Origin: Alphaproteobacteria bacterium
GTDB taxonomy: Bacteria > Pseudomonadota > Alphaproteobacteria > Rs-D84
DNA length: 57,724 nt
NCBI GenBank assembly: GCA_009784275.1
Contig: WRCA01000005.1
Location: 1-57,724 of the forward strand
Reading direction: 5' to 3'
Under the pieces are notes generated by a model. It was not told the origin of the DNA, did no database searches, and saw only the letters and a list, made by a program, of their open reading frames with translations. Position 1 is the first letter of the stretch, and the number at the start of each line of letters is the position of its first letter. Shown piece after piece: positions 1 to 57,724 of the stretch. A program made the translations under genes and the position numbers.

Positions 1-214
1 CTACACGACGAAATTCTTCTTCCCCGTAAAGGGAGAAAATATCGACGACGCTGCATCCTGCCGCGGCCTCTATTTCTTTATCGGAATCTACAAAAGGAAT
101 ATCCAGCTTACGCGCAAGCATACGCCCGACGCTGGTTTTTCCGGCGCCCATCAAGCCTACCATAACTATTGGCCTGTCAAGATTTACTTCCAGATTCTGG
201 GTCATAAATGACAT
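1..214 (-). CDS. aroK: Shikimate kinase, N-terminal part, cut by the window edge
   Basis: Phosphorylates shikimate with ATP in the chorismate pathway, in the cytosol. Only the first 71 codons are inside the window, read from the reverse complement. The Walker A loop GLMGAGKT lies at residues 20-27, followed by FVDSDKEIE, whose Asp residues bind shikimate in the family, and EEFRR. The start at 214 gives [10 protein letters not shown]; a second ATG at 205 is possible. The neighbouring gene at 293 is divergent. Usually aroK is followed by aroB, which would lie outside the window. Confidence 0.9.
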
Positions 215-279
215 GATAAACGACCCATCGCCCCAAAGCAATAAGAATATAAAACCATATTAATTTTTTATAACTTCGG

Positions 280-285
280 TATAAT
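280..285 (+). promoter_or_regulatory. -10 box (TATAAT) 7 bases before the ATG; leaderless start predicted
   Basis: A perfect TATAAT ends 7 bases before the ATG at 293, so transcription would begin at or next to the start codon. There is no Shine-Dalgarno sequence in between and no clear -35 box. Confidence 0.5.
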
Positions 286-292
286 TAACATC

Positions 293-730
293 ATGGACAA
301 TAGTACCGAACAATCTGTAATCGATATCATAAAAAGCTGTGAAGACGTGCAATTCTGCACCTTTGGACTGGGCGAATATCCCGAAACCCGGAGCTTTGTT
401 AATATATTTAATCATGAAATCGACACCTTGGACGACTTGTACTTCTTTGCATCAAAAAGATGGCATACGATAGAACAAATCTTGAATAACCCGCATGTAT
501 GCCTTTACTATTTCAATCCTAAAACACGCATGTCGATAAGGCTGTTCGGCATTGTAAAACTAATAGAAGACCAAAGTATAAAACAAAAGCTATGGCGTGA
601 CGAAATAAAGAAATTTGATTATACGGGATACGAAGATCCAACTTTTTGCCTGATACATTTCGCCCCAAAAACGTATAAATACTACATCAAATACGATGAA
701 CATAAAGGGGATATACAGATTGCTATTTAA
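293..730 (+). CDS. Pyridoxamine 5'-phosphate oxidase-like, FMN-binding split-barrel protein
   Basis: 145 residues, the size of the single-domain split-barrel flavoproteins often called general stress protein 26-like. The pattern VQFCTFG, then a strand with YFFASKRWHTIEQILNNPHVCLYYF, then a second barrel strand is typical of that fold, which binds FMN or related cofactors as a cytosolic dimer. The substrate cannot be told from sequence, and biosynthetic PNPOx activity is unlikely because the protein is short. The start is set by a -10 box only 7 bases upstream. It is monocistronic and convergent with the exported protein gene at 734. Confidence 0.7.
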   Translation: MDNSTEQSVIDIIKSCEDVQFCTFGLGEYPETRSFVNIFNHEIDTLDDLYFFASKRWHTIEQILNNPHVCLYYFNPKTRMSIRLFGIVKLIEDQSIKQKLWRDEIKKFDYTGYEDPTFCLIHFAPKTYKYYIKYDEHKGDIQIAI

Positions 731-733
731 TAG

Positions 734-1576
734 TTATTTGCATAATAATCTTGTCATTTCCGACACCGGTATGCGTTCCTGAACCCAGCTGTCCGTATCA
801 TATCCTTTCCAGCTTGTGCTGGTGGTTACCGAAGGACCGGTTCTTTGTTCTGTCACTATCATCACTGTGTTTTTATCAGTATTTCTTATATTCGTATTAT
901 AAAACATTATTTCATCTATGATTCTTGATAGATACTCGTCAATTTTGGAATTATCCAGCAGCTTGCGGTTGCTTTCGCAAAATTCCTGATATGTGAAACA
1001 TTTGTTTCCTCTGCTGACGCGTATATTGTCTTCGAAATCCCTTACGGCATAAGCAAACCCAAGCGCAAAGCACCAATGGCCGTAATCAAGAAATTCGCAT
1101 ATAGTATCTAACCTGCCGTAATTCGACCCGCTCCCTTTGGCAGAAATTTGCCCGGACAGGCTTGATTCATGGCGGAAGAAATTATTAAATTTAGCATACT
1201 TGTCCGCGCAGTCGTTCTGGCTGCCCATAGAAGAATTCTTCAAAAAGTTTATATATTGAAGCTTTGTTTGAATTACCTGATCTTGTCCTGACGCTGATGA
1301 AGTCTGTCCGACCTGTCCGCCTGGGTTTTGAAGCCGTGGCGATGACCCCTTTCCTCCACCCGGAGGGGTACGTGCAGGCATCAACGCGCGCACAATAACC
1401 ATCACATCGGAATAGGCATCTGAATAAATAGAGAATGGAGAAGAAACCGAGGCTGAATTATCGGATGCGCGCGGCGACGCCGGGCTTTCCGACCGCGGCG
1501 ATGGCCAAACAGCACATGGGGAAAACAATAAAAGCGTAAAAATGCAAAGCCCCCGCAATTCATCTCTCCTTCGCAT
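734..1576 (-). CDS. Exported protein of unknown function
   Basis: I do not recognise this family. The N-terminus has a hydrophobic signal (LCIFTLLLFSPCAVW) followed by a Ser/Pro/Ala-rich linker, so the protein is probably exported. The C-terminal half has scattered cysteines and aromatic residues (ICEFLDYGHWCFALGFAYA). The ATG at 1576 gives MRRRDELRG before the signal, but a strong AGGAG lies inside that stretch, 7 bases before a TTG at 1558. The TTG start is therefore equally likely and gives a more ordinary signal peptide. A TATAAT box lies about 20 bases upstream on this strand. Divergent from the fusion gene at 1628. Confidence 0.7.
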   Translation of the reverse strand: MRRRDELRGLCIFTLLLFSPCAVWPSPRSESPASPRASDNSASVSSPFSIYSDAYSDVMVIVRALMPARTPPGGGKGSSPRLQNPGGQVGQTSSASGQDQVIQTKLQYINFLKNSSMGSQNDCADKYAKFNNFFRHESSLSGQISAKGSGSNYGRLDTICEFLDYGHWCFALGFAYAVRDFEDNIRVSRGNKCFTYQEFCESNRKLLDNSKIDEYLSRIIDEIMFYNTNIRNTDKNTVMIVTEQRTGPSVTTSTSWKGYDTDSWVQERIPVSEMTRLLCK

Positions 1577-1627
1577 AATAAATCTGATAAATATTATAGC
1601 ATAAAATACAAGGGGGAGGAAGTAGTT

Positions 1628-3253
1628 TTGCACTTGAAATTCCGGAATTGCTGGTATATGATTGGGCTGCAAATTATTTCGGATACGCCCATGATAAACC
1701 CAATTACCAGAACCTTCATCATAAACAAGCTGATATGCGACAACAGCCTGAAGTCATATTTGGAAATAGGCGTATCGAATCCGTATATTAATTATATTCA
1801 AATAAGGTGCCCGAAGAAGGTATCCGTCGATCCGTGCCAAGTATGCGAATACTATTCCAAAGAATCTATAAATGAGTTCAAACAGTTCGTTGACTTTCAG
1901 ATGACTTCTGACGAGTTCTTTGCCCAAAATAAAGAAAAATTCGATATCATATTTATTGACGGCGATCACTCTCATGAACAGTCTCTGAAAGACCTGAATA
2001 ATGCGCTGAAAATAATCAACAAGGGTGGATTTATTGTAATGCACGACGCCTGCCCCCCTTCATATGAAAATACTCAAATAGAGAATTTTGAGAAAAAATT
2101 GTTCTATAACGGAGAAATCTGGAAAACCGTAATGCTGGCGATCCGCCAGTCAAAGGAAGAACTGATTGTCAAAACATTTCCATGGGACTGGGGCGTTTCG
2201 GTAATTAAAAAAGTATCGGATTATAATGTCGAAATCAGGCCGGAAGCATTGGACTATTACAATGACTACAGCATGCCTGCCATGAACCCGGAATATGACA
2301 TCAGGGTTTTGAATAATGACAAAGTTTCGTATTTCACCGCGCTGTATAATACCCCGCAAAAATCCATAGAGCGCACTGCGCGCACCGTCATGAGCCAGAC
2401 CAACCCGAATTGGGAATGGGTACTGGTCGATGATTCAAACAATGATGCGGATGCAGAACGGCTTTCTAAATACCTGGCATCTTTGGGCGACCCCAGGATA
2501 AAATATTTCAGTTATGGCAAGCATTCTGGGTTTATAGGAGAATCAAAATGGCGCGCCGCATCGATGTGCCGCGGAAAGTATCTGGCAGAATTGGACCATG
2601 ATGACCTGCTGATGCCCAACCTGACTGATGACATAATTGCGGCTGGAGATGGGTTTGATTTTATATATTCTAACTGGTCAAGCGTGATGGTATCGGACGC
2701 GGAAGAATTAAGCGCGATGAGCCCGTATCCAAATGGATTTGCCATGGGCTATGGAGGTTATCGCACAACCCGGGCCATTAATCCTTTGACCGGCAATGCT
2801 CATACTTACCAAGAATGCATCGCGGTCCCTCTTAATCCTAAAACCATCCGCCATATAGTTGGCATTCCGAACCATGTTCGCGTTTGGGACAAAGAGTTTT
2901 ATAATCGCATCCAAGGCCATAATCCGGATCTGTGGGTGGTGGATGATTATGAGCTGGTCTTGCGTTCATTTCTTGCTGGCGGCCAATTTCTGCACCTGGA
3001 TGTGCTGGGGTACCTGCAGGTCGAAACAGGCGACAATACCACCGACAAGCGTCGCAATATAATCCAACAAATAGTCGCGGCAATTCTTGCGACAAATGAC
3101 GAAGCGATAAAGCTGGAATTTGCGGCACGCAAGATGGACGACTGGGCATATGTGTATCATAAACAGCATTTCGGATTCAAAGCGCTTCATTATTGGGATG
3201 TGCCGACCATACCTGATGCCCCCCGTGCGGACAACGTGTGGAAAAGGGAATAA
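1628..3253 (+). CDS. Fused SAM-dependent methyltransferase and family 2 glycosyltransferase
   Basis: 541 residues with two catalytic modules. Residues about 40-200 are a class I methyltransferase of the Methyltransf_24 type: YLEIGV (motif I), FDIIFIDGDHSHE with the acidic post-motif, then INKGGFIVMHDAC. Residues about 235-500 are a GT-A fold glycosyltransferase: VSYFTALYNTPQKSI, VLVDDSNND, and AELDHDD as the metal-binding DxD. The protein probably builds and methylates a surface glycan in the cytosol or at the inner membrane; the acceptor is unknown. The TTG start at 1628 is chosen because GGGGGAGGA precedes it at normal spacing; an ATG at 1658 is the alternative. No glycan cluster surrounds it. 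Confidence 0.8.
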   Translation: MHLKFRNCWYMIGLQIISDTPMINPITRTFIINKLICDNSLKSYLEIGVSNPYINYIQIRCPKKVSVDPCQVCEYYSKESINEFKQFVDFQMTSDEFFAQNKEKFDIIFIDGDHSHEQSLKDLNNALKIINKGGFIVMHDACPPSYENTQIENFEKKLFYNGEIWKTVMLAIRQSKEELIVKTFPWDWGVSVIKKVSDYNVEIRPEALDYYNDYSMPAMNPEYDIRVLNNDKVSYFTALYNTPQKSIERTARTVMSQTNPNWEWVLVDDSNNDADAERLSKYLASLGDPRIKYFSYGKHSGFIGESKWRAASMCRGKYLAELDHDDLLMPNLTDDIIAAGDGFDFIYSNWSSVMVSDAEELSAMSPYPNGFAMGYGGYRTTRAINPLTGNAHTYQECIAVPLNPKTIRHIVGIPNHVRVWDKEFYNRIQGHNPDLWVVDDYELVLRSFLAGGQFLHLDVLGYLQVETGDNTTDKRRNIIQQIVAAILATNDEAIKLEFAARKMDDWAYVYHKQHFGFKALHYWDVPTIPDAPRADNVWKRE

Positions 3254-3274
3254 TTATATCTGCGCCGAAACTTA

Positions 3275-3350
3275 TGGCGACCCCACCAGGACTCGAACCT
3301 GGACCTAATTCTTAGGAGGAACTTGTTCTATCCTGTTGAACTATGGGGTC
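3275..3350 (-). tRNA. tRNA-Arg, anticodon CCT
   Basis: The cloverleaf folds on the minus strand: 7-bp acceptor (GACCCCA/TGGGGTC), D stem GTTC/GAAC, anticodon stem AGTTC/GAATT with loop CTCCTAA (anticodon CCT), and T arm CCAGG/CCTGG around TTCGAGT. The 3' CCA is encoded. It reads AGG arginine codons. Confidence 0.96.
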
Positions 3351-3396
3351 GTTGCGGGTTTATTTTATACTATTTTTTGGCTAATGCAATCTCTTG

Positions 3397-3424
3397 TTGA
3401 CGGATAGCATTTAAATTGTATAAT
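3397..3424 (+). promoter_or_regulatory. Promoter TTGACG-N16-TATAAT
   Basis: The -35 TTGACG at 3397-3402 and the -10 TATAAT at 3419-3424 have a 16-base spacer. It drives the membrane methyltransferase gene at 3459, leaving a leader of about 28 bases with a GGGAAA ribosome site. Confidence 0.75.
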
Positions 3425-3458
3425 CCGCCCCAGGTGAAAAATAAAAAAGGGAAACAAT

Positions 3459-4070
3459 ATGCCTAAAAAAATCAAAACTGATCGCTTATCAACCCAAGGC
3501 TGGATTAATAAACATAGAAAAACATTTTTATTAGTAAACACTCTTGTATTTCTTGGATTTTGGTTTTTCACAAATCCGTTGATACCATTCTCTTACCAGC
3601 TGAAAGACCTGCTGGAAGGATTCGGCAGCTTGCTTTTGATCGCGGGCGTTCTGGGACGCATGTATTCTTCGTTGACTATCGCATCGCACAAGGATCAACA
3701 AGTTGCAAAAACTGAAATATATTCCGTTGTCAGACATCCGTTATACTTTTTCTCATTCCTGATAGCTATTGGAATTGGTCTGTTGACCGGACGTATGGAA
3801 TTGCTTTTATATATAATCGTGTTCTTCCTGGCTTGCTTTTATCCTATGATCTTGAATGAAGAAAGATTTTTAGAAGGAAAATTTGGCAAAGAATACACTG
3901 ACTATAAAAAGCAAGTGCCGATGCTGATTCCGAATTTTTCTAAATGGAAGGCGCGGGAAAGAATCGAAATCAACATGCGCCTGGTAACAAGAACTATTTT
4001 GGATGGCTCATTATTCTTGCTTATTATCCCGCTGATTGAAATAGTAAATTATGTAAAAGACCTGATTTAA
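3459..4070 (+). CDS. Isoprenylcysteine/phospholipid methyltransferase-family membrane protein
   Basis: 203 residues, several hydrophobic segments. The C-terminal half carries the ICMT/PEMT signature: VVRHPLYFFSFLIAIGIGLL, then NEERFLEGKFGKEYTDYKKQVPMLIP, in which RHP and the late Glu-Glu bind S-adenosylmethionine. It probably methylates a small lipid or thiol substrate at the inner membrane; the substrate is not predictable. Own promoter at 3397, own terminator directly downstream. The ATG follows GGGAAAC at proper distance. Confidence 0.8.
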   Translation: MPKKIKTDRLSTQGWINKHRKTFLLVNTLVFLGFWFFTNPLIPFSYQLKDLLEGFGSLLLIAGVLGRMYSSLTIASHKDQQVAKTEIYSVVRHPLYFFSFLIAIGIGLLTGRMELLLYIIVFFLACFYPMILNEERFLEGKFGKEYTDYKKQVPMLIPNFSKWKARERIEINMRLVTRTILDGSLFLLIIPLIEIVNYVKDLI

Positions 4071-4071
4071 A

Positions 4072-4095
4072 AATCCCGCGAATGCGGGTTTTTTT
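4072..4095 (+). terminator. Rho-independent terminator
   Basis: Hairpin CCCGC-GAAT-GCGGG followed by seven T residues, directly after the stop of the methyltransferase gene. The A-rich 5' flank could also end the convergent gene at 4098. Confidence 0.85.
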
Positions 4096-4097
4096 AT

Positions 4098-4400
4098 TTA
4101 TGATTCCAACATTTTTGTACCGGCACCGGCCAGGAATTGTTGTTTTTTGCTTTCAAATTCCATCAGCTTCAATTCTGTTGACTGTAACTTTTCGACAATT
4201 TGACCGACTTCTTCTAATTCTCTGATTATGGCTATTTGCCTCTCGCTATGCCTTGGCGAGTTTATATAATCGACTGGACTCGCCATCATGAAATAAGCAT
4301 CATCTTTCCTCAATTCTTCAATATTATCCCGTTTTAGCTGAACAAATGATTCTATTCCTTCAATAAGCGGGTGCTTTTTCTGCCTTTTAAAAATACTCAT
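4098..4400 (-). CDS. Small helical protein of unknown function
   Basis: 100 residues, charged and probably mostly alpha-helical, with a likely coiled coil in the second half (about residues 55-90, rich in Glu, Lys and Leu). No signal peptide or membrane segment. The ATG is preceded by AAAGAGG at good spacing. It lies 52 bases downstream of the membrane-anchored protein gene at 4453-5223 on the same strand and is probably co-transcribed from the promoter at 5254. I do not recognise the family. Confidence 0.7.
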   Translation of the reverse strand: MSIFKRQKKHPLIEGIESFVQLKRDNIEELRKDDAYFMMASPVDYINSPRHSERQIAIIRELEEVGQIVEKLQSTELKLMEFESKKQQFLAGAGTKMLES

Positions 4401-4452
4401 TAATATACCTCTTTATAACATATATGGGAAGCTATTGGTCCCAATTTTAACT

Positions 4453-5223
4453 TTATTTATATTTCTTATACCCGATAGTATCGGCATATCGACGCAGATA
4501 TTTTTCCTGCTCGGCCAAGAGTTTTTTTGATTTTTCTGCGCGAATCTCCATGTCTCGTTCATAGCGATCATGGATTTCTTGACTTATCCGGTCATATTCT
4601 TTCTGAAGATGCGGGGGCAAAATTGGAAGATAAAATTCTTCTTTCCCAACCCCACGCCAAATATCATAGGCGCATTCCAGCCCAGCCTTTTTTGCCTTTT
4701 CGTAATTATTTTTAAATGCTGCCCTAAATTCTGCTATTATTTTTGCTTGTCCTGCAGAATCCGCAGGCGGGCTTTCGAAGTCATAAAGCATTTCATGCCA
4801 AGCATCTGTCAGGCTGTCTTGCTCGATAGTAAGCCTTTTCGCAAGTTCGTTCGCCTTGTCAAACTTAACCTTTTCTTTCGGATGTGCGGCAAAATACTCA
4901 TTAAATATCCTTTGCCAAGAAGTGTCGCTCGCAACAAGCCTTAAATCATGTCCTCCCTCCAGAATCGCTTGTTCGGGAATAGTATCCATATAGTTCCAAT
5001 AATCATCCCGCAATTGCTGCTGTTTCCCTTTGAATTTCAGTTCTTTTCTGTTAAGCAATTTATCCAACGCCCCAAATTCACAGACATCAATTATGAGTAA
5101 AACCAAGGCTAAATTTAAACCCATCAAAGCAATGATGCTCAAAACTTCTCTTTTCTTTTGTTTTTTGGTCAAGGGCCTTGACAAGTTCTTTGGCACAAAC
5201 TCTTTTTCTTTCTTTTTAAACAT
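4453..5223 (-). CDS. Single-pass membrane protein of unknown function
   Basis: 256 residues. A very basic N-terminus (KKKEKE, KKQKKR) precedes one transmembrane helix at about residues 28-46 (LSIIALMGLNLALVLLIID). The rest is a charged, helical domain that ends in a Glu/Lys-rich stretch, probably periplasmic. The ATG follows AAAGAGGAATTAAAA. It heads a two-gene unit with the helical protein gene at 4098, under its own promoter at 5254-5281. No family recognised. Confidence 0.75.
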   Translation of the reverse strand: MFKKKEKEFVPKNLSRPLTKKQKKREVLSIIALMGLNLALVLLIIDVCEFGALDKLLNRKELKFKGKQQQLRDDYWNYMDTIPEQAILEGGHDLRLVASDTSWQRIFNEYFAAHPKEKVKFDKANELAKRLTIEQDSLTDAWHEMLYDFESPPADSAGQAKIIAEFRAAFKNNYEKAKKAGLECAYDIWRGVGKEEFYLPILPPHLQKEYDRISQEIHDRYERDMEIRAEKSKKLLAEQEKYLRRYADTIGYKKYK

Positions 5224-5253
5224 TTTTAATTCCTCTTTTTTCTATTCATGGTG

Positions 5254-5281
5254 AATATAACATAATAAAATTGTTTGTCAA
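5254..5281 (-). promoter_or_regulatory. Promoter TTGACA-N16-TATATT
   Basis: On the minus strand TTGACA (5276-5281) and TATATT (5254-5259) are separated by 16 bases. It drives the gene that starts at 5223 with a leader of about 25 bases. Confidence 0.75.
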
Positions 5282-5340
5282 CACAAACATCTTGACAAAA
5301 TCAATACGTATCTATTTTCTTTGAAAGAGGAATAATAAAA

Positions 5341-5514
5341 ATGAGTTATTTTTCCGGGCCACAGCGGACTTCCGGCGGAGCAATCAGCGTAGGCTCGCCA
5401 GCTGTTCCAAATGGTCGGCGGCGGTTAATGCATCGATCATTTCATCCAATCCTTCGCCACCCGCCAGAATATCTTCCAGTTTATAAAGAGTCAGCTTTAT
5501 GCGATGATCTGTAA
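5341..5514 (+). CDS. Candidate 57-codon small ORF, antisense to the 3' end of prfA
   Basis: The ORF starts [10 protein letters not shown] and runs 57 codons. Its start region is convincing: TTGACA at 5292, an AT-rich -10 candidate TATTTT after 15 bases, and GAAAGAGGAATAATAAAA before the ATG. From about codon 15 it overlaps prfA in antisense, so its composition there is dictated by prfA. It may be a real small protein, an antisense RNA start, or the stump of a decayed gene whose promoter remains. No family recognised. Confidence 0.3.
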
Positions 5515-6445
5515 CCCTTTGTTCTGGAAAATTATATGTGCGAATTTTCTCGGAACGGTCGCCGGAACCAACCATAGATTTTCTTGAAGCATTACTTGAA
5601 TTTTCTTGCTCAATTCTTTGTTTTTCATATAATTTCGAGCGAAGCATCGCCATGCAATAAGCGCGATTTTGAATCTGCGAACGCTCGTTCTGGCTTGATA
5701 CAACTATGCCAGTTGGCAAGTGAGTAATGCGAACGGCGGAATCAGTCTTGTTAACATGCTGACCGCCCGCCCCCTGCGCCCTGAAAGTATCGATACGCAA
5801 GTCTTTTTCTTCTACAACAACATCTATATCCTCGGCTTCGGGCATAACGGCGACACTGGCTGCGCTGGTATGGATGCGCCCGGATGCCTCGGTTTCTGGA
5901 ACGCGTTGAACTCGGTGAATTCCGGATTCGAATTTAAACCGCGCATAGGCACCCCGCCCGTCTACTTTGAATATTATTTCCTTATAACCGCGCAAACTGG
6001 TTGCGTTTTCTTCGATAATTTCTATCTTCCAACCATGACGCAAAGCATAAGATTTATATTGTTGGAATAAATCGAATGCGAATAATGCGGATTCTTCGCC
6101 ACCAACGCCGGCACGAATTTCCACAATTACACTATGATCATCAGCATCGTCTTTTGGCAACAAAGCAATTTGAAGTTTTTGTTCAACTTCCGGCAATAAC
6201 TTTTTGAATTCACTTAATTGTTCCTCTGCCATAATTTTTAATTCCGGTTCCCTAATCATGGCATTCGCATCCGCGATTCCAGACTGAATTTGAAAATATT
6301 CGGATACAATTGGCAGAATTTCAGACAGCCGCGAGTATTCTTTCGAAAGCTTTGTTAATTCCGCGCCAGAAACCTGGCCTGAATTCATCAAGCTTTCAAT
6401 TTCCGCGGCGCGGTTTTTAATATCTTTCAATTTTTGCTCTATCAT
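5384..6445 (-). CDS. prfA: Peptide chain release factor 1
   Basis: 353 residues, normal RF1 length. It frees the finished chain at UAA and UAG stop codons. The catalytic GGQ sits in [13 protein letters not shown]. The codon-recognition tripeptide is of the RF1 type (P-E-T in [17 protein letters not shown]), not SPF as in RF2. It follows hisS with a 4-base ATGA overlap, so the two are translationally coupled. The usual partner prmC, which methylates the GGQ glutamine, is not next to it here. Confidence 0.97.
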
Positions 6446-7725
6446 TTTATATACTTTATAGCTGTTTTAATGTCCATTTTTTGCTGTTCGCCAGATGCCA
6501 TATTCTTGACGGTTAATTCTTTATTTTTTACTTCATCTTCACCAATTATTATACTGAATTTGCATTTTATTTTATCTGCAAACTCCATTTGGTTTTTAAA
6601 CTTCTTTTCAGCATCTAAATAAGGCACAGCGACTATTTCGGCCGTCCGCAATTGCGAAAGGATCTCCATGGCATAAGCTGTTTGTTCTTGTCCCATTACC
6701 AGCACCGCTACATCGATCGGATTTTCAAATTTTTCCAAATTTATGGCGTTATCTTCCAATAAAGCAACCATTGTTCTAGAAAATCCGACCGCTGCACCAA
6801 CACCGACTATCTTCGTTTTGCTGAATTTATCAGCCAGATTCTCATATCGGCCACCGCCACCCACTGCGCCCAATGATGGGAAGTCATCGAGAAAAAATTC
6901 AAACACAAGACCTGTATAATATGCATGACCACGCATAATCCCCAGGTCGATTTTGGCATTTTTTATTCCCAAAGCCGCCAATTGTGCCATAAATTCATCC
7001 AACCCGATTATTGCCGAATCTAACTTGACAGATTTCTTTAAAAATGCATTATAACCATCTGAAAATACTTTTATAATTGCATTTGCTTTATCTCCAATTT
7101 CTTCACGCAAAGCCCCATTAAAATCGTCGAGTTTATCCTTTTTATCTATCAAAATGAACGCTGTGCGTGCCTCTGACGGGGTTAATTCTTGCCATTCAAA
7201 AAAGGCATCCCAAAATTTACGGCTGCCGACGCGAATATTCGTCCCACCGATAAATTCTCGGCAAGATTCGTAAGCATTTGCTAAAACAGCGACAATTTCC
7301 GCATCATAATTCTGGCTTAAATCACCAAGGCCAAGAACATCCAGGTCCAGCTGATAAAATTCGCGATAACGGCCCTTTTGCGGGCGTTCCCCGCGATAAT
7401 TTTTAGCAAATAAGTACGATCTGAACGGAAAAACCAAGTCATTCAGGTGTCCCGCGACATAACGCGCAAGCCCAACTGTGCCATCATAGCGCAATCCCAT
7501 CCTGGTATCGCCCTTTTGAAACAGGAAGATTTGTGTTTCAATTTCATCCCAATTGTCTTTGTCAGTCAGGACTTCCGCACGTTCGATTACCGGCAGATCA
7601 AGCCGCGCAAAACCGGCTGTTTGCAGCACGGATTGCATGCGGCGGGCGCACTCGTCAAAGCACCGCTGCTGTACAGGCAGCAGTTCTATAAATCCAGATA
7701 AAGGTTTTGTTGGTTTAAGATCCAT
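6442..7725 (-). CDS. hisS: Histidyl-tRNA synthetase
   Basis: 427 residues, class II synthetase charging tRNA-His. Motif 2 is [19 protein letters not shown] at about 111-129; the histidine-binding signature appears as [14 protein letters not shown]. The N-terminal substrate loop reads [13 protein letters not shown] (78-90), close to the LRYDLTVPxARYV of archaeal, eukaryotic and Bacteroidetes enzymes and unlike the RPEGT loop of the common bacterial type. The C-terminal anticodon-binding domain (about 335-427) is present. The ATG follows AAGAGGAAAGAAA. First gene of the hisS-prfA pair. Confidence 0.96.
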
Positions 7726-7926
7726 TTTCTTTCCTCTTTTATTGCTTTTTATATTGCAAGATTATGCCGTTTTCGGCAAGTGTTAATTGATATAAATATG
7801 GAATAGCTATAAAGTCACGCCCGCGCAGGCGTGGTGAAAGAAAAAAGATAAAGAAACGAAACAATTTTTCATAACCCTTTAATTATACGACAATGATTTC
7901 AGATTTCAACTTAAATTTTATACCGC

Positions 7927-7956
7927 TTGCAATGGTTGTTCGCAATGCTTTATAAT
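7927..7956 (+). promoter_or_regulatory. Promoter TTGCAA-N18-TATAAT
   Basis: -35 TTGCAA at 7927-7932, -10 TATAAT at 7951-7956, 18-base spacer. It would give a short leader (about 16 bases) carrying the AAGGAAG ribosome site of the glycosyltransferase gene. Confidence 0.6.
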
Positions 7957-7978
7957 TCACCCAAAGAAAGGAAGAAAA

Positions 7979-8803
7979 ATGCCGATAAAACCCAAGAAAA
8001 CCGCCCCTGTTAAAGCCAAAGAAAACAAGAAACCCGAATTGAGCGTCATCTGCATATGGTGGCGGCGTGAAGACGGCAGCGAGAAATTTAGCTTGGAATA
8101 CGTTAATCGCCTGTACCACATGGTGCAGAAAAACCTGACCTTGCCGCATCGATTTGTGTGCTTTACCGAAGATACCGTCGGATTAGATGGGGTAAAGCTG
8201 GACAAAGGGATCGAAACGTTTCCCATTCCCACCGTGAATTTCCCAAAAGGATGCCCCGAACGCGGCTGGAAAAAACTTGGCCTATTCTTACCAGGAAGAG
8301 TTGGAGATTTGCATGGAACCGCCCTATTTCTGGACTTGGACACCGTAATTGTCGACAATATTGACGATTTATTCAAAGTGCCCGGGAAATTCCTTATTGC
8401 GCGTGACCGCGTAGGCAATGATGTAGAAGGTAATTCATCCGTAGTTCGATTTGAAATCGGGCAGCATCAGGATGTATTGGAGTATTTTGAAAAGAATTTC
8501 GATAGCGTGCGTAAAGAAGTTCGGCGTGAACAGCAATTTTTATCCAACGAGATGCAGAAAAAAGACATTTTCCAGTTCTGGCCTAATGAAAACTGGTGCG
8601 CCAGCTTTAAATATAAGAGTTTGCTGCCATTTCCGCTGAATTGGTTTATCGCCCCGAAAATACCAAAAGGCGCGAAAATCGTAATATTTCACGGCAGACC
8701 GAATAACGAGCAAGCAATGAACGGGTACACGGCAAAATTCGGCATCCGTCATGTGTGTCCAACAAAATGGATAAAAAAATATTGGATTGGCGACAGTAAA
8801 TGA
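7979..8803 (+). CDS. Glycosyltransferase with DxD motif (GT-A, GT8-like)
   Basis: 274 residues. After a basic N-terminus, LSVICIWWRRED begins a Rossmann-like sugar-nucleotide domain. FLDLDTVIVDNIDDLF carries the metal-binding D119-x-D121 motif and the layout seen in GT8-like enzymes, and a late VIFHGRPNN gives a conserved-looking His. No membrane segment, so it probably acts in the cytosol on a surface glycan. The ATG is preceded by AAAGGAAGAAAA. The stop overlaps the start of the next gene by 4 bases (ATGA), coupling it to an exported Cys-containing protein. Confidence 0.75.
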   Translation: MPIKPKKTAPVKAKENKKPELSVICIWWRREDGSEKFSLEYVNRLYHMVQKNLTLPHRFVCFTEDTVGLDGVKLDKGIETFPIPTVNFPKGCPERGWKKLGLFLPGRVGDLHGTALFLDLDTVIVDNIDDLFKVPGKFLIARDRVGNDVEGNSSVVRFEIGQHQDVLEYFEKNFDSVRKEVRREQQFLSNEMQKKDIFQFWPNENWCASFKYKSLLPFPLNWFIAPKIPKGAKIVIFHGRPNNEQAMNGYTAKFGIRHVCPTKWIKKYWIGDSK

Positions 8804-9909
8804 AGAAAATCGCGATTTTCTCTTTAATTATTGCTCTATGCACTGGAAATGCTGGCGCGGTTGTGGCACCGATGTATGCGCCCAGCGACTTTGTAGCCCC
8901 CGTAGACTACAATATAATGCAATCCTTTATGACCCCACAAATGCAACGTACTCTGCGACCAGATACGGCCTCTTTTGCTCCGAATCCCTCTCCAATATGG
9001 TCACGCGCGGCGGTTGGGTCCGGAAACGCCCCAGTTTCAGAGTTTGTGCAGGCCAGCGGCCCCGCACAGGCGTCCCCCCCCGCCATAGCATCAAAGATGC
9101 GGAGGGTGGTTTCAAGGAATTCACGTGCGGCAACACAGCCCCGTAATGCCAATGTCACCGCGGCCGGCACCTATCCAGTCACATTGGGGGACAATGGTTT
9201 GACGGCCAGAGCCGCAAATCCTAGCGGAATGGCATCCCAAAGGGTTGTTGTACCACGCGGGGGGGTCGCGCGTAGTGCGACCAGTTCCGGTGGTGTTTCA
9301 ACATCAGCCGCACAACAACGAAAAGTGGTTGCGCGGGCAACCCGCGGTGAAATTCCTTCCCGTGGAAATAATACAGAACCGGGACTCGCCACGATCTCTG
9401 GGAACGCCATTGCGACCACACAATGCCTTGCGGACTACAGGACATGCATGAACAGCTATTGTAAGCGAGAAAATACGCCATACAACCGCTGTTTCTGCAG
9501 CGCCCAGCTGGCGCAAATCGAAGCTACTTATCGCCCAGTCATCGAAGATATCCTGCAAAGGTTGATTATTATTAAAAATGGGGGAAAACCGGGTACAGGT
9601 ATGTCCGATCAAGAACTGGAACAGTTCTGGCAAGATACTTTTGGAAATTATACCGGTTATAACAGCCTGGCATCGCTGAATGAAGCGCTGAATATAGACT
9701 GGCCGGACGAAGAAAATACGATGAGGGGACAAAATGCCTTTGTAATAGGGCATGACTATTGCATGCAACATCTGAAAGGCTGCTTTTACATGGCATCAAA
9801 CCTGCGGGACGCGTACAGGTCTGAAATTGCGCGGGATTGCCAGATATATGAAACATACCTCAATCAAATAAAACTGGCGGGCGAATCGGTCTTATCACAG
9901 CTGGAATAG
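8800..9909 (+). CDS. Exported protein with conserved-looking Cys region, unknown function
   Basis: 369 residues. A clear signal peptide (KKIAIFSLIIALCTGNAGA) is followed by a long low-complexity region rich in Ala, Ser, Pro, Arg and Thr (to about residue 195). The C-terminal domain has eight cysteines (QCLADYRTCMNSYCKRENT, RCFCSAQL, YCMQHLKGCF, DCQIY), enough for several disulfides. It probably works in the periplasm or outer membrane. Its start overlaps the glycosyltransferase stop by 4 bases, so the two are co-expressed. I do not recognise the family. Confidence 0.75.
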   Translation: MKKIAIFSLIIALCTGNAGAVVAPMYAPSDFVAPVDYNIMQSFMTPQMQRTLRPDTASFAPNPSPIWSRAAVGSGNAPVSEFVQASGPAQASPPAIASKMRRVVSRNSRAATQPRNANVTAAGTYPVTLGDNGLTARAANPSGMASQRVVVPRGGVARSATSSGGVSTSAAQQRKVVARATRGEIPSRGNNTEPGLATISGNAIATTQCLADYRTCMNSYCKRENTPYNRCFCSAQLAQIEATYRPVIEDILQRLIIIKNGGKPGTGMSDQELEQFWQDTFGNYTGYNSLASLNEALNIDWPDEENTMRGQNAFVIGHDYCMQHLKGCFYMASNLRDAYRSEIARDCQIYETYLNQIKLAGESVLSQLE

Positions 9910-9970
9910 CGCAAAAGTCGTATTATCAAGCCTCTTTTATCACTTTTCCCCGAATTTTATATTCAAATAT

Positions 9971-9998
9971 TTGACAAATAACTCTCAAGTGCTATATT
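9971..9998 (+). promoter_or_regulatory. Promoter TTGACA-N16-TATATT
   Basis: TTGACA at 9971-9976 and TATATT at 9993-9998, spacer 16. It serves the orphan gene at 10039, giving a leader of about 33 bases with AAAGAGAA as ribosome site. Confidence 0.8.
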
Positions 9999-10038
9999 TA
10001 TCGCAATAACAAGAATTTGTCAGATAAAGAGAATCAAA

Positions 10039-10632
10039 ATGTATGATATCGGCCGCAAGGATTCCAAACATTTCGTCTATTTGGATGCGAATCTACATTT
10101 GAATCTATATACTGCCACTGACGATGAAAGTGCCAGGCCCGGGGAAGAAAGAGACCTGATATTCGAAGAAATCGACAGTTTGCCAATGGCTGGACGGGGT
10201 GGCAGTCAAATACTTACCCCCATAAGGGATGATGATTACGCCAGTGCTTATACATTTTCCATAGAACCGCCAACAAATGTCTATATCAAAGAAAGAATAA
10301 TCTTCAAAGGAAGAGCCAGTGATAAAATTGTAGATGAATACAAAGATTTAGACCTCGATTTTTCTGATTACACAAACTGCGTCTATTTTCCCTTCGCGAT
10401 CGATTTATACAGATTATTGAATGATCCAAATATTCCTTCCAGATACTATAAGTACGCGTCCCCGTTGAAAAGGGATGAAATTATAATAGACCGCTTGGGC
10501 CATGTGATGCCAAAGCAAATTAACTATAGAGCCGCAGTAACCACTGATGACATAAGGAAAACGCTATCCGCAGTACAAAGTTACGTTTTTAGAAAAGCTT
10601 GTAATAAGTTAGAACAAATATGGCAAAAATAA
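10039..10632 (+). CDS. Cytosolic orphan protein, unknown function
   Basis: 197 residues, acidic in the first two thirds, with no signal peptide or membrane helix. It contains runs of aromatic and acidic residues (DLDLDFSDYTNCVYFPFAIDLYRLL) and a basic C-terminus. Monocistronic: own TTGACA promoter upstream, hairpin terminator directly after the stop. I do not recognise it. Confidence 0.7.
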   Translation: MYDIGRKDSKHFVYLDANLHLNLYTATDDESARPGEERDLIFEEIDSLPMAGRGGSQILTPIRDDDYASAYTFSIEPPTNVYIKERIIFKGRASDKIVDEYKDLDLDFSDYTNCVYFPFAIDLYRLLNDPNIPSRYYKYASPLKRDEIIIDRLGHVMPKQINYRAAVTTDDIRKTLSAVQSYVFRKACNKLEQIWQK

Positions 10633-10660
10633 AATCCGGCGCTTGCCGGATTTTATTTTT
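10631..10660 (+). terminator. Rho-independent terminator
   Basis: Hairpin AAATCCGGC-GCTT-GCCGGATTT followed by TATTTTTT. Symmetric enough to end the convergent barrel gene at 10680 as well. Confidence 0.85.
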
Positions 10661-10679
10661 TGCTTATTTTCCACAGTTA

Positions 10680-11525
10680 TTAGAACTGCACGCCGAATTT
10701 AGCGCCAATCTGCCAGAAACGGTCGAAAAAGCTAGAGCCATCGGACTTCGTGCCAAAGTGATATGATACATACGGCTGAACCGCAGCAGTATCGGAAATC
10801 GCATATACCGCGCCCAGCGCCACCGAACGGTCAAAGATTAAATAATCCGGGCCTGCCTCTTTAGTCAGATTGTAAATATCATAGTTCAACTCTGCACGCG
10901 CCGCCCACTTTGCGGTGATTGCATATTGCGCTTCGGCCTGCATATACAAATTGACCAAATTGTCATTCATTAGCCATCCCGGTATCCACATATAGTTAAG
11001 TAATGCTGTCGCACCCCATTGGAACTTATCCACTGTGCCAGAAAGTTTTACTCCAGCAGTGACGTTGTTCATGCCGATTCGCGTATGGTTGCCGCTCATA
11101 TTTTCACGCGTCCATGCAAAGCCATATTTTGCGATGACATCCAGGTTAAAGCTTTCGCCACCAAGCGCGCGCCAATTGATTCCCAACTCTGGATTTGTTG
11201 TACCGGCCATCACATCCATATATGCAAAGCCGTGGCTTACAATTCCCGACACTGGATTAAATGCCAAGCTGCCCCTGGTAACATCCAGTGTTAACGCGAA
11301 CTTATCTGTAATTCCATAAGCCAGGTTAACATCATCAACATCCCAGTCACCGGCAGTCCAGTCCGTCATGCTGGAGCCCGTTTTATTAAATCCGGTGGTA
11401 TAATTTATTCCAAATCCGCCAAATATATCGCCTTCTTTTACGCGATAGGTCGGGTCGAATACGCCCGCGCTCGCGGCGCTTGCTGCGAACAGGGCAATTA
11501 AAGAGGTTAATGCAATCTTTTTCAT
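10680..11525 (-). CDS. Outer-membrane beta-barrel protein
   Basis: 281 residues from the chosen start. Signal peptide (KKIALTSLIALFAASAASA), then alternating hydrophobic/polar strands with many Gly and aromatic residues, ending in a terminal Phe (WQIGAKFGVQF), the usual signal for BAM-dependent insertion. Likely a small porin-like barrel. The ATG at 11525 is chosen over an upstream in-frame ATG because AAAAGGAGAGACC precedes it and the signal peptide starts there. Confidence 0.8.
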   Translation of the reverse strand: MKKIALTSLIALFAASAASAGVFDPTYRVKEGDIFGGFGINYTTGFNKTGSSMTDWTAGDWDVDDVNLAYGITDKFALTLDVTRGSLAFNPVSGIVSHGFAYMDVMAGTTNPELGINWRALGGESFNLDVIAKYGFAWTRENMSGNHTRIGMNNVTAGVKLSGTVDKFQWGATALLNYMWIPGWLMNDNLVNLYMQAEAQYAITAKWAARAELNYDIYNLTKEAGPDYLIFDRSVALGAVYAISDTAAVQPYVSYHFGTKSDGSSFFDRFWQIGAKFGVQF

Positions 11526-11670
11526 GGTCTCTCCTTTTGTGATTCCCATGAATAAAATCCTATCATAATTGCCATATATTCTCAATAAATTTTTAATTTG
11601 TCATGCGAAAATTGGAAATTTATATACATATATAAATAATATATCTTTAAAATTCTAAATCTTAAACATC

Positions 11671-11698
11671 GTCATCCCCGCGAGGGCGGGGATGACGA
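11671..11698. repeat. Long perfect hairpin between the rho gene and the barrel gene
   Basis: CGTCATCCCCGC-GAGG-GCGGGGATGACG, a 12-bp perfect stem with a 4-base loop, 10 bases after the rho stop. Neither side has a T run, so it is not a standard terminator; it resembles the short palindromic repeats scattered in many proteobacterial genomes and may protect or end the rho transcript. A looser relative (GTCACGCCCGCGCAGGCGTGGTGA) lies at about 7816-7839. Confidence 0.7.
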
Positions 11699-11707
11699 TT
11701 GAGCAAG

Positions 11708-12976
11708 TTATGCATTCATTGCACTGAAGAAATCGCCATTAGTTTTTGTCGTACGGAGCTTATCCAACAAGAACTCCATCGCTTCCAATGTTCCCATCGG
11801 ATTGATGATGCGGCGCAGAATATACATTTTTGACAAGATATCCTTGCCGACCAACAAGTCTTCCTTGCGCGTGCCGGACCGAGTAATGTCAATAGAAGGG
11901 TAAACGCGTTTGTCCGAAAGCTTACGATCCAGGATGATTTCGCTGTTGCCGGTTCCTTTGAACTCTTCGAAAATAACTTCGTCCATCTTGCTGCCGGTAT
12001 CCACAAGGGCCGTTGCGATAATTGTAAGGCTGCCGCCCTCTTCTATATTTCGCGCCGCGCCAAAGAATCTTTTCGGGCGCTGCAGAGCATATGCATCAAC
12101 ACCACCAGTCAAGACTTTACCCGACGACGGCACAACCGTATTATACGCACGACCCAGACGAGTAATGGAATCAAGCAGAATTACGACGTCTTTGCCACCT
12201 TCGACCAAGCGTTTTGCCTTTTCTATAACCATTTCGGCGACTTGGATATGACGCGCGGCAGGTTCGTCGAAAGTACTGGATATAACTTCGCCCTTTACAC
12301 TGCGCTTCATATCGGTAACTTCTTCTGGACGTTCGTCAATCAGTAAAACGATAAGAGTAACATCAGGATAATTAGTCGCGACGCTGTTCGCAATATTCTG
12401 CAGCATGACCGTTTTCCCGGTACGCGGCGGCGCAACGATCAACGAACGCTGGCCCTTTCCTGTCGGCGCGATCAGGTCAATTACGCGCGCGGACAGCGAC
12501 CGGCCCTTGTCTTTGTCATTTTCGACCTCCATCTTTAGCATTTCATCAGGATAAAGCGGGGTCATATCATCAAAAGATACGCGATGCTTTAATTGTTCAG
12601 GATCCGCGCGATTGACTTTTTCTATGGTTTCCAGGGCGAAATACCGCTCGGATTCGTTCTGGGGGGCATCGATTTTTCCTTCGACATAATCGCCGGTCTT
12701 CAGACCGTATTTCTTAATTAAATTCGGGGAAACATATAAATCATCCGGACCGGCCAGATAATTAGATTCCGGCGCGCGCAGAAACCCAAATCCATCTTGC
12801 ATACGCTCCAGAACACCATCTCCGACCAGGGTTGTTTTCTTGTCCAAAGAAATCACGCGCAGAACTGCGAAACGCAGCTGCTGTACATTCAGCTGGGATG
12901 GGTTTTCGATACCCAATTCCTCGGCCATTTTCAATAGTTGCTGGGGCGATTTCGCCTTTAATTCATTAACGTGCAT
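11708..12976 (-). CDS. rho: Transcription termination factor Rho
   Basis: 422 residues, the family's usual length. An RNA/DNA helicase that ends transcription as a ring-shaped hexamer. N-terminal Rho_N helices ([15 protein letters not shown]), the RNA-binding cold-shock domain ([23 protein letters not shown]), Walker A APPRTGKT at about residue 178, Walker [17 protein letters not shown], and the Q loop/R loop region with the secondary RNA site. No long insertion. Followed by the 11671 hairpin. Confidence 0.97.
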
Positions 12977-13078
12977 TTTAAACCTCTTGGGAATTCCGGC
13001 ACGGATTCGGGCCGGTTAGATGACTCTATTTTAGGGCAAAAATTGGGGAAAGTCAAGCATATCCAATTATTTAACGTC

Positions 13079-13105
13079 ATAAAAAACCGCGCAAGGCGCG
13101 GAATT
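13079..13105 (-). terminator. Rho-independent terminator
   Basis: On the minus strand CCGCGC-CTT-GCGCGG is followed by TTTTTTAT. It lies 1-2 bases after the stop of the 39-residue ORF, which supports that ORF as a real transcription unit. Confidence 0.85.
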
Positions 13106-13225
13106 TTACATCTGATCCTGGTTTTGCCGATCGCCGATTTTCTTTCTGGTTTCGTCCAGCCCATACTTTTTAAGCATGTCAATGGCTACGATCGCATTAC
13201 CTAATTTTTCTTGAAATTTGCTCAT
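13106..13225 (-). CDS. Small 39-residue protein of unknown function
   Basis: MSKFQEKLGNAIVAIDMLKK, then a hydrophilic basic tail ending QNQDQM. Predicted as one amphipathic helix followed by a charged helix; no signal peptide. The unit is complete: TTGACA-N17-TATAAC promoter, AGGTGAAC ribosome site 4-5 bases before the ATG, and a hairpin terminator touching the stop. It lies between rho and the OmpA lipoprotein gene on the same strand but is independently transcribed. Function unknown. Confidence 0.7.
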   Translation of the reverse strand: MSKFQEKLGNAIVAIDMLKKYGLDETRKKIGDRQNQDQM

Positions 13226-13246
13226 AATGTTCACCTATTTGTTGCA

Positions 13247-13275
13247 GTTATAACCCAAAAGTTACCGTTTGTCAA
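13247..13275 (-). promoter_or_regulatory. Promoter TTGACA-N17-TATAAC
   Basis: Minus strand: TTGACA at 13270-13275, TATAAC at 13247-13252, 17-base spacer. Drives the 39-residue small protein. Confidence 0.7.
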
Positions 13276-13280
13276 GTATT

Positions 13281-14789
13281 TTATTCCTCGACAAACTCAC
13301 TCGCTTCAAACTCATCTTCAACCAGCGCCGTAATATGCGACACTTCGGGCTGTTCCATATATCTTTGTTCCTTTACTACCCTTACCCGGCGGTTTTCGGG
13401 GCTTTTAACTTGGTCGCCGGTCGGAATCTTCAGGTCATTTTTCCCGGCTGAAACTATGACAATCTGCTCTGATGGGATGCCGTATTGAACCAGCATGTCG
13501 CGCACAGTTTTTGCCCTGCGTCCGCCCAGCGCAAAATTATAATCCGATGTCCCCATCGTATCCGTATGACCAACGACTGAAACCTTTAGATTACGGTTAT
13601 CCTGTGCGGCTTGTGCCAATTTGCGGATTACATCTTCGTATTCTGGTTTTATCTGATACTTATCAAAGTCAAAATGTACTTCGAAGACTTCTTCCATTAT
13701 GTGCTGCTTTGGCTCTAATGGAATCTGCTGAACCTTTAGATAAGCCTTTTCCGATTTCGGCATATTATCCAGCCGGCGGTTAATCATCGCAATTTCTTCC
13801 CGCATAGCTACCATCATGGTTATAAACTCTTCCCGGGTTACCAAGTCCCCGTTGACAGTTTCACGGATGATAGTTTCTCTGACGGGTTGCTCCACGGTTT
13901 CTTCTGCTGCTACGGTTTCTTCTTCAAGCTCCCACCCTGCGACTACTTCTCCGTTTTTATTAATGGTATTTCCGCTGTTGGAAATATTCTTTTCTTTGGT
14001 TTTGGTTATGGTCTTGTCACCGCCATAAATATTCTGATTAAAGACCAGCGGAGGAGTTACCGGAACCGGTTCCGGTCGTATCAAGTGATCCGCCAGACTG
14101 ACATTATTCACAACCACTACGCTTTCACGGGCGCGCATCTGCGCGGGCATCACTGCCGTTGTTTCCGGATAAAAGACAACTTCTTGCCGTGGCGCGGGTT
14201 GAACTGGTACAGGCTGTGGCATTGGCTTTGGCGCAACAACTGGCTTCGGTGCCCCGCATCCCTGTGGGCCGCCGCGACGCAAAGCATCCATAGCGCGCAT
14301 ATATCTGGCGCGGCACTCATTAGCGGTGTTATATTGTCCGCTGGCGCTGGCAACCAACCAGCAATCGAATTTCGCCTGGGCTTCGGCCGCTTCTATTGGA
14401 CAATAATCCGACATGTCGTTCTTCAGCATGCGAACCAGCTCTTGACAAGCATTCTGCAATTCAAACCCGAGATTCTGATCGTCTATCTTCCAGTTATCCA
14501 CTGGTTCCGGGAATGGGGTTTCGCCAGAGAATGCGGCCACTGCCTTTTGGGCAAACAATTCGCCTATGTCCGGATGCCCGCTTTGGCGCGCATTAAAGAT
14601 CGCGAAAGACCGATAGTTCATCGCCAGCTGCGTCAAGAAAGAATCTTGATGCGGCGCGGCGCGAACATCCAGCCGTTCTACATAATCGACCGTCGGTGTC
14701 GACTGGTTATAATTACTATCGCGATTACTGCCGGTGGACGAGCATGCAACCACCGCAATTAATCCCATTAAAGCCAAGATTTTTTTCAT
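13281..14789 (-). CDS. OmpA-domain lipoprotein
   Basis: 502 residues. N-terminal lipoprotein signal with lipobox ending VVAC, so probably lipid-anchored. An N-terminal helical domain with Cys (YCPIEAAEAQAKFDCWLVAS) is followed by a Pro-rich linker and a region of Val/Glu repeats. The C-terminal OmpA domain (about 375-480) has HFDFDKYQIKPEYEDVI, VVGHTDTMGTSDYN and NRRVRVV, which bind peptidoglycan. It therefore tethers an outer-membrane lipid anchor to the wall. The ATG at 14789 is preferred because GGA sits at proper distance; an ATG three codons upstream has GGA immediately abutting it. Confidence 0.88.
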   Translation of the reverse strand: MKKILALMGLIAVVACSSTGSNRDSNYNQSTPTVDYVERLDVRAAPHQDSFLTQLAMNYRSFAIFNARQSGHPDIGELFAQKAVAAFSGETPFPEPVDNWKIDDQNLGFELQNACQELVRMLKNDMSDYCPIEAAEAQAKFDCWLVASASGQYNTANECRARYMRAMDALRRGGPQGCGAPKPVVAPKPMPQPVPVQPAPRQEVVFYPETTAVMPAQMRARESVVVVNNVSLADHLIRPEPVPVTPPLVFNQNIYGGDKTITKTKEKNISNSGNTINKNGEVVAGWELEEETVAAEETVEQPVRETIIRETVNGDLVTREEFITMMVAMREEIAMINRRLDNMPKSEKAYLKVQQIPLEPKQHIMEEVFEVHFDFDKYQIKPEYEDVIRKLAQAAQDNRNLKVSVVGHTDTMGTSDYNFALGGRRAKTVRDMLVQYGIPSEQIVIVSAGKNDLKIPTGDQVKSPENRRVRVVKEQRYMEQPEVSHITALVEDEFEASEFVEE

Positions 14790-14872
14790 ATCAAACATTC
14801 CATTAGAATTATTATTTTAATTATACAAAATTTATAAAATTCGCGCAAGAGGATTGTGATATAATAAAGCTT

Positions 14873-16450
14873 ATGAATAATAACAAAAAACCTTTGGTCC
14901 TTTGCATACTTGATGGCGTCGGAATATCTGCCGAAAAAAAGCACAATGCGGTGGCGCTGGCAAAGATGCCTTTCTGGAAAGAACTGCTGAAACATTATCC
15001 AAATACAAGGTTAAATGCCAGTGGTACAGCAGTGGGTTTGCCGCCGGGCACTATGGGAAATTCAGAAGTCGGACATATAACTATCGGCAGCGGCCGTGTA
15101 GTCAATCAATTTCAGCGCAGATTCCAACAGGAAAGCGAATCGGGCAGACTTTCGAAAAATAAAGAATTAATCAAGTTCGTCGGTAATGTAAAAAAGAACA
15201 ATGGAATAGTGCATATTTTCGGATTGATGTCCGACGCAGGCGTTCATGCGGATATAAACGAGGCAATCACGGTTGCGCGAATAATACTGGGGAACAAATT
15301 AAAAATCTGCGTGCATTTTATCAGCGACGGACGTGATACCCCGCCCAAATCTGCCGAAAAATACATACGAAAATTACATAGCGCATTCAGCAAGGAAATA
15401 AAAAGCGGACAGCTATTTTTCGGAACATTAATCGGCCGTTACTATGCGATGGATAGAAATTTGAATTGGGACAGAACGCAGCATGCCTTTGATGCAGTTG
15501 TGCTGGGGCTCGCGAAACATTCCGCGCCAGATATAAAAACAGCTTTGCGCGAAGCGTATGCCCGCGGGGAAACCGATGAGTTTATAAAGCCTGTATTAAT
15601 TAATGGAAGCTGCACGAAGGATATTTGTACTCGAAGTGGACTGGGGGGAATTATAACCGCCAGCGACGGATTGTTGTTTACTAATTTTCGCGCGGATAGA
15701 GCACGACAAATTATGCAAGCGCTCGCCGCGCCAAAGACAAAAAATATAAAGCGCCCGGCGGGTTATGTGCCGCCGCATGCGCTGTGTTTTTCGCAATATG
15801 GGGGCGAGACAGATAATTACTGCCCTGCTCTGCTGCCGGATATCCCAATTAAAAATACTTTGGGCGATGTGCTGGCCGCAAAAGGCAAATCCCAGCTGCG
15901 AATTTCCGAAACCGAAAAATATACTCATGCGACTTATTATATTGACGGGGAACGAACGCTGAATTATTCAAATGAGGAAAAAATCCTGATCCCCAGCCCC
16001 AATGTTCCTACATTTGATCTGAAACCCGAAATGTCAGCGAATGAAATCACAGATAAAGTCTTACAAAAACTGTCGAAATTCGATGTGATAATAATCAATT
16101 ATGCCAATGGCGATATTGTGGGACACACGGGGGTTCTGAAAGCAGCGATTCGCGCGATGGAGGTCTTGGATGTCCAATTGTCGCGATTGGTGCCCGCGGT
16201 ATTAAAGATGGGCGGGACAATCTTGATTACGGCAGACCATGGCAATGCGGAAAAAATGTGGAATGATAAATTAAACGTGCCATGGACTGCGCATACGACG
16301 AATAAAGTGCCATTTGTTGTCGTTAGCGACTTGCCACCTGTAACGCTGGCGAAGAGCGGCGGCATCGCAGATATCGCGCCAACAATGCTGAAAATTCTGG
16401 GAATAAAACAGCCGAAAGAAATGACTGGAAAAAGTTTGATAAAAAATTAA
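14873..16450 (+). CDS. gpmI: 2,3-bisphosphoglycerate-independent phosphoglycerate mutase
   Basis: 525 residues. Interconverts 3- and 2-phosphoglycerate in glycolysis, one step before enolase, which is also in this window. LCILDGVGIS carries the first metal Asp; the phosphorylated Ser lies in GNSEVGHITIGSGR; HFISDGRDTPP and ITADHGNAEKMW supply further metal and substrate ligands. A TATAAT box ends 7 bases before the ATG (at about 14860-14865), with no ribosome site, so the mRNA is probably leaderless. Its stop overlaps the tadA stop on the other strand. Confidence 0.97.
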   Translation: MNNNKKPLVLCILDGVGISAEKKHNAVALAKMPFWKELLKHYPNTRLNASGTAVGLPPGTMGNSEVGHITIGSGRVVNQFQRRFQQESESGRLSKNKELIKFVGNVKKNNGIVHIFGLMSDAGVHADINEAITVARIILGNKLKICVHFISDGRDTPPKSAEKYIRKLHSAFSKEIKSGQLFFGTLIGRYYAMDRNLNWDRTQHAFDAVVLGLAKHSAPDIKTALREAYARGETDEFIKPVLINGSCTKDICTRSGLGGIITASDGLLFTNFRADRARQIMQALAAPKTKNIKRPAGYVPPHALCFSQYGGETDNYCPALLPDIPIKNTLGDVLAAKGKSQLRISETEKYTHATYYIDGERTLNYSNEEKILIPSPNVPTFDLKPEMSANEITDKVLQKLSKFDVIIINYANGDIVGHTGVLKAAIRAMEVLDVQLSRLVPAVLKMGGTILITADHGNAEKMWNDKLNVPWTAHTTNKVPFVVVSDLPPVTLAKSGGIADIAPTMLKILGIKQPKEMTGKSLIKN

Positions 16451-16893
16451 CCGCGTCTGTTCTTAAAAAAATCTTTCAACATCTTTGATGATTCGTCTGC
16501 GAATTCAGGCATTTCGACAACCGCGGGTTTCCATAGATTTTTTTGAGTTTCATAAATGCGCGCGTTATGTAGAATTCCGCCGCCTTTTTCATCCCTTGCG
16601 GCAAAGATAACTTTTTTTATTCTTGCGAACGAGATCGCGGTCGCGCACATGGCGCAGGGCTCCAAGCTTACATATATCTCGCACCCATCAAGAAATTTGG
16701 AATCCAATTTTTTTGCGGCACGGCGAATCGCGACTATTTCCGCATGCGCATTAATATCTTTCTTTAATTGAACCTGATTTTCACCACGCGCGATTATTTC
16801 CCCATCGCGCACGATCACGGCACCAACGGGCACATCTTCATGTGATGCGGCGCGTCTGGCAAGCCTCAAAGTTTCTTTGATATATCGTTTCAT
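16447..16893 (-). CDS. tadA: tRNA(adenine-34) deaminase
   Basis: 148 residues, typical size. Converts A34 of tRNA-Arg(ACG) to inosine. The zinc site is complete: NAHAEIVAI (His and catalytic Glu) and EPCAMCATA (two Cys). Divergent from rsmD with only 19 bases between the starts. It is of special interest because this genome also encodes a tRNA-Leu with A34 (56593-56677) that might be a second substrate. Confidence 0.96.
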   Translation of the reverse strand: MKRYIKETLRLARRAASHEDVPVGAVIVRDGEIIARGENQVQLKKDINAHAEIVAIRRAAKKLDSKFLDGCEIYVSLEPCAMCATAISFARIKKVIFAARDEKGGGILHNARIYETQKNLWKPAVVEMPEFADESSKMLKDFFKNRRG

Positions 16894-16912
16894 TTGCTCT
16901 ATACTTTAATTC

Positions 16913-17473
16913 ATGAATTCGAATTTGCAAATTATTTCGGGAAAATTGCGGGGCAAGAAATTGCGCGTCCCCCCCGATGCGCGTCCGACACAGAACAAAG
17001 CGCGAATCGCATTGTTCAATATGTTGACGCCGATTATCGACCCAAAATCACATATATCCATCTGGGATGCGTTCGCGGGCAGCGGCGCTTTTGGTATAGA
17101 ATGCCTGTCCCGATGGCCAAATGCAAAGGTAACTTTTACAGACATTTCGCCTGAATCAATAAAAACAATTCAAAAAAACTTGGATGGTATTCCAAACGCG
17201 AATGCGGTTATTTTCAAAACCGATGCCATTCAAGCAATCGAAAAACATAAATATGGCGAAAAAAAAGATATTATTTTCATAGATCCGCCGTATGCAAATC
17301 CTGAATTCGGCGCGCAATTTATAAAAAAATTGGCAACTGTTACAAAGCCAGGTATGATTATAGTTTGGGAAATGGAAAAAGATTTCAACTTGCCGTCATT
17401 GCCTGAAAATCTAGAAATTTTGAAAGATAAAACCTATGGCAGGGCGAGGTTTTTACTACTGACCACCAAATAG
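16913..17473 (+). CDS. rsmD: 16S rRNA (guanine-966 N2)-methyltransferase
   Basis: 186 residues. Methylates G966 of 16S rRNA. Start QIISGKLRGKKLRVP matches the RsmD N-terminus; SAM motif DAFAGSGAFGIECLSR; catalytic FIDPPYANPEF. TATACT ends 7 bases before the ATG, so the transcript is probably leaderless. The last 18 bases overlap the 3' end of the convergent exported protein gene. Confidence 0.95.
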   Translation: MNSNLQIISGKLRGKKLRVPPDARPTQNKARIALFNMLTPIIDPKSHISIWDAFAGSGAFGIECLSRWPNAKVTFTDISPESIKTIQKNLDGIPNANAVIFKTDAIQAIEKHKYGEKKDIIFIDPPYANPEFGAQFIKKLATVTKPGMIIVWEMEKDFNLPSLPENLEILKDKTYGRARFLLLTTK

Positions 17474-18289
17474 AGAACCCGTTAATACCGGCGCAACGCC
17501 CATCAAAGCCCCCAATGGACTTCCGCCGCCTGGCTGCGACATAATCCCGGCAACCTGCCCCATTGTCGCGCCTGCATTTTGTTTCTGTCCCAAACCGCCG
17601 ACAGTTGTCATCAGCATATTGCCCCATAATTCTTTTTGCTTCGCGCTGAGTATTGCAGGGGCACAGTTCAATGATTTTTCTTTAATTCGCGCAGCCTGGG
17701 AAACTTCATTAGGCATATAATCCGCTTCTTCGAATCCTATTTTGGCAAATATTTCGTACATATCGGACATTGCCATTCGGTTTTTATCATTGTCTGGCGC
17801 AGATGGATCTTTTAACTTATAACCCTTGCCCGGGAAAGGATATCTGTAATAGATTTGAAATGAATCCTGGGTTCCGTTGAAACTGTTCCAGCAAGGATAC
17901 ATTCCTTCGGCAAGATTTCGAATGCTAGATGCATAGCTTTGATTCTTACTGCATTCTGGCCGCGGGGAAAGATTCGGCGCAGCACCACCGGCCCTGGCCC
18001 ATTCTTGCATCAGGTTTTTCACAAATGTTATTTCGGCATCTGTCGGTTCGCATTCCGCGCTTAATGCAGCCTGTTGCTGACTTAACGCCATCACATTTCC
18101 GACCAATCCCAACGCAGTCGGGATCAGGCTGTTCCCGGCCATCAGTCCGCCGATACCTTTCTGTTGTTCCAGCACAGCAACGCCTGGCGCCTTTTGTATG
18201 GTAACGGCATCAGCCGGCGTAAACGACACCCAAACGCCAAATGCTAAAAGCACAGACAAAAATCTGACTGAATTCTTCATTTCTCTCAT
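17456..18289 (-). CDS. Exported protein of unknown function
   Basis: 277 residues. N-terminal signal peptide (SVRFLSVLLAFGVWVSFTPADA). The mature part has several Cys (SAECEPTDAE, PECSKNQ, YPCWNSF, LNCAPAIL) and a Gly/Met/Gln-rich C-terminal tail with hydrophobic stretches (GALMGVAPVLTGSLFGG). Periplasmic or outer-membrane location is likely. Two ATGs compete (18289 and 18280); the second is nearer GAGAG. I do not recognise the family. Divergent from lptC. Confidence 0.75.
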   Translation of the reverse strand: MREMKNSVRFLSVLLAFGVWVSFTPADAVTIQKAPGVAVLEQQKGIGGLMAGNSLIPTALGLVGNVMALSQQQAALSAECEPTDAEITFVKNLMQEWARAGGAAPNLSPRPECSKNQSYASSIRNLAEGMYPCWNSFNGTQDSFQIYYRYPFPGKGYKLKDPSAPDNDKNRMAMSDMYEIFAKIGFEEADYMPNEVSQAARIKEKSLNCAPAILSAKQKELWGNMLMTTVGGLGQKQNAGATMGQVAGIMSQPGGGSPLGALMGVAPVLTGSLFGGQ

Positions 18290-18347
18290 TCAAACTTTAT
18301 CAGAAAACCGGTTGCAAATCAAACTCTTTTGCAATAGGATGCAGGCG

Positions 18348-18827
18348 ATGGACAGGTCAGCGCGTAATTTTTTAATTTCCAGCGGCCATAGGCGTATGCA
18401 GCGTTTATGGCAATTCATATTCGCAGGATGGGGATTGGTTCTTATCGCTGTTATTATAGCGGGTTCCATGATCAGCAAAAATCTACGCTGGCTGCCTATT
18501 TCCGGCATTAATATGTCTGATGTTATGAAGAATCAGTTCAAGATGGAAAACCCATCCTTTTCAGGCATGGACAAAGATGGGAATCCTTTTTGGATACATG
18601 CTGAAAGCGCGCGTCAGGAATACGAAGCAGAAGACATTGTGTTCTTGAACAACATACGCGCGAAAGTATCGCGGATTGACAAAGGTCAAAAAATAACGGA
18701 CAATATAACGGCAAAATCCGGCAAATACGACAAGACCAAAAGAAATGTAACTTTGAATGGCAATGTGCGTGTGGACTCCAGCAATGGGGACAGAATTTTA
18801 ACCAATGAACTGGTAATAAAACTATGA
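18348..18827 (+). CDS. lptC: LPS export protein LptC
   Basis: 159 residues from the chosen ATG, which has AGGA 8 bases upstream; longer readings into the signal region of the divergent gene are unlikely. One transmembrane helix (about residues 22-42, FIFAGWGLVLIAVIIAGSMI), then a periplasmic beta-jellyroll (PSFSGMDKDGNPFWIHAESARQ, NITAKSGKYDKTKRNVTLNGNV) as in LptC. It receives lipopolysaccharide from LptB2FG and passes it to LptA. It overlaps lptB by 4 bases. No lptA lies between them, unlike the common order lptC-lptA-lptB. Confidence 0.88.
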   Translation: MDRSARNFLISSGHRRMQRLWQFIFAGWGLVLIAVIIAGSMISKNLRWLPISGINMSDVMKNQFKMENPSFSGMDKDGNPFWIHAESARQEYEAEDIVFLNNIRAKVSRIDKGQKITDNITAKSGKYDKTKRNVTLNGNVRVDSSNGDRILTNELVIKL

Positions 18828-19552
18828 AGCGATCTGTACTAAAAGTTGAACATCTGTCCAAATCTTATGGTAAGCGGATGGTTTTGCGCGACATTTCTCT
18901 GGAGGTTTGCCAAGGCGAATCGGTAGGACTGCTGGGGCCGAATGGTGCGGGAAAAACCACGGCATTCTATTGCATTACCGGACAGATCAAAGCAACCGCT
19001 GGAAATATATTTTTAAACAGCCAGAACATAACCCATCTGCCATTCTTTCAGCGCGCAAGACTACACATAGGATACCTGCCCCAGGAAAATAGCGTATTTC
19101 ATGGCCTGTCGGTAGAACAGAATATTATGGCGATACTGGAAGTCGTGCAACCAGATCCAGCCAAGCGCATAAAAAAATTGAACGAGTTGCTTAACGAGTT
19201 TTCTATCGAACATTTGCGCAGAGCACCTTCGACCGCGCTGTCGGGGGGCGAGCGCCGCCGTGTGGAAATCGCGCGCGCACTGGCAAACGATCCAAAGTTT
19301 ATTTTGTTGGACGAACCCTTTGCCGGAATCGATCCAATCGCGGTGAATGAAATAAGAACACTGGTGTCGCAGTTAAAGAACCGCGGGCTGGGTGTGATTA
19401 TCACCGACCATAACGTGCGTGAAACTTTGGGCGTTACAGACCGTTCTTATGTCTTGCATGACGGAAAAATCCTGATACATGGAACAACCGAAAAAATAGT
19501 AAACGACCCGATGGTAAGAAAAGTGTATTTGGGCGAAAACTTTAAGATGTAA
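18824..19552 (+). CDS. lptB: LPS export ABC transporter ATP-binding protein LptB
   Basis: 242 residues, standard length. ATPase that powers lipopolysaccharide extraction from the inner membrane. Walker A GPNGAGKT, Q loop GYLPQENSVF (LptB-specific wording), signature LSGGERRRVEIARAL, Walker B ILLDEPFAGIDPIAV, H loop ITDHNVRE. The 4-base overlap with lptC means coupled translation. Confidence 0.97.
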   Translation: MKRSVLKVEHLSKSYGKRMVLRDISLEVCQGESVGLLGPNGAGKTTAFYCITGQIKATAGNIFLNSQNITHLPFFQRARLHIGYLPQENSVFHGLSVEQNIMAILEVVQPDPAKRIKKLNELLNEFSIEHLRRAPSTALSGGERRRVEIARALANDPKFILLDEPFAGIDPIAVNEIRTLVSQLKNRGLGVIITDHNVRETLGVTDRSYVLHDGKILIHGTTEKIVNDPMVRKVYLGENFKM

Positions 19553-19566
19553 GCGACAAGCTTCAT

Positions 19567-21315
<1,749 letters not shown>

Positions 21316-21377
21316 AAAATTCTTGATTTCTCACTTTTTTTCCGCTTTAATCCTTGAAAGTAAAAAAGGAAGCAAAG

Positions 21378-21845
21378 ATGGCAGGCAGCATGAATAAAGT
21401 AATTTTAATCGGCAATATCGGCGGCGATCCGATGGTCCGCTCAACCGGTAATGGCCAGAAAGTGGTTAACTTTTCTTTGGCCACCAGCGAGCGTTGGAAG
21501 GACCGTCAAACAGGCGAGCAGAAAGAGCAAACCGAATGGCACCGCGTTGTGATTTTCAACCCTAACCTGGCCGAAGTTGCAGAACGCATGTTGCAAAAAG
21601 GGACCAAGGTTTATATCGAAGGCCAACTGAAAACCCGCAAATGGCAGAATCAACAAGGACAAGAAGTTTATACGACCGAGGTTGTTCTGAATCAATTCTC
21701 TGGCCAACTGATAATCTTGGGCGGCGCAAAATCAATGGAAGGTGGCGATTATGGCGCAGCGGGGGGCGGTTATTCCCAACCGATGCCCAGCGCTCCGCGC
21801 GAAGAAATAAACATCGCACAAATCGGCGATGACATACCGTTTTAA
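21378..21845 (+). CDS. ssb: Single-stranded DNA-binding protein
   Basis: 155 residues. OB-fold at 1-110 (NKVILIGNIGGDPMVRSTGNGQKVVNFSLATSERW), a short Gly-rich linker, and the C-terminal tip DDIPF that recruits repair and replication partners. The ATG at 21378 is chosen over an upstream in-frame ATG because AAGGAAG precedes it and family members begin MAGS. Ends in its own terminator. Confidence 0.97.
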   Translation: MAGSMNKVILIGNIGGDPMVRSTGNGQKVVNFSLATSERWKDRQTGEQKEQTEWHRVVIFNPNLAEVAERMLQKGTKVYIEGQLKTRKWQNQQGQEVYTTEVVLNQFSGQLIILGGAKSMEGGDYGAAGGGYSQPMPSAPREEINIAQIGDDIPF

Positions 21846-21860
21846 AAGATTCCATTCTTA

Positions 21861-21887
21861 AAAATCCCGCAAATGCGGGATTTTTTA
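21861..21887 (+). terminator. Rho-independent terminator of ssb
   Basis: AATCCCGC-AAAT-GCGGGATT followed by TTTT, 16 bases after the ssb stop. Confidence 0.85.
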
Positions 21888-21915
21888 TTGCAATGCACTA
21901 AAAAGATGATATAAG
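21888..21915 (+). promoter_or_regulatory. Promoter TTGCAA-N16-TATAAG
   Basis: -35 at 21888-21893, -10 at 21910-21915. It places the transcription start near 21922, downstream of the GTG at 21915, which argues for the ATG at 21942 as the true start of the next gene. Confidence 0.55.
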
Positions 21916-21941
21916 TGCAATTGTCAATAAATAAAAATAAA

Positions 21942-22340
21942 ATGAAATTTGTTACAGTAAGCGTTAAATGTAAGGTGTGGGTGGTGCTGATACATGGCCC
22001 ACAACTTGCGATGGTTGACCTGGACAACCCAGATGCTGCATGGTGGCCGATTGGCAGTCATTTTAAAATATCAATGACCGATACGGAATATACCGAATAT
22101 AATAATATGGATGCCGGACAATTTTTGCAGGCATGTCAAAATTATTGGAAAGCCCAGGGACACTTTGATATTACGAATGTAGTGTCAACCCATGTCAGCA
22201 ATAATGACCAACACAAAATAGTGTCAAGCTGGGCCAAGCAGATGTCCATTTTTCAAAATTATAAACAGAGACTACTTAAACCAATATCATGGAACGAATT
22301 TCTTCTCAAATCTGCCAAAGAAAAAGTTGTTCGGTCATAA
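21942..22340 (+). CDS. Cytosolic orphan protein, unknown function
   Basis: 132 residues starting MKFVTVSVKCKVWVV. Mixed alpha/beta look with Trp-rich spots (AAWWPIGSHF, QNYWKAQGHF, VSSWAKQM). No signal peptide. The ATG at 21942 is chosen from the position of the promoter; its ribosome site is poor. I do not recognise the family. The next orphan gene has its own promoter about 60 bases downstream of the stop. Confidence 0.6.
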   Translation: MKFVTVSVKCKVWVVLIHGPQLAMVDLDNPDAAWWPIGSHFKISMTDTEYTEYNNMDAGQFLQACQNYWKAQGHFDITNVVSTHVSNNDQHKIVSSWAKQMSIFQNYKQRLLKPISWNEFLLKSAKEKVVRS

Positions 22341-22396
22341 TAATAAATCCCATTTCAACGCCATTTTTGGCATTTTTTGCTGCCCCGATTAAATTA

Positions 22397-22424
22397 TTGA
22401 CAAATATATTTAGTGTTATATACT
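22397..22424 (+). promoter_or_regulatory. Promoter TTGACA-N16-TATACT, leaderless start
   Basis: TTGACA at 22397-22402, TATACT at 22419-22424, spacer 16. The ATG at 22433 follows after 8 bases, so the mRNA would have almost no leader. Confidence 0.75.
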
Positions 22425-22432
22425 TATACAAA

Positions 22433-22936
22433 ATGAGCTCCGGAACACTAATTTTTCCAAATGATGAAGAAATAATGACCTATGGGGATGCTCTTGACGT
22501 CCTTGATAAACAAAAGAAGAAAAATAATGATGAATGGGCTGCAGAACAAAATAAAAAGAATAAAAAAGGCTATGGGCCTGCAATCTGCGATGGATTCCAA
22601 AGTTATATATTCAGTCCAGACCAAAAACCAGGAACTTTCGAAGGCAATGTAAAAGAAAAGGTGGAAGGTTTTTTTGAGTCCAAAGAGGAAAACTGGGCAC
22701 TGGTAAAAATCTCTGGATGCATAGACCCAATCGACAGCCTAATTTGTGGATGGGCAACGGTTAAAGATAAAAGCGGCCATATTATACACATGAGCTTTGA
22801 CGACCGCATACCTATTGAAAGAACCCACCACCGGGAGCAATGGATCGGCCGACTGGTTTTTATGGGGCGCCTGAACAGCGAAGATAATAAATATCGGCGC
22901 ACGCTTTACGAAGCCCTGTATAATAAATCCCATTAA
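22433..22936 (+). CDS. Orphan protein, unknown function
   Basis: 167 residues, charged and Lys/Asn/Asp-rich in the first third, then a compact domain with several Trp (ENWALVKISGCIDPIDSLICGWATV, REQWIGRLVFMGRL) that could be a beta-rich fold. An upstream extension in the same frame is rejected because it crosses the promoter. Leaderless, monocistronic, closed by the 22937 hairpin. Not recognised. Confidence 0.65.
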   Translation: MSSGTLIFPNDEEIMTYGDALDVLDKQKKKNNDEWAAEQNKKNKKGYGPAICDGFQSYIFSPDQKPGTFEGNVKEKVEGFFESKEENWALVKISGCIDPIDSLICGWATVKDKSGHIIHMSFDDRIPIERTHHREQWIGRLVFMGRLNSEDNKYRRTLYEALYNKSH

Positions 22937-22961
22937 AAACTGCCGCAGTCGCGGCAGTTTT
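22937..22961. terminator. Bidirectional terminator hairpin
   Basis: AAACTGCCGC-AGTC-GCGGCAGTTT, perfect 10-bp stem between the convergent orphan and carD genes. Confidence 0.8.
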
Positions 22962-23520
22962 ATGTTTCTTCTTCCTGTTCTTCTGGGTCGTCTTCTTCGA
23001 CCGCATTCAGGTCTATTTCCTTTGGCACGCCTATAATTTCTTCTATCTTTTCGGATGCTTCGTCCAAATCCAACCTATGCAAGACCGCGTATTCTTGTGC
23101 CATGCGTTCCAGCGCACGCAGATAAAGCCCACGCGCAGAGAAAGTCATCTGATCTGTGGCGTTGCGGCGTTGCAGATCTCGCACGACTTCCGCCAGCCTC
23201 ATTAAATCTCCAGAGTTTATATTTTCTTCATATTGCGCGGCGCGGCGTGACCAAATCATGCGCTTTATACCGGCACGCCCTTTGGCGCTCTCAATTGCTT
23301 CGTTCATTTTCTTGTTTGTTACCAGCGGACGCAGCCCCGAAATCTCGGCGCGATCGACCGGCACGCGCAAAGTCATCTTATTCCGCTCGAAATCAATCAC
23401 CAAAAGAGTAATTTTTTGCCCGCCGATATTTTGTTCTTCAACACGAACAACTTTGCCGACGCCTTGGGTCGGATAAACCACGAACTGCCCGTTCTTGAAT
23501 TCTAATTTTTTAGACGCCAT
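22960..23520 (-). CDS. carD: CarD-family transcriptional regulator
   Basis: 186 residues. The N-terminal Tudor-like RNA-polymerase-interacting domain (FKNGQFVVYPTQGVGKVVRVEEQ... VPVDRAEISGLRPL) is followed by a helical DNA-binding domain (MIWSRRAAQYEENINSGDLMRLAEVVRDL). Members bind the RNA polymerase beta subunit and stabilise open complexes at promoters, mostly of rRNA and housekeeping genes. The ATG at 23520 starts MASKKLEFKNGQ as in alphaproteobacterial CarD. Acidic C-terminal tail (EEDDPEEQEEET). Monocistronic. Confidence 0.93.
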   Translation of the reverse strand: MASKKLEFKNGQFVVYPTQGVGKVVRVEEQNIGGQKITLLVIDFERNKMTLRVPVDRAEISGLRPLVTNKKMNEAIESAKGRAGIKRMIWSRRAAQYEENINSGDLMRLAEVVRDLQRRNATDQMTFSARGLYLRALERMAQEYAVLHRLDLDEASEKIEEIIGVPKEIDLNAVEEDDPEEQEEET

Positions 23521-23604
23521 AATACAGAGCCTTTGGTTGGCATTCTCCCAGTACGAGAATTTTATCACAAAAAAGCCCAGATTTCAAGAAATTGGCAAGA
23601 ATTT

Positions 23605-24036
23605 TTATTGCCCCAGGCCAGCAGGGCTAAATCGCCCGATATTATTAATCAGCTCTTCAAACGCGTTCAGCTCTATCGCGGCCGGGATCTCGGTTTCACC
23701 CCCAGCCGGGGAGACGTTCGGCAAGTCCCCATCACGCAAAATCTTTGTCTGCGTCACGCGGGAACCATCGACCCAAGCCAGCAAAACAGTCTTATTATCA
23801 TAGCTTAATGGGAACGGCCCGCGATAATTTTCATCTGTGCCATAGTAAATCCAGACAGGCTGGCCATAAAGGGTCCGCGCCAAGGGGCTGCCCAATTTTT
23901 CCTCTAATTGAGAAGTGGTTTTTATACCGGCAACCTGCTGATCCAGGTCTTCCGGAAATACATACCCGCGATGCTTTGTCTGAAAGGTGCAAGCACAAAG
24001 GGCGCAAAAGGCAAAAAGCATAAATACTTTCTTCAT
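23605..24036 (-). CDS. bamE: Outer-membrane lipoprotein of the SmpA/OmlA (BamE) family
   Basis: 143 residues. Lipoprotein signal with lipobox (ALCAC). The mature domain carries the SmpA/OmlA pattern: TTSQLEEKLGSPLARTLYGQPVWIYYG, then KTVLLAWVDGSRV. BamE supports beta-barrel assembly on the periplasmic face of the outer membrane. The C-terminal extension (ETEIPAAIELNAFEELINNIG) is of unknown role. It starts 10 bases after the preceding orphan gene on the same strand. Confidence 0.82.
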   Translation of the reverse strand: MKKVFMLFAFCALCACTFQTKHRGYVFPEDLDQQVAGIKTTSQLEEKLGSPLARTLYGQPVWIYYGTDENYRGPFPLSYDNKTVLLAWVDGSRVTQTKILRDGDLPNVSPAGGETEIPAAIELNAFEELINNIGRFSPAGLGQ

Positions 24037-24046
24037 AGACCCTATT

Positions 24047-24724
24047 CTACATCTCAACGAAGTTCGCGTCAACTGCCATATTTGAGATTTCTTGCCTGAC
24101 GCGATATCTTTTGGCCTCTTTTATCAACACAGCCATGCGTTCTGGCGATAATATATACCCAGGAGAAAAACCCAGCAATTTTTCCAAGGTTGCGTTATCC
24201 GCCTTTTCGTGCATTATTAATTGTTCTTTATCCCCAGTATTGTGCCTATTAAGAAAATTTTGAATATCTTCGGGCGCAAAACCATATGTTACGCCTTCTA
24301 ATAAATTTAGTATCCTGGCACTGCGTTTGGCTATATTAGGGCCATAGGCCAAATCTATATTTTTCAATTCCGGATTCAATTTTCTTATTTGGTCTTCTTC
24401 AAATATAAATGCAAGATCGTTAGATGCTTTGCTTCTTTTTATATAATCAACCAACTCTTGCTTTTCATCAGGTGTTAAGCCATAAGGTTCTAACTCACTT
24501 CCATCAAAATACAGTATGAAATGCATTTTTTGTACTTTGAATTCATATTCCTGGGGTGTTAATCCTTCTGGAATTTTATATTCGTAATATATTTTAAATG
24601 GTACACGAATGCCTTTTGCTTTCAGCTGATCCCGGAATTCTTTTGCAGATGAATTGAATCCGGACTTTAGTTCGGTATTCTTTATTATCATATCGCCCAG
24701 AATACTATTAAGTTTCGCATTCAT
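24047..24724 (-). CDS. Cytosolic orphan protein, unknown function
   Basis: 225 residues with no signal or membrane segment. Contains two similar short motifs, IPEGLTPQEYEFKV and PYGLTPDEKQELVDYI, that look like helix starts, and a C-terminal helical part (FSPGYILSPERMAVLIKEAKRYRVRQEI). Probably co-transcribed with the BamE-type lipoprotein gene, which begins 10 bases after its stop. Not recognised. Confidence 0.65.
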   Translation of the reverse strand: MNAKLNSILGDMIIKNTELKSGFNSSAKEFRDQLKAKGIRVPFKIYYEYKIPEGLTPQEYEFKVQKMHFILYFDGSELEPYGLTPDEKQELVDYIKRSKASNDLAFIFEEDQIRKLNPELKNIDLAYGPNIAKRSARILNLLEGVTYGFAPEDIQNFLNRHNTGDKEQLIMHEKADNATLEKLLGFSPGYILSPERMAVLIKEAKRYRVRQEISNMAVDANFVEM

Positions 24725-24741
24725 TTTATTCTCGCTTGTAA

Positions 24742-24770
24742 GAAAAAAAGCCGGTCTTTTGACCGGAATT
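24742..24770 (-). terminator. Rho-independent terminator
   Basis: Minus strand: CCGGTC-AAAA-GACCGG followed by seven T (CTTTTTTTC). Ends the nifJ-92aa-dipeptidase transcript. Confidence 0.85.
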
Positions 24771-24810
24771 TTACATTTTATTTTCTTTAATAGCTAGGGA
24801 TAAAATTTGT

Positions 24811-25563
24811 CTAATTATTCGCCAGCTGTTCTGCGCAGGCAATTTCTTCAGGGGTTATTTTATAATCATCGCAATGTATCTCTCCGAAAATAGCACAGCG
24901 TTGGCGCTGGTATACTGCCCAAGCACGATCTCCGTAAGACCAATGCCACCATTCGCCTGGATAATTTTGAAAACCCGCCAGCCTCATGACATTATATAAC
25001 ATCATCTGATTCGCATGCTGCTGTGGCGTAATACCCGGATAAAAAGTTTGACTTTCAGGTCCAAGATAAAGAAAAGGCGTTCTCATATCCAACAACTGTC
25101 CGTCTTTATCAACAACAGTCAAATCGATCGCGCCGCCGGTTTGATGCGGACCAAAGTCCCCGCGCGAAGGATCCGCAGAAGTCATGCGCGCGATGCGTTT
25201 TATTTCTTCATCGGACAAATTCGGATTTTCTTTGCGCTTGTTTTCCAGGTTATCCAGCCAAGCCGCCCATTGAACGACCATCGGTCGCCATCCGCAAAAA
25301 AAGTGCAGCCTATATCCATCTGGCAATGCAGCGGCCGCCCTGTGCAGCATCGGCACCAGTTCGGCACGAACCCAGAAACCTCCACGCTTTGCTACCCCAT
25401 CATCAAATGAAAATGAATACTCATGTGAAATATCGACCAAGGGCGAACCTTTTTCGCATATTCGCTTTCTATTAACAAAATAGCTGGGTAAAATCTGTCG
25501 CCGGCCCAATCGCCACAGGATATAAGCGTAATATGCCTTGCGCGATAACCAAAGTTTTTTCAT
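24811..25563 (-). CDS. D-alanyl-D-alanine dipeptidase (VanX/DdpX type, peptidase M15D)
   Basis: 250 residues. Zinc ligands and catalytic residues appear as GPHQTGGAIDLTVVD (His and Asp) and EWWHWSYGD (Glu and His); the upstream Arg of GWRP is also conserved. It hydrolyses D-Ala-D-Ala, in most Gram-negatives for peptidoglycan recycling rather than vancomycin resistance; no vanS/R/H/A genes are nearby. No clear cleavable signal; the N-terminus is basic with a short hydrophobic stretch. It starts 4 bases after the stop of the 92-residue Cys protein, in an operon with nifJ. Confidence 0.88.
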   Translation of the reverse strand: MKKLWLSRKAYYAYILWRLGRRQILPSYFVNRKRICEKGSPLVDISHEYSFSFDDGVAKRGGFWVRAELVPMLHRAAAALPDGYRLHFFCGWRPMVVQWAAWLDNLENKRKENPNLSDEEIKRIARMTSADPSRGDFGPHQTGGAIDLTVVDKDGQLLDMRTPFLYLGPESQTFYPGITPQQHANQMMLYNVMRLAGFQNYPGEWWHWSYGDRAWAVYQRQRCAIFGEIHCDDYKITPEEIACAEQLANN

Positions 25564-25567
25564 TTCA

Positions 25568-25846
25568 TTACCCCTGCAATGCCTTCGTTGCCTTTTCCAT
25601 TCGCAACTGATCTATCTCTTCTCTTTTCATATTATGTAATTTATCTATTGAAAATATCAATTCTTTATTAATCGTACAAGGCACCAATCCATCCCAGTAA
25701 TAGTATGTTCCATTTAATTCACAGCCTTGCAATGCAAATTGATTGCCTGTCAATTTTTTACAAAGCAGCGGCCAATTAAACAAACTGCAAGCCGAACAAT
25801 TGTACTCGCCATTTCTAGTTTTTACTGGATAAATTCTGTCTGGCAT
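25568..25846 (-). CDS. Small cysteine protein downstream of nifJ, unknown function
   Basis: 92 residues with five cysteines: a CxxC (CSAC, residues 17-20), then C29, C42 and C57. The spacing suggests a small metal or iron-sulfur site or disulfides, but the pattern matches no ferredoxin I know. The start has AAGGAT upstream; it begins 8 bases after the nifJ stop and ends 4 bases before the dipeptidase start, so all three are one transcript. Its last residues (TKALQG) resemble the nifJ C-terminus (AKALQG). Not recognised. Confidence 0.65.
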   Translation of the reverse strand: MPDRIYPVKTRNGEYNCSACSLFNWPLLCKKLTGNQFALQGCELNGTYYYWDGLVPCTINKELIFSIDKLHNMKREEIDQLRMEKATKALQG

Positions 25847-25854
25847 CTTATTTT

Positions 25855-28800
25855 CTATCCTTGTAAAGCCTTTGCTGTCTTGCGCAGCAGCGCGAACGAA
25901 GCGATATGTTTTTTCAATTCACGGCGATATTCATTGTTGGAAACCGCGCGTTCCACAAGTCTTGCGAATCGGGTTGGGTTCATTGCCTGCGCGGTGTTAA
26001 AACGTCCCTCGGTCTTTAAAAATTCCTCCAAACTAACGCTTGTCCCGGCACCGCTATCGAGTATAAGCGGATTCTTGCCCTGCTCTATCAGTTCTGGATT
26101 AAAGCGGTACAACGGCCAAGCACCGCTATCCACCAAAGCGCGCTGATGCGCCGGCCCATTTTGCATATCGAATCCATGCGATATACATGGGCTGTACGCT
26201 AGTATAATCGATGGTCCTGGGAAAGCCTCGGCTTCACGAATCGCGCGAATCGCCTGGACATGATCCGCGCCCATTGCAATCTGCGCCACATAAGCACCCG
26301 ACATCATTGCGATTAATCCCAAATCTTTTTTCTGCTGGTCCTTACCACCAACTGCGAATTTCATGCTGGCACCGAACGGCGTAGCCTTGGACTGTTGACC
26401 ACCAGTGTTCGAATAACCCTCGGTATCAAGAACAAGGATATTTACATTCTGACCGCTGTGCAGAATATGATCCAAGCCGCCATATCCGATGTCATAAGCC
26501 CACCCATCGCCGCCAACAATCCACAATGATTTTTCAACCAATGCATCCACCAGTGATAGAGCCTCTGCCGCGCGCGGATGTTTTGATTTACGCAGCCAAT
26601 CACGAACAACCGATTCGTTTTCGCGTTGTTTTTCTATATCGGTTTCTGTAAATAATTTTTCTACATCGGGATAATCAACTTCGAATAACAATGCGCGCAA
26701 AGCATTTTGCTTTTGATTTAGCGCAAGGCGCATTCCCAAACCATATTCCGCATTATCTTCGAATAAAGAATTCGACCAAGCCGGTCCGCGCCCCGCGGCA
26801 TTCTTGGCGTACGGGGTCGTCGGCAGATTTCCGCTGTAAATGCTGGAACATCCGGTCGCATTGGCAATAACCATGCGGTCGCCGAACAATTGCGTAATCA
26901 GCTTTATATAAGGCGTTTCGCCGCATCCAGCACATGCGCCAGGGAATTCAAACATATGTTCGCACAATTCGATATGCTTTGGAATATTCAGATTTAATTT
27001 TTCGCGCGGAAAAGGAGACAATTGCGCTGCCGCATCAAAACCTTTTTGATTTCCGGCGTTTATAGCCTCGTTAATCGGCACCATTTTCAATGCATTAACC
27101 GGACAGACCTTTGTGCAAACCTGGCATCCTGTGCAATCTGCCGGGGAAATATTCAGCGCGAATTGCATATCCGGGCCAAGTTCCGGCGTCTTGGCCGGAA
27201 CAAAATTAATTCCCTTTTCGCTGTTCTTTACAATATCCGCAGAACTAAACACACTCATTTTTATAACTGCATGCGGGCACAGCATCGAACATTTTCCGCA
27301 TTGTATGCACTTGTCCAAATCGCACGTTGCAACGCGTTCGGATATAGCGCGCTTTTCATATTTCGATGTTCCAACGGGATATTCGCCATAAGCGAAATCA
27401 TCTTCGTCCTTTTCCGCAAACGCAGAAACAGGCAGCCCATCGCCGCGCATAGCAGCCATTTCGCCCAAGACCCCTGCGATTTTGGTCGGCGCATCCGCCG
27501 TCATTGCCGGCGTCCAATCCGGCGCAAATTGCGATGGGGAAGATGGCAAAGTATATTCATGCAAAAATTCCGCCGCGCGATCAACCGCCGCCCAGTTTGC
27601 CGCAACTACATCAGCGCCTTTCTTTTTATAAGTCTTTTCAATCGCGTCTTTTGCGCTCTGCGCTGCAATTGCCGGATCGATAATCTTCGTTAAATTGAAA
27701 AAGTTCAACATAACGAAAGTATTAATGCGATTACCCAGCCCCAGCTCTTGCGCGGCGCGACCGGCATCCAGGAAATATACTTTCGCACGCATACGAATCA
27801 GATGCTCTTGCACATCACGCGGCAAATTCGCGAATGCATCGTCCGGCGCGCGCGACGTGTTAATCATCACGGTGCCGCCAGGCGCGAGCGCACTAAAAAT
27901 ATCAAATCGTTGAGCGATCATAAAACTAGACACAGAAATAAAATCCGCCGATTCGACCAAGTATTGCGCTTGGATCGGCCTGCCCCAGAATCGCAAGTGC
28001 GATGCGGTAAGCCCGCCGGATTTCTTGGAATCGTAAACAGCATAAGATTGTGGATACAGGTCAGAATTCTCACCAATAATTTTTACGATATTTTTTACAG
28101 CGCCGACCGTTCCGTCAGAACCAATACCATACAACAAGGCCGCGCGTGGGTTGCCCTGTACCGGCTCGATACGAAACGCAGGATCAGTCTTCAAGGATAA
28201 GTTTGTAACATCATCTTCGATGCCGACGGTAAAGTTATGACGCAGGGTGCCCAGCATCATATTCTCCACAATGGCCTTTACATCACGGGGTTTAAATTCC
28301 TTTGAACCCAATCCATACCGCCCACCGAATAAATTAAGCCCGAGGTTTTGTAATACAGCAACGACATCTTGATACAGCGGTTCGCCGATTGCGCCGGGTT
28401 CTTTCGTGCGGTCCAGCACAGTGATATTTTTTGCCGTCGGGGGCAGGGCGGATAAGAAAGATTTTGTCGGGAAAGGCCGATACAGATGTATCGCAATCAC
28501 CCCTGTCCCGCCAGGCAAATACGACAGAGTTTCTGCAATAGTTTCAACCGCCGATCCCATTGCAACAATTATATTTTCAGCATTTGGATCGCCTATGTAA
28601 TCTACCAATCCGTATTTTCGACCCGTCAGCTTTGCGAATTCATCCATTGCGCCCTGCACTATTTCCGGTACAGCGTCATACAGCTTATTTGCAGCCTCTC
28701 GTCCTTGGAAATACACATCCGGGTTTTGCGCGGTGCCGCGAATCGTGGGCGCATCCGGTGTCATTCCGCGTGCGCGGGCCGCCAACAATGCTTTGGTTGG

Positions 28801-29379
28801 GATTAATGCACGTAAATCATCGTCTGACAGTCTTTCCAATCGTGATTCTTCATGACTGGTTCTGAATCCATCAAAGAAGTGCAAGAAAGGCACCCTCGCC
28901 TGCAGTGTCGCGCTATGGGCGATTGCCGCCATATCATGAGCTTGTTGAATATTATGCGATGACAGCATTGCGAATCCGGTGCCTCGGACGCTCATCACGT
29001 CGGAATGATCGCCAAAGATACTTAATGCATGAGTCGCCAAAGCGCGCGCCGCAACATGCATTACGAACGGGGTTTGTTCGCCCGCGATTTTATACATATT
29101 CGGGATCATCAACAGCAAGCCTTGGGACGAAGTAAAAGTTGTCGCCATTGCCCCAATCGCAAGGGCGCCGTGCAGAGCCCCTGCCGCACCACCTTCGGAT
29201 TGCATCTCTATCACGCCGGGAATTGCGCCCCAGATATTCTTCTTGTGTTGGAACGCCCATTCGTCTGCCAGTTCACCCATGGTGCTGGATGGGGTAATCG
29301 GATAAATCGCCGAAAATTCGCTGCATCGATATGCTACATCCGCTGCTGCCCAGTTCCCATCCACTATCATCTTGGTCAT
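25855..29379 (-). CDS. nifJ: Pyruvate:ferredoxin (flavodoxin) oxidoreductase
   Basis: 1174 residues, full-length single-chain PFOR. Oxidatively decarboxylates pyruvate to acetyl-CoA and CO2, reducing ferredoxin or flavodoxin. In order: pyrimidine-binding domain I (YPITPSSTMGELADEW), domain II transketolase-like, gamma domain, two [4Fe-4S] clusters (CIQCGKCSMLCP at about 686, CTGCQVCTKVCP at about 748), CAGCGE and the thiamine-diphosphate site GDGWAYDIGYGGLDHIL with NTGGQQS (about 960-1000). The enzyme is oxygen-sensitive, so the organism likely lives with little oxygen. ATG preceded by AAGGAATGAAAA. First gene of a three-gene operon. Confidence 0.97.
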   Translation of the reverse strand: MTKMIVDGNWAAADVAYRCSEFSAIYPITPSSTMGELADEWAFQHKKNIWGAIPGVIEMQSEGGAAGALHGALAIGAMATTFTSSQGLLLMIPNMYKIAGEQTPFVMHVAARALATHALSIFGDHSDVMSVRGTGFAMLSSHNIQQAHDMAAIAHSATLQARVPFLHFFDGFRTSHEESRLERLSDDDLRALIPTKALLAARARGMTPDAPTIRGTAQNPDVYFQGREAANKLYDAVPEIVQGAMDEFAKLTGRKYGLVDYIGDPNAENIIVAMGSAVETIAETLSYLPGGTGVIAIHLYRPFPTKSFLSALPPTAKNITVLDRTKEPGAIGEPLYQDVVAVLQNLGLNLFGGRYGLGSKEFKPRDVKAIVENMMLGTLRHNFTVGIEDDVTNLSLKTDPAFRIEPVQGNPRAALLYGIGSDGTVGAVKNIVKIIGENSDLYPQSYAVYDSKKSGGLTASHLRFWGRPIQAQYLVESADFISVSSFMIAQRFDIFSALAPGGTVMINTSRAPDDAFANLPRDVQEHLIRMRAKVYFLDAGRAAQELGLGNRINTFVMLNFFNLTKIIDPAIAAQSAKDAIEKTYKKKGADVVAANWAAVDRAAEFLHEYTLPSSPSQFAPDWTPAMTADAPTKIAGVLGEMAAMRGDGLPVSAFAEKDEDDFAYGEYPVGTSKYEKRAISERVATCDLDKCIQCGKCSMLCPHAVIKMSVFSSADIVKNSEKGINFVPAKTPELGPDMQFALNISPADCTGCQVCTKVCPVNALKMVPINEAINAGNQKGFDAAAQLSPFPREKLNLNIPKHIELCEHMFEFPGACAGCGETPYIKLITQLFGDRMVIANATGCSSIYSGNLPTTPYAKNAAGRGPAWSNSLFEDNAEYGLGMRLALNQKQNALRALLFEVDYPDVEKLFTETDIEKQRENESVVRDWLRKSKHPRAAEALSLVDALVEKSLWIVGGDGWAYDIGYGGLDHILHSGQNVNILVLDTEGYSNTGGQQSKATPFGASMKFAVGGKDQQKKDLGLIAMMSGAYVAQIAMGADHVQAIRAIREAEAFPGPSIILAYSPCISHGFDMQNGPAHQRALVDSGAWPLYRFNPELIEQGKNPLILDSGAGTSVSLEEFLKTEGRFNTAQAMNPTRFARLVERAVSNNEYRRELKKHIASFALLRKTAKALQG

Positions 29380-29477
29380 TTTTTCATTCCTTAATTAGCG
29401 ACATGGATTATAGCCAAATCGACCCCCGAAAGCAAAATTAAAAAGCTCTTTGGAAAATGATTGACAAATTTTGCAAA

Positions 29478-29505
29478 TAAAATCCGCCAAACGGCGGGAT
29501 TTTAA
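29478..29505 (-). terminator. Rho-independent terminator of the tyrS-nagZ operon
   Basis: Minus strand: AATCCCGCC-GTTT-GGCGGATT with one bulge, followed by TTATTTGC. Touches the nagZ stop. Confidence 0.7.
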
Positions 29506-30659
29506 ATTGTCTGTTTCATCTTTTTAATCCTATCATAAGATTCTTGTATGCGGGAACGGGGAATTTTGCCTTCTTTTACCATCTTCATAATTTCCGTATG
29601 CGCGATGCGCCCAAGGTTTTCCGTGTACTGCAAATTATTCCCCAGCAGTAAGATATCCGTGCCTGCCATAATCGACATACGCAAAGTTTCCGCCAATCCA
29701 TAATGATTATAAATCGCGCCCATCTGTAAATCGTCAGAAATAACTACTCCGCGGAACCCCAGCTGACCGCGCAGCAATCCGTTTATGGTCTTCTGCGACA
29801 AGCTGGCTGGGAAGTCCGGGTCTATTCTTCCATTCACCACATGCGCGACCATTACCATGGTATACGCGGGTACGTTTTCATACGGTTCCAGCTCGTACTC
29901 TTGCCAAGTTTTTGTTATATCAGTCATGCCGTCATGAGTATCCGTGCCCGCACTGCCGTGGCCTGGATAATGCTTGAACGAAGACAGAACATTTGCTTTT
30001 TTCAATCCATCCGCTGCGGCATGCCCATATTCGGATACGCGTTCAGGATTTGCAGAAAACGCCCTTCCCCGCGCGCCAATCGCCGGCGATTCGGGATTAA
30101 CATCGACATCCACGCAAGGCGCAAAATTCACATTAAATCCAAGCACGTGCAAACGTCCACCCAGCTCTGCATACAGGCTGTTGATTTGATTCATGTCTAA
30201 CTTTGATTGCTCTTTCGCAGACGGCATAACCATATCGAATCCATGTTCTGGCACAAGGCGAACTATCGCGCCACCCTCTTGATCAATGGAGACAAACAAT
30301 GGCAAGCGTCCGCCCTGCCGCGCTGCATCTGACAGGAATTCATTCAGCCTTTTAACTTGATCGACATCGATAATATTTCGCGATTTTATTTGCTTACGAA
30401 CCTCTGGCATGCTTAAACCCGCGGCCAGGCCCTGCTCTACATCAACATTAAATAAAATAATTCCACCGATTTTTCCGGCTTTGATATCCGCCGCAAGGTC
30501 TTTTACCGCCGCGTCATCAGGTGTAGTTCCACGAAATCCAACCAGAATCATCTGACCAACCATATGTGACAAAGCCTGTTGGCGAAAATGATGTGCCACA
30601 CCGACTATAACGCCGATCGCAACTGCAACGATGATTAAAATTTTTATTGGTTTTTTCAT
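29502..30659 (-). CDS. nagZ: Beta-N-acetylhexosaminidase, membrane anchored (GH3)
   Basis: 385 residues. One N-terminal membrane anchor (IKILIIVAVAIGVIVGVAH), then a GH3 domain: MILVGFRG, FVSIDQEGG, and the NagZ signature KHYPGHGSAGTDTHDG, whose His-Asp dyad is catalytic; GFRGVVISDDLQMGAI holds the nucleophile Asp. NagZ removes GlcNAc from muropeptides; most are cytosolic, so the anchor suggests action on the periplasmic face. It overlaps the DUF1460 gene by 4 bases, joining wall cleavage to sugar recycling. Confidence 0.93.
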   Translation of the reverse strand: MKKPIKILIIVAVAIGVIVGVAHHFRQQALSHMVGQMILVGFRGTTPDDAAVKDLAADIKAGKIGGIILFNVDVEQGLAAGLSMPEVRKQIKSRNIIDVDQVKRLNEFLSDAARQGGRLPLFVSIDQEGGAIVRLVPEHGFDMVMPSAKEQSKLDMNQINSLYAELGGRLHVLGFNVNFAPCVDVDVNPESPAIGARGRAFSANPERVSEYGHAAADGLKKANVLSSFKHYPGHGSAGTDTHDGMTDITKTWQEYELEPYENVPAYTMVMVAHVVNGRIDPDFPASLSQKTINGLLRGQLGFRGVVISDDLQMGAIYNHYGLAETLRMSIMAGTDILLLGNNLQYTENLGRIAHTEIMKMVKEGKIPRSRIQESYDRIKKMKQTI

Positions 30660-31354
30660 TTTGATTCCTTTATGCGAAATAAGGCGATGCCTTTGTTCTT
30701 ATGGTCTTTGGCCCTGTCAGCAGCATATTCGTAGAAGTCAACATCAACAACTTTTCTTGCGTCAGAGGAAGCATGGCGCAAAGTTCCGCCGGGAAGCAAA
30801 AAGCCCAGGTGAACAATCACCAAATCGCTGCCGATTTTTTCACGCATGGCTGGATTATCACGGACAAACATCGCAATCATAGACTCTGTGATTTCCATCT
30901 GCTGCAAGTTTTCATAAGGTATATATTCAAGCGCAATTTTTACAGGCTTGATATCAGCATCAATTCCATGTGATTTCTTAAACCAGGCCTGTTTATCAAT
31001 TACCGCATTTATAGTCGCGGCCTTGCCATACTGCGCGGACACATTTTCAACCAGCCAATCATTATTACCAATCCAGTCATACTCTGTGAAATGATTACGA
31101 GTCATAAAGTCAATTTCGCCATTTTTATAGCGAATTTTGGTCAGTTTTTCCAGGTCCCCGCCCGCAAGTGAAGTCTCCACGAAAGTCACACAATCGAACG
31201 CATCGGTACGAATCAGTGGACCAGTGCCTGGTGCTTTTTCTTCACCCAGTGCGCCCAAAAGATACGGCTTGCCCAGATATTCGCAACCAATATATTCGCA
31301 TTTTTTAGAACAGCCACCAAGTAAAATTACCGTAGCAATCAAAATTCTTATCAT
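30656..31354 (-). CDS. DUF1460 (amidase-like, NlpC/P60-type) lipoprotein
   Basis: 232 residues. Short lipoprotein signal with lipobox (LLGGC). The DUF1460 core is clear: YLGKPYLLGALGE, RTDAFDCVTFVETSLAGGD with the likely catalytic Cys, and IRYKNGEIDFMTRNHFTEYDWIGNN. The family is described as N-acetylmuramoyl-L-alanine amidase-like cysteine peptidases of the cell wall. 4-base overlaps on both sides couple it to ctpA and nagZ. Confidence 0.88.
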   Translation of the reverse strand: MIRILIATVILLGGCSKKCEYIGCEYLGKPYLLGALGEEKAPGTGPLIRTDAFDCVTFVETSLAGGDLEKLTKIRYKNGEIDFMTRNHFTEYDWIGNNDWLVENVSAQYGKAATINAVIDKQAWFKKSHGIDADIKPVKIALEYIPYENLQQMEITESMIAMFVRDNPAMREKIGSDLVIVHLGFLLPGGTLRHASSDARKVVDVDFYEYAADRAKDHKNKGIALFRIKESK

Positions 31355-32703
31355 TTCGATTCCTTTTTCTCGTCTTTATTGAGAGAACTAGACTCATCCT
31401 TGCCTTCCATCTTCGCCATTGCGCGAACCATATCTAATCCGCGCTGCAGCTGGTAATCCCGTGCTTCTTTTTCTTCATCTGTCAGTTTGGAATAATCTTC
31501 GTCATCGTCTTTATCTTTATCCTTTTTCCCTTTTTCTTTATCCAGGGCATTTTTGAAACTCGCCTCGCTGAAAATATCTTTTTTCTTTTCGATTACTTCG
31601 ACCTTGGACTGCAAAACTTCTACATCAGGCGTAATTCCTTCGCCCTGAATTGACTTGCCTGACGGAGTGTAATACCGCGCAATCGTAAGATGAATCGCGG
31701 TGCCGTCGCCGAACGGCTTTTGTTGCTGCACACTTCCTTTGCCGAACGACTGGCTGCCCATAATCAGCGCGCGCTTGTTGTCTTGCAACGCGCCGGCGAC
31801 GATTTCAGACGCACTGGCAGAGCCATGATTTATCAAGACAACAATAGGTTTGCCCTTCGTCAGATCACCGGGTTTCGCCATGCTGCGGTCTATTTCATCC
31901 TTGCCGCGTCCACGTGTAGAAACAATTTCCCCGCTGTCCAGGAAAGCATCGGAAACATCGATGGCTGCGGTCAAATATCCGCCAGGATTATTGCGAACGT
32001 CCAGGACATATCCCATGACCTTTTTCTTTTCCAGGGCCGTAATCGCTTCCTTTAAATCCTTTGCGGTCTTTGCGCCAAAGTCAGAAATACGAATGTATCC
32101 GATTTTTTTATCATCGCCTTTTGCTTCGAATTTTATGGACTTTACTTTTATGATGTCGCGCGTAAGGGCTATATTCCGCGGCTCCCTTCCTTCGGAAATC
32201 ACGGTCAATTTTACCTTGGTGCCGGGCTTGCCCTTCATCTTTTTGACAGCTTGATTCAGGGTCAGGTCGAAAACTTGTTCGCCATCGATATGGGTAATAT
32301 AATCGCCGGCCTTTATCCCAGCGCGATACGCGGGGGTATCGTCAATCGGGGAAATAACCTTTACTGCACCCTTGTCAGAAGTAATTTGAATTCCAATCCC
32401 GCCAAAGCTGCCTGAAGACTTGTCATCAAAATCCTTTAAATCATCAGCGTTCAGATAGGAAGAATGGGGATCCAATTCCATCAGCATGCCGTTCATAGCG
32501 GCCTCTAACATCTTTTTTTCATCCGCTTCTTCGACGAAGTTTTCGCGCGCGGTTTCGAATACCAGTGCGAATTTTTTCAGCTGTTCGTAAATCTGCTCGT
32601 CAGTAAGATGCTGTACGGGTTCTTTCTTTTTGGTGTCAGCCGCCATCGCAGGCAGTATGACAATGCCAACCAGAACCAACCAAATTGCAATAAACTTTTT
32701 CAT
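31351..32703 (-). CDS. ctpA: Carboxyl-terminal processing protease (S41)
   Basis: 450 residues from the chosen ATG, which begins a signal peptide (KKFIAIWLVLVGIVILPAMA). PDZ domain (FGGIGIQITSDKGAVKVISPIDDTPAYRAGIKAGD), then the S41 catalytic core: VLINHGSASASEIVAGALQDN with the Ser and SQSFGKGSVQQ with the Lys. A Lys/Asp/Glu-rich tail follows (about 400-450). Periplasmic proteases of this type trim wall hydrolases and lipoproteins. In an operon after envC, the usual alphaproteobacterial arrangement. Confidence 0.95.
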   Translation of the reverse strand: MKKFIAIWLVLVGIVILPAMAADTKKKEPVQHLTDEQIYEQLKKFALVFETARENFVEEADEKKMLEAAMNGMLMELDPHSSYLNADDLKDFDDKSSGSFGGIGIQITSDKGAVKVISPIDDTPAYRAGIKAGDYITHIDGEQVFDLTLNQAVKKMKGKPGTKVKLTVISEGREPRNIALTRDIIKVKSIKFEAKGDDKKIGYIRISDFGAKTAKDLKEAITALEKKKVMGYVLDVRNNPGGYLTAAIDVSDAFLDSGEIVSTRGRGKDEIDRSMAKPGDLTKGKPIVVLINHGSASASEIVAGALQDNKRALIMGSQSFGKGSVQQQKPFGDGTAIHLTIARYYTPSGKSIQGEGITPDVEVLQSKVEVIEKKKDIFSEASFKNALDKEKGKKDKDKDDDEDYSKLTDEEKEARDYQLQRGLDMVRAMAKMEGKDESSSLNKDEKKESK

Positions 32704-32766
32704 GCGATTTTCCCTTTCTTTCGCGGAAAATCTAGCAGAAAAATACAAAATGCGCAAGTATGAAAA

Positions 32767-33834
32767 CTATGGTTCGTTAAACAATCTTGCGGGGTCGATT
32801 GCTTTGGTCCCGCGGCGTAGTTCCATATACATTTCCGAACGTTCGTCCGGCATGCGCCCGATTGGTTCACCCGCCAAAACTTCCTGGCCCACCAGAACAT
32901 CTGAACTCGCCAAACCGGTCAAAACCGAATAATAAGAATTTTTATGCGACAGGATTAAGACCCTGCCATTCTTGCGGAAATCATCGGCAAATTCCACGCG
33001 GCCATCTGCGGGCGCCGATACCAGCGCGTTTGATCTTGTCTTGATCAGCCATCCGTCAGACACCAGCCCCAACGGAGATTTATCTCCAAACCGACGTAGC
33101 AATATTCCTCCGACCGGCGATTTCATTTTGCGCCAGCTGAAGCTTTCATCTTTGGAAACTTCGCCGCGCGAAAGGCCAGCGGTCAATTCAGACAAGTTTT
33201 GTGCACGCGCAGAAAGGTCGCGTAATTTCTTTTGCAATTCATATTGTTGCGATTTTAATTTTTCATTTTGTTGCGAGCGGGTACGCATCAGCTTATCCAA
33301 AAAGGCCTTGTCTTCCGCATATTTTTGCGCGGTCTTGTCCAGTTTTGCCTGTTGATTTTTTCGCTCGTCTAGAATTTTTTCTAGCTCTGCAATCTGTTTC
33401 GCAGCATGTTTTACCTCTGAATCAAACTGGTCGGCAAGTCCCGTCAGAAGCGCGCTGGTCAGAATATATTCGCGTGTGTCGGCGGCTGAAAACGAAGGGT
33501 TTGATGCAATCGCAATCAGACCAGTCGCGGCATCGCCCAGTCGTCCTTTGTTCGCACGAATAGATGCCAATAAGGTATCGCGTTTTGCATCCAGGTCGGA
33601 AATTTTACTTTTTATATCGCCGCGTTCGCCCTCCAGCTTATCCAACTTTTCCGCCGCGGATACCAACTGTTTTTGAGTACTCGCTACTTCTTTATCGCTG
33701 GTTTTTACTTGTTGTTCAATCTGCTTATTCTGCTGTTCAGTCTTTTTAATCTGGGATTGAACCTGGGCAAGTTCACTGGACGCGGCGTTTGCCACGCCAA
33801 CGAAGAAAGAAAAAACGAGAATCAGTTTCTTCAT
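32767..33834 (-). CDS. envC: EnvC-like murein hydrolase activator
   Basis: 355 residues. Signal peptide (KKLILVFSFFVGVANAASS), a long coiled coil (about 20-230), and a C-terminal LytM/M23 domain (about 240-350). The metal ligands of active M23 peptidases are absent: SDGWLIKT replaces HxGxD and EMYMELRR replaces HLHFE. As in EnvC, the domain would activate amidases rather than cleave peptidoglycan itself, at the division site. It overlaps tyrS by 4 bases. Confidence 0.9.
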   Translation of the reverse strand: MKKLILVFSFFVGVANAASSELAQVQSQIKKTEQQNKQIEQQVKTSDKEVASTQKQLVSAAEKLDKLEGERGDIKSKISDLDAKRDTLLASIRANKGRLGDAATGLIAIASNPSFSAADTREYILTSALLTGLADQFDSEVKHAAKQIAELEKILDERKNQQAKLDKTAQKYAEDKAFLDKLMRTRSQQNEKLKSQQYELQKKLRDLSARAQNLSELTAGLSRGEVSKDESFSWRKMKSPVGGILLRRFGDKSPLGLVSDGWLIKTRSNALVSAPADGRVEFADDFRKNGRVLILSHKNSYYSVLTGLASSDVLVGQEVLAGEPIGRMPDERSEMYMELRRGTKAIDPARLFNEP

Positions 33835-35045
33835 TTAATCAGAACTTTCAAAAAGGTCTTTTTTCCTTTTTGCAACAAAATCGATTTAGCGGGCGATATC
33901 ATTACCTTTGGATCGGTGATTTTTTCACCTGCGACAATCAGACCTCCCTGCTCTATGGCGCGACGCGCTTCAGATTTACTTGTTATTAGTCCTATAGCCA
34001 CAACGAAATCAACAACATTCATCCCATCTTTCATTTTCAGTTCCACTGTCGGAACAGCCATACTTTCCGCGCCGCCCGCAAACAAAGCATTAGCGGCATC
34101 CGCTGCAGCTTTTGCCGCATTGGTTCCGTGTGCGATTTCTGTCGCCGCGAACGCTAGGATTTTCTTTGCTTCATTGATTTCAGAGCCTTTCAGCTTTGCC
34201 AATTTAGCTATTTCTGGCAATGAAATTTCTGTAAAAATTTTCAAGAATTTCTCAACATCGCCATCCATAACATTACGGAAGTATTGATAGTAGTCATACG
34301 GACTAGTTCTGTCTGCGCGCAACCAAACTGCATTGCCCGCCGATTTCCCAATTTTGTTTCCGTTCGAATCCGTAATCAATGGGCAAGATAAAACAAACAC
34401 TTCTTTCTGACGCTTGCGCCGCACCAGGCTGACGCCTGCGACCGAATTTCCCCATTGGTCCGCACCGCACAGCTGCAAAGTGCATCCATATTTATCAAAT
34501 AAATGTAAAAAATCTACGGCCTGCAGCGGCATATAATTAAACTCTAGAAACGACATGCCGTTTTCCAAACGACGCTTTACGCTTTCCATTGCCAACATCT
34601 GCGGCACTGTAAAGTCCGTTCCGAACTCACGCAGGAAATCGAGATGGCTGTAATTCTTCTGCCAATCATAGTTGTCGACCATAATCGCGTCGGTTTTTCC
34701 TTTGCCGAATTTTACAAACTGTTCGTAACATTGACGTAGTCCGGCAGAATTCGCCGCAACTTGCGCGTCCGACATCATTGGTCTGTCAGAGTTTCGTTCA
34801 GCTGGATCACCTATGCGTCCAGTCGCGCCGCCAACCAGCATAATTGGCTTGTTCCCGTATTTCTGAAACCATCGCATAATCATAATAGTAACCAGATTCC
34901 CAACATGCAGCGCGTCGGCGGTTGGATCAGAACCCAAATATGCCGTCATAGAACCAGCGGAAAATGCCGCGCGTAAGCCTTCCATATCAGTAGTTTGATA
35001 AATCAAACCGCGTTGTTCAAGCTCTTGCAAAAAATCGTTATTCAT
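33831..35045 (-). CDS. tyrS: Tyrosyl-tRNA synthetase
   Basis: 404 residues, class I synthetase. HIGH signature as DALHVGNL, tyrosine pocket YLGSDPTADALH and MLVGGATGRIGDP, KMSKS loop as NKIGKSAGNAVWL, and a C-terminal S4 RNA-binding domain (TSKSEARRAIEQGGLIVAGEKI). ATG at 35045 has AAAAGGAATTTCTT upstream. It is the first gene of tyrS-envC-ctpA-DUF1460-nagZ. A weak promoter (TTATAC-N18-TATGAT, 35065-35094) lies upstream. Confidence 0.96.
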   Translation of the reverse strand: MNNDFLQELEQRGLIYQTTDMEGLRAAFSAGSMTAYLGSDPTADALHVGNLVTIMIMRWFQKYGNKPIMLVGGATGRIGDPAERNSDRPMMSDAQVAANSAGLRQCYEQFVKFGKGKTDAIMVDNYDWQKNYSHLDFLREFGTDFTVPQMLAMESVKRRLENGMSFLEFNYMPLQAVDFLHLFDKYGCTLQLCGADQWGNSVAGVSLVRRKRQKEVFVLSCPLITDSNGNKIGKSAGNAVWLRADRTSPYDYYQYFRNVMDGDVEKFLKIFTEISLPEIAKLAKLKGSEINEAKKILAFAATEIAHGTNAAKAAADAANALFAGGAESMAVPTVELKMKDGMNVVDFVVAIGLITSKSEARRAIEQGGLIVAGEKITDPKVMISPAKSILLQKGKKTFLKVLIK

Positions 35046-35117
35046 AAGAAATTCCTTTTGTACAATCATAGCAAAAATCAGCCTTTTTGTATAATGGTTT
35101 TATAAATATCAATAAAA

Positions 35118-35174
35118 TTATATTTGCCCGTTTGGACATGCGACTAAGACCAAGTTGTCAATTCCAACAATCAT
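35118..35174 (-). CDS. Candidate 18-residue peptide ORF after the degenerate radical SAM gene
   Basis: The ORF encodes MIVGIDNLVLVACPNGQI. Its ribosome site GGAGATAAA is formed by the last codons and stop of the upstream gene (TGGAGATAAAATG), with the ATG one base after that stop, an arrangement typical of translational coupling. The peptide is hydrophobic with one Cys and a Pro-Asn-Gly near the end. A peptide substrate for the adjacent radical SAM enzyme is an attractive but unproven idea; the ORF is short enough to be chance. Confidence 0.35.
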   Translation of the reverse strand: MIVGIDNLVLVACPNGQI

Positions 35175-35175
35175 T

Positions 35176-36210
35176 TTATCTCCAATTATAGAACGGGTTG
35201 AAATTTTCTCTATAATAACGTCTGGCGTATTCGAGCGCGATGTCCTCGCGAATCGTCGACCAATTCTTATATTTATTATTCTCGGTCTTATAAGGAATTT
35301 GAATCAATGACTGTCCAACCGCAATCTTATTGCCAGGATTAACCTCTATAAAAAATGGAATCCTGGCTTTTTCATCCTCTTGCGGGGCGTCCTTCTTGGG
35401 CGCGACTTTTGCGCTTGTATTTTTAAAATCCGAAATAATGCCGTTAATCGGATAGCCTTTCAGCTTGAATTTAAACCGATGCCCCTTTTCTGAAATATCG
35501 GGATATTTTAATTTAGGACTGCCCAGCACTTCTGTCTTAAAATAATCAAAGTTTTTGTGGTTTATTACCACTTTGAGATTAATTTTGTCTGAAAGCTCCT
35601 TGGATTCGGCTATGCGTGATGCGATACCCGTAAAACAATTCATGTCGCGCTGTAGGTAAGCGGAATCAGCTATTGATATAGAAAGCGTGAATAGGGGAGG
35701 ATTCCAAAAACACCCCTCTGGTTCAAAACATTCTTTAAGATTTTTGACCATTGTCTCTTGCGATTGGCCCAGCGCAAAAGCGAACTCAAACCCTGCAGCG
35801 ATATTTCTATCTATATATCCTTGGCTATATTTTTGCTCCCGTGGAACGACCAAGGAATCTAACATACCCCACATTGCTTTGGCTTTTCTGTGATCGCACG
35901 CCCAAGCGGCATCCGTTTTCAGCTCTACAACTGTATTCATCTTCAAGGCTTCTTCTGTCGCAGGCTTTAATTCATTAGATATTTGGTAAGATGTGAAAAG
36001 CCCGCCTTCGTCGATATATACTCTATTGCTATAATTTTTTACTTTTTCTTTGAAATGACGAATATAATATTTTATGTCTTGCCAAGGGATAAAATCGTTT
36101 CTTCCGTCGCACCGCTTGGCTATATAAAACCATAGGATGATATCATAATCATCCTGCAGTAACGATTGTAGGCACGCTTGTTTAAGAGCTTCAATTTTAG
36201 TTTTTGGCAT
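35176..36210 (-). CDS. Degenerate radical SAM paralogue lacking the Fe-S cysteines
   Basis: 344 residues from ATG 36210. It aligns by eye with the neighbouring radical SAM protein along most of its length: IPWQDIKYYIRHF against IPAEDIKYSIDMF, IDEGGLF against FSGGEPM, LKTDAAW against ILTNGYW, and near the end IPYKTENNKYKNWSTIRED against TPYKNPDGSYKTWEQLKQG. The CxxxCxxC that holds the 4Fe-4S cluster is missing; the matching stretch reads WFYIAKRCDGR. It is therefore probably catalytically inactive, perhaps a regulatory or peptide-binding partner. Own promoter at 36220, almost leaderless. An 18-codon ORF follows immediately. Confidence 0.7.
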   Translation of the reverse strand: MPKTKIEALKQACLQSLLQDDYDIILWFYIAKRCDGRNDFIPWQDIKYYIRHFKEKVKNYSNRVYIDEGGLFTSYQISNELKPATEEALKMNTVVELKTDAAWACDHRKAKAMWGMLDSLVVPREQKYSQGYIDRNIAAGFEFAFALGQSQETMVKNLKECFEPEGCFWNPPLFTLSISIADSAYLQRDMNCFTGIASRIAESKELSDKINLKVVINHKNFDYFKTEVLGSPKLKYPDISEKGHRFKFKLKGYPINGIISDFKNTSAKVAPKKDAPQEDEKARIPFFIEVNPGNKIAVGQSLIQIPYKTENNKYKNWSTIREDIALEYARRYYRENFNPFYNWR

Positions 36211-36219
36211 ATTGAACAA

Positions 36220-36247
36220 ATTGTAGACCCTAAACCCAATTTGTCAA
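36220..36247 (-). promoter_or_regulatory. Promoter TTGACA-N16-TACAAT
   Basis: Minus strand: TTGACA 36242-36247, TACAAT 36220-36225, spacer 16. The ATG at 36210 follows 9 bases after the -10 box, so the leader is at most a few bases. Confidence 0.75.
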
Positions 36248-36254
36248 TGTAAAA

Positions 36255-37355
36255 TCAAATCATTTTCTTATATTGCGCCGACCGCATTTGTTTGCGGGCG
36301 GCTCGCGCGGCCTGGTATTCTCTGTATCGCTGCGCGCGGCGTTCCGGGAAATAAAGCATGTCTTCCCACAACCCGTCTATGAATCCTTGCTTTAACTGTT
36401 CCCAAGTTTTATAGCTGCCGTCCGGATTCTTATAAGGCGTTTGGCCAATAATGGTATTTTCAACCCTTAATGATGCGATGCCGTTCGGATAGTAAAATAC
36501 TGCCAAAAGTGAACCCCTGCCCATAGGATGCGAGGTTACAAAATCACGCTCTAAATTATGTCTGTGCAGTTGGTTGCTTCCTTTTGCCCAAGGTCTGCCA
36601 GTATTATTCCAATAGCCACCACGCCAAGAGTCCACTAATATTACACGGTTGGCGATAGCGATCAAATTCTCGTTTATAATTTGTATTCCAAATTCTGATT
36701 GCAAGGATGCGATTTGGTCCCAGCAAAACTCTTTCTTTTTATCCCTGGGCGCTAGATAAAAACTGACCTTGCTATACAGTTCTTCATCTTGATATACGCT
36801 GTCTATTCCGCGGATATATTTTCGCATGCTTTTTCTGGATGTACCATCTGAATGTAATTCCAAAGCGAGCGAAGTCGTAACCAATAATTCATCCTGATTT
36901 AATGAGTAAAAATGCACATTTTTTAGACCGCGCAGCATTTCCAATATCTGGGCATATCTTTTGGGATTTTCCATCCAATAGCCATTGGTTAATATATTTA
37001 CGCTGCTGTGATTTTCCTTTGTGGTCCCCAGCGCATACTGATAAACCTCGGCCTGGTATTTTATTGGAGTCATCATAGGCTCGCCGCCCGAAAAAGCTAT
37101 TGTATTACTACGGAAGTTAGGTAATAACCTGAACATATCTATGCTGTACTTAATATCTTCTGCAGGGATGACGGTATCCGCTTTCCACGGCCCGCAATTA
37201 AAAGCGCAATACCAGCAACCATTCAAACATTCCCAAGTCAAATGAAACTGTGGAGCAACACTTATGTATGGGTCATTAAGAATACTCGCCCAATGTCGGC
37301 GATATTTCGGTTCGTTTTCACGGATAAAATTTTCAATGGCGAATTCAGTCATCAT
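36255..37355 (-). CDS. Radical SAM protein, unknown substrate
   Basis: 366 residues from ATG 37355 (AAAGAG upstream). The 4Fe-4S motif is C43-x3-C47-x2-C50 in WECLNGCWYCAFNCGPW; the SAM-binding GGEP follows in IAFSGGEPMMT, and VNILTNGYW and NVHFYSLNQDELL supply later barrel strands. No SPASM or second cluster motif is obvious; the C-terminus is basic with Arg/Ala/Tyr repeats. Radical SAM enzymes start radical chemistry from S-adenosylmethionine, often on peptides or RNA. A degenerate paralogue lies downstream. Monocistronic promoter at 37376. Confidence 0.88.
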   Translation of the reverse strand: MMTEFAIENFIRENEPKYRRHWASILNDPYISVAPQFHLTWECLNGCWYCAFNCGPWKADTVIPAEDIKYSIDMFRLLPNFRSNTIAFSGGEPMMTPIKYQAEVYQYALGTTKENHSSVNILTNGYWMENPKRYAQILEMLRGLKNVHFYSLNQDELLVTTSLALELHSDGTSRKSMRKYIRGIDSVYQDEELYSKVSFYLAPRDKKKEFCWDQIASLQSEFGIQIINENLIAIANRVILVDSWRGGYWNNTGRPWAKGSNQLHRHNLERDFVTSHPMGRGSLLAVFYYPNGIASLRVENTIIGQTPYKNPDGSYKTWEQLKQGFIDGLWEDMLYFPERRAQRYREYQAARAARKQMRSAQYKKMI

Positions 37356-37375
37356 TTGAATAACTCTTTTCGCCC

Positions 37376-37403
37376 AGCATATCACTATTATAATATTTGT
37401 CAA
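37376..37403 (-). promoter_or_regulatory. Promoter TTGACA-N16-TATGCT
   Basis: Minus strand: TTGACA 37398-37403, TATGCT 37376-37381, spacer 16. Drives the radical SAM gene with a leader of about 15-20 bases containing AAAGAG. Confidence 0.75.
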
Positions 37404-37423
37404 TAGTGCGTTTATATATAATA

Positions 37424-37448
37424 AAAATCCCGCATAACGCGGGATTCT
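37424..37448 (-). terminator. Rho-independent terminator of rpsB-tsf
   Basis: Minus strand: AATCCCGCGTTATGCGGGATT followed by TTTATT, shortly after the tsf stop. Confidence 0.85.
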
Positions 37449-37464
37449 TTGTTTTTGGTCTATA

Positions 37465-38334
37465 TTACCCCAGCATTTTTGCTACTTCATCGGCCAGATT
37501 ATCATCTTTCTTTTCGATGCCCTCGCCCAGCAGATAATATGCAAAGCCTTTCAGGGTCGTATTATGTTCCGCCAAGACTTGTTTTACGGTCTTCGATGGA
37601 TCCATAACGAACGGTTGTTCTTCCAAAACGGATTCGCCATAGTATTTCTGGATGCGTCCCGCGACCATCTTTTCGACCACCGCTTCTGGCTTGCCATCTG
37701 TGGCACCAGATTCGACAAAGATTTTCTTTTCGCGTTCGACCGCCGTTGGATCAACCTCTGCAATAGTCGCAAATTCAGGTTTGTTTGCCGCGATATGCAT
37801 CGCAATCTTTGGACCAATTTCATCGGCCCCAGCCTTATCGCCATCCAATGCAACCACAACGCCAATTTGACCCATACCTGGGACCAACGCATTATGAACA
37901 TAAGTATAAATATGCGTTCCATGAACTTTCGCGATGCGACGCAGGCTCATATTTTCACCAATGGTCGCAATTGTCGCCGCGATATCGTCTTTGACTGCGC
38001 TATGAACCGCATCAAATTCACCCTTCAATTCCAAAGCCTTCGCAGCAATATCCGCAACCAGCTTTTGGAATTTTTCATTCTTTGCGACAAAGTCAGTTTC
38101 GGCATTAACCTCTATAACACAACCACAGCCTTCGTCCTTTACAACGGTAACGAGGCCGGATGTTGCAACACGACCGGCTTTACTGGCGGCCTTTACAATA
38201 CCTTTCTGACGCAGCCAGTCAGACGCGGCCTGAACATCGCCGTCATTTTCCATTAATGCTTTCTTGCAGTCCATCATTCCCGCGCTGGTCTTTTCGCGCA
38301 GTTCCTGAATTAATTTTGCTGTAACCTCTGCCAT
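37465..38334 (-). CDS. tsf: Elongation factor Ts
   Basis: 289 residues. Nucleotide-exchange factor for EF-Tu. N-terminal UBA-like domain (LIQELREKTSAGMMDCKKALMENDGDVQAASDWLRQKG), the conserved ETDFVAKNEKFQ, and two core subdomains (GRIQKYYGESVLEEQPFVMD). It follows rpsB with one base between, the standard bacterial order, and ends at a terminator. Confidence 0.97.
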   Translation of the reverse strand: MAEVTAKLIQELREKTSAGMMDCKKALMENDGDVQAASDWLRQKGIVKAASKAGRVATSGLVTVVKDEGCGCVIEVNAETDFVAKNEKFQKLVADIAAKALELKGEFDAVHSAVKDDIAATIATIGENMSLRRIAKVHGTHIYTYVHNALVPGMGQIGVVVALDGDKAGADEIGPKIAMHIAANKPEFATIAEVDPTAVEREKKIFVESGATDGKPEAVVEKMVAGRIQKYYGESVLEEQPFVMDPSKTVKQVLAEHNTTLKGFAYYLLGEGIEKKDDNLADEVAKMLG

Positions 38335-38335
38335 T

Positions 38336-39196
38336 TTATACTCCCTTTTCTTCGATTTTATCGGCCATCTTTTCGCGACGGATTTCGCGTTCTTCGCTGG
38401 TTTTGGATCTGCGCTTTAATTCTTTTTCTTTGGCGTCGTCTTCAATCTTGTCGCTGGCATCCGCCACCATATCAGATTCTACCTTTTTGCCTTGCGCGCC
38501 ACCCAAGCGTTTTTCAATACCCGAAAGAATCGAATCAACGAACAAGTCGCAGTACAGCTGAACCGCGCGGCTGGCGTCGTCATTACCCGGAATAGGATAG
38601 TCGACCATTTCAGGATTAGCGTTAGTATCCGCAATCGCGATTGTCGGAATAGACAGGTTTCTTGCTTCGCGCACCGCATTCATTTCGCGTGGGATATCGA
38701 TGATAATCACTGCTTGGGGTGTTCCATGCATATCCAAAATTCCGCCGAAGATATCGCGCAACTTGGTTGCTTCTTTTTGCATAACGCCGACTTCTTTCTT
38801 GGTCAGTCCCAGTTTTTCCGCGTTATCAATATCAGCCTCTAACTTTTTCAAGCGGCGAATGGACTGGGAAACAGTAGACCAGTTGGTCATCATTCCGCCC
38901 AGCCAGCGATTGTTTACATAAAACTGCCCGCAACGTTCCGCGGCATCTTTGATAATGTCTTTGGCTTGATGCTTGGTCGCGACGAATAATACTTTGCCGC
39001 CCGCAGCAGTAATTTTTTCCAAAGCGTCCAACGCGCGGTATAACAGCGGCGCGGTTTTATTAAGATTAATAATGTGAATCTTGTCTTTGATTCCGTAAAC
39101 ATAAGCGCCCATCAATGGGTTCCAGCGGCGGGTATGATGCCCGAAATGAACGCCGGCTTCCATCAATTGCTTCATGGTAAATGTTGGCAATGCCAT
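38336..39196 (-). CDS. rpsB: 30S ribosomal protein S2
   Basis: 286 residues. Starts MALPTFTMKQLMEAGVHFGHHTRRWNP; ATG 39196 has AAAGGAGCAAAAT upstream, so the longer reading is rejected. The core ends near residue 230 and a charged, Lys/Glu/Asp-rich extension of about 50 residues follows, as in several alphaproteobacteria. A leader of about 150 bases precedes it, long enough for the S2 autoregulation known for rpsB-tsf. Confidence 0.97.
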   Translation of the reverse strand: MALPTFTMKQLMEAGVHFGHHTRRWNPLMGAYVYGIKDKIHIINLNKTAPLLYRALDALEKITAAGGKVLFVATKHQAKDIIKDAAERCGQFYVNNRWLGGMMTNWSTVSQSIRRLKKLEADIDNAEKLGLTKKEVGVMQKEATKLRDIFGGILDMHGTPQAVIIIDIPREMNAVREARNLSIPTIAIADTNANPEMVDYPIPGNDDASRAVQLYCDLFVDSILSGIEKRLGGAQGKKVESDMVADASDKIEDDAKEKELKRRSKTSEEREIRREKMADKIEEKGV

Positions 39197-39346
39197 ATTT
39201 TGCTCCTTTAAAGGACGCAAACGATACGCGAAAATCGTGAATTCGTAAGCGTTTCTGTTGTTATCCTCGCTGCTTTTCGCCAGACCCCGTGGGGACAGAA
39301 ACTTGAAAAACAGCTGTGTTTTATGCGTCGGTTTTCGCCGCGCGTA
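39197..39346 (-). promoter_or_regulatory. Long rpsB leader, possible S2-responsive region
   Basis: About 150 bases between the predicted transcription start and the rpsB ATG hold no ORF. They contain a small palindrome AAAACACAGCTGTTTT and a CCCCACGGGG hairpin. In other bacteria rpsB leaders bind S2; here the match is only by position. Confidence 0.4.
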
Positions 39347-39351
39347 GCGCG

Positions 39352-39380
39352 AGTATAGGGGAAAAGTTCAAGAATTGCAA
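39352..39380 (-). promoter_or_regulatory. Promoter TTGCAA-N17-TATACT of rpsB-tsf
   Basis: Minus strand: TTGCAA 39375-39380, TATACT 39352-39357, spacer 17, followed by a GC-rich discriminator (CGCGCTACGCGCG) of the kind found at stringently controlled ribosomal promoters. Confidence 0.75.
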
Positions 39381-39391
39381 GGAATTTCTAA

Positions 39392-41146
39392 TTATTCCTC
39401 GGTCTCTACTTCCGGTTGATGAATTTCCACATCCCTGGTCATGGCAAAGAATTTTTCCGCGCGGCGCTGCGGCAGCTCCACCACTGGAATTTCTTGCAAT
39501 TCCTTAACATTCTTCACAACCGCATTTGCGACCATCTCCATTGTTGTCTGCCAGTCTGAATGCGCGCCTTTGGATGGCTCTTTTATAATCTCGTCAATTG
39601 CGCCAACGGACGCTAGATCACGCGCGGTCAGCTTCATAGCCTCGGCCGCTTCGGCCTTGAACTTATTATCTCTCCAAAGGATGGTCGCGCAAGATTCTGG
39701 TGCAATTACCGAATAAATCGCATTTTCCATCATCAGAACCCTGTCGCCGGTCGCAATCGCGATCGCGCCGCCAGATCCGCCTTCGCCAACATTTACCGCC
39801 ACGAACGGAGTAGCTATCAGCAATCCAGTTTCAATTGAAGCGGCCACAGCCTGGGATTGTCCGCGTTCTTCTCCTTCGCGTCCGGCAAAAGCGCCGCTGG
39901 TATCGAAAAGTGAAATAAGAGGCAGTTCAAATTTTTCCGCGAGTCTCATCAAACGCTGCGCCTTGCGGTAACCTTCTGGCGTTGGCATTCCAAAACGATA
40001 TTTCTGACGCGTCGCGATATCGCGGCCTTTTTCTTGTCCGATAATCACCGATGGAATTCCACGAAAATACCCTATTCCACCTTGCATAGCTGGGTCTTCG
40101 CCGAACAAACGATCACCCGCCAGCGGTGTCCAATCAGACACCAATGTTGCAATATAATCCAAGAAATGAGGACGATTTTCATTACGCGCCAGCAAGACTT
40201 TTTCATATGCGCCACTTATTTGTGATTTTGATTTGCTTTTTGTCGCAGGCGATGATGCTTTTGGCGTAGTTGCGTTTATCGCCGCAACTTCCTTTATCGG
40301 TTTTTTGGTCAAAACATCCAAGATTTTTTCAAGGGTCGCTTTTAATTCATTTCGCGAAGACACTATATCTACCATTCCGTGGTCATACATATATTCCGCG
40401 GTCTGAAAGTTGCTGGGCAGTTTTTCACGCATATTCTGCTCTATAACACGACGCCCAGCAAAACCGATTCGCGCGCCTTTTTCGGCAATGTGAATATCCC
40501 CCAGCATGGCAAAGCTGGCCGTGACGCCACCAAAAGTCGGGTCTGTTAAAATCACTATATAAGGAATCTTTGCAGCATGCAGCTTGTTCACCGCCGCAGT
40601 CGTGCGTGCCATCTGCATCAGCGACAAGATATTTTCTTGCATGCGCGCACCGCTGCTGGCCGTTACCATTATGTACGGCTGCTTCTTTTCGATCGCATGT
40701 TCTATGCTTGCGATAATTCCATCGCCGACGCTGCGTCCCATGCTGCCCAGTATAAATTCTGGATTCAGTGCCGCGATTGTTACAGGAATTCCGCCGACTT
40801 TTCCATTCGCCGCGCCCAAGGCATCGGGACGGCCCGTGTCGGTGCGTGCCTCTTCCAGTCTTTCTTTATACGGAATGCGGTCGCAGAAATTCAGGGGATC
40901 GTCACTGGCGACCGGCAGCTCTATACGATCCCAATTATTATTATCGAACAGCAAGTCAAAGCGCTGTTTCGGGGTCATCGAAAACGCATGCTTGCACTTT
41001 GGACAGATATAAAGGTTGGTTTTATAATCCTTGTAATAAACCAGTTTGCCGCAAGATTCGCACTTTATCCACATCAATTTTTTGACGCGTTCATATTGCT
41101 CGCGCTTATGAGTTTTTATGCCTGGGGCACGACCTAATTTCCACAT
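39392..41146 (-). CDS. accDA: Fused acetyl-CoA carboxylase carboxyltransferase, beta (AccD) + alpha (AccA)
   Basis: 584 residues. Residues 1-290 are AccD: zinc ribbon C29/C32 and C48/C51, then GSMGRSVGDGIIASIEHAI, ASSGARMQENILSLMQMARTT and TDPTFGGVTASFAMLGDIHIAE. A Ser/Thr/Lys linker (about 293-310) leads to AccA (311-560): DRLFGEDPAMQGGIGYFRG, IGQEKGRD, FGMPTPEGYRKAQRLM and GEGGSGGAIAIATGDRVLMMENAIYSVI. Together they transfer carboxyl from biotin to acetyl-CoA to make malonyl-CoA for fatty acids. In most proteobacteria the two are separate genes. The ATG abuts the HU stop. Confidence 0.93.
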   Translation of the reverse strand: MWKLGRAPGIKTHKREQYERVKKLMWIKCESCGKLVYYKDYKTNLYICPKCKHAFSMTPKQRFDLLFDNNNWDRIELPVASDDPLNFCDRIPYKERLEEARTDTGRPDALGAANGKVGGIPVTIAALNPEFILGSMGRSVGDGIIASIEHAIEKKQPYIMVTASSGARMQENILSLMQMARTTAAVNKLHAAKIPYIVILTDPTFGGVTASFAMLGDIHIAEKGARIGFAGRRVIEQNMREKLPSNFQTAEYMYDHGMVDIVSSRNELKATLEKILDVLTKKPIKEVAAINATTPKASSPATKSKSKSQISGAYEKVLLARNENRPHFLDYIATLVSDWTPLAGDRLFGEDPAMQGGIGYFRGIPSVIIGQEKGRDIATRQKYRFGMPTPEGYRKAQRLMRLAEKFELPLISLFDTSGAFAGREGEERGQSQAVAASIETGLLIATPFVAVNVGEGGSGGAIAIATGDRVLMMENAIYSVIAPESCATILWRDNKFKAEAAEAMKLTARDLASVGAIDEIIKEPSKGAHSDWQTTMEMVANAVVKNVKELQEIPVVELPQRRAEKFFAMTRDVEIHQPEVETEE

Positions 41147-41428
41147 TTATTCCTCGTTCATCTGTTTTGTAAGCTCTGGGCTGGGACGAAATAAAACCCC
41201 ACGGCGCCCAGGAAGGGTCATAGTTTTGCCAGTCCGCGGATTACGCGTTGTCTTTGGCGCACGGTTTCTGGATTGAAAAGTGCCGAATCCGCGAATTTCG
41301 ACCCGATCGCCGTTTGTGACCGCGTCAGTCAAGCAGTCTGTTACAGTATCCATAATGCCTGCGGCCTCTGCGGAGGATAACCGTTTGAATTTAACTTGGA
41401 TAGAACGAATGATATCTGACCGTTTCAT
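41147..41428 (-). CDS. ihfB: HU/IHF-family DNA-bending protein, likely IHF beta
   Basis: 93 residues. Whole family pattern: MKRSDIIRSIQVKF, VTNGDRVEIRGFGTFQSRNRAPKTTRNPRTGKTM with the Pro-containing DNA-intercalating arm. The RGFGTF and NPRTG wording and the acidic C-terminus fit IHF-beta better than HU, though the assignment within the family is not certain. Its stop codon touches the accDA start. Own promoter at 41456. Confidence 0.85.
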   Translation of the reverse strand: MKRSDIIRSIQVKFKRLSSAEAAGIMDTVTDCLTDAVTNGDRVEIRGFGTFQSRNRAPKTTRNPRTGKTMTLPGRRGVLFRPSPELTKQMNEE

Positions 41429-41455
41429 GATGTCTTCTTAATTGTATTCGCGAAC

Positions 41456-41483
41456 ATTTTATCAATTTATAAGCATATGTCAA
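41456..41483 (-). promoter_or_regulatory. Promoter TTGACA-N16-TAAAAT
   Basis: Minus strand: TTGACA 41478-41483, TAAAAT 41456-41461, spacer 16. Transcribes the HU/IHF gene and accDA. Confidence 0.75.
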
Positions 41484-41524
41484 ATATCTCGATAATGTTC
41501 CGAAGCATAACGAATCTAGTTTCA

Positions 41525-42271
41525 TTAAAGCGTGTTTCGCTTCAATTCTTGCTCTATTTTATCAAACATGCTTCTGGCGAATTCATTGCAGTATGTGACA
41601 TATTCGTTGATATTCAACTTTCGATATTCTACATCATAACGACCTTTTTTCAAACCATTTAACCCCAGTTTTAATTTGACGCTCTTTGATAGTGCGTGCC
41701 GCTTGTTTTCGGGATTATACCTTCCAACCGCATGTTTGGATATATTATTCAGCACACGAATGTCGTTTATATGAATATAGTGTTTTACCGAACCGACGCC
41801 ATTAGGATCGATAATTGTGTAAGCTTTTTTGAATGTATCGTAATCGAATGAAAAAGGTCTGCCGTTCTTTTGATATTGGGCTTGGTATAAACTGGGCGCA
41901 TCAGCCAGTTTCGCACAGCTGGTCTGCAGTACACATAAGTACGGCATCATGCCTTTCAGAAAATCTTCCATATGACCCCATATATGAACCACCATCATGC
42001 TCTGTAAGGCATTCAAAGCATCACTTTTTTCATACTCGGAATCAGCCAGCTCGTAACCGACAATATTACCCGTTTCCTGATCGAGATCAGGAACAGATTC
42101 AATTGGCTTGGCCTTTATCATTTCCACACAATCCATAAAATAGTCCCAAGTGGATATACCATAGCGACCTGTTGGAAATTTCTTATCTATCCAATAATTG
42201 CCCCAGCATTCAAACCCTGTGCGAATTGTTTCTGTTTCTGCAGATTGTTCGTCTATTCCAAAACCTATCAT
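41525..42271 (-). CDS. Helical protein of unknown function, possibly HEPN-like
   Basis: 248 residues, mostly alpha-helical by composition, no signal peptide. The stretch INDIRVLNNISKHAVGRYN resembles the R...NN-I-KH helix of HEPN-like domains in uncharacterised proteins, though the Arg-His spacing (seven residues) is longer than the usual Rx4-6H. An upstream VHIWGHMEDFLKGMM would be the partner helix. RNase activity is not claimed. It has a strong promoter with an inverted repeat in the leader and is divergent from luxR; AAAGGG precedes the ATG. Confidence 0.6.
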   Translation of the reverse strand: MIGFGIDEQSAETETIRTGFECWGNYWIDKKFPTGRYGISTWDYFMDCVEMIKAKPIESVPDLDQETGNIVGYELADSEYEKSDALNALQSMMVVHIWGHMEDFLKGMMPYLCVLQTSCAKLADAPSLYQAQYQKNGRPFSFDYDTFKKAYTIIDPNGVGSVKHYIHINDIRVLNNISKHAVGRYNPENKRHALSKSVKLKLGLNGLKKGRYDVEYRKLNINEYVTYCNEFARSMFDKIEQELKRNTL

Positions 42272-42285
42272 TAAAATTTCCCTTT

Positions 42286-42304
42286 GTTGTCTTATTTAGA
42301 CAAC
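42286..42304. repeat. Inverted repeat in the leader of the HEPN-like gene
   Basis: GTTGTC-N7-GACAAC, perfect 6-bp arms. It begins inside the -10 box and covers the expected transcription start, a place where a repressor would block initiation. Confidence 0.6.
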
Positions 42305-42330
42305 TATAGCGAAAAATAGTATTTTGTCAA
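42303..42330 (-). promoter_or_regulatory. Promoter TTGACA-N16-TATAGT
   Basis: Minus strand: TTGACA 42325-42330, TATAGT 42303-42308, spacer 16. Drives the gene ending at 41525. Confidence 0.75.
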
Positions 42331-42379
42331 CTGCACTTAATGGAATCATTCTGGCGGAAAATGAAATACTTACAATGCC

Positions 42380-42392
42380 CGTCCATTGGACG
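42380..42392. promoter_or_regulatory. Palindrome upstream of luxR
   Basis: CGTCCA-T-TGGACG, perfect 13-base palindrome between the divergent HEPN-like and luxR genes, about 110 bases before the luxR start. It differs from the palindrome at luxI. Possible operator. Confidence 0.4.
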
Positions 42393-42433
42393 TAATATAT
42401 TTAATAAACCTTGCTATTCATGACAAATATCAA

Positions 42434-42462
42434 TTGTATCTTTATTGACTTTAGATTATTAT
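42434..42462 (+). promoter_or_regulatory. Possible luxR promoter TTGTAT-N17-TATTAT
   Basis: -35 TTGTAT at 42434-42439, -10 TATTAT at 42457-42462, spacer 17. The region is very AT-rich, so alternatives exist (TTGACT at 42445). Confidence 0.4.
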
Positions 42463-42501
42463 ATTATTGAATAATTTTCAAAGTTTTTGGGGGGTAATCC
42501 T

Positions 42502-43245
42502 TTGAAAATATTAAATTATCTTGAAGAAATGAGCAATTCGTCTTCTCTGGACGATTTGTTTGACCTGTATAGAAAATCCACCAGCGAATATGGATATGAT
42601 CGTATAATGTACAGCTCTGTTTCGAATGACATCGAAAACGACCATAATAAAACACCTTGCTTGGTTCAAAATTATCCAGAAGATTGGATGAAACATTATA
42701 TAGAAAATGGTTATATTCAAATCGATCCTGTCAGAAGAAGGGGCTGTCATTCAACTGAACCGTTTACATGGAAAAGTTTGAAAGATTATTCTGAATTATC
42801 GAAAAAACAAGAAATTATTATGTCAATGGCAGAAGAAGCCGGTCTGCATGACGGCATAGGAATACCATACCGCACCCCCAGGGGCGAAATAATCGGCGTT
42901 GGGATTGCAAGCAGTGCCAAAGGCACAAATCCAGAAGAACATATTGGAAAACTATATATGTTGACCAGTCATTTTCATTTTATGTATCAGGCACTGTTAG
43001 AAAAAAATATAATAAAAACTGATGATGATTTTACCGACATATCACTTACCCCGCTTACTCCCCGCGAGCAAGATGTATTATTGTGGTGTATGAAGGGTAA
43101 AAGCAACTGGGATATTTCAATGATTCTGAACGTATCGGAACATTGCATAGATTTTCACATGCGTAATATATTAAGAAAGCTGAATACTAATTCGAGACTT
43201 ACGGCTGTCGTAAAAGCAATGCGCATAGGCCTGATTAAACCGTAA
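42502..43245 (+). CDS. luxR: LuxR-family quorum-sensing transcription factor
   Basis: 247 residues. N-terminal autoinducer-binding domain with the invariant ligand-pocket residues W62, Y66, D75, P76 and W90 (DWMKHYIENGYIQIDP). C-terminal GerE-type helix-turn-helix (about 185-247): LTPREQDVLLWCMKGKSNWDIS, then FHMRNILRKLNTNSR. It should bind an acyl-homoserine lactone in the cytosol and control target promoters. The TTG at 42502 is chosen because GGGGGG lies 7 bases upstream; another TTG at 42487 is in frame. luxI follows on the same strand. Confidence 0.93.
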   Translation: MKILNYLEEMSNSSSLDDLFDLYRKSTSEYGYDRIMYSSVSNDIENDHNKTPCLVQNYPEDWMKHYIENGYIQIDPVRRRGCHSTEPFTWKSLKDYSELSKKQEIIMSMAEEAGLHDGIGIPYRTPRGEIIGVGIASSAKGTNPEEHIGKLYMLTSHFHFMYQALLEKNIIKTDDDFTDISLTPLTPREQDVLLWCMKGKSNWDISMILNVSEHCIDFHMRNILRKLNTNSRLTAVVKAMRIGLIKP

Positions 43246-43270
43246 ACTTTCTTATTAATCCTCCTCCCCC

Positions 43271-43286
43271 CTACGTGGATACGTAG
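43271..43286 (+). promoter_or_regulatory. Candidate lux box before luxI
   Basis: CTACGTGGATACGTAG: perfect 6-bp arms around GGAT. Its centre lies about 43 bases before the predicted luxI transcription start and it abuts the weak -35 region, the position typical of LuxR-activated promoters. Confidence 0.6.
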
Positions 43287-43315
43287 CTTATTTGATGCAA
43301 ATCTATAGTTATAAT
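43287..43315 (+). promoter_or_regulatory. luxI promoter with weak -35 and TATAAT -10
   Basis: -10 TATAAT at 43310-43315; at 17 bases the -35 hexamer is CTTATT (43287-43292), a poor match that would need an activator. The palindrome ends just before it. Confidence 0.55.
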
Positions 43316-43348
43316 CCAACCTTATTTCATAACAAAGGATAAAAAGTT

Positions 43349-44143
43349 ATGATGAGGGTTGTAACAGTTAAAGATGCGATGAAAGATAAAACGTTCGAAG
43401 AAGTCGGAGCATTCAGATATAAATTATTTTGTAAAACACGAAACTGGAGAAGCGGCCTAGAAATTTATGAGACAGGGATTCCCGAACCTGATAATAAAGG
43501 GAAATTACTTTTGGCAGAACGGGATGAATTTGATAGTTTAAATGAAACTATTTATTTTATATCTTATAATATTAATCAAAAAATTGATGGGATTGTACGT
43601 TTTCAGTCTACGGAATATCCGTATATGCTTCAAAAAGATTGTTTTAGAAATATTCCTGGCTTTATTAATGAAAAATTGCCCGTTTCTTCCCTGGTCTGGG
43701 AAGCTTCCAGGACAGGATTTGACCCTGACTTGGATAAAGAAAAACAACTTTGCGTAACAGGAGAAATAGTTACTTCATATTTCGAGTTTTGCCTAAAAAA
43801 TAATATTGATTTTGTTGTTGGGACCATGAGTATGGCAGTAATATATCTTCTTTTTGGAAGATCCGGGTGTACCATAAAAGGCGATAATAACGATGATATG
43901 CATTATATGGGGAGCCCTGTAAATATGAAAGACCCTGTATCAGGCGCGGTTGATAAAAATTCGGTTGCCGCCAAACTGCGAATTTCCGAAGGTGCTTATG
44001 CAAGGGTAAGGGAAACAAGGGGAACACCAAAAAATTTATTATATACCCTGGTAGGGGACAAAACTTTTTCTAAAATACCGGTATTATCTAGAATTCCATA
44101 TAAAAATGAAAAAATTAGCGAATTATTGGTTAATACGCATTAA
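43349..44143 (+). CDS. luxI: Acyl-homoserine-lactone synthase (LuxI family)
   Basis: 264 residues, longer than the usual 190-220. Makes an acyl-homoserine lactone from S-adenosylmethionine and an acyl carrier (ACP or CoA). All invariant residues are present: R23 and W33 in FRYKLFCKTRNW, E57-D59-D62 in ERDEFDS, R84 in GIVRFQST, E118 and R121 in WEASR. The extra length is at the C-terminus (about 200-264). ATG preceded by AAGGAT. It lies 103 bases after luxR behind its own promoter and palindrome. The block is visibly AT-richer than its surroundings. Confidence 0.93.
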   Translation: MMRVVTVKDAMKDKTFEEVGAFRYKLFCKTRNWRSGLEIYETGIPEPDNKGKLLLAERDEFDSLNETIYFISYNINQKIDGIVRFQSTEYPYMLQKDCFRNIPGFINEKLPVSSLVWEASRTGFDPDLDKEKQLCVTGEIVTSYFEFCLKNNIDFVVGTMSMAVIYLLFGRSGCTIKGDNNDDMHYMGSPVNMKDPVSGAVDKNSVAAKLRISEGAYARVRETRGTPKNLLYTLVGDKTFSKIPVLSRIPYKNEKISELLVNTH

Positions 44144-44170
44144 TCAAAACTTTGATGAAAATAATAATTT

Positions 44171-44198
44171 AATTATGTCACCAAAAATACACATAATT
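44171..44198. repeat. Inverted repeat between luxI and the HPt-like gene
   Basis: AATTATGT-N12-ACATAATT, 8-bp perfect arms, then TT. AT-only stem, so a weak terminator or an operator for the downstream gene. Confidence 0.4.
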
Positions 44199-44214
44199 TT
44201 AAAGAAGGGAAAAT

Positions 44215-44598
44215 ATGGTGAAAATAAATAAATTATTAGATATAAATAAATTGGAAAGTTTAGAATTGAGAATGGGGTCCGAAAAGTTTTCAAAATTCAT
44301 ATGTAATTTTATTCTCGAAATAGAATCAAATATCAAAGAAATCGAAAAGTCGGCAGATATATCAGATTTTGATAATCTTATGAAGCTGACTGATTCTATG
44401 AAAATCGAAACTTTTAAAATGGGTGAAACTTTATTGAACAAAGAAATTATCAAGCTGCAAAATGTTTGTTTGAAAAAACAAAAGCCGGAAATACTAAAAT
44501 CTGTTAAAAAGATGAAAAAGGTATCAGAAAAAACCATTAATGTTGTTCAAGATATTTCGCTATTAACAACTTATTTATATTTGTGCCATCGGAAGTAA
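44215..44598 (+). CDS. HPt-like four-helix protein with Asp in place of the phospho-His
   Basis: 127 residues, all helical. Layout of a histidine phosphotransfer domain: LDINKLESLELRMGSEKFSKFICNFI, then SADISDFDNLMKLTDSMKIETFKMGETLL. In HPt proteins the last stretch reads H-x-L-K-G with a later Gly; here D60 stands where His should be, while K63 and G70 remain. It cannot carry phosphate on His and may mimic or block phosphotransfer. AAAGAAGGGAAAAT precedes the ATG. 71 bases after luxI, possibly co-regulated. Confidence 0.55.
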   Translation: MVKINKLLDINKLESLELRMGSEKFSKFICNFILEIESNIKEIEKSADISDFDNLMKLTDSMKIETFKMGETLLNKEIIKLQNVCLKKQKPEILKSVKKMKKVSEKTINVVQDISLLTTYLYLCHRK

Positions 44599-44613
44599 AA
44601 AATAACCTATATC

Positions 44614-44703
44614 TGGCGGACAGGGAGGGATTCGAACCCTCGATACCCTTGCGAGTATGCCTGATTTCGAGTCAGGTACGTTCAACCGCTCCGCCACCTG
44701 TCC
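44614..44703 (-). tRNA. tRNA-Ser, anticodon CGA
   Basis: Minus strand: acceptor GGACAGG/CCTGTCC, anticodon stem CCTGA/TCAGG with loop CTCGAAA (anticodon CGA), long variable arm TACTC-GCAA-GGGTA, T arm GAGGG/CCCTC, discriminator G and encoded CCA. Reads UCG. Confidence 0.96.
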
Positions 44704-44756
44704 AGCGCGGGGAATTATACATAACCATATGACGATTTGCAAGTTTTTAAGAGTTA

Positions 44757-45407
44757 TTAATTAATAAAAATCCGCGCCTGGGGCAGGCCTTTGCCGCCCT
44801 GCTCGTCCACGATTTTCTCCAGGAACTTCTTCGTAGTATTCAAGTCAGCCGGCAATTCAAAAAGCTTATCCAGGTAAGGTTCCGCACACTCTGAACAAAC
44901 TGCGCGCGCGGTTCGCGGCGAAATATGGGTCAAATTGTCGGTACATCCGCAATTGCTGCATCGCGTTAGATCCAAGGCATACCCCAGCTCCCGCAGCAGA
45001 TTAATTTCCCAGGTAAGATAACATTTCCGCGCGTCCTTATTGGGCAGGTTTTCCAATAAATCTTTTGTCTGAATAAACAGCGCTTCGTATTTTTCCCGTT
45101 CCGGCAGCAGCATTGTGATCAGCGCAAACGCGGAATTCATAAGGCCCAACGTTGCGCTATCCATCATCAATGGCACCGCTAGATTTCTTTCCGACTCCCA
45201 GTGAAACACCCCTAATTGAGAATCCAGCCGCGCATTCCAGGAAACAAGGCCCATCTGCCCTGTCAGCGGCTTGTTCTTTTTCGCAATAATGGCCCCGCGC
45301 ATCATTCCGGTCAGGACGCCATGGTCACGCGTAAAAATCGTGGCAACCGCATCGCGTTCTCCGAATGGCCGCAAACCGATCAAAATCCCAACTGATTCAA
45401 GTTTCAT
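44757..45407 (-). CDS. recO: DNA repair protein RecO
   Basis: 216 residues. Loads RecA on SSB-coated DNA with RecR. N-terminal OB fold (ESVGILIGLRPFGERDAVATIFTRDHGVLTGMMRGA), helical domain, and the zinc site CSNC ... CSEC. ATG 45407 is chosen over an upstream in-frame ATG: TATACT ends 6 bases before it, so the mRNA is probably leaderless. Confidence 0.93.
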   Translation of the reverse strand: MKLESVGILIGLRPFGERDAVATIFTRDHGVLTGMMRGAIIAKKNKPLTGQMGLVSWNARLDSQLGVFHWESERNLAVPLMMDSATLGLMNSAFALITMLLPEREKYEALFIQTKDLLENLPNKDARKCYLTWEINLLRELGYALDLTRCSNCGCTDNLTHISPRTARAVCSECAEPYLDKLFELPADLNTTKKFLEKIVDEQGGKGLPQARIFIN

Positions 45408-45559
45408 GAAGAGAGTATAAGAGAAAAAAAGAGTCAGAGAAACAGAAAAATCCCGCAACTGCCTTAACTAGGCTTTAAATTTGTACGAACTTTTTTTGTT
45501 TGTATAAAATTGCGTATTTTTGTATACTTAAATATGATTAAATTCCCGAGAACTTTCTA

Positions 45560-46564
45560 ATGTTTCGCGTGGCAAAACTTTTTCTCTCGCTAATTTTCTG
45601 CGGATTTGCGGCAAGCGCGGCGCAAGTTGCCAATGTACAGTATGTCCACGATTATATCGAACAATCAACGGAATTGACGCTTTCTCCTAATCCGGCAGTA
45701 AACCCGAACGCAGCAGCAAATGTTCCTTATCTCACCTGCATTATAGATAGGCTGAATAATATCGGGCCATATTCTGCCGCAAGCAGCTACTGCAACTATT
45801 CCGCCACAGGCCAAGCAATCGACACAATTTCTGTATGGCAAGCGGTAAAAGATCTTTTTAACTGCAACAACGGCATTGGCATTAATACGATTAATATGGA
45901 AAATGGCGCCGGTCAGCATACTTGCTATGCCATCGAAGACGTGCCTTTGGATAAGATTAGTGGATTAAAATGCCATACGAATCAGACGCTTAACGGCATG
46001 GCTTCTTGTTGCGACCCGAATTGCCCCAGCGATCCCACAGTAAATAAATACGGGATATACTCGATGTGTTATGATCCCATTGCGGACACATATTCGACTT
46101 GCAGCGCGTGCACTGACAAGTTCCGGCAAATATATTATGTAGAAGGCGCCTGCACTACATCAGTCAGCGAACCGCTCGGTCCGCCGGATATTCTTAATAC
46201 TGTCGGCTTTGTATCGGGTGGAGCCGGCGGAGGACATTGTTGGTGCCGCGTGCTTGATATGTACGGTCATGTCGGCCAATGGGTATATCTTGACTATTGG
46301 CCATCTAATTGTATGCAAAATGCCGGACGCTGTGCCAATCTATGCGCGCGCGAAATAGCCGGCCCAGCATACAGCGTAGCCAATAAGACTTTAAATTCTA
46401 CAACTGTCGGATATAAAATGTTGAACTTTCTATATGACCAAACTATCGGGGCGGATCTTCCGTACCTTCCGATGCCCCAGGAACTGTTGGGATGTTTAAG
46501 CCTCGCATTCTCATGCACCGCCAGCGATTATGTAAAATTGCTGGTTCCAAATGTCGAATATTAA
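45560..46564 (+). CDS. Exported cysteine-rich protein, unknown function
   Basis: 334 residues. Signal peptide (RVAKLFLSLIFCGFAASAA), then about 19 cysteines in the mature part, several paired or in CxC (SCCDPNC, CSAC, HCWCRVLD, RCANLC). This points to a disulfide-rich secreted or surface protein. A GGAGGGHCWCR turn precedes a W-rich segment (GQWVYLDYWPSNC). A TATACT box lies about 30 bases upstream; a terminator follows the stop. No family recognised. Confidence 0.72.
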   Translation: MFRVAKLFLSLIFCGFAASAAQVANVQYVHDYIEQSTELTLSPNPAVNPNAAANVPYLTCIIDRLNNIGPYSAASSYCNYSATGQAIDTISVWQAVKDLFNCNNGIGINTINMENGAGQHTCYAIEDVPLDKISGLKCHTNQTLNGMASCCDPNCPSDPTVNKYGIYSMCYDPIADTYSTCSACTDKFRQIYYVEGACTTSVSEPLGPPDILNTVGFVSGGAGGGHCWCRVLDMYGHVGQWVYLDYWPSNCMQNAGRCANLCAREIAGPAYSVANKTLNSTTVGYKMLNFLYDQTIGADLPYLPMPQELLGCLSLAFSCTASDYVKLLVPNVEY

Positions 46565-46570
46565 GATATA

Positions 46571-46597
46571 AAAATCCGGCGTTGCCGGATTTTTTAT
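46571..46597 (+). terminator. Rho-independent terminator
   Basis: ATCCGGC-GTT-GCCGGAT followed by six T. Its 3' end reaches the rplI stop. Confidence 0.85.
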
Positions 46598-47190
46598 TTT
46601 GTGGTTTCTTCCACTTTCGGCTCCGGCGCGACTTCGTCCGCTTTCGGTTCTTCCGGTTTCACATCTTCGTTTGCAGGCTCTTCTTCGATCTTCTTTGTCC
46701 CGAACGTCAAAACTTTACCGGCAACCAAGGCTTCGATTTCATCCTGGGTCTGCGCAACATATATTTTCACTGGAACAATAACATCCGGGTGCAACGCGAT
46801 TTTTGTTTCGAACACACCGATGCTTTTAATCGGGCTGCCCAGCAAGACTTGCGCCGATTCGACTGCAACGCCGGTCAACTCTTTCAACAGGCGCGCGATA
46901 TCGCGGCTGGAAACCGAGCCATACAATTGCCCGGTATCGCCGGCTTGGCGAATCATGTGGAATTTCGCGCTTTCGACTGCTTTGCGATTTCCTTCGGCGG
47001 ATTTCTTTGCGGTTTCCTGACGCGCAACCAATTCTGCTTTTTTCGCTTCGAACAAAGCAATATTCTCGCGGGAATAACGCATTGCCTTGCCATTCGGCAG
47101 CAGATAATTGCGGGCATATCCAGTTGCAACCTCAACTGCATCGCCAATGTTTCCCAGTTTATTAATTTTTTCTGTAAGTATGATTTTCAT
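46594..47190 (-). CDS. rplI: 50S ribosomal protein L9
   Basis: 198 residues. N-terminal L9 domain (MKIILTEKINKLGNIGDAVEVATGYARNYLLPNGKA), the long connecting helix, and the C-terminal domain (LYGSVSSRDIARLL, ALHPDVIVPVKIYV). An acidic Glu/Pro/Lys-rich extension of about 40 residues follows the normal end, as often in alphaproteobacteria. Last of rpsF-rpsR-rplI; AAAAAGGACAG precedes the ATG. Confidence 0.96.
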   Translation of the reverse strand: MKIILTEKINKLGNIGDAVEVATGYARNYLLPNGKAMRYSRENIALFEAKKAELVARQETAKKSAEGNRKAVESAKFHMIRQAGDTGQLYGSVSSRDIARLLKELTGVAVESAQVLLGSPIKSIGVFETKIALHPDVIVPVKIYVAQTQDEIEALVAGKVLTFGTKKIEEEPANEDVKPEEPKADEVAPEPKVEETTK

Positions 47191-47230
47191 TTTATCTGTC
47201 CTTTTTCAAGTTAGGGATAATTCCCAGATT

Positions 47231-47458
47231 TTAACCTATGTGGTTACGAACGAACGGCATCAAGCCAAGGTGACGGGCACGTTTGATTGCGGTCGCCAGC
47301 GCACGCTGGTCTTTCGCAGACACGCCGGAAATGCGCGATGGGACGATTTTACCACGTTCTGTTATGTAATGACCCAACAGCTTGACATCTTTATAGTCGA
47401 TGACTTTGCCTTTCAAAGGGTTTGATTTTTTACGATAAATCGCTGCACGAACTGCCAT
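47231..47458 (-). CDS. rpsR: 30S ribosomal protein S18
   Basis: 75 residues. RRNA-binding core [51 protein letters not shown] is intact. Starts at the rpsF stop (one-base overlap), so translated with rpsF; S6 and S18 form a heterodimer on 16S rRNA. Confidence 0.97.
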
Positions 47459-47796
47459 TATTCCACCTCTTCGCTATTTTTTTTCATCATGATGGACGGG
47501 CCTTTGGCCAGTTCCTCAACACGAACGTTCAAGAAACGGATGACGTCTTCATCGATGCGGGAACGGCGTTCCAGCTCTGTGATTTTATCACCCGGCAATT
47601 CGATATTCAGCATAACGAAATGGGCCTTGCGGTTCTTGCGGATGACATAAGCCAATCCTTTTAATCCCCAGAATTCTGTGGATTTAACGCTGCCGCCCAG
47701 CTCTTTGATTATATCGGTAAATTTAGCCGCTTTTTCTTTGACCTGCGGTTCGGTCAAGTCCTGGCGAAACACCAAGACGCTTTCATAGAATGCCAT
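47458..47796 (-). CDS. rpsF: 30S ribosomal protein S6
   Basis: 112 residues. [32 protein letters not shown], then [24 protein letters not shown], the ferredoxin-like S6 fold. AAGGAGATAAA precedes the ATG. First gene of rpsF-rpsR-rplI, the usual order without the ssb or dnaB neighbours seen elsewhere. Confidence 0.97.
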
Positions 47797-47893
47797 TTTA
47801 TCTCCTTATGGACTATGGATCGCCGCACCATGCGACAACCAAGAAGCACCGGCATTATGAACATTTTCCAGCAAAAATCAAGTAAAAAAGTCA

Positions 47894-47923
47894 TTGACGC
47901 GATTCGTTAAAATTTACTATGAT
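47894..47923 (+). promoter_or_regulatory. Promoter TTGACG-N18-TATGAT
   Basis: -35 at 47894-47899, -10 at 47918-47923, spacer 18. Drives the proton-channel/OmpA pair; leader about 14 bases. Confidence 0.55.
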
Positions 47924-47943
47924 ACGCGCGACGAGGGATTTTT

Positions 47944-48753
47944 ATGAACACCAAGTTTCACAGTTCTCTTAACAGAATGGCGCTTTTCACGGCTCTTGTG
48001 CTGATTGGCGTGATTTTATTCCGCGGGGAGTTTCTGCGCGTCGCCAGCGTTAATATCTGGTTGAACGGGATAATTATCGGCACAACCATATTCGGCATCG
48101 CTATTTGTTTCATCGATACCATGCGTTTGATTCCGGAATATAAATGGATGAAAAGATTCTTCGCAGGCGAAACAAAGGCCAGCGAACTGCCGCCGCAGGT
48201 TCTACGTCCTGTCGCAATAATGCTGATACGCGCAAAGTCACAAAAGAAAAATTATATCTCTGCGCAAACCATGAATGGATTTATGAATCTGATAATGGGG
48301 CGATTCGAAGACCAGCGCGACCAGTTGCGGTATATTACGAATGTTTTGATTTTCCTGGGACTGTTGGGAACTTTCTGGGGATTGATTCATACTGTCGGCG
48401 GATTTTCGGAATTGATTTCGGTATTGGATTTCAATAATGACAATGTGATGGAAACGATGCAACAAAGCCTGGCACATCCTTTGGCTGGCATGGGCGTGGC
48501 GTTTTCTTCATCCTTGTTGGGTTTGGCAGGCAGCTTGATTGTCGGGTTCTTGGAATTGCAGACAACAATGGCGCAGAATTCGCTGTTCAGGGAATTGGAA
48601 GAAAATCTGTCGGACAGAACGCGGTTGTTCGGATACTTGGAACCAGGAGCGCGTGGTGAAGAAACCGCCCTGCCCTATGTGAACGCTGCGGCAAAGGAAT
48701 TAACGATTGCGGTAAAGCAATTGGAAAAAGCTATAACAAAATTAAAATCATGA
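47944..48753 (+). CDS. MotA/TolQ/ExbB-type proton channel protein
   Basis: 269 residues. Two N-terminal membrane helices (about 11-31 and 40-58), a cytosolic loop, and two C-terminal helices: LRYITNVLIFLGLLGTFWGLIHTV and AGMGVAFSSSLLGLAGSLIVGFLEL, which carry the MotA/TolQ/ExbB signature. With its OmpA-type partner downstream (19 bases later) it should form an inner-membrane ion-driven complex anchored to peptidoglycan. No flagellar or tol genes lie nearby. The C-terminus is a charged helix. Confidence 0.85.
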   Translation: MNTKFHSSLNRMALFTALVLIGVILFRGEFLRVASVNIWLNGIIIGTTIFGIAICFIDTMRLIPEYKWMKRFFAGETKASELPPQVLRPVAIMLIRAKSQKKNYISAQTMNGFMNLIMGRFEDQRDQLRYITNVLIFLGLLGTFWGLIHTVGGFSELISVLDFNNDNVMETMQQSLAHPLAGMGVAFSSSLLGLAGSLIVGFLELQTTMAQNSLFRELEENLSDRTRLFGYLEPGARGEETALPYVNAAAKELTIAVKQLEKAITKLKS

Positions 48754-48772
48754 ATTGATAACGGGGGGAGAA

Positions 48773-49876
48773 ATGTTAAATATCCGCTTTAAAGAAAAGA
48801 CAAATACCTGGCCGGGTTTCGTGGACTTGTTTTCCAACCTGGTTATTATCTTGGTATTCTTGCTGATTGTGTTCGTGTTCCTGTGGACTACGACAAATGT
48901 GTTTAATGCCAAATCGGCAGACAAGAAATTGACCTCTCTGCGTCAGCAGAATGCCGAACAAACCGAACTGCTTGCACAGATGACGACTGACGAGGCCGAA
49001 GCACGACAGCTACTGTTGCTTGCGAAGACACAATTAGAAATTTTAGAAAAAGAGCGGGAAATTTTAGAAGGTGAAAAAAGTAACCTGACACAACAGCTGA
49101 ATATAGCAACCGAATCGGCCAACCTGATGCAGTCACAGTTGTCACAACTGGAAGCAGAATATCTGACCGCTACGGAGGCTAATATAACGGAGCGGGAAGA
49201 TTTAACCACGCAGATTCATCAACTGCAAACCCAGCTGCAAACGGATCAAACCAATGTAGAAATGAACGAAGCGAATTTGTCAGGATTGCAAACTGAAATA
49301 CAGCGCTTGAATGAATTGCTTGTTATCGCGGAACAACGCGCCCGCGACCAAGAAGCCGAATATGTCGAAATGTCCAATCGCTTGAATAAAGCGATGGCGG
49401 AAAAAATTGCAGAGTTAAGCCAGTACCAATCCCAGTTTTATTCCGCGATAAAACGCGCTCTGCGGGATTCGAATATGGTCGATACCAGCAGCGATCGATT
49501 CGTCGTCCCCAGCGATATATTGTTCGCAAAGGGCTCCTTTACACTATCACCCGAAGGAAAGCGTCAATTGCACCTGATTGCGTCGGCGATTGCAAGCCTT
49601 GAATCCATGATCCCATCTGACGTTAACTGGATAATCAGGGTCGATGGACATACGGATAAAACACCGGTTGTTCCTGGAACAGTGCGCTTTAGAAATAATA
49701 CGGAATTGTCACTGCTGCGTGCGATTGCGGTTGTAAAAGAATTGGAGAAAGCCGGAATACAGCCGCGCCGTTTGGTCCCCAGCGGATTTGGGGAAACAGC
49801 CCCGATAAGCACAGGCAGCGACCCGGCCAGCTTGCAGAAAAATAGACGCATAGAACTGCGCCTGACGAATCCATAA
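48773..49876 (+). CDS. OmpA/MotB-type membrane protein, partner of the proton channel
   Basis: 367 residues. One membrane helix (about 18-40) with Asp18 at its start (FVDLFSNLVIILVFLLIVF), the place of the proton-carrying Asp of MotB, TolR and ExbD. Then a long coiled coil (about 45-220) and an OmpA domain (about 245-365: VDGHTDKTPVV, SLLRAIAVVKELEKAGIQ, NRRIELRL) that binds peptidoglycan. The ATG at 48773 has GGGGGGAG upstream; a TTG at 48755 is less likely. Two-gene unit with the channel gene; a terminator follows. Confidence 0.88.
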   Translation: MLNIRFKEKTNTWPGFVDLFSNLVIILVFLLIVFVFLWTTTNVFNAKSADKKLTSLRQQNAEQTELLAQMTTDEAEARQLLLLAKTQLEILEKEREILEGEKSNLTQQLNIATESANLMQSQLSQLEAEYLTATEANITEREDLTTQIHQLQTQLQTDQTNVEMNEANLSGLQTEIQRLNELLVIAEQRARDQEAEYVEMSNRLNKAMAEKIAELSQYQSQFYSAIKRALRDSNMVDTSSDRFVVPSDILFAKGSFTLSPEGKRQLHLIASAIASLESMIPSDVNWIIRVDGHTDKTPVVPGTVRFRNNTELSLLRAIAVVKELEKAGIQPRRLVPSGFGETAPISTGSDPASLQKNRRIELRLTNP

Positions 49877-49905
49877 AAAAATCCGGCAATCGCCGGATTT
49901 TTTAT
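49877..49905 (+). terminator. Rho-independent terminator
   Basis: AATCCGGC-AATC-GCCGGATT followed by TTTTATTA, right after the OmpA-type gene. Convergent with the gene at 49909. Confidence 0.85.
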
Positions 49906-49908
49906 TAA

Positions 49909-50400
49909 TTATTTTAGATGAGCGTTCACCGCTTTTTCAATCTCATTCTTTCTCCGATTCAGATGCAGAATGATAATATGCGCGCCGCGTTCGGCTGCTT
50001 CTGATTCTAATACATACTTATGATAAGGTATGCATTTGGATTCTTCGCCGTTCACCGTCACAGTTTTATATTCGATATTTTTCCCTTTTGAACTAAATTT
50101 GCCACCTGCCCTTTTTGTAGTTTTTACAAGAACATGTTTCAGCCCGCCCTTACCAATCTTGGCCAGCATTGGATCCATTTTTTCTTTTACGCCGTTAAAA
50201 TGATTTTCATCCCAATTGGTCTGAATTTCCTTGCCGTTGTACATCACATAATCATACTTTTCCGCTTCCAATGTATTTTTCGCAGCAACTTCTTCATTTG
50301 CCACCCACAAGGTTTCATCAATCACAATCCATCTGTTTTTCACACGACCAAACAAACCGCGTTCCGTTAAGATATGATTTTTAATTTCGCTTTTTGCCAT
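49909..50400 (-). CDS. Cytosolic orphan protein, unknown function
   Basis: 163 residues, basic (pI probably high), no signal. Alternating strands and helices: NRWIVIDETLWVANEEVA, then KHVLVKTTKRAGGKFSSKGKN and HIIILHLNRRKNEIEKAV. Monocistronic with its own TTGACA promoter and AAAGGATATC ribosome site. Basic patches could bind nucleic acid, but no known domain is recognised. Confidence 0.65.
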   Translation of the reverse strand: MAKSEIKNHILTERGLFGRVKNRWIVIDETLWVANEEVAAKNTLEAEKYDYVMYNGKEIQTNWDENHFNGVKEKMDPMLAKIGKGGLKHVLVKTTKRAGGKFSSKGKNIEYKTVTVNGEESKCIPYHKYVLESEAAERGAHIIILHLNRRKNEIEKAVNAHLK

Positions 50401-50428
50401 AGAGATATCCTTTGCTTTGGGTAGGCAA

Positions 50429-50456
50429 AGAATACACCTTCTATAGTTTTTGTCAA
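50429..50456 (-). promoter_or_regulatory. Promoter TTGACA-N16-TATTCT
   Basis: Minus strand: TTGACA 50451-50456, TATTCT 50429-50434, spacer 16. Confidence 0.75.
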
Positions 50457-50484
50457 TCGATTTTTATCTAGCTTAAACTAAAAA

Positions 50485-50512
50485 ATAAATCCGGCGTTCA
50501 CCGGATTTTTTT
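50485..50512 (-). terminator. Rho-independent terminator of groES-groEL
   Basis: Minus strand: AAATCCGG-TGAACG-CCGGATTT followed by ATTTTTT, overlapping the groEL stop. Confidence 0.85.
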
Positions 50513-52145
50513 ACATCATTCCGCCCATTCCGCCAGGTACCGTGGGGATTGGCTTTTCTTCTGGGATTTCCGACATCACGCATCCGGTCGTCAGCATAAC
50601 CCCTGCAGTACTTGCCGCCGCCAACAGCGCGGTCTTTACGACTTTCGCCGGATCAATGATTCCCATTTCTAGCATATCGCCGTATATACCTGTTTGAGCA
50701 TCATAGCCAAATGTATATGCCTTGGCGCCAGCAGTTTTACCAAATTCCAGAATCTTATCTACAACAACCTCGCCATTGATTCCAGCATTCTCGGCAATTT
50801 GTGATGCAGGAGTTACAAGTATTGCACGCACAATATTAATGCCGGCATCTTGGTCATTGTTCGCACCCTTTAGTTCTTCAAGCGCCGACCCAGCCCGCAG
50901 CAATGCGACACCGCCGCCGGGAACTATTCCTTCTTCGACCGCGGCGCGGGTTGCGGACAAGGCGTCATCCACGCGATCTTTCTTCTCTTTGACTTCGACT
51001 TCCGTCATGCCGCCAACTTTGATTACCGCTACGCCGCCGACCAAGCGCGCCAAACGCTCGCTCAATTTTTCACGGTCATAGTCGCTGGTTGTTTTTTCCA
51101 ACGCTACGCGAATTTCGTCCGCACGAGTCTTGATAGCCTTTTTATCACCACCGCCATCAACGATCAAAGTATTGTCTTTGGAAACGACAACCCTTTTCGC
51201 GCTGCCCAAAACTGCAGGGGTTAAATTTTCAAAAGTCATTCCCAATTCATCGGAAATTACTGTCGCACCAGTTAATGCTGCAATATCTTTTAGCATTTCT
51301 TTGCGGCGATCGCCAAAACCAGGCGCCTTTACCGCACAAACTTTCAACCCGCCGCGCAAACGATTTAGAATCAGGGTTGCCAAAGCTTCGGATTCAACAT
51401 CATCCGCAATAATTAGTAATGGCCGGCCGCTTTGCGCCACTGGTTCTAATATGGGTAATAAAGCTTGTAGCCCAGTAATCTTCTTTTCCGATACCAGAAT
51501 CTGCGCGTTATCCAGTTCCGCCAGCATCTTTTCGCTGTTGGTAACAAAGTAAGGCGACAAGAATCCATGGTCAAACTGCATTCCTTCGACAATATCGATT
51601 TCGGTATCAATTCCTTTGGCTTCTTCGACGGTGATGACGCCTTCCTTGCCAACTTTTTCCATGGCAGAGGCGATTTTCTCACCAATATCCGAATCGCCAT
51701 TCGCGGAAATAGTTGCAACCTGTGCAATTTCATGATTGCCCTTTACCGGACGAGCATGTTTTTCAACATCCATAACGACGACTTCGACCGCCATCTCTAT
51801 CCCGCGGCGTAAATCCATTGGATTCATGCCCGCAACAACCAGCTTGCGTCCTTCGTGAATTAATTTCTGCGCCAAGACAGTTGCAGTTGTCGTGCCATCG
51901 CCAGCTTTATCTCCAGCCTTCTTCGCAACTTCTTGAACCATACGCGCGCCAATATTTTCTTGCGGGTCTTTCAGGGACACTTCTTTTGCAACGGTAACGC
52001 CATCCTTGGTCGCAATGGGCGCGCCATAAGACTTTTCAATAACGACCGTGCGTCCCTTTGGTCCCATGGTGATTTTCACGGCATTGGCCAGCTTGTCCAC
52101 GCCCGCAATTAATTTATCTGTATCGAATACAATTTCTTTTGCCAT
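50511..52145 (-). CDS. groEL: Chaperonin GroEL
   Basis: 544 residues, normal length. Folds newly made proteins in a double ring with GroES. ATP-site residues in [21 protein letters not shown] and [11 protein letters not shown], apical domain, hinge [12 protein letters not shown], and the GGM-rich tail GGMGGMM. ATG follows AAGGAGAAGGTT, 10 bases after the groES stop. It carries no obvious second copy nearby. Confidence 0.98.
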
Positions 52146-52155
52146 AACCTTCTCC

Positions 52156-52440
52156 TTATAAAATTCCCAAAATGTCAGTTTCCTTTATCAAAATAAAATC
52201 TTTTCCATCAAGCTTTATTTCATTAGCAGAACTCGCCCACTTTGCGAACAGCACGGTATCGCCCGCTTTCACGGTCATAGGCACACGAGCCTCATCGTCG
52301 AATACACCTTCGCCCACGGCGATTACTTTACCGCGGCTTGGTTTTTCTTTTGCGTTATCTGGAATGATGATGCCGGATGCTGTCTTGTTATTTTCTTCGA
52401 TGCGCTCCAGCAAAACATAATTGTGCAGGGGTTTTAACAT
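52156..52440 (-). CDS. groES: Co-chaperonin GroES
   Basis: 94 residues. [14 protein letters not shown] start, then the mobile loop ([29 protein letters not shown]) that contacts GroEL, and [33 protein letters not shown] 52440 has AAGGAGAAATGT upstream; longer readings are rejected. A housekeeping-type promoter precedes it; no CIRCE inverted repeat is seen. Confidence 0.97.
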
Positions 52441-52466
52441 ACATTTCTCCTTGTGCATATGCGAAC

Positions 52467-52494
52467 AATATAGTTTATAAAAGGTAAATTTCAA
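52467..52494 (-). promoter_or_regulatory. groES promoter TTGAAA-N16-TATATT
   Basis: Minus strand: TTGAAA 52489-52494, TATATT 52467-52472, spacer 16: a vegetative sigma-type promoter. A heat-shock sigma promoter may also overlap; not seen clearly. Confidence 0.65.
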
Positions 52495-52510
52495 GTTCAG
52501 AATTTCACCA

Positions 52511-52539
52511 TTGACAAATATTTACATATATCCTAAATT
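52511..52539 (+). promoter_or_regulatory. Promoter TTGACA-N17-TAAATT
   Basis: TTGACA at 52511-52516, TAAATT at 52534-52539. Drives the small Gly/Asn/Lys-repeat gene; leader about 50 bases. Confidence 0.65.
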
Positions 52540-52597
52540 ACAAGTCCCGAGAATGATGGAGGATTTAGATTTAACACCTAAACAAAAGTGAGAAGAA

Positions 52598-52852
52598 ATG
52601 TCAAAAAATGGAAATGGAAAAAACGGAAATGGACATAAAGGAAACGGAAAACAGGTAGTACATAATATTTGTTTTGGAGAAGAGATAGGTAAAATAAATA
52701 CTCAACTATCTGCCCCAAATTTGCACCAAAGCACTGTTTTAAATCTTGGGAAAAAGCTGCATGGCTGGGAAACTCTTGCAGAAACATGTGAAAATTTTGG
52801 AAAACACAATTGCAGACTCTTATGTAATACTGCCAAAAGCAAAATACAATAA
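52598..52852 (+). CDS. Small protein with Asn-Gly-Lys repeats and four Cys
   Basis: 84 residues. The N-terminus is a low-complexity run of NG/GK/GH units (NGNGKNGNGHKGNGK, about residues 4-18) encoded by imperfect GGAAATGGA-like DNA repeats. The rest has four cysteines (ICF, TCENF, NCRLLC) clustered near the C-terminus. No signal peptide by sequence. It is a complete monocistronic unit with promoter, AGAAGAA ribosome site and terminator. Not recognised; a peptide precursor or a disordered binding protein are possibilities only. Confidence 0.65.
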   Translation: MSKNGNGKNGNGHKGNGKQVVHNICFGEEIGKINTQLSAPNLHQSTVLNLGKKLHGWETLAETCENFGKHNCRLLCNTAKSKIQ

Positions 52853-52866
52853 TGTTAAAAACCGGG

Positions 52867-52893
52867 GCAATTGCTCCGGTTTTTTATTCATGA
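52867..52893 (+). terminator. Rho-independent terminator
   Basis: ACCGGGGCAATTGCTCCGGT, a stem with one mismatch, followed by TTTTTTATT. Confidence 0.8.
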
Positions 52894-52923
52894 TATAATA
52901 TTCAAAAACAGAAAAGGTTAAAA

Positions 52924-53283
52924 ATGTATGATGAAAATAATGTTTTCGCAAAGATAATTCGCGGAGAATTGCCCAGTAAAAAGATTTATGAAAACGAATA
53001 TGCGATGTCGTTTCATAATATAAATCCCGTAGCAGAAATTCATGCCTTGATTATTCCGAAAGGCCCCTATAAAAACATTCATGATTTTCTATTTAATGCC
53101 CCAACCGAGGCCATCGCAGGATTTTGGGATGCATATCGTGAAACTGCCAACATTCTGGGGCTTTCGGGGGACTATAATATTGCGGCAAATACCGGCAGCG
53201 GCCCATTTTTCACACAATCAATTATGCACTTTCACTTGCATCTGCTGGGGGGAAAAAGACTAAAGGATGAAATAGAATTATAA
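52924..53283 (+). CDS. HIT-family nucleotide hydrolase/transferase
   Basis: 119 residues. N-terminal NVFAKIIRGELPSKKIYENEYAMSF and the histidine triad HFHLHLLGG (H-x-H-x-H-x-x), with the preceding Ser/Gln region that shapes the nucleotide pocket. Members split or transfer nucleotides from adenosine-linked substrates; the exact substrate is not predictable. TATAAT lies about 25 bases upstream and AAAAGG precedes the ATG. No partner gene next to it. Confidence 0.93.
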   Translation: MYDENNVFAKIIRGELPSKKIYENEYAMSFHNINPVAEIHALIIPKGPYKNIHDFLFNAPTEAIAGFWDAYRETANILGLSGDYNIAANTGSGPFFTQSIMHFHLHLLGGKRLKDEIEL

Positions 53284-53295
53284 CAAAAAAAGTAG

Positions 53296-53324
53296 TTGAC
53301 AATTTTTCGTATTATGTCTACATT
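53296..53324 (+). promoter_or_regulatory. Promoter TTGACA-N17-TACATT
   Basis: TTGACA at 53296-53301, TACATT at 53319-53324. Serves the small basic gene at 53359. Confidence 0.65.
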
Positions 53325-53358
53325 TGCTGTCCATTCAAAAATAAAAAGGAGCAGTCTT

Positions 53359-53643
53359 ATGGGCAGCGGAATCGCCAAACTTCATCGCAAAGCTAGAAAA
53401 GGTATACATCCGATAAACGGCGGCAGGCGTAAAAAGAATAATGGTAATAATCTTGGAACAGTATCAGTAAATACAACCCAGCCCTACAAAACTCAACACT
53501 ATTCATGCGCCAGTATGAACATAGTCAATAAACATATTATTCAAATTACATTTACCACAGATAAATACGAGGAAACAGTTGTAGAAACCCGCTATAACAG
53601 AGCAGACCGATTTAATAAGGGTTATGGGATAAGACAACTATAA
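53359..53643 (+). CDS. Small basic protein, unknown function
   Basis: 94 residues. N-terminal third is very basic (KLHRKARKGIHP, GGRRKKNNGNN) and probably disordered; the remainder has beta-strand character (NKHIIQITFTTDKYEETVVETRYN). ATG 53359 is chosen because AAAAAGGAGCAGTCTT precedes it. Monocistronic with promoter and terminator. Nucleic-acid binding is possible from charge alone. Not recognised. Confidence 0.65.
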   Translation: MGSGIAKLHRKARKGIHPINGGRRKKNNGNNLGTVSVNTTQPYKTQHYSCASMNIVNKHIIQITFTTDKYEETVVETRYNRADRFNKGYGIRQL

Positions 53644-53656
53644 ACTCTGTAGACCT

Positions 53657-53687
53657 AAAAAACGCCGCATTTGCGGCGATTTTTTAT
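53657..53687. terminator. Bidirectional terminator
   Basis: AACGCCGCA-TT-TGCGGCGAT hairpin with T run on the plus strand and a run of A (T on the minus strand) on the other side; between convergent genes. Confidence 0.8.
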
Positions 53688-54574
53688 TTCACGCATTCAA
53701 AGGCCGTTGCTTTGGTATCTTTTTTATCTTTTATATAAAAAACATCCTTCTTCATGTCTTCATAAAACCCTTTCTCGCAGAATCTCTGCAGGGTGCAGCC
53801 GCTCCAAAATCCATTCTCGCAAACTTGCATGCATTGTCCATTCGGAAGTTTTCCCGGCTTCATCTGCCCATCCTTATTACATTTTCCGGTCATGGTTCCT
53901 TCCAATGCGCAGTGTCCATGCTCTATTCCCGAAGACGCTGTCCGTTCCCAAGTTTTGGAAAATCCTTTCCGGCATTCCAAGAATTTTCCGGCGCCGCAAA
54001 AGGAAAACTCTGCCTTTTCGCGATTCCATTCGCGCGAAGCAGTCCCGCCCCAAACATCGCACTTCTGCAGACATTTCGGCTGTTCCTTGTCTTCGTCGAT
54101 TAACATATATTCACTTGATATGCAGCTGATTTTGCAGTCCTTGCCTTCATTTTCCCACTTAACACCAGGGTTATTTTTTTGATCGCAAGCCACACATTTA
54201 TTGCCTTTTTGAAATTCTCCGACCGAACAGTCAAGTTCCACAACCGGCTCTGGCTTTGGTTCTGCAGCTTTTACCGGCACAGGCAAAGGTGCGGGCGCGG
54301 CAGATGATCGTATTGCCCCAACCATGGAAATCCGTGCAGCAGAAGGGGTCTTTCCCCTGGCGGCCGGCGCAGTCGCGGCACGTGCCGCAACGATGGTCTC
54401 TGCAACTTTAACTGGTTCCGCAACCGCAGATTCTGTGACGACGACTACTTCTTCAGCAGCAACTTCTTCTTGTTCGGTCGCGACAACTTCTTCTTCAACC
54501 GATTCGATATCATCCGCAATTACGGGCGCCGCCGTGAAAAAAAGTAATGGGATTAAGAATAATAATTTTTTCAT
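53684..54574 (-). CDS. Exported protein with Glu/Val/Ala linker and Cys-rich domain
   Basis: 296 residues. Signal peptide (KKLLFLIPLLFFTAAPVIA), a Glu/Val/Ala-rich then Pro/Ala-rich low-complexity segment (about 20-110), and a C-terminal domain with about 18 cysteines at intervals typical of disulfide modules (DCSVGEFQKGNKCVAC, KCLQKCDVWGG, GQCMQVCENGFWSGC). Third gene of an envelope operon; the start follows the upstream stop by 4 bases. Unknown function; a surface or periplasmic matrix protein is plausible. Confidence 0.75.
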   Translation of the reverse strand: MKKLLFLIPLLFFTAAPVIADDIESVEEEVVATEQEEVAAEEVVVVTESAVAEPVKVAETIVAARAATAPAARGKTPSAARISMVGAIRSSAAPAPLPVPVKAAEPKPEPVVELDCSVGEFQKGNKCVACDQKNNPGVKWENEGKDCKISCISSEYMLIDEDKEQPKCLQKCDVWGGTASREWNREKAEFSFCGAGKFLECRKGFSKTWERTASSGIEHGHCALEGTMTGKCNKDGQMKPGKLPNGQCMQVCENGFWSGCTLQRFCEKGFYEDMKKDVFYIKDKKDTKATAFECVK

Positions 54575-54578
54575 CTCT

Positions 54579-55151
54579 TTACCTCACCGTTAAAATTCCG
54601 TTGTAATCGGAAACGTTTATTCCATTAGAACGAATCGCTGCGACAAAGGCAGACTGTGCATTTGCACGCATCGTCGCCGAAATTTTTCCATCTGAAATGC
54701 TGCTGATGCGCAGATCGGCGCCACTTGTCCGGGCCGCCTGTTCTATCACTGTCCATTTGTTCAAGCCCCCGACGGACTCGAATATCACGGCCGCTCTGTC
54801 AGTGCTGACCACAGGCGCGCGATAAATCGTCTGTATATTATTTTTCTCCAGCCAGTTATTAACCGCGGTTCTATTCATCTCTACAAAAATTTCAGCGGTA
54901 TAGCTTGTCGCGCTTACCTTTTCATTTTCTATTACTTCCGATTCGACAAGGTTTACTAGTTCTTTATCCGATATAGGAATCTTTTCGCCAACTATTGCTT
55001 CGAACGCATCGCGCCGCGCGGAAGACAGGGCCATGCTTTTCGCGGCTGCCGCCGTATCTGCGGTCTTTGATACCTGTACCGCCTGCGGCGCAGAGAACAC
55101 AAAGCACAAAGCGCAGAGTATGATTGTAAAAAATACAAATTTATTTTTCAT
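54579..55151 (-). CDS. Exported protein, possibly DUF2066-like
   Basis: 190 residues. Signal peptide (KNKFVFFTIILCALCFVFSAPQA), then TADTAAAAKSMALSSARRDAFEAIVGE, a helix with the Ala/Arg/Asp layout common in exported DUF2066-type and related proteins, followed by alternating beta strands (SYTAEIFVEMNRTAVNNWL, AAVIFESVGGLNKWTVI). Middle gene of the 56506-53684 envelope operon; 2 bases after the beta-barrel stop. Family assignment is weak. Confidence 0.6.
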   Translation of the reverse strand: MKNKFVFFTIILCALCFVFSAPQAVQVSKTADTAAAAKSMALSSARRDAFEAIVGEKIPISDKELVNLVESEVIENEKVSATSYTAEIFVEMNRTAVNNWLEKNNIQTIYRAPVVSTDRAAVIFESVGGLNKWTVIEQAARTSGADLRISSISDGKISATMRANAQSAFVAAIRSNGINVSDYNGILTVR

Positions 55152-55153
55152 TA

Positions 55154-56506
55154 TTAAAACTTCGCGCTTAACCCGATTCGTATCCCCATTGATTTATAGA
55201 ACGAATCGATTTCGTTGTTGCTTTTTGCGACCCAGTTTTCGTTTGCGCCACGTGATAGACGAAGCTCGTTAAGAACATAATTCGCAGCATCTATGAACAG
55301 CGGATCGCTGGGATCGACACCGAACGAACCATCTTCCAATACGATATACTGCGCGACCGCCCAGAAATAATTCCTATCCAAGAAAGTCGTCGCATTCGCG
55401 CCGCTGACCGTATAGTAATTATAAGTGAATCCGACGGAAAGCATCAAAGTATCGGTCAAAGCCGTTTTCCAGTTCGCGCCCAGCCCCAGGCTGTATGCCT
55501 TGCCGATGCTCGCTTCGTCTTCTACGCTTTTCGGATGCAGCCAATCGGGACGATATGGCTGATCACCGGTGGATTTATACGCTGGCAAACCTACTTCTAT
55601 CGTCGCATCTACGGAATTATTTTGGTTAATTTGATATTCCGTCACCAATGCCAGATAAGGCCCCGCCCAAGAAACTTTATAGTCATGCGTTGTCCCCGGT
55701 TGGAAGAATGCGTAAGTGCCATCCAAGAATTCTCCTTCCTCGGTTTCTTCATCAAATATTATCGGGATGCATTGGATTTCGTCGCCAAACGCTACGCAGT
55801 AGTTTGCGTATTCCATCGCGATGCCGCTGTTGTTATTTGTCTTTAAATTATAAGTCAAAGATCGATATCCTATGCTGGGCGTGACCTTTACATTGCCAAA
55901 GTTCATCTTGTCTATCAACCCTATGCCTAGATTATAGTTCAGCATGCTTCCGCCTTTGCTGCTGCCAGCGGACAACGCTACGCCGAAAACATCTTGTTCG
56001 AATTCTTCCGAATACCCGGACCAAAATCCGCCGCGCGAAATATCATCGTCAATCATGGGACTTTCGCCGGCTTGCATACCGTATTTCAAGCCGCCATATA
56101 TGCTTATCATATCGAAATTGTACCCTGCGTTAACATCGAATACATTCCAGGAAATATTGTCATAGTGCAAAAAGCTGCCGGCATTCTTCATCTCGAATTG
56201 CCAGTTTGCAACCTCTCGCGATATACCGGCGGAAAGATAAAAGCCCTGGCTTGTCTGATTTGCGCCCTGCCCTGATTGCTGCTGTTGCTGTGGCTGGGAA
56301 TATGGTGAGTATGGCGACCGTTGCTGCGCATTAGTGGGATATTGGTATTGCTGTGGCCTGGGCGCGGAATAGCTGGGCTGGGCGGATGCCGGCTGACCAT
56401 ATCTGTATTGTGGCGATTGATATGGCCCGGTATAATAAGTGCTGGCTGCGTTCGCAGTCGCTCCTATTAATAAGGATAAAGTAAAAGATAGAAAGATTTT
56501 TTTCAT
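55154..56506 (-). CDS. Outer-membrane beta-barrel protein with Pro/Gln-rich N-terminus
   Basis: 450 residues. Signal peptide (KKIFLSFTLSLLIGATANAAS), a Pro/Gln/Tyr/Ser-rich segment (about 25-85, including a run of Gln), then many amphipathic strands and a C-terminal Phe (SMGIRIGLSAKF), as in BAM-inserted barrels. The N-terminal segment would lie in the periplasm. First gene of a three-gene operon of exported proteins. Ligand or pore role unknown. Confidence 0.75.
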   Translation of the reverse strand: MKKIFLSFTLSLLIGATANAASTYYTGPYQSPQYRYGQPASAQPSYSAPRPQQYQYPTNAQQRSPYSPYSQPQQQQQSGQGANQTSQGFYLSAGISREVANWQFEMKNAGSFLHYDNISWNVFDVNAGYNFDMISIYGGLKYGMQAGESPMIDDDISRGGFWSGYSEEFEQDVFGVALSAGSSKGGSMLNYNLGIGLIDKMNFGNVKVTPSIGYRSLTYNLKTNNNSGIAMEYANYCVAFGDEIQCIPIIFDEETEEGEFLDGTYAFFQPGTTHDYKVSWAGPYLALVTEYQINQNNSVDATIEVGLPAYKSTGDQPYRPDWLHPKSVEDEASIGKAYSLGLGANWKTALTDTLMLSVGFTYNYYTVSGANATTFLDRNYFWAVAQYIVLEDGSFGVDPSDPLFIDAANYVLNELRLSRGANENWVAKSNNEIDSFYKSMGIRIGLSAKF

Positions 56507-56592
56507 ATGCCCCGCCTACATTTTATATGTCCTTAATTTTAACATAAAAGAGTTGAAAAAAAAAATGGTTAATGTAGAATTGGCAAAGTTTC

Positions 56593-56677
56593 GGGGATAT
56601 GGCGGAACTGGTAGACGCGCAGCACTAAGGATGCTGTGGAGCAATCCTTGAGAGTTCGAGTCTCTCTATCCCCACCA
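56593..56677 (+). tRNA. tRNA-Leu, anticodon AAG (unusual A34)
   Basis: Acceptor GGGGATA/TATCCCC, D stem GCG/CGC with GGTAGA loop, anticodon stem CAGCA/TGCTG with loop CTAAGGA (anticodon AAG), variable arm stem GGA-GCAA-TCC, T arm GAGAG/CTCTC, discriminator A and encoded CCA. A34 is rare in bacterial leucine tRNAs; it would read CUU, and CUC too if deaminated to inosine. Confidence 0.95.
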
Positions 56678-56699
56678 CTATCTATATTATATATATCCC

Positions 56700-56730
56700 T
56701 AAAAACCCCGCCGTATGGCGGGGTTATATA
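56700..56730 (-). terminator. Rho-independent terminator
   Basis: Minus strand: AACCCCGCC-ATAC-GGCGGGGTT followed by TTTAGGG. Ends the fibre-like gene; could also serve the tRNA from the other side. Confidence 0.8.
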
Positions 56731-56731
56731 A

Positions 56732-57724
56732 TTATTTTCCTGGGCATTCATTTATATACCCGCTGCATTTCATCCAGAAAGTGCCTTCCCCTGGCAGACC
56801 CCACAACTCATTTCCGAAATAGATGCTGATAGAACTGGCATTCGCGGTATCATCGTCATGCATTGCTTCATTGCCCCATATGGCAACCCCCGGCACAACA
56901 TTCTTGCACAAATTTAGCATCTGTGGATCGTTGGAAATTTTATTCAAATCATTGCAGTCGACAGTCTCTTGCCTTCCGTTGTACGGATCTCCAGGATCAG
57001 TTTCGAGATAATTAAACATCCCTTTCTGTAAACCAGAGGCTACTATGCTGCATATTATTTTTCCTGGCAGCGTTCTTCCAGCTTCACCCTTTTGATCACT
57101 AATGGGGTAAAAGGGTAAGTTATTTGCCAATATACAACCCCAATGCATACTGAATACATCCATCGGATTATTAGTGGGCAAGCAAAAGTTTGGATTAGTA
57201 GAACCTTGGTTTGGATTAGAAGGGCCTCCTTGGTTAGCGATAATGGTTCCCCCGGACGCAGCAGACCACACCCTTACCGAAAAATCCACATGATTAGTTG
57301 TTGTGTCACACATGCAGTATGAAAATTCATCGCCGGATATGGAACTTTGGTTAAGATGATGGGAACCATTATAATTGCCTGTATACCAATTACTCTGCGC
57401 AAGCGAGGTACTGCAATCTCGCAGTTCCCCGACAGCGTTGTTAAGACTCACCGCTATATCTCCCCCGCTTGAGCTTACATTAATTCCATTTACCCCGTAT
57501 ATTCTACGTCTGTCCTTAAAATTGCCATTTTGGATAAGACTTAAATACGTGTCTGAATTGCTCGTCCAGCTTGCTTGTGACGGGGGACCTTGACCGTTAG
57601 TCACCCACAAATCATACATTGTCCCTGATAGAGTAATGTTCCCAGCGTTACCTGTGACGTTTACTCCGTTCAGCCCTGAAATCTTATGAGAGCTGACAGG
57701 CGCGGATGCCCCATCTGCCACAAG
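56732..57724 (-). CDS. Exported or phage-tail-like fibre protein, 5' end outside the window
   Basis: At least 329 residues; the reading frame is open to the window edge, so the start is not seen (the GTG at 57721 is probably internal). Two repeats, ISGLNGVNVTGNAGNITLSG and IYGVNGINVSSSGGDIAVSL, have the NGxNVxxxGxxIxxS layout of beta-helical stalks in tail fibres and adhesins. The C-terminal part has about 12 cysteines (YCMCDTTT, HWGCILAN, CKNVV, KCSGYINEC), like the other Cys-rich exported proteins here. No phage genes are next to it. Confidence 0.6.
   Translation of the reverse strand, partial: LVADGASAPVSSHKISGLNGVNVTGNAGNITLSGTMYDLWVTNGQGPPSQASWTSNSDTYLSLIQNGNFKDRRRIYGVNGINVSSSGGDIAVSLNNAVGELRDCSTSLAQSNWYTGNYNGSHHLNQSSISGDEFSYCMCDTTTNHVDFSVRVWSAASGGTIIANQGGPSNPNQGSTNPNFCLPTNNPMDVFSMHWGCILANNLPFYPISDQKGEAGRTLPGKIICSIVASGLQKGMFNYLETDPGDPYNGRQETVDCNDLNKISNDPQMLNLCKNVVPGVAIWGNEAMHDDDTANASSISIYFGNELWGLPGEGTFWMKCSGYINECPGK

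Follow-up and report, generated by a model that had tools for sequence, protein, structure and literature searches.

Pseudoenzymes have been well studied for kinases and other enzymes, and an open library search on radical SAM pseudoenzymes returned passing mentions and nothing specific to them. Among radical SAM proteins of solved structure, the closest relative of the two neighbouring proteins considered here (P1 and, downstream of it, P2) is the peptide epimerase EpeE/YydG (PDB 8ai1-8ai6; TIGR04078), which is the best solved relative of their family profile (1e-11) as well as the best fold match for the models of P1 and P2. TIGR04078 is matched by 10 of 14 family members at E <= 0.001, and P1 itself scores 22.4 bits against it, short of the cut-off of 300. 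The subfamily that contains P2 (subfamily B, see below) differs from EpeE/YydG in having just one invariant cysteine outside the cluster motif, and P2 differs from it in having no cluster site.

Weaker likenesses extend to other named groups. The viperin family (NF038283) is matched by P1 (1.2e-6, at 27.9 bits where 180 are required) and by 9 of the 14 members. TIGR04347, an NCBIfam family of radical SAM-like proteins named pseudo-SAM/SPASM, which to judge from its name would be haloarchaeal and devoid of the cluster motif, is matched weakly by three family members and not by P2. Dph1-Dph2 is reported to be a two-subunit radical SAM enzyme (PMC11048331); unlike P1 and P2, it is non-canonical (i.e., of the ACP-radical type) and holds Fe-S clusters in both subunits. 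Given TIGR04347 and Dph1-Dph2, an earlier note on this DNA was too sweeping in stating that no radical SAM pair of such a kind had been described. Pseudoenzymes are nevertheless little described among radical SAM proteins, and P2 would add a case that comes with a series from one bacterial family: its intact counterparts by position, beside tyrS in relatives; the sister copy, likewise intact, that its own genome encodes; and P2 itself, minus the cluster loop.

The locus and the upstream enzyme

On the minus strand of the window (the whole stretch of 57,724 nt that was analysed), P1 and P2 lie as neighbours between homologues of tsf and tyrS (Table 1). P1 is separated from P2 by 44 nt and from tsf by 109 nt, which gives scant space for a precursor-peptide gene, and none is evident at the locus. 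The listed frame of P1 begins with a TTG at 37403, upstream of the ATG given in the table.

Table 1. Coordinates of the features discussed; positions refer to the window unless a contig or locus is named
Feature	Position	Strand	Remarks
tyrS homologue	33831-35069	-	downstream of P2
P2	35176-36210	-	344 aa, predicted radical SAM fold without cluster site; ATG at 36210
P2 EGG	36001-36009	-	residues 68-70, at the GGE position in alignment register
P2 cluster-site scar	36091-36111	-	C34 is retained; DGRNDF follows where intact members have the loop bearing Cys2 and Cys3
Promoter-like TTGACA-N16-TACAAT	36220-36247	-	between P1 and P2; 11/12, consensus match only
P1	36255-37355	-	366 aa, intact radical SAM protein by sequence; ATG at 37355
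P1 cluster motif CLNGCWYC (CxxxCxxC)	37206-37229	-	residues 43-50; from sequence and alignment A1
Promoter-like TTGACA-N16-TATGCT	37376-37403	-	before P1; 10/12, consensus match only
Terminator-like hairpin	37423-37449	-	after tsf, parting it from P1; 12 pairs, T-rich tail
tsf homologue	37465-38334	-	upstream of P1
HU/IHF-like gene	41147-41428		flanks the 248-aa gene
248-aa protein	41525-42271	-	family unassigned; own TTGACA site
LuxR-type regulator	42487-43245	+	
Autoinducer-synthase-like protein	43349-44143	+	adjoins the LuxR-type gene
C1	G000:C1:47980-49038		intact subfamily copy with full motifs; same genome, other contig
98-aa protein	L045:7677-7973		conserved; likely membrane segment
98-aa protein	L046:9485-9781		as above
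98-aa protein	L101:3963-4259		as above

The earlier note had credited the upstream protein with CxxxCxxC and GGEP, and this is borne out by its cluster motif, by an SGGEP that represents the GGE-type SAM motif, and by a match to Pfam Radical_SAM PF04055 (E 5.7e-8; 33.5 bits, cut-off 29.5); its 17 NCBIfam matches each fall far under their cut-offs. The AlphaFold model of P1, of moderate quality (pLDDT 67), finds EpeE as its best PDB match, with a barrel fold (Foldseek E 1.1e-6). Judged by motif and predicted fold, P1 is a member of the radical SAM superfamily.

Each of the two genes was also said to possess its own TTGACA-N16 promoter. Sites of this type do precede both, and the one between the genes, which lies 9 nt before the ATG of P2 and is the best match of the region, would yield a leaderless or nearly leaderless P2 transcript. 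That these promoters are special to P1 and P2 did not hold up: a TTGACA followed by a TATATT-like element recurs before genes across the window, and promoter-like sites are no commoner in the region than in shuffled sequence (8 observed vs. 11.1 expected). As consensus matches, the two sites appear ordinary and are compatible with separate expression of the genes.

Elsewhere in the window, a LuxR-type regulator (autoinducer-binding domain, 6.8e-31) adjoins an autoinducer-synthase-like protein (1.5e-9); the two look like a quorum-sensing pair that this genome of 0.89 Mb has retained. The luxR-type gene also flanks, together with the HU/IHF-like gene, the gene of the 248-aa protein.

Homology and catalytic motifs of P2

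Direct comparison of P1 and P2 by BLASTP is marginal (E=0.018 across 19 residues) and was dropped as a homology test because it was too weak, profiles and intermediate sequences being used instead. A family HMM built without P2 recovers it at E=1.7e-35, and one built without either protein recovers both (1.4e-40 for P1 and 9.4e-38 for P2); moreover, each of the two matches the same intact radical SAM proteins of related genomes. The earlier note had taken the downstream protein for a homologue of the upstream one and had proposed profile-profile comparison as the check; that comparison, between the P2 group and the P1 group (hhalign), returned 100% probability and E=3e-39 over 312 columns, such that the claim stands, by way of profiles and not of BLASTP. 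These sequence profiles establish that the two proteins are homologous, at a level well beyond random similarity. P2 has no match in Pfam or NCBIfam, and its AlphaFold model, again moderate (pLDDT 68, from a nine-row alignment), has EpeE as its best PDB match (E 4.5e-4).

Where the cluster loop of the intact sister C1 reads RC-NLSCKSCYMNASPDCPDDQ-IH, P2 has RC-DGRNDF-IP, a loop about 13 residues shorter and in frame. All three cluster cysteines had been reported missing from P2; in fact the second and third are gone with the loop and the first (C34) is retained, leaving one of three. Similarly, the GGLF that had been read in place of GGEP is not at the corresponding position, which in register reads EGG, not GGL. 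Other motifs are changed as well (TN to TD, SVD to SIA, and HP to YL), and of the 15 catalytic-motif residues that do not vary in subfamily B, 4 survive in P2, whereas the two intact outliers, C1 and the member from genome G123, keep all 15. At 75 other subfamily-invariant positions, 26 are kept in P2, 37 in C1 and 40 in the G123 protein. A frameshift as the origin of the motif loss, which the earlier note had set as a check on itself, was rejected on the sequence: the other reading frames of the P2 region were searched and hold no hidden cysteine motif, and the loss stands. Lacking Cys2, Cys3 and the GGE site, P2 should be incapable of both [4Fe-4S] cluster binding and SAM cleavage.

Descent and distribution of the family

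In a tree of 55 rows, and in a careful one of 26 rows, P2 falls inside subfamily B beside C1 (support 94/89), and P1 falls outside it, with a protein from genome G002. A constrained grouping of P1 with P2 is rejected (p-AU 0.009), which together with the separate branches rules out P2 as a recent tandem duplicate of P1; the paralogue pair proposed in the earlier note is thereby replaced by an arrangement in which the nearest relative of P2 is the intact C1. Because P1, P2 and the G002 protein all sit on long branches, their exact placement is uncertain, and the clade of P2 with C1 is not firmly supported. The end branch of P2 is the longest of the tree (1.9), which also fits a relaxation of constraint.

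Gene order agrees with descent from subfamily B. Five sampled relatives (G077, G038, G083, G168 and G123) have an intact gene of this subfamily immediately upstream of tyrS, and since P2 occupies the same place, it is their positional counterpart; the order tsf, radical SAM gene, tyrS is common to the P1/P2 locus and G077. The tsf regions of G004 (same genus), G001, G002, G003 and G005 contain no family member.

P2 is the only uninterrupted protein without CxxxCxxC among the 79 family members recovered, a census that is incomplete in that some weak order-wide matches were left out. Two further candidates for cysteine-less members (L114 and L115, both in G138) were discarded, since both genes are interrupted and their motif lies in a different frame or just behind a stop. 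No cysteine-less orthologue of P2 was found in 201 genomes of the order (in which the genus is represented by two), in a class sample of 385 genomes searched with the family profile, or in a phylum sample of 398 genomes searched with P2 as query, and P2 is so far known from one genome. Across the order set and the class sample, the family was met in this order alone; the case reveals an uncharacterised radical SAM family that seems confined to one reduced-genome gut order of Alphaproteobacteria. A single-protein search of genome contigs gave no match, whereas the narrower A2 profile did succeed; the named relatives found with that profile are Alphaproteobacteria MAGs, several of them recovered from the gut of yak and roe deer.

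Stops or frameshifts break up several related radical SAM genes of the order, L114 and L115 among them, and these interrupted relatives suggest that family members have been lost repeatedly.

The co-occurrence check proposed earlier found the P1/P2 pair in none of the other genomes examined. Three genomes do have two distinct radical SAM genes in tandem, at L112 (G197), L113 (G116) and L116 (G037), with CxxxCxxC intact in both members (CNLSCIWC, CNFKCIYC).

Retention, decay and possible partners of P2

If P2 were free to drift, stops would be expected to accumulate along with motif losses. Its 344 codons contain none. In simulations of neutral drift starting from C1, 80% of the residues are still in place after 0.1 substitution per site, but stops by then average 4, and stop-free runs make up 0.5%; at 0.2 substitution per site and above, 0 of 200 runs are stop-free, and drift would have to go far beyond this to remove 11 of the 15 motif residues. 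Differences at the three codon positions between P2 and C1 (0.57/0.46/0.64) are like those of an intact pair, C1 and the G042 protein (0.56/0.43/0.71), i.e., the profile of P2 resembles that of intact members and is coding-like. Because most motif residues were lost without stops and with a normal codon profile, a long absence of catalysis in a protein that was kept is favoured, an argument that rests on one sequence. We therefore regard P2 as probably a retained radical SAM pseudoenzyme, long inactive.

The main competing explanation is that P2 is a decaying gene in which a recent in-frame deletion has left the frame still unbroken. Decay has to be taken seriously, given the stops and frameshifts in relatives elsewhere in the order; the occurrence of P2 in one genome, its long branch, and an intact C1 that could make it redundant point in the same direction. 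However, 11 of the 15 motif residues have disappeared, some of them outside the deletion (GGE, TN, SVD and HP), a loss that drift by itself would be slow to produce, yet the gene has no stops, a normal codon-position profile and a good promoter-like site before it. On balance, we consider ongoing decay somewhat unlikely.

The history that fits retention of a long-inactive P2 would begin with an intact enzyme of the lineage-specific subfamily B, encoded directly upstream of tyrS. In this lineage, the gene would have lost Cys2 and Cys3 with their loop, together with most residues of the SAM site, and kept its reading frame and the main elements of the barrel core, the sister C1 retaining the full motifs. 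P2 would then most likely act as a protein-binding partner or decoy, for C1 or P1, through its old substrate or protein surface. That P2 was kept because it has a function, the sequence in which the losses occurred, and any partnership are inferences. Descent speaks for C1 as the partner and adjacency for P1, and we choose neither. The more specific proposal, that removal of the cluster loop from an enzyme of the same family produced a working protein which, independently of SAM, regulates C1 or P1 or presents substrate to it as a subunit, is a tentative one. Radical SAM chemistry in this genome still looks possible from its gene content: the SUF core is present, and there are seven Radical_SAM matches (P1, C1 and five others), among which are proteins that, by reading of their sequences, we take to be HemW-, MiaB-, MtaB- and RlmN-like.

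A dedicated heteromer of an active P1 with an inactive P2, as proposed in the earlier note, agrees with two adjoining genes of one wider family on the same strand, 44 nt apart and with no terminator-like site between them. But the proteins belong to different branches, P2 has a separate promoter-like site, the pair was met nowhere else in the order, and the location of P2 is explained by its inherited place upstream of tyrS, all of which make a dedicated heteromer very doubtful. Slightly less remote, though still improbable, is the repurposing of P2 to an unrelated function, such as ligand or peptide binding, with no radical SAM partner. Such a change would suit a protein in which most motif residues are replaced and the secondary structure of the barrel core is predicted to persist, but no particular new ligand is indicated and P2 matches no family.

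The conserved 98-aa protein of Table 1 was considered as a partner and rejected, in that it resembles a small membrane protein and is absent from the P1/P2 locus. In G042, G049 and G176, its gene overlaps the start of the subfamily-B gene, and the neighbour there is ssb, not tyrS.
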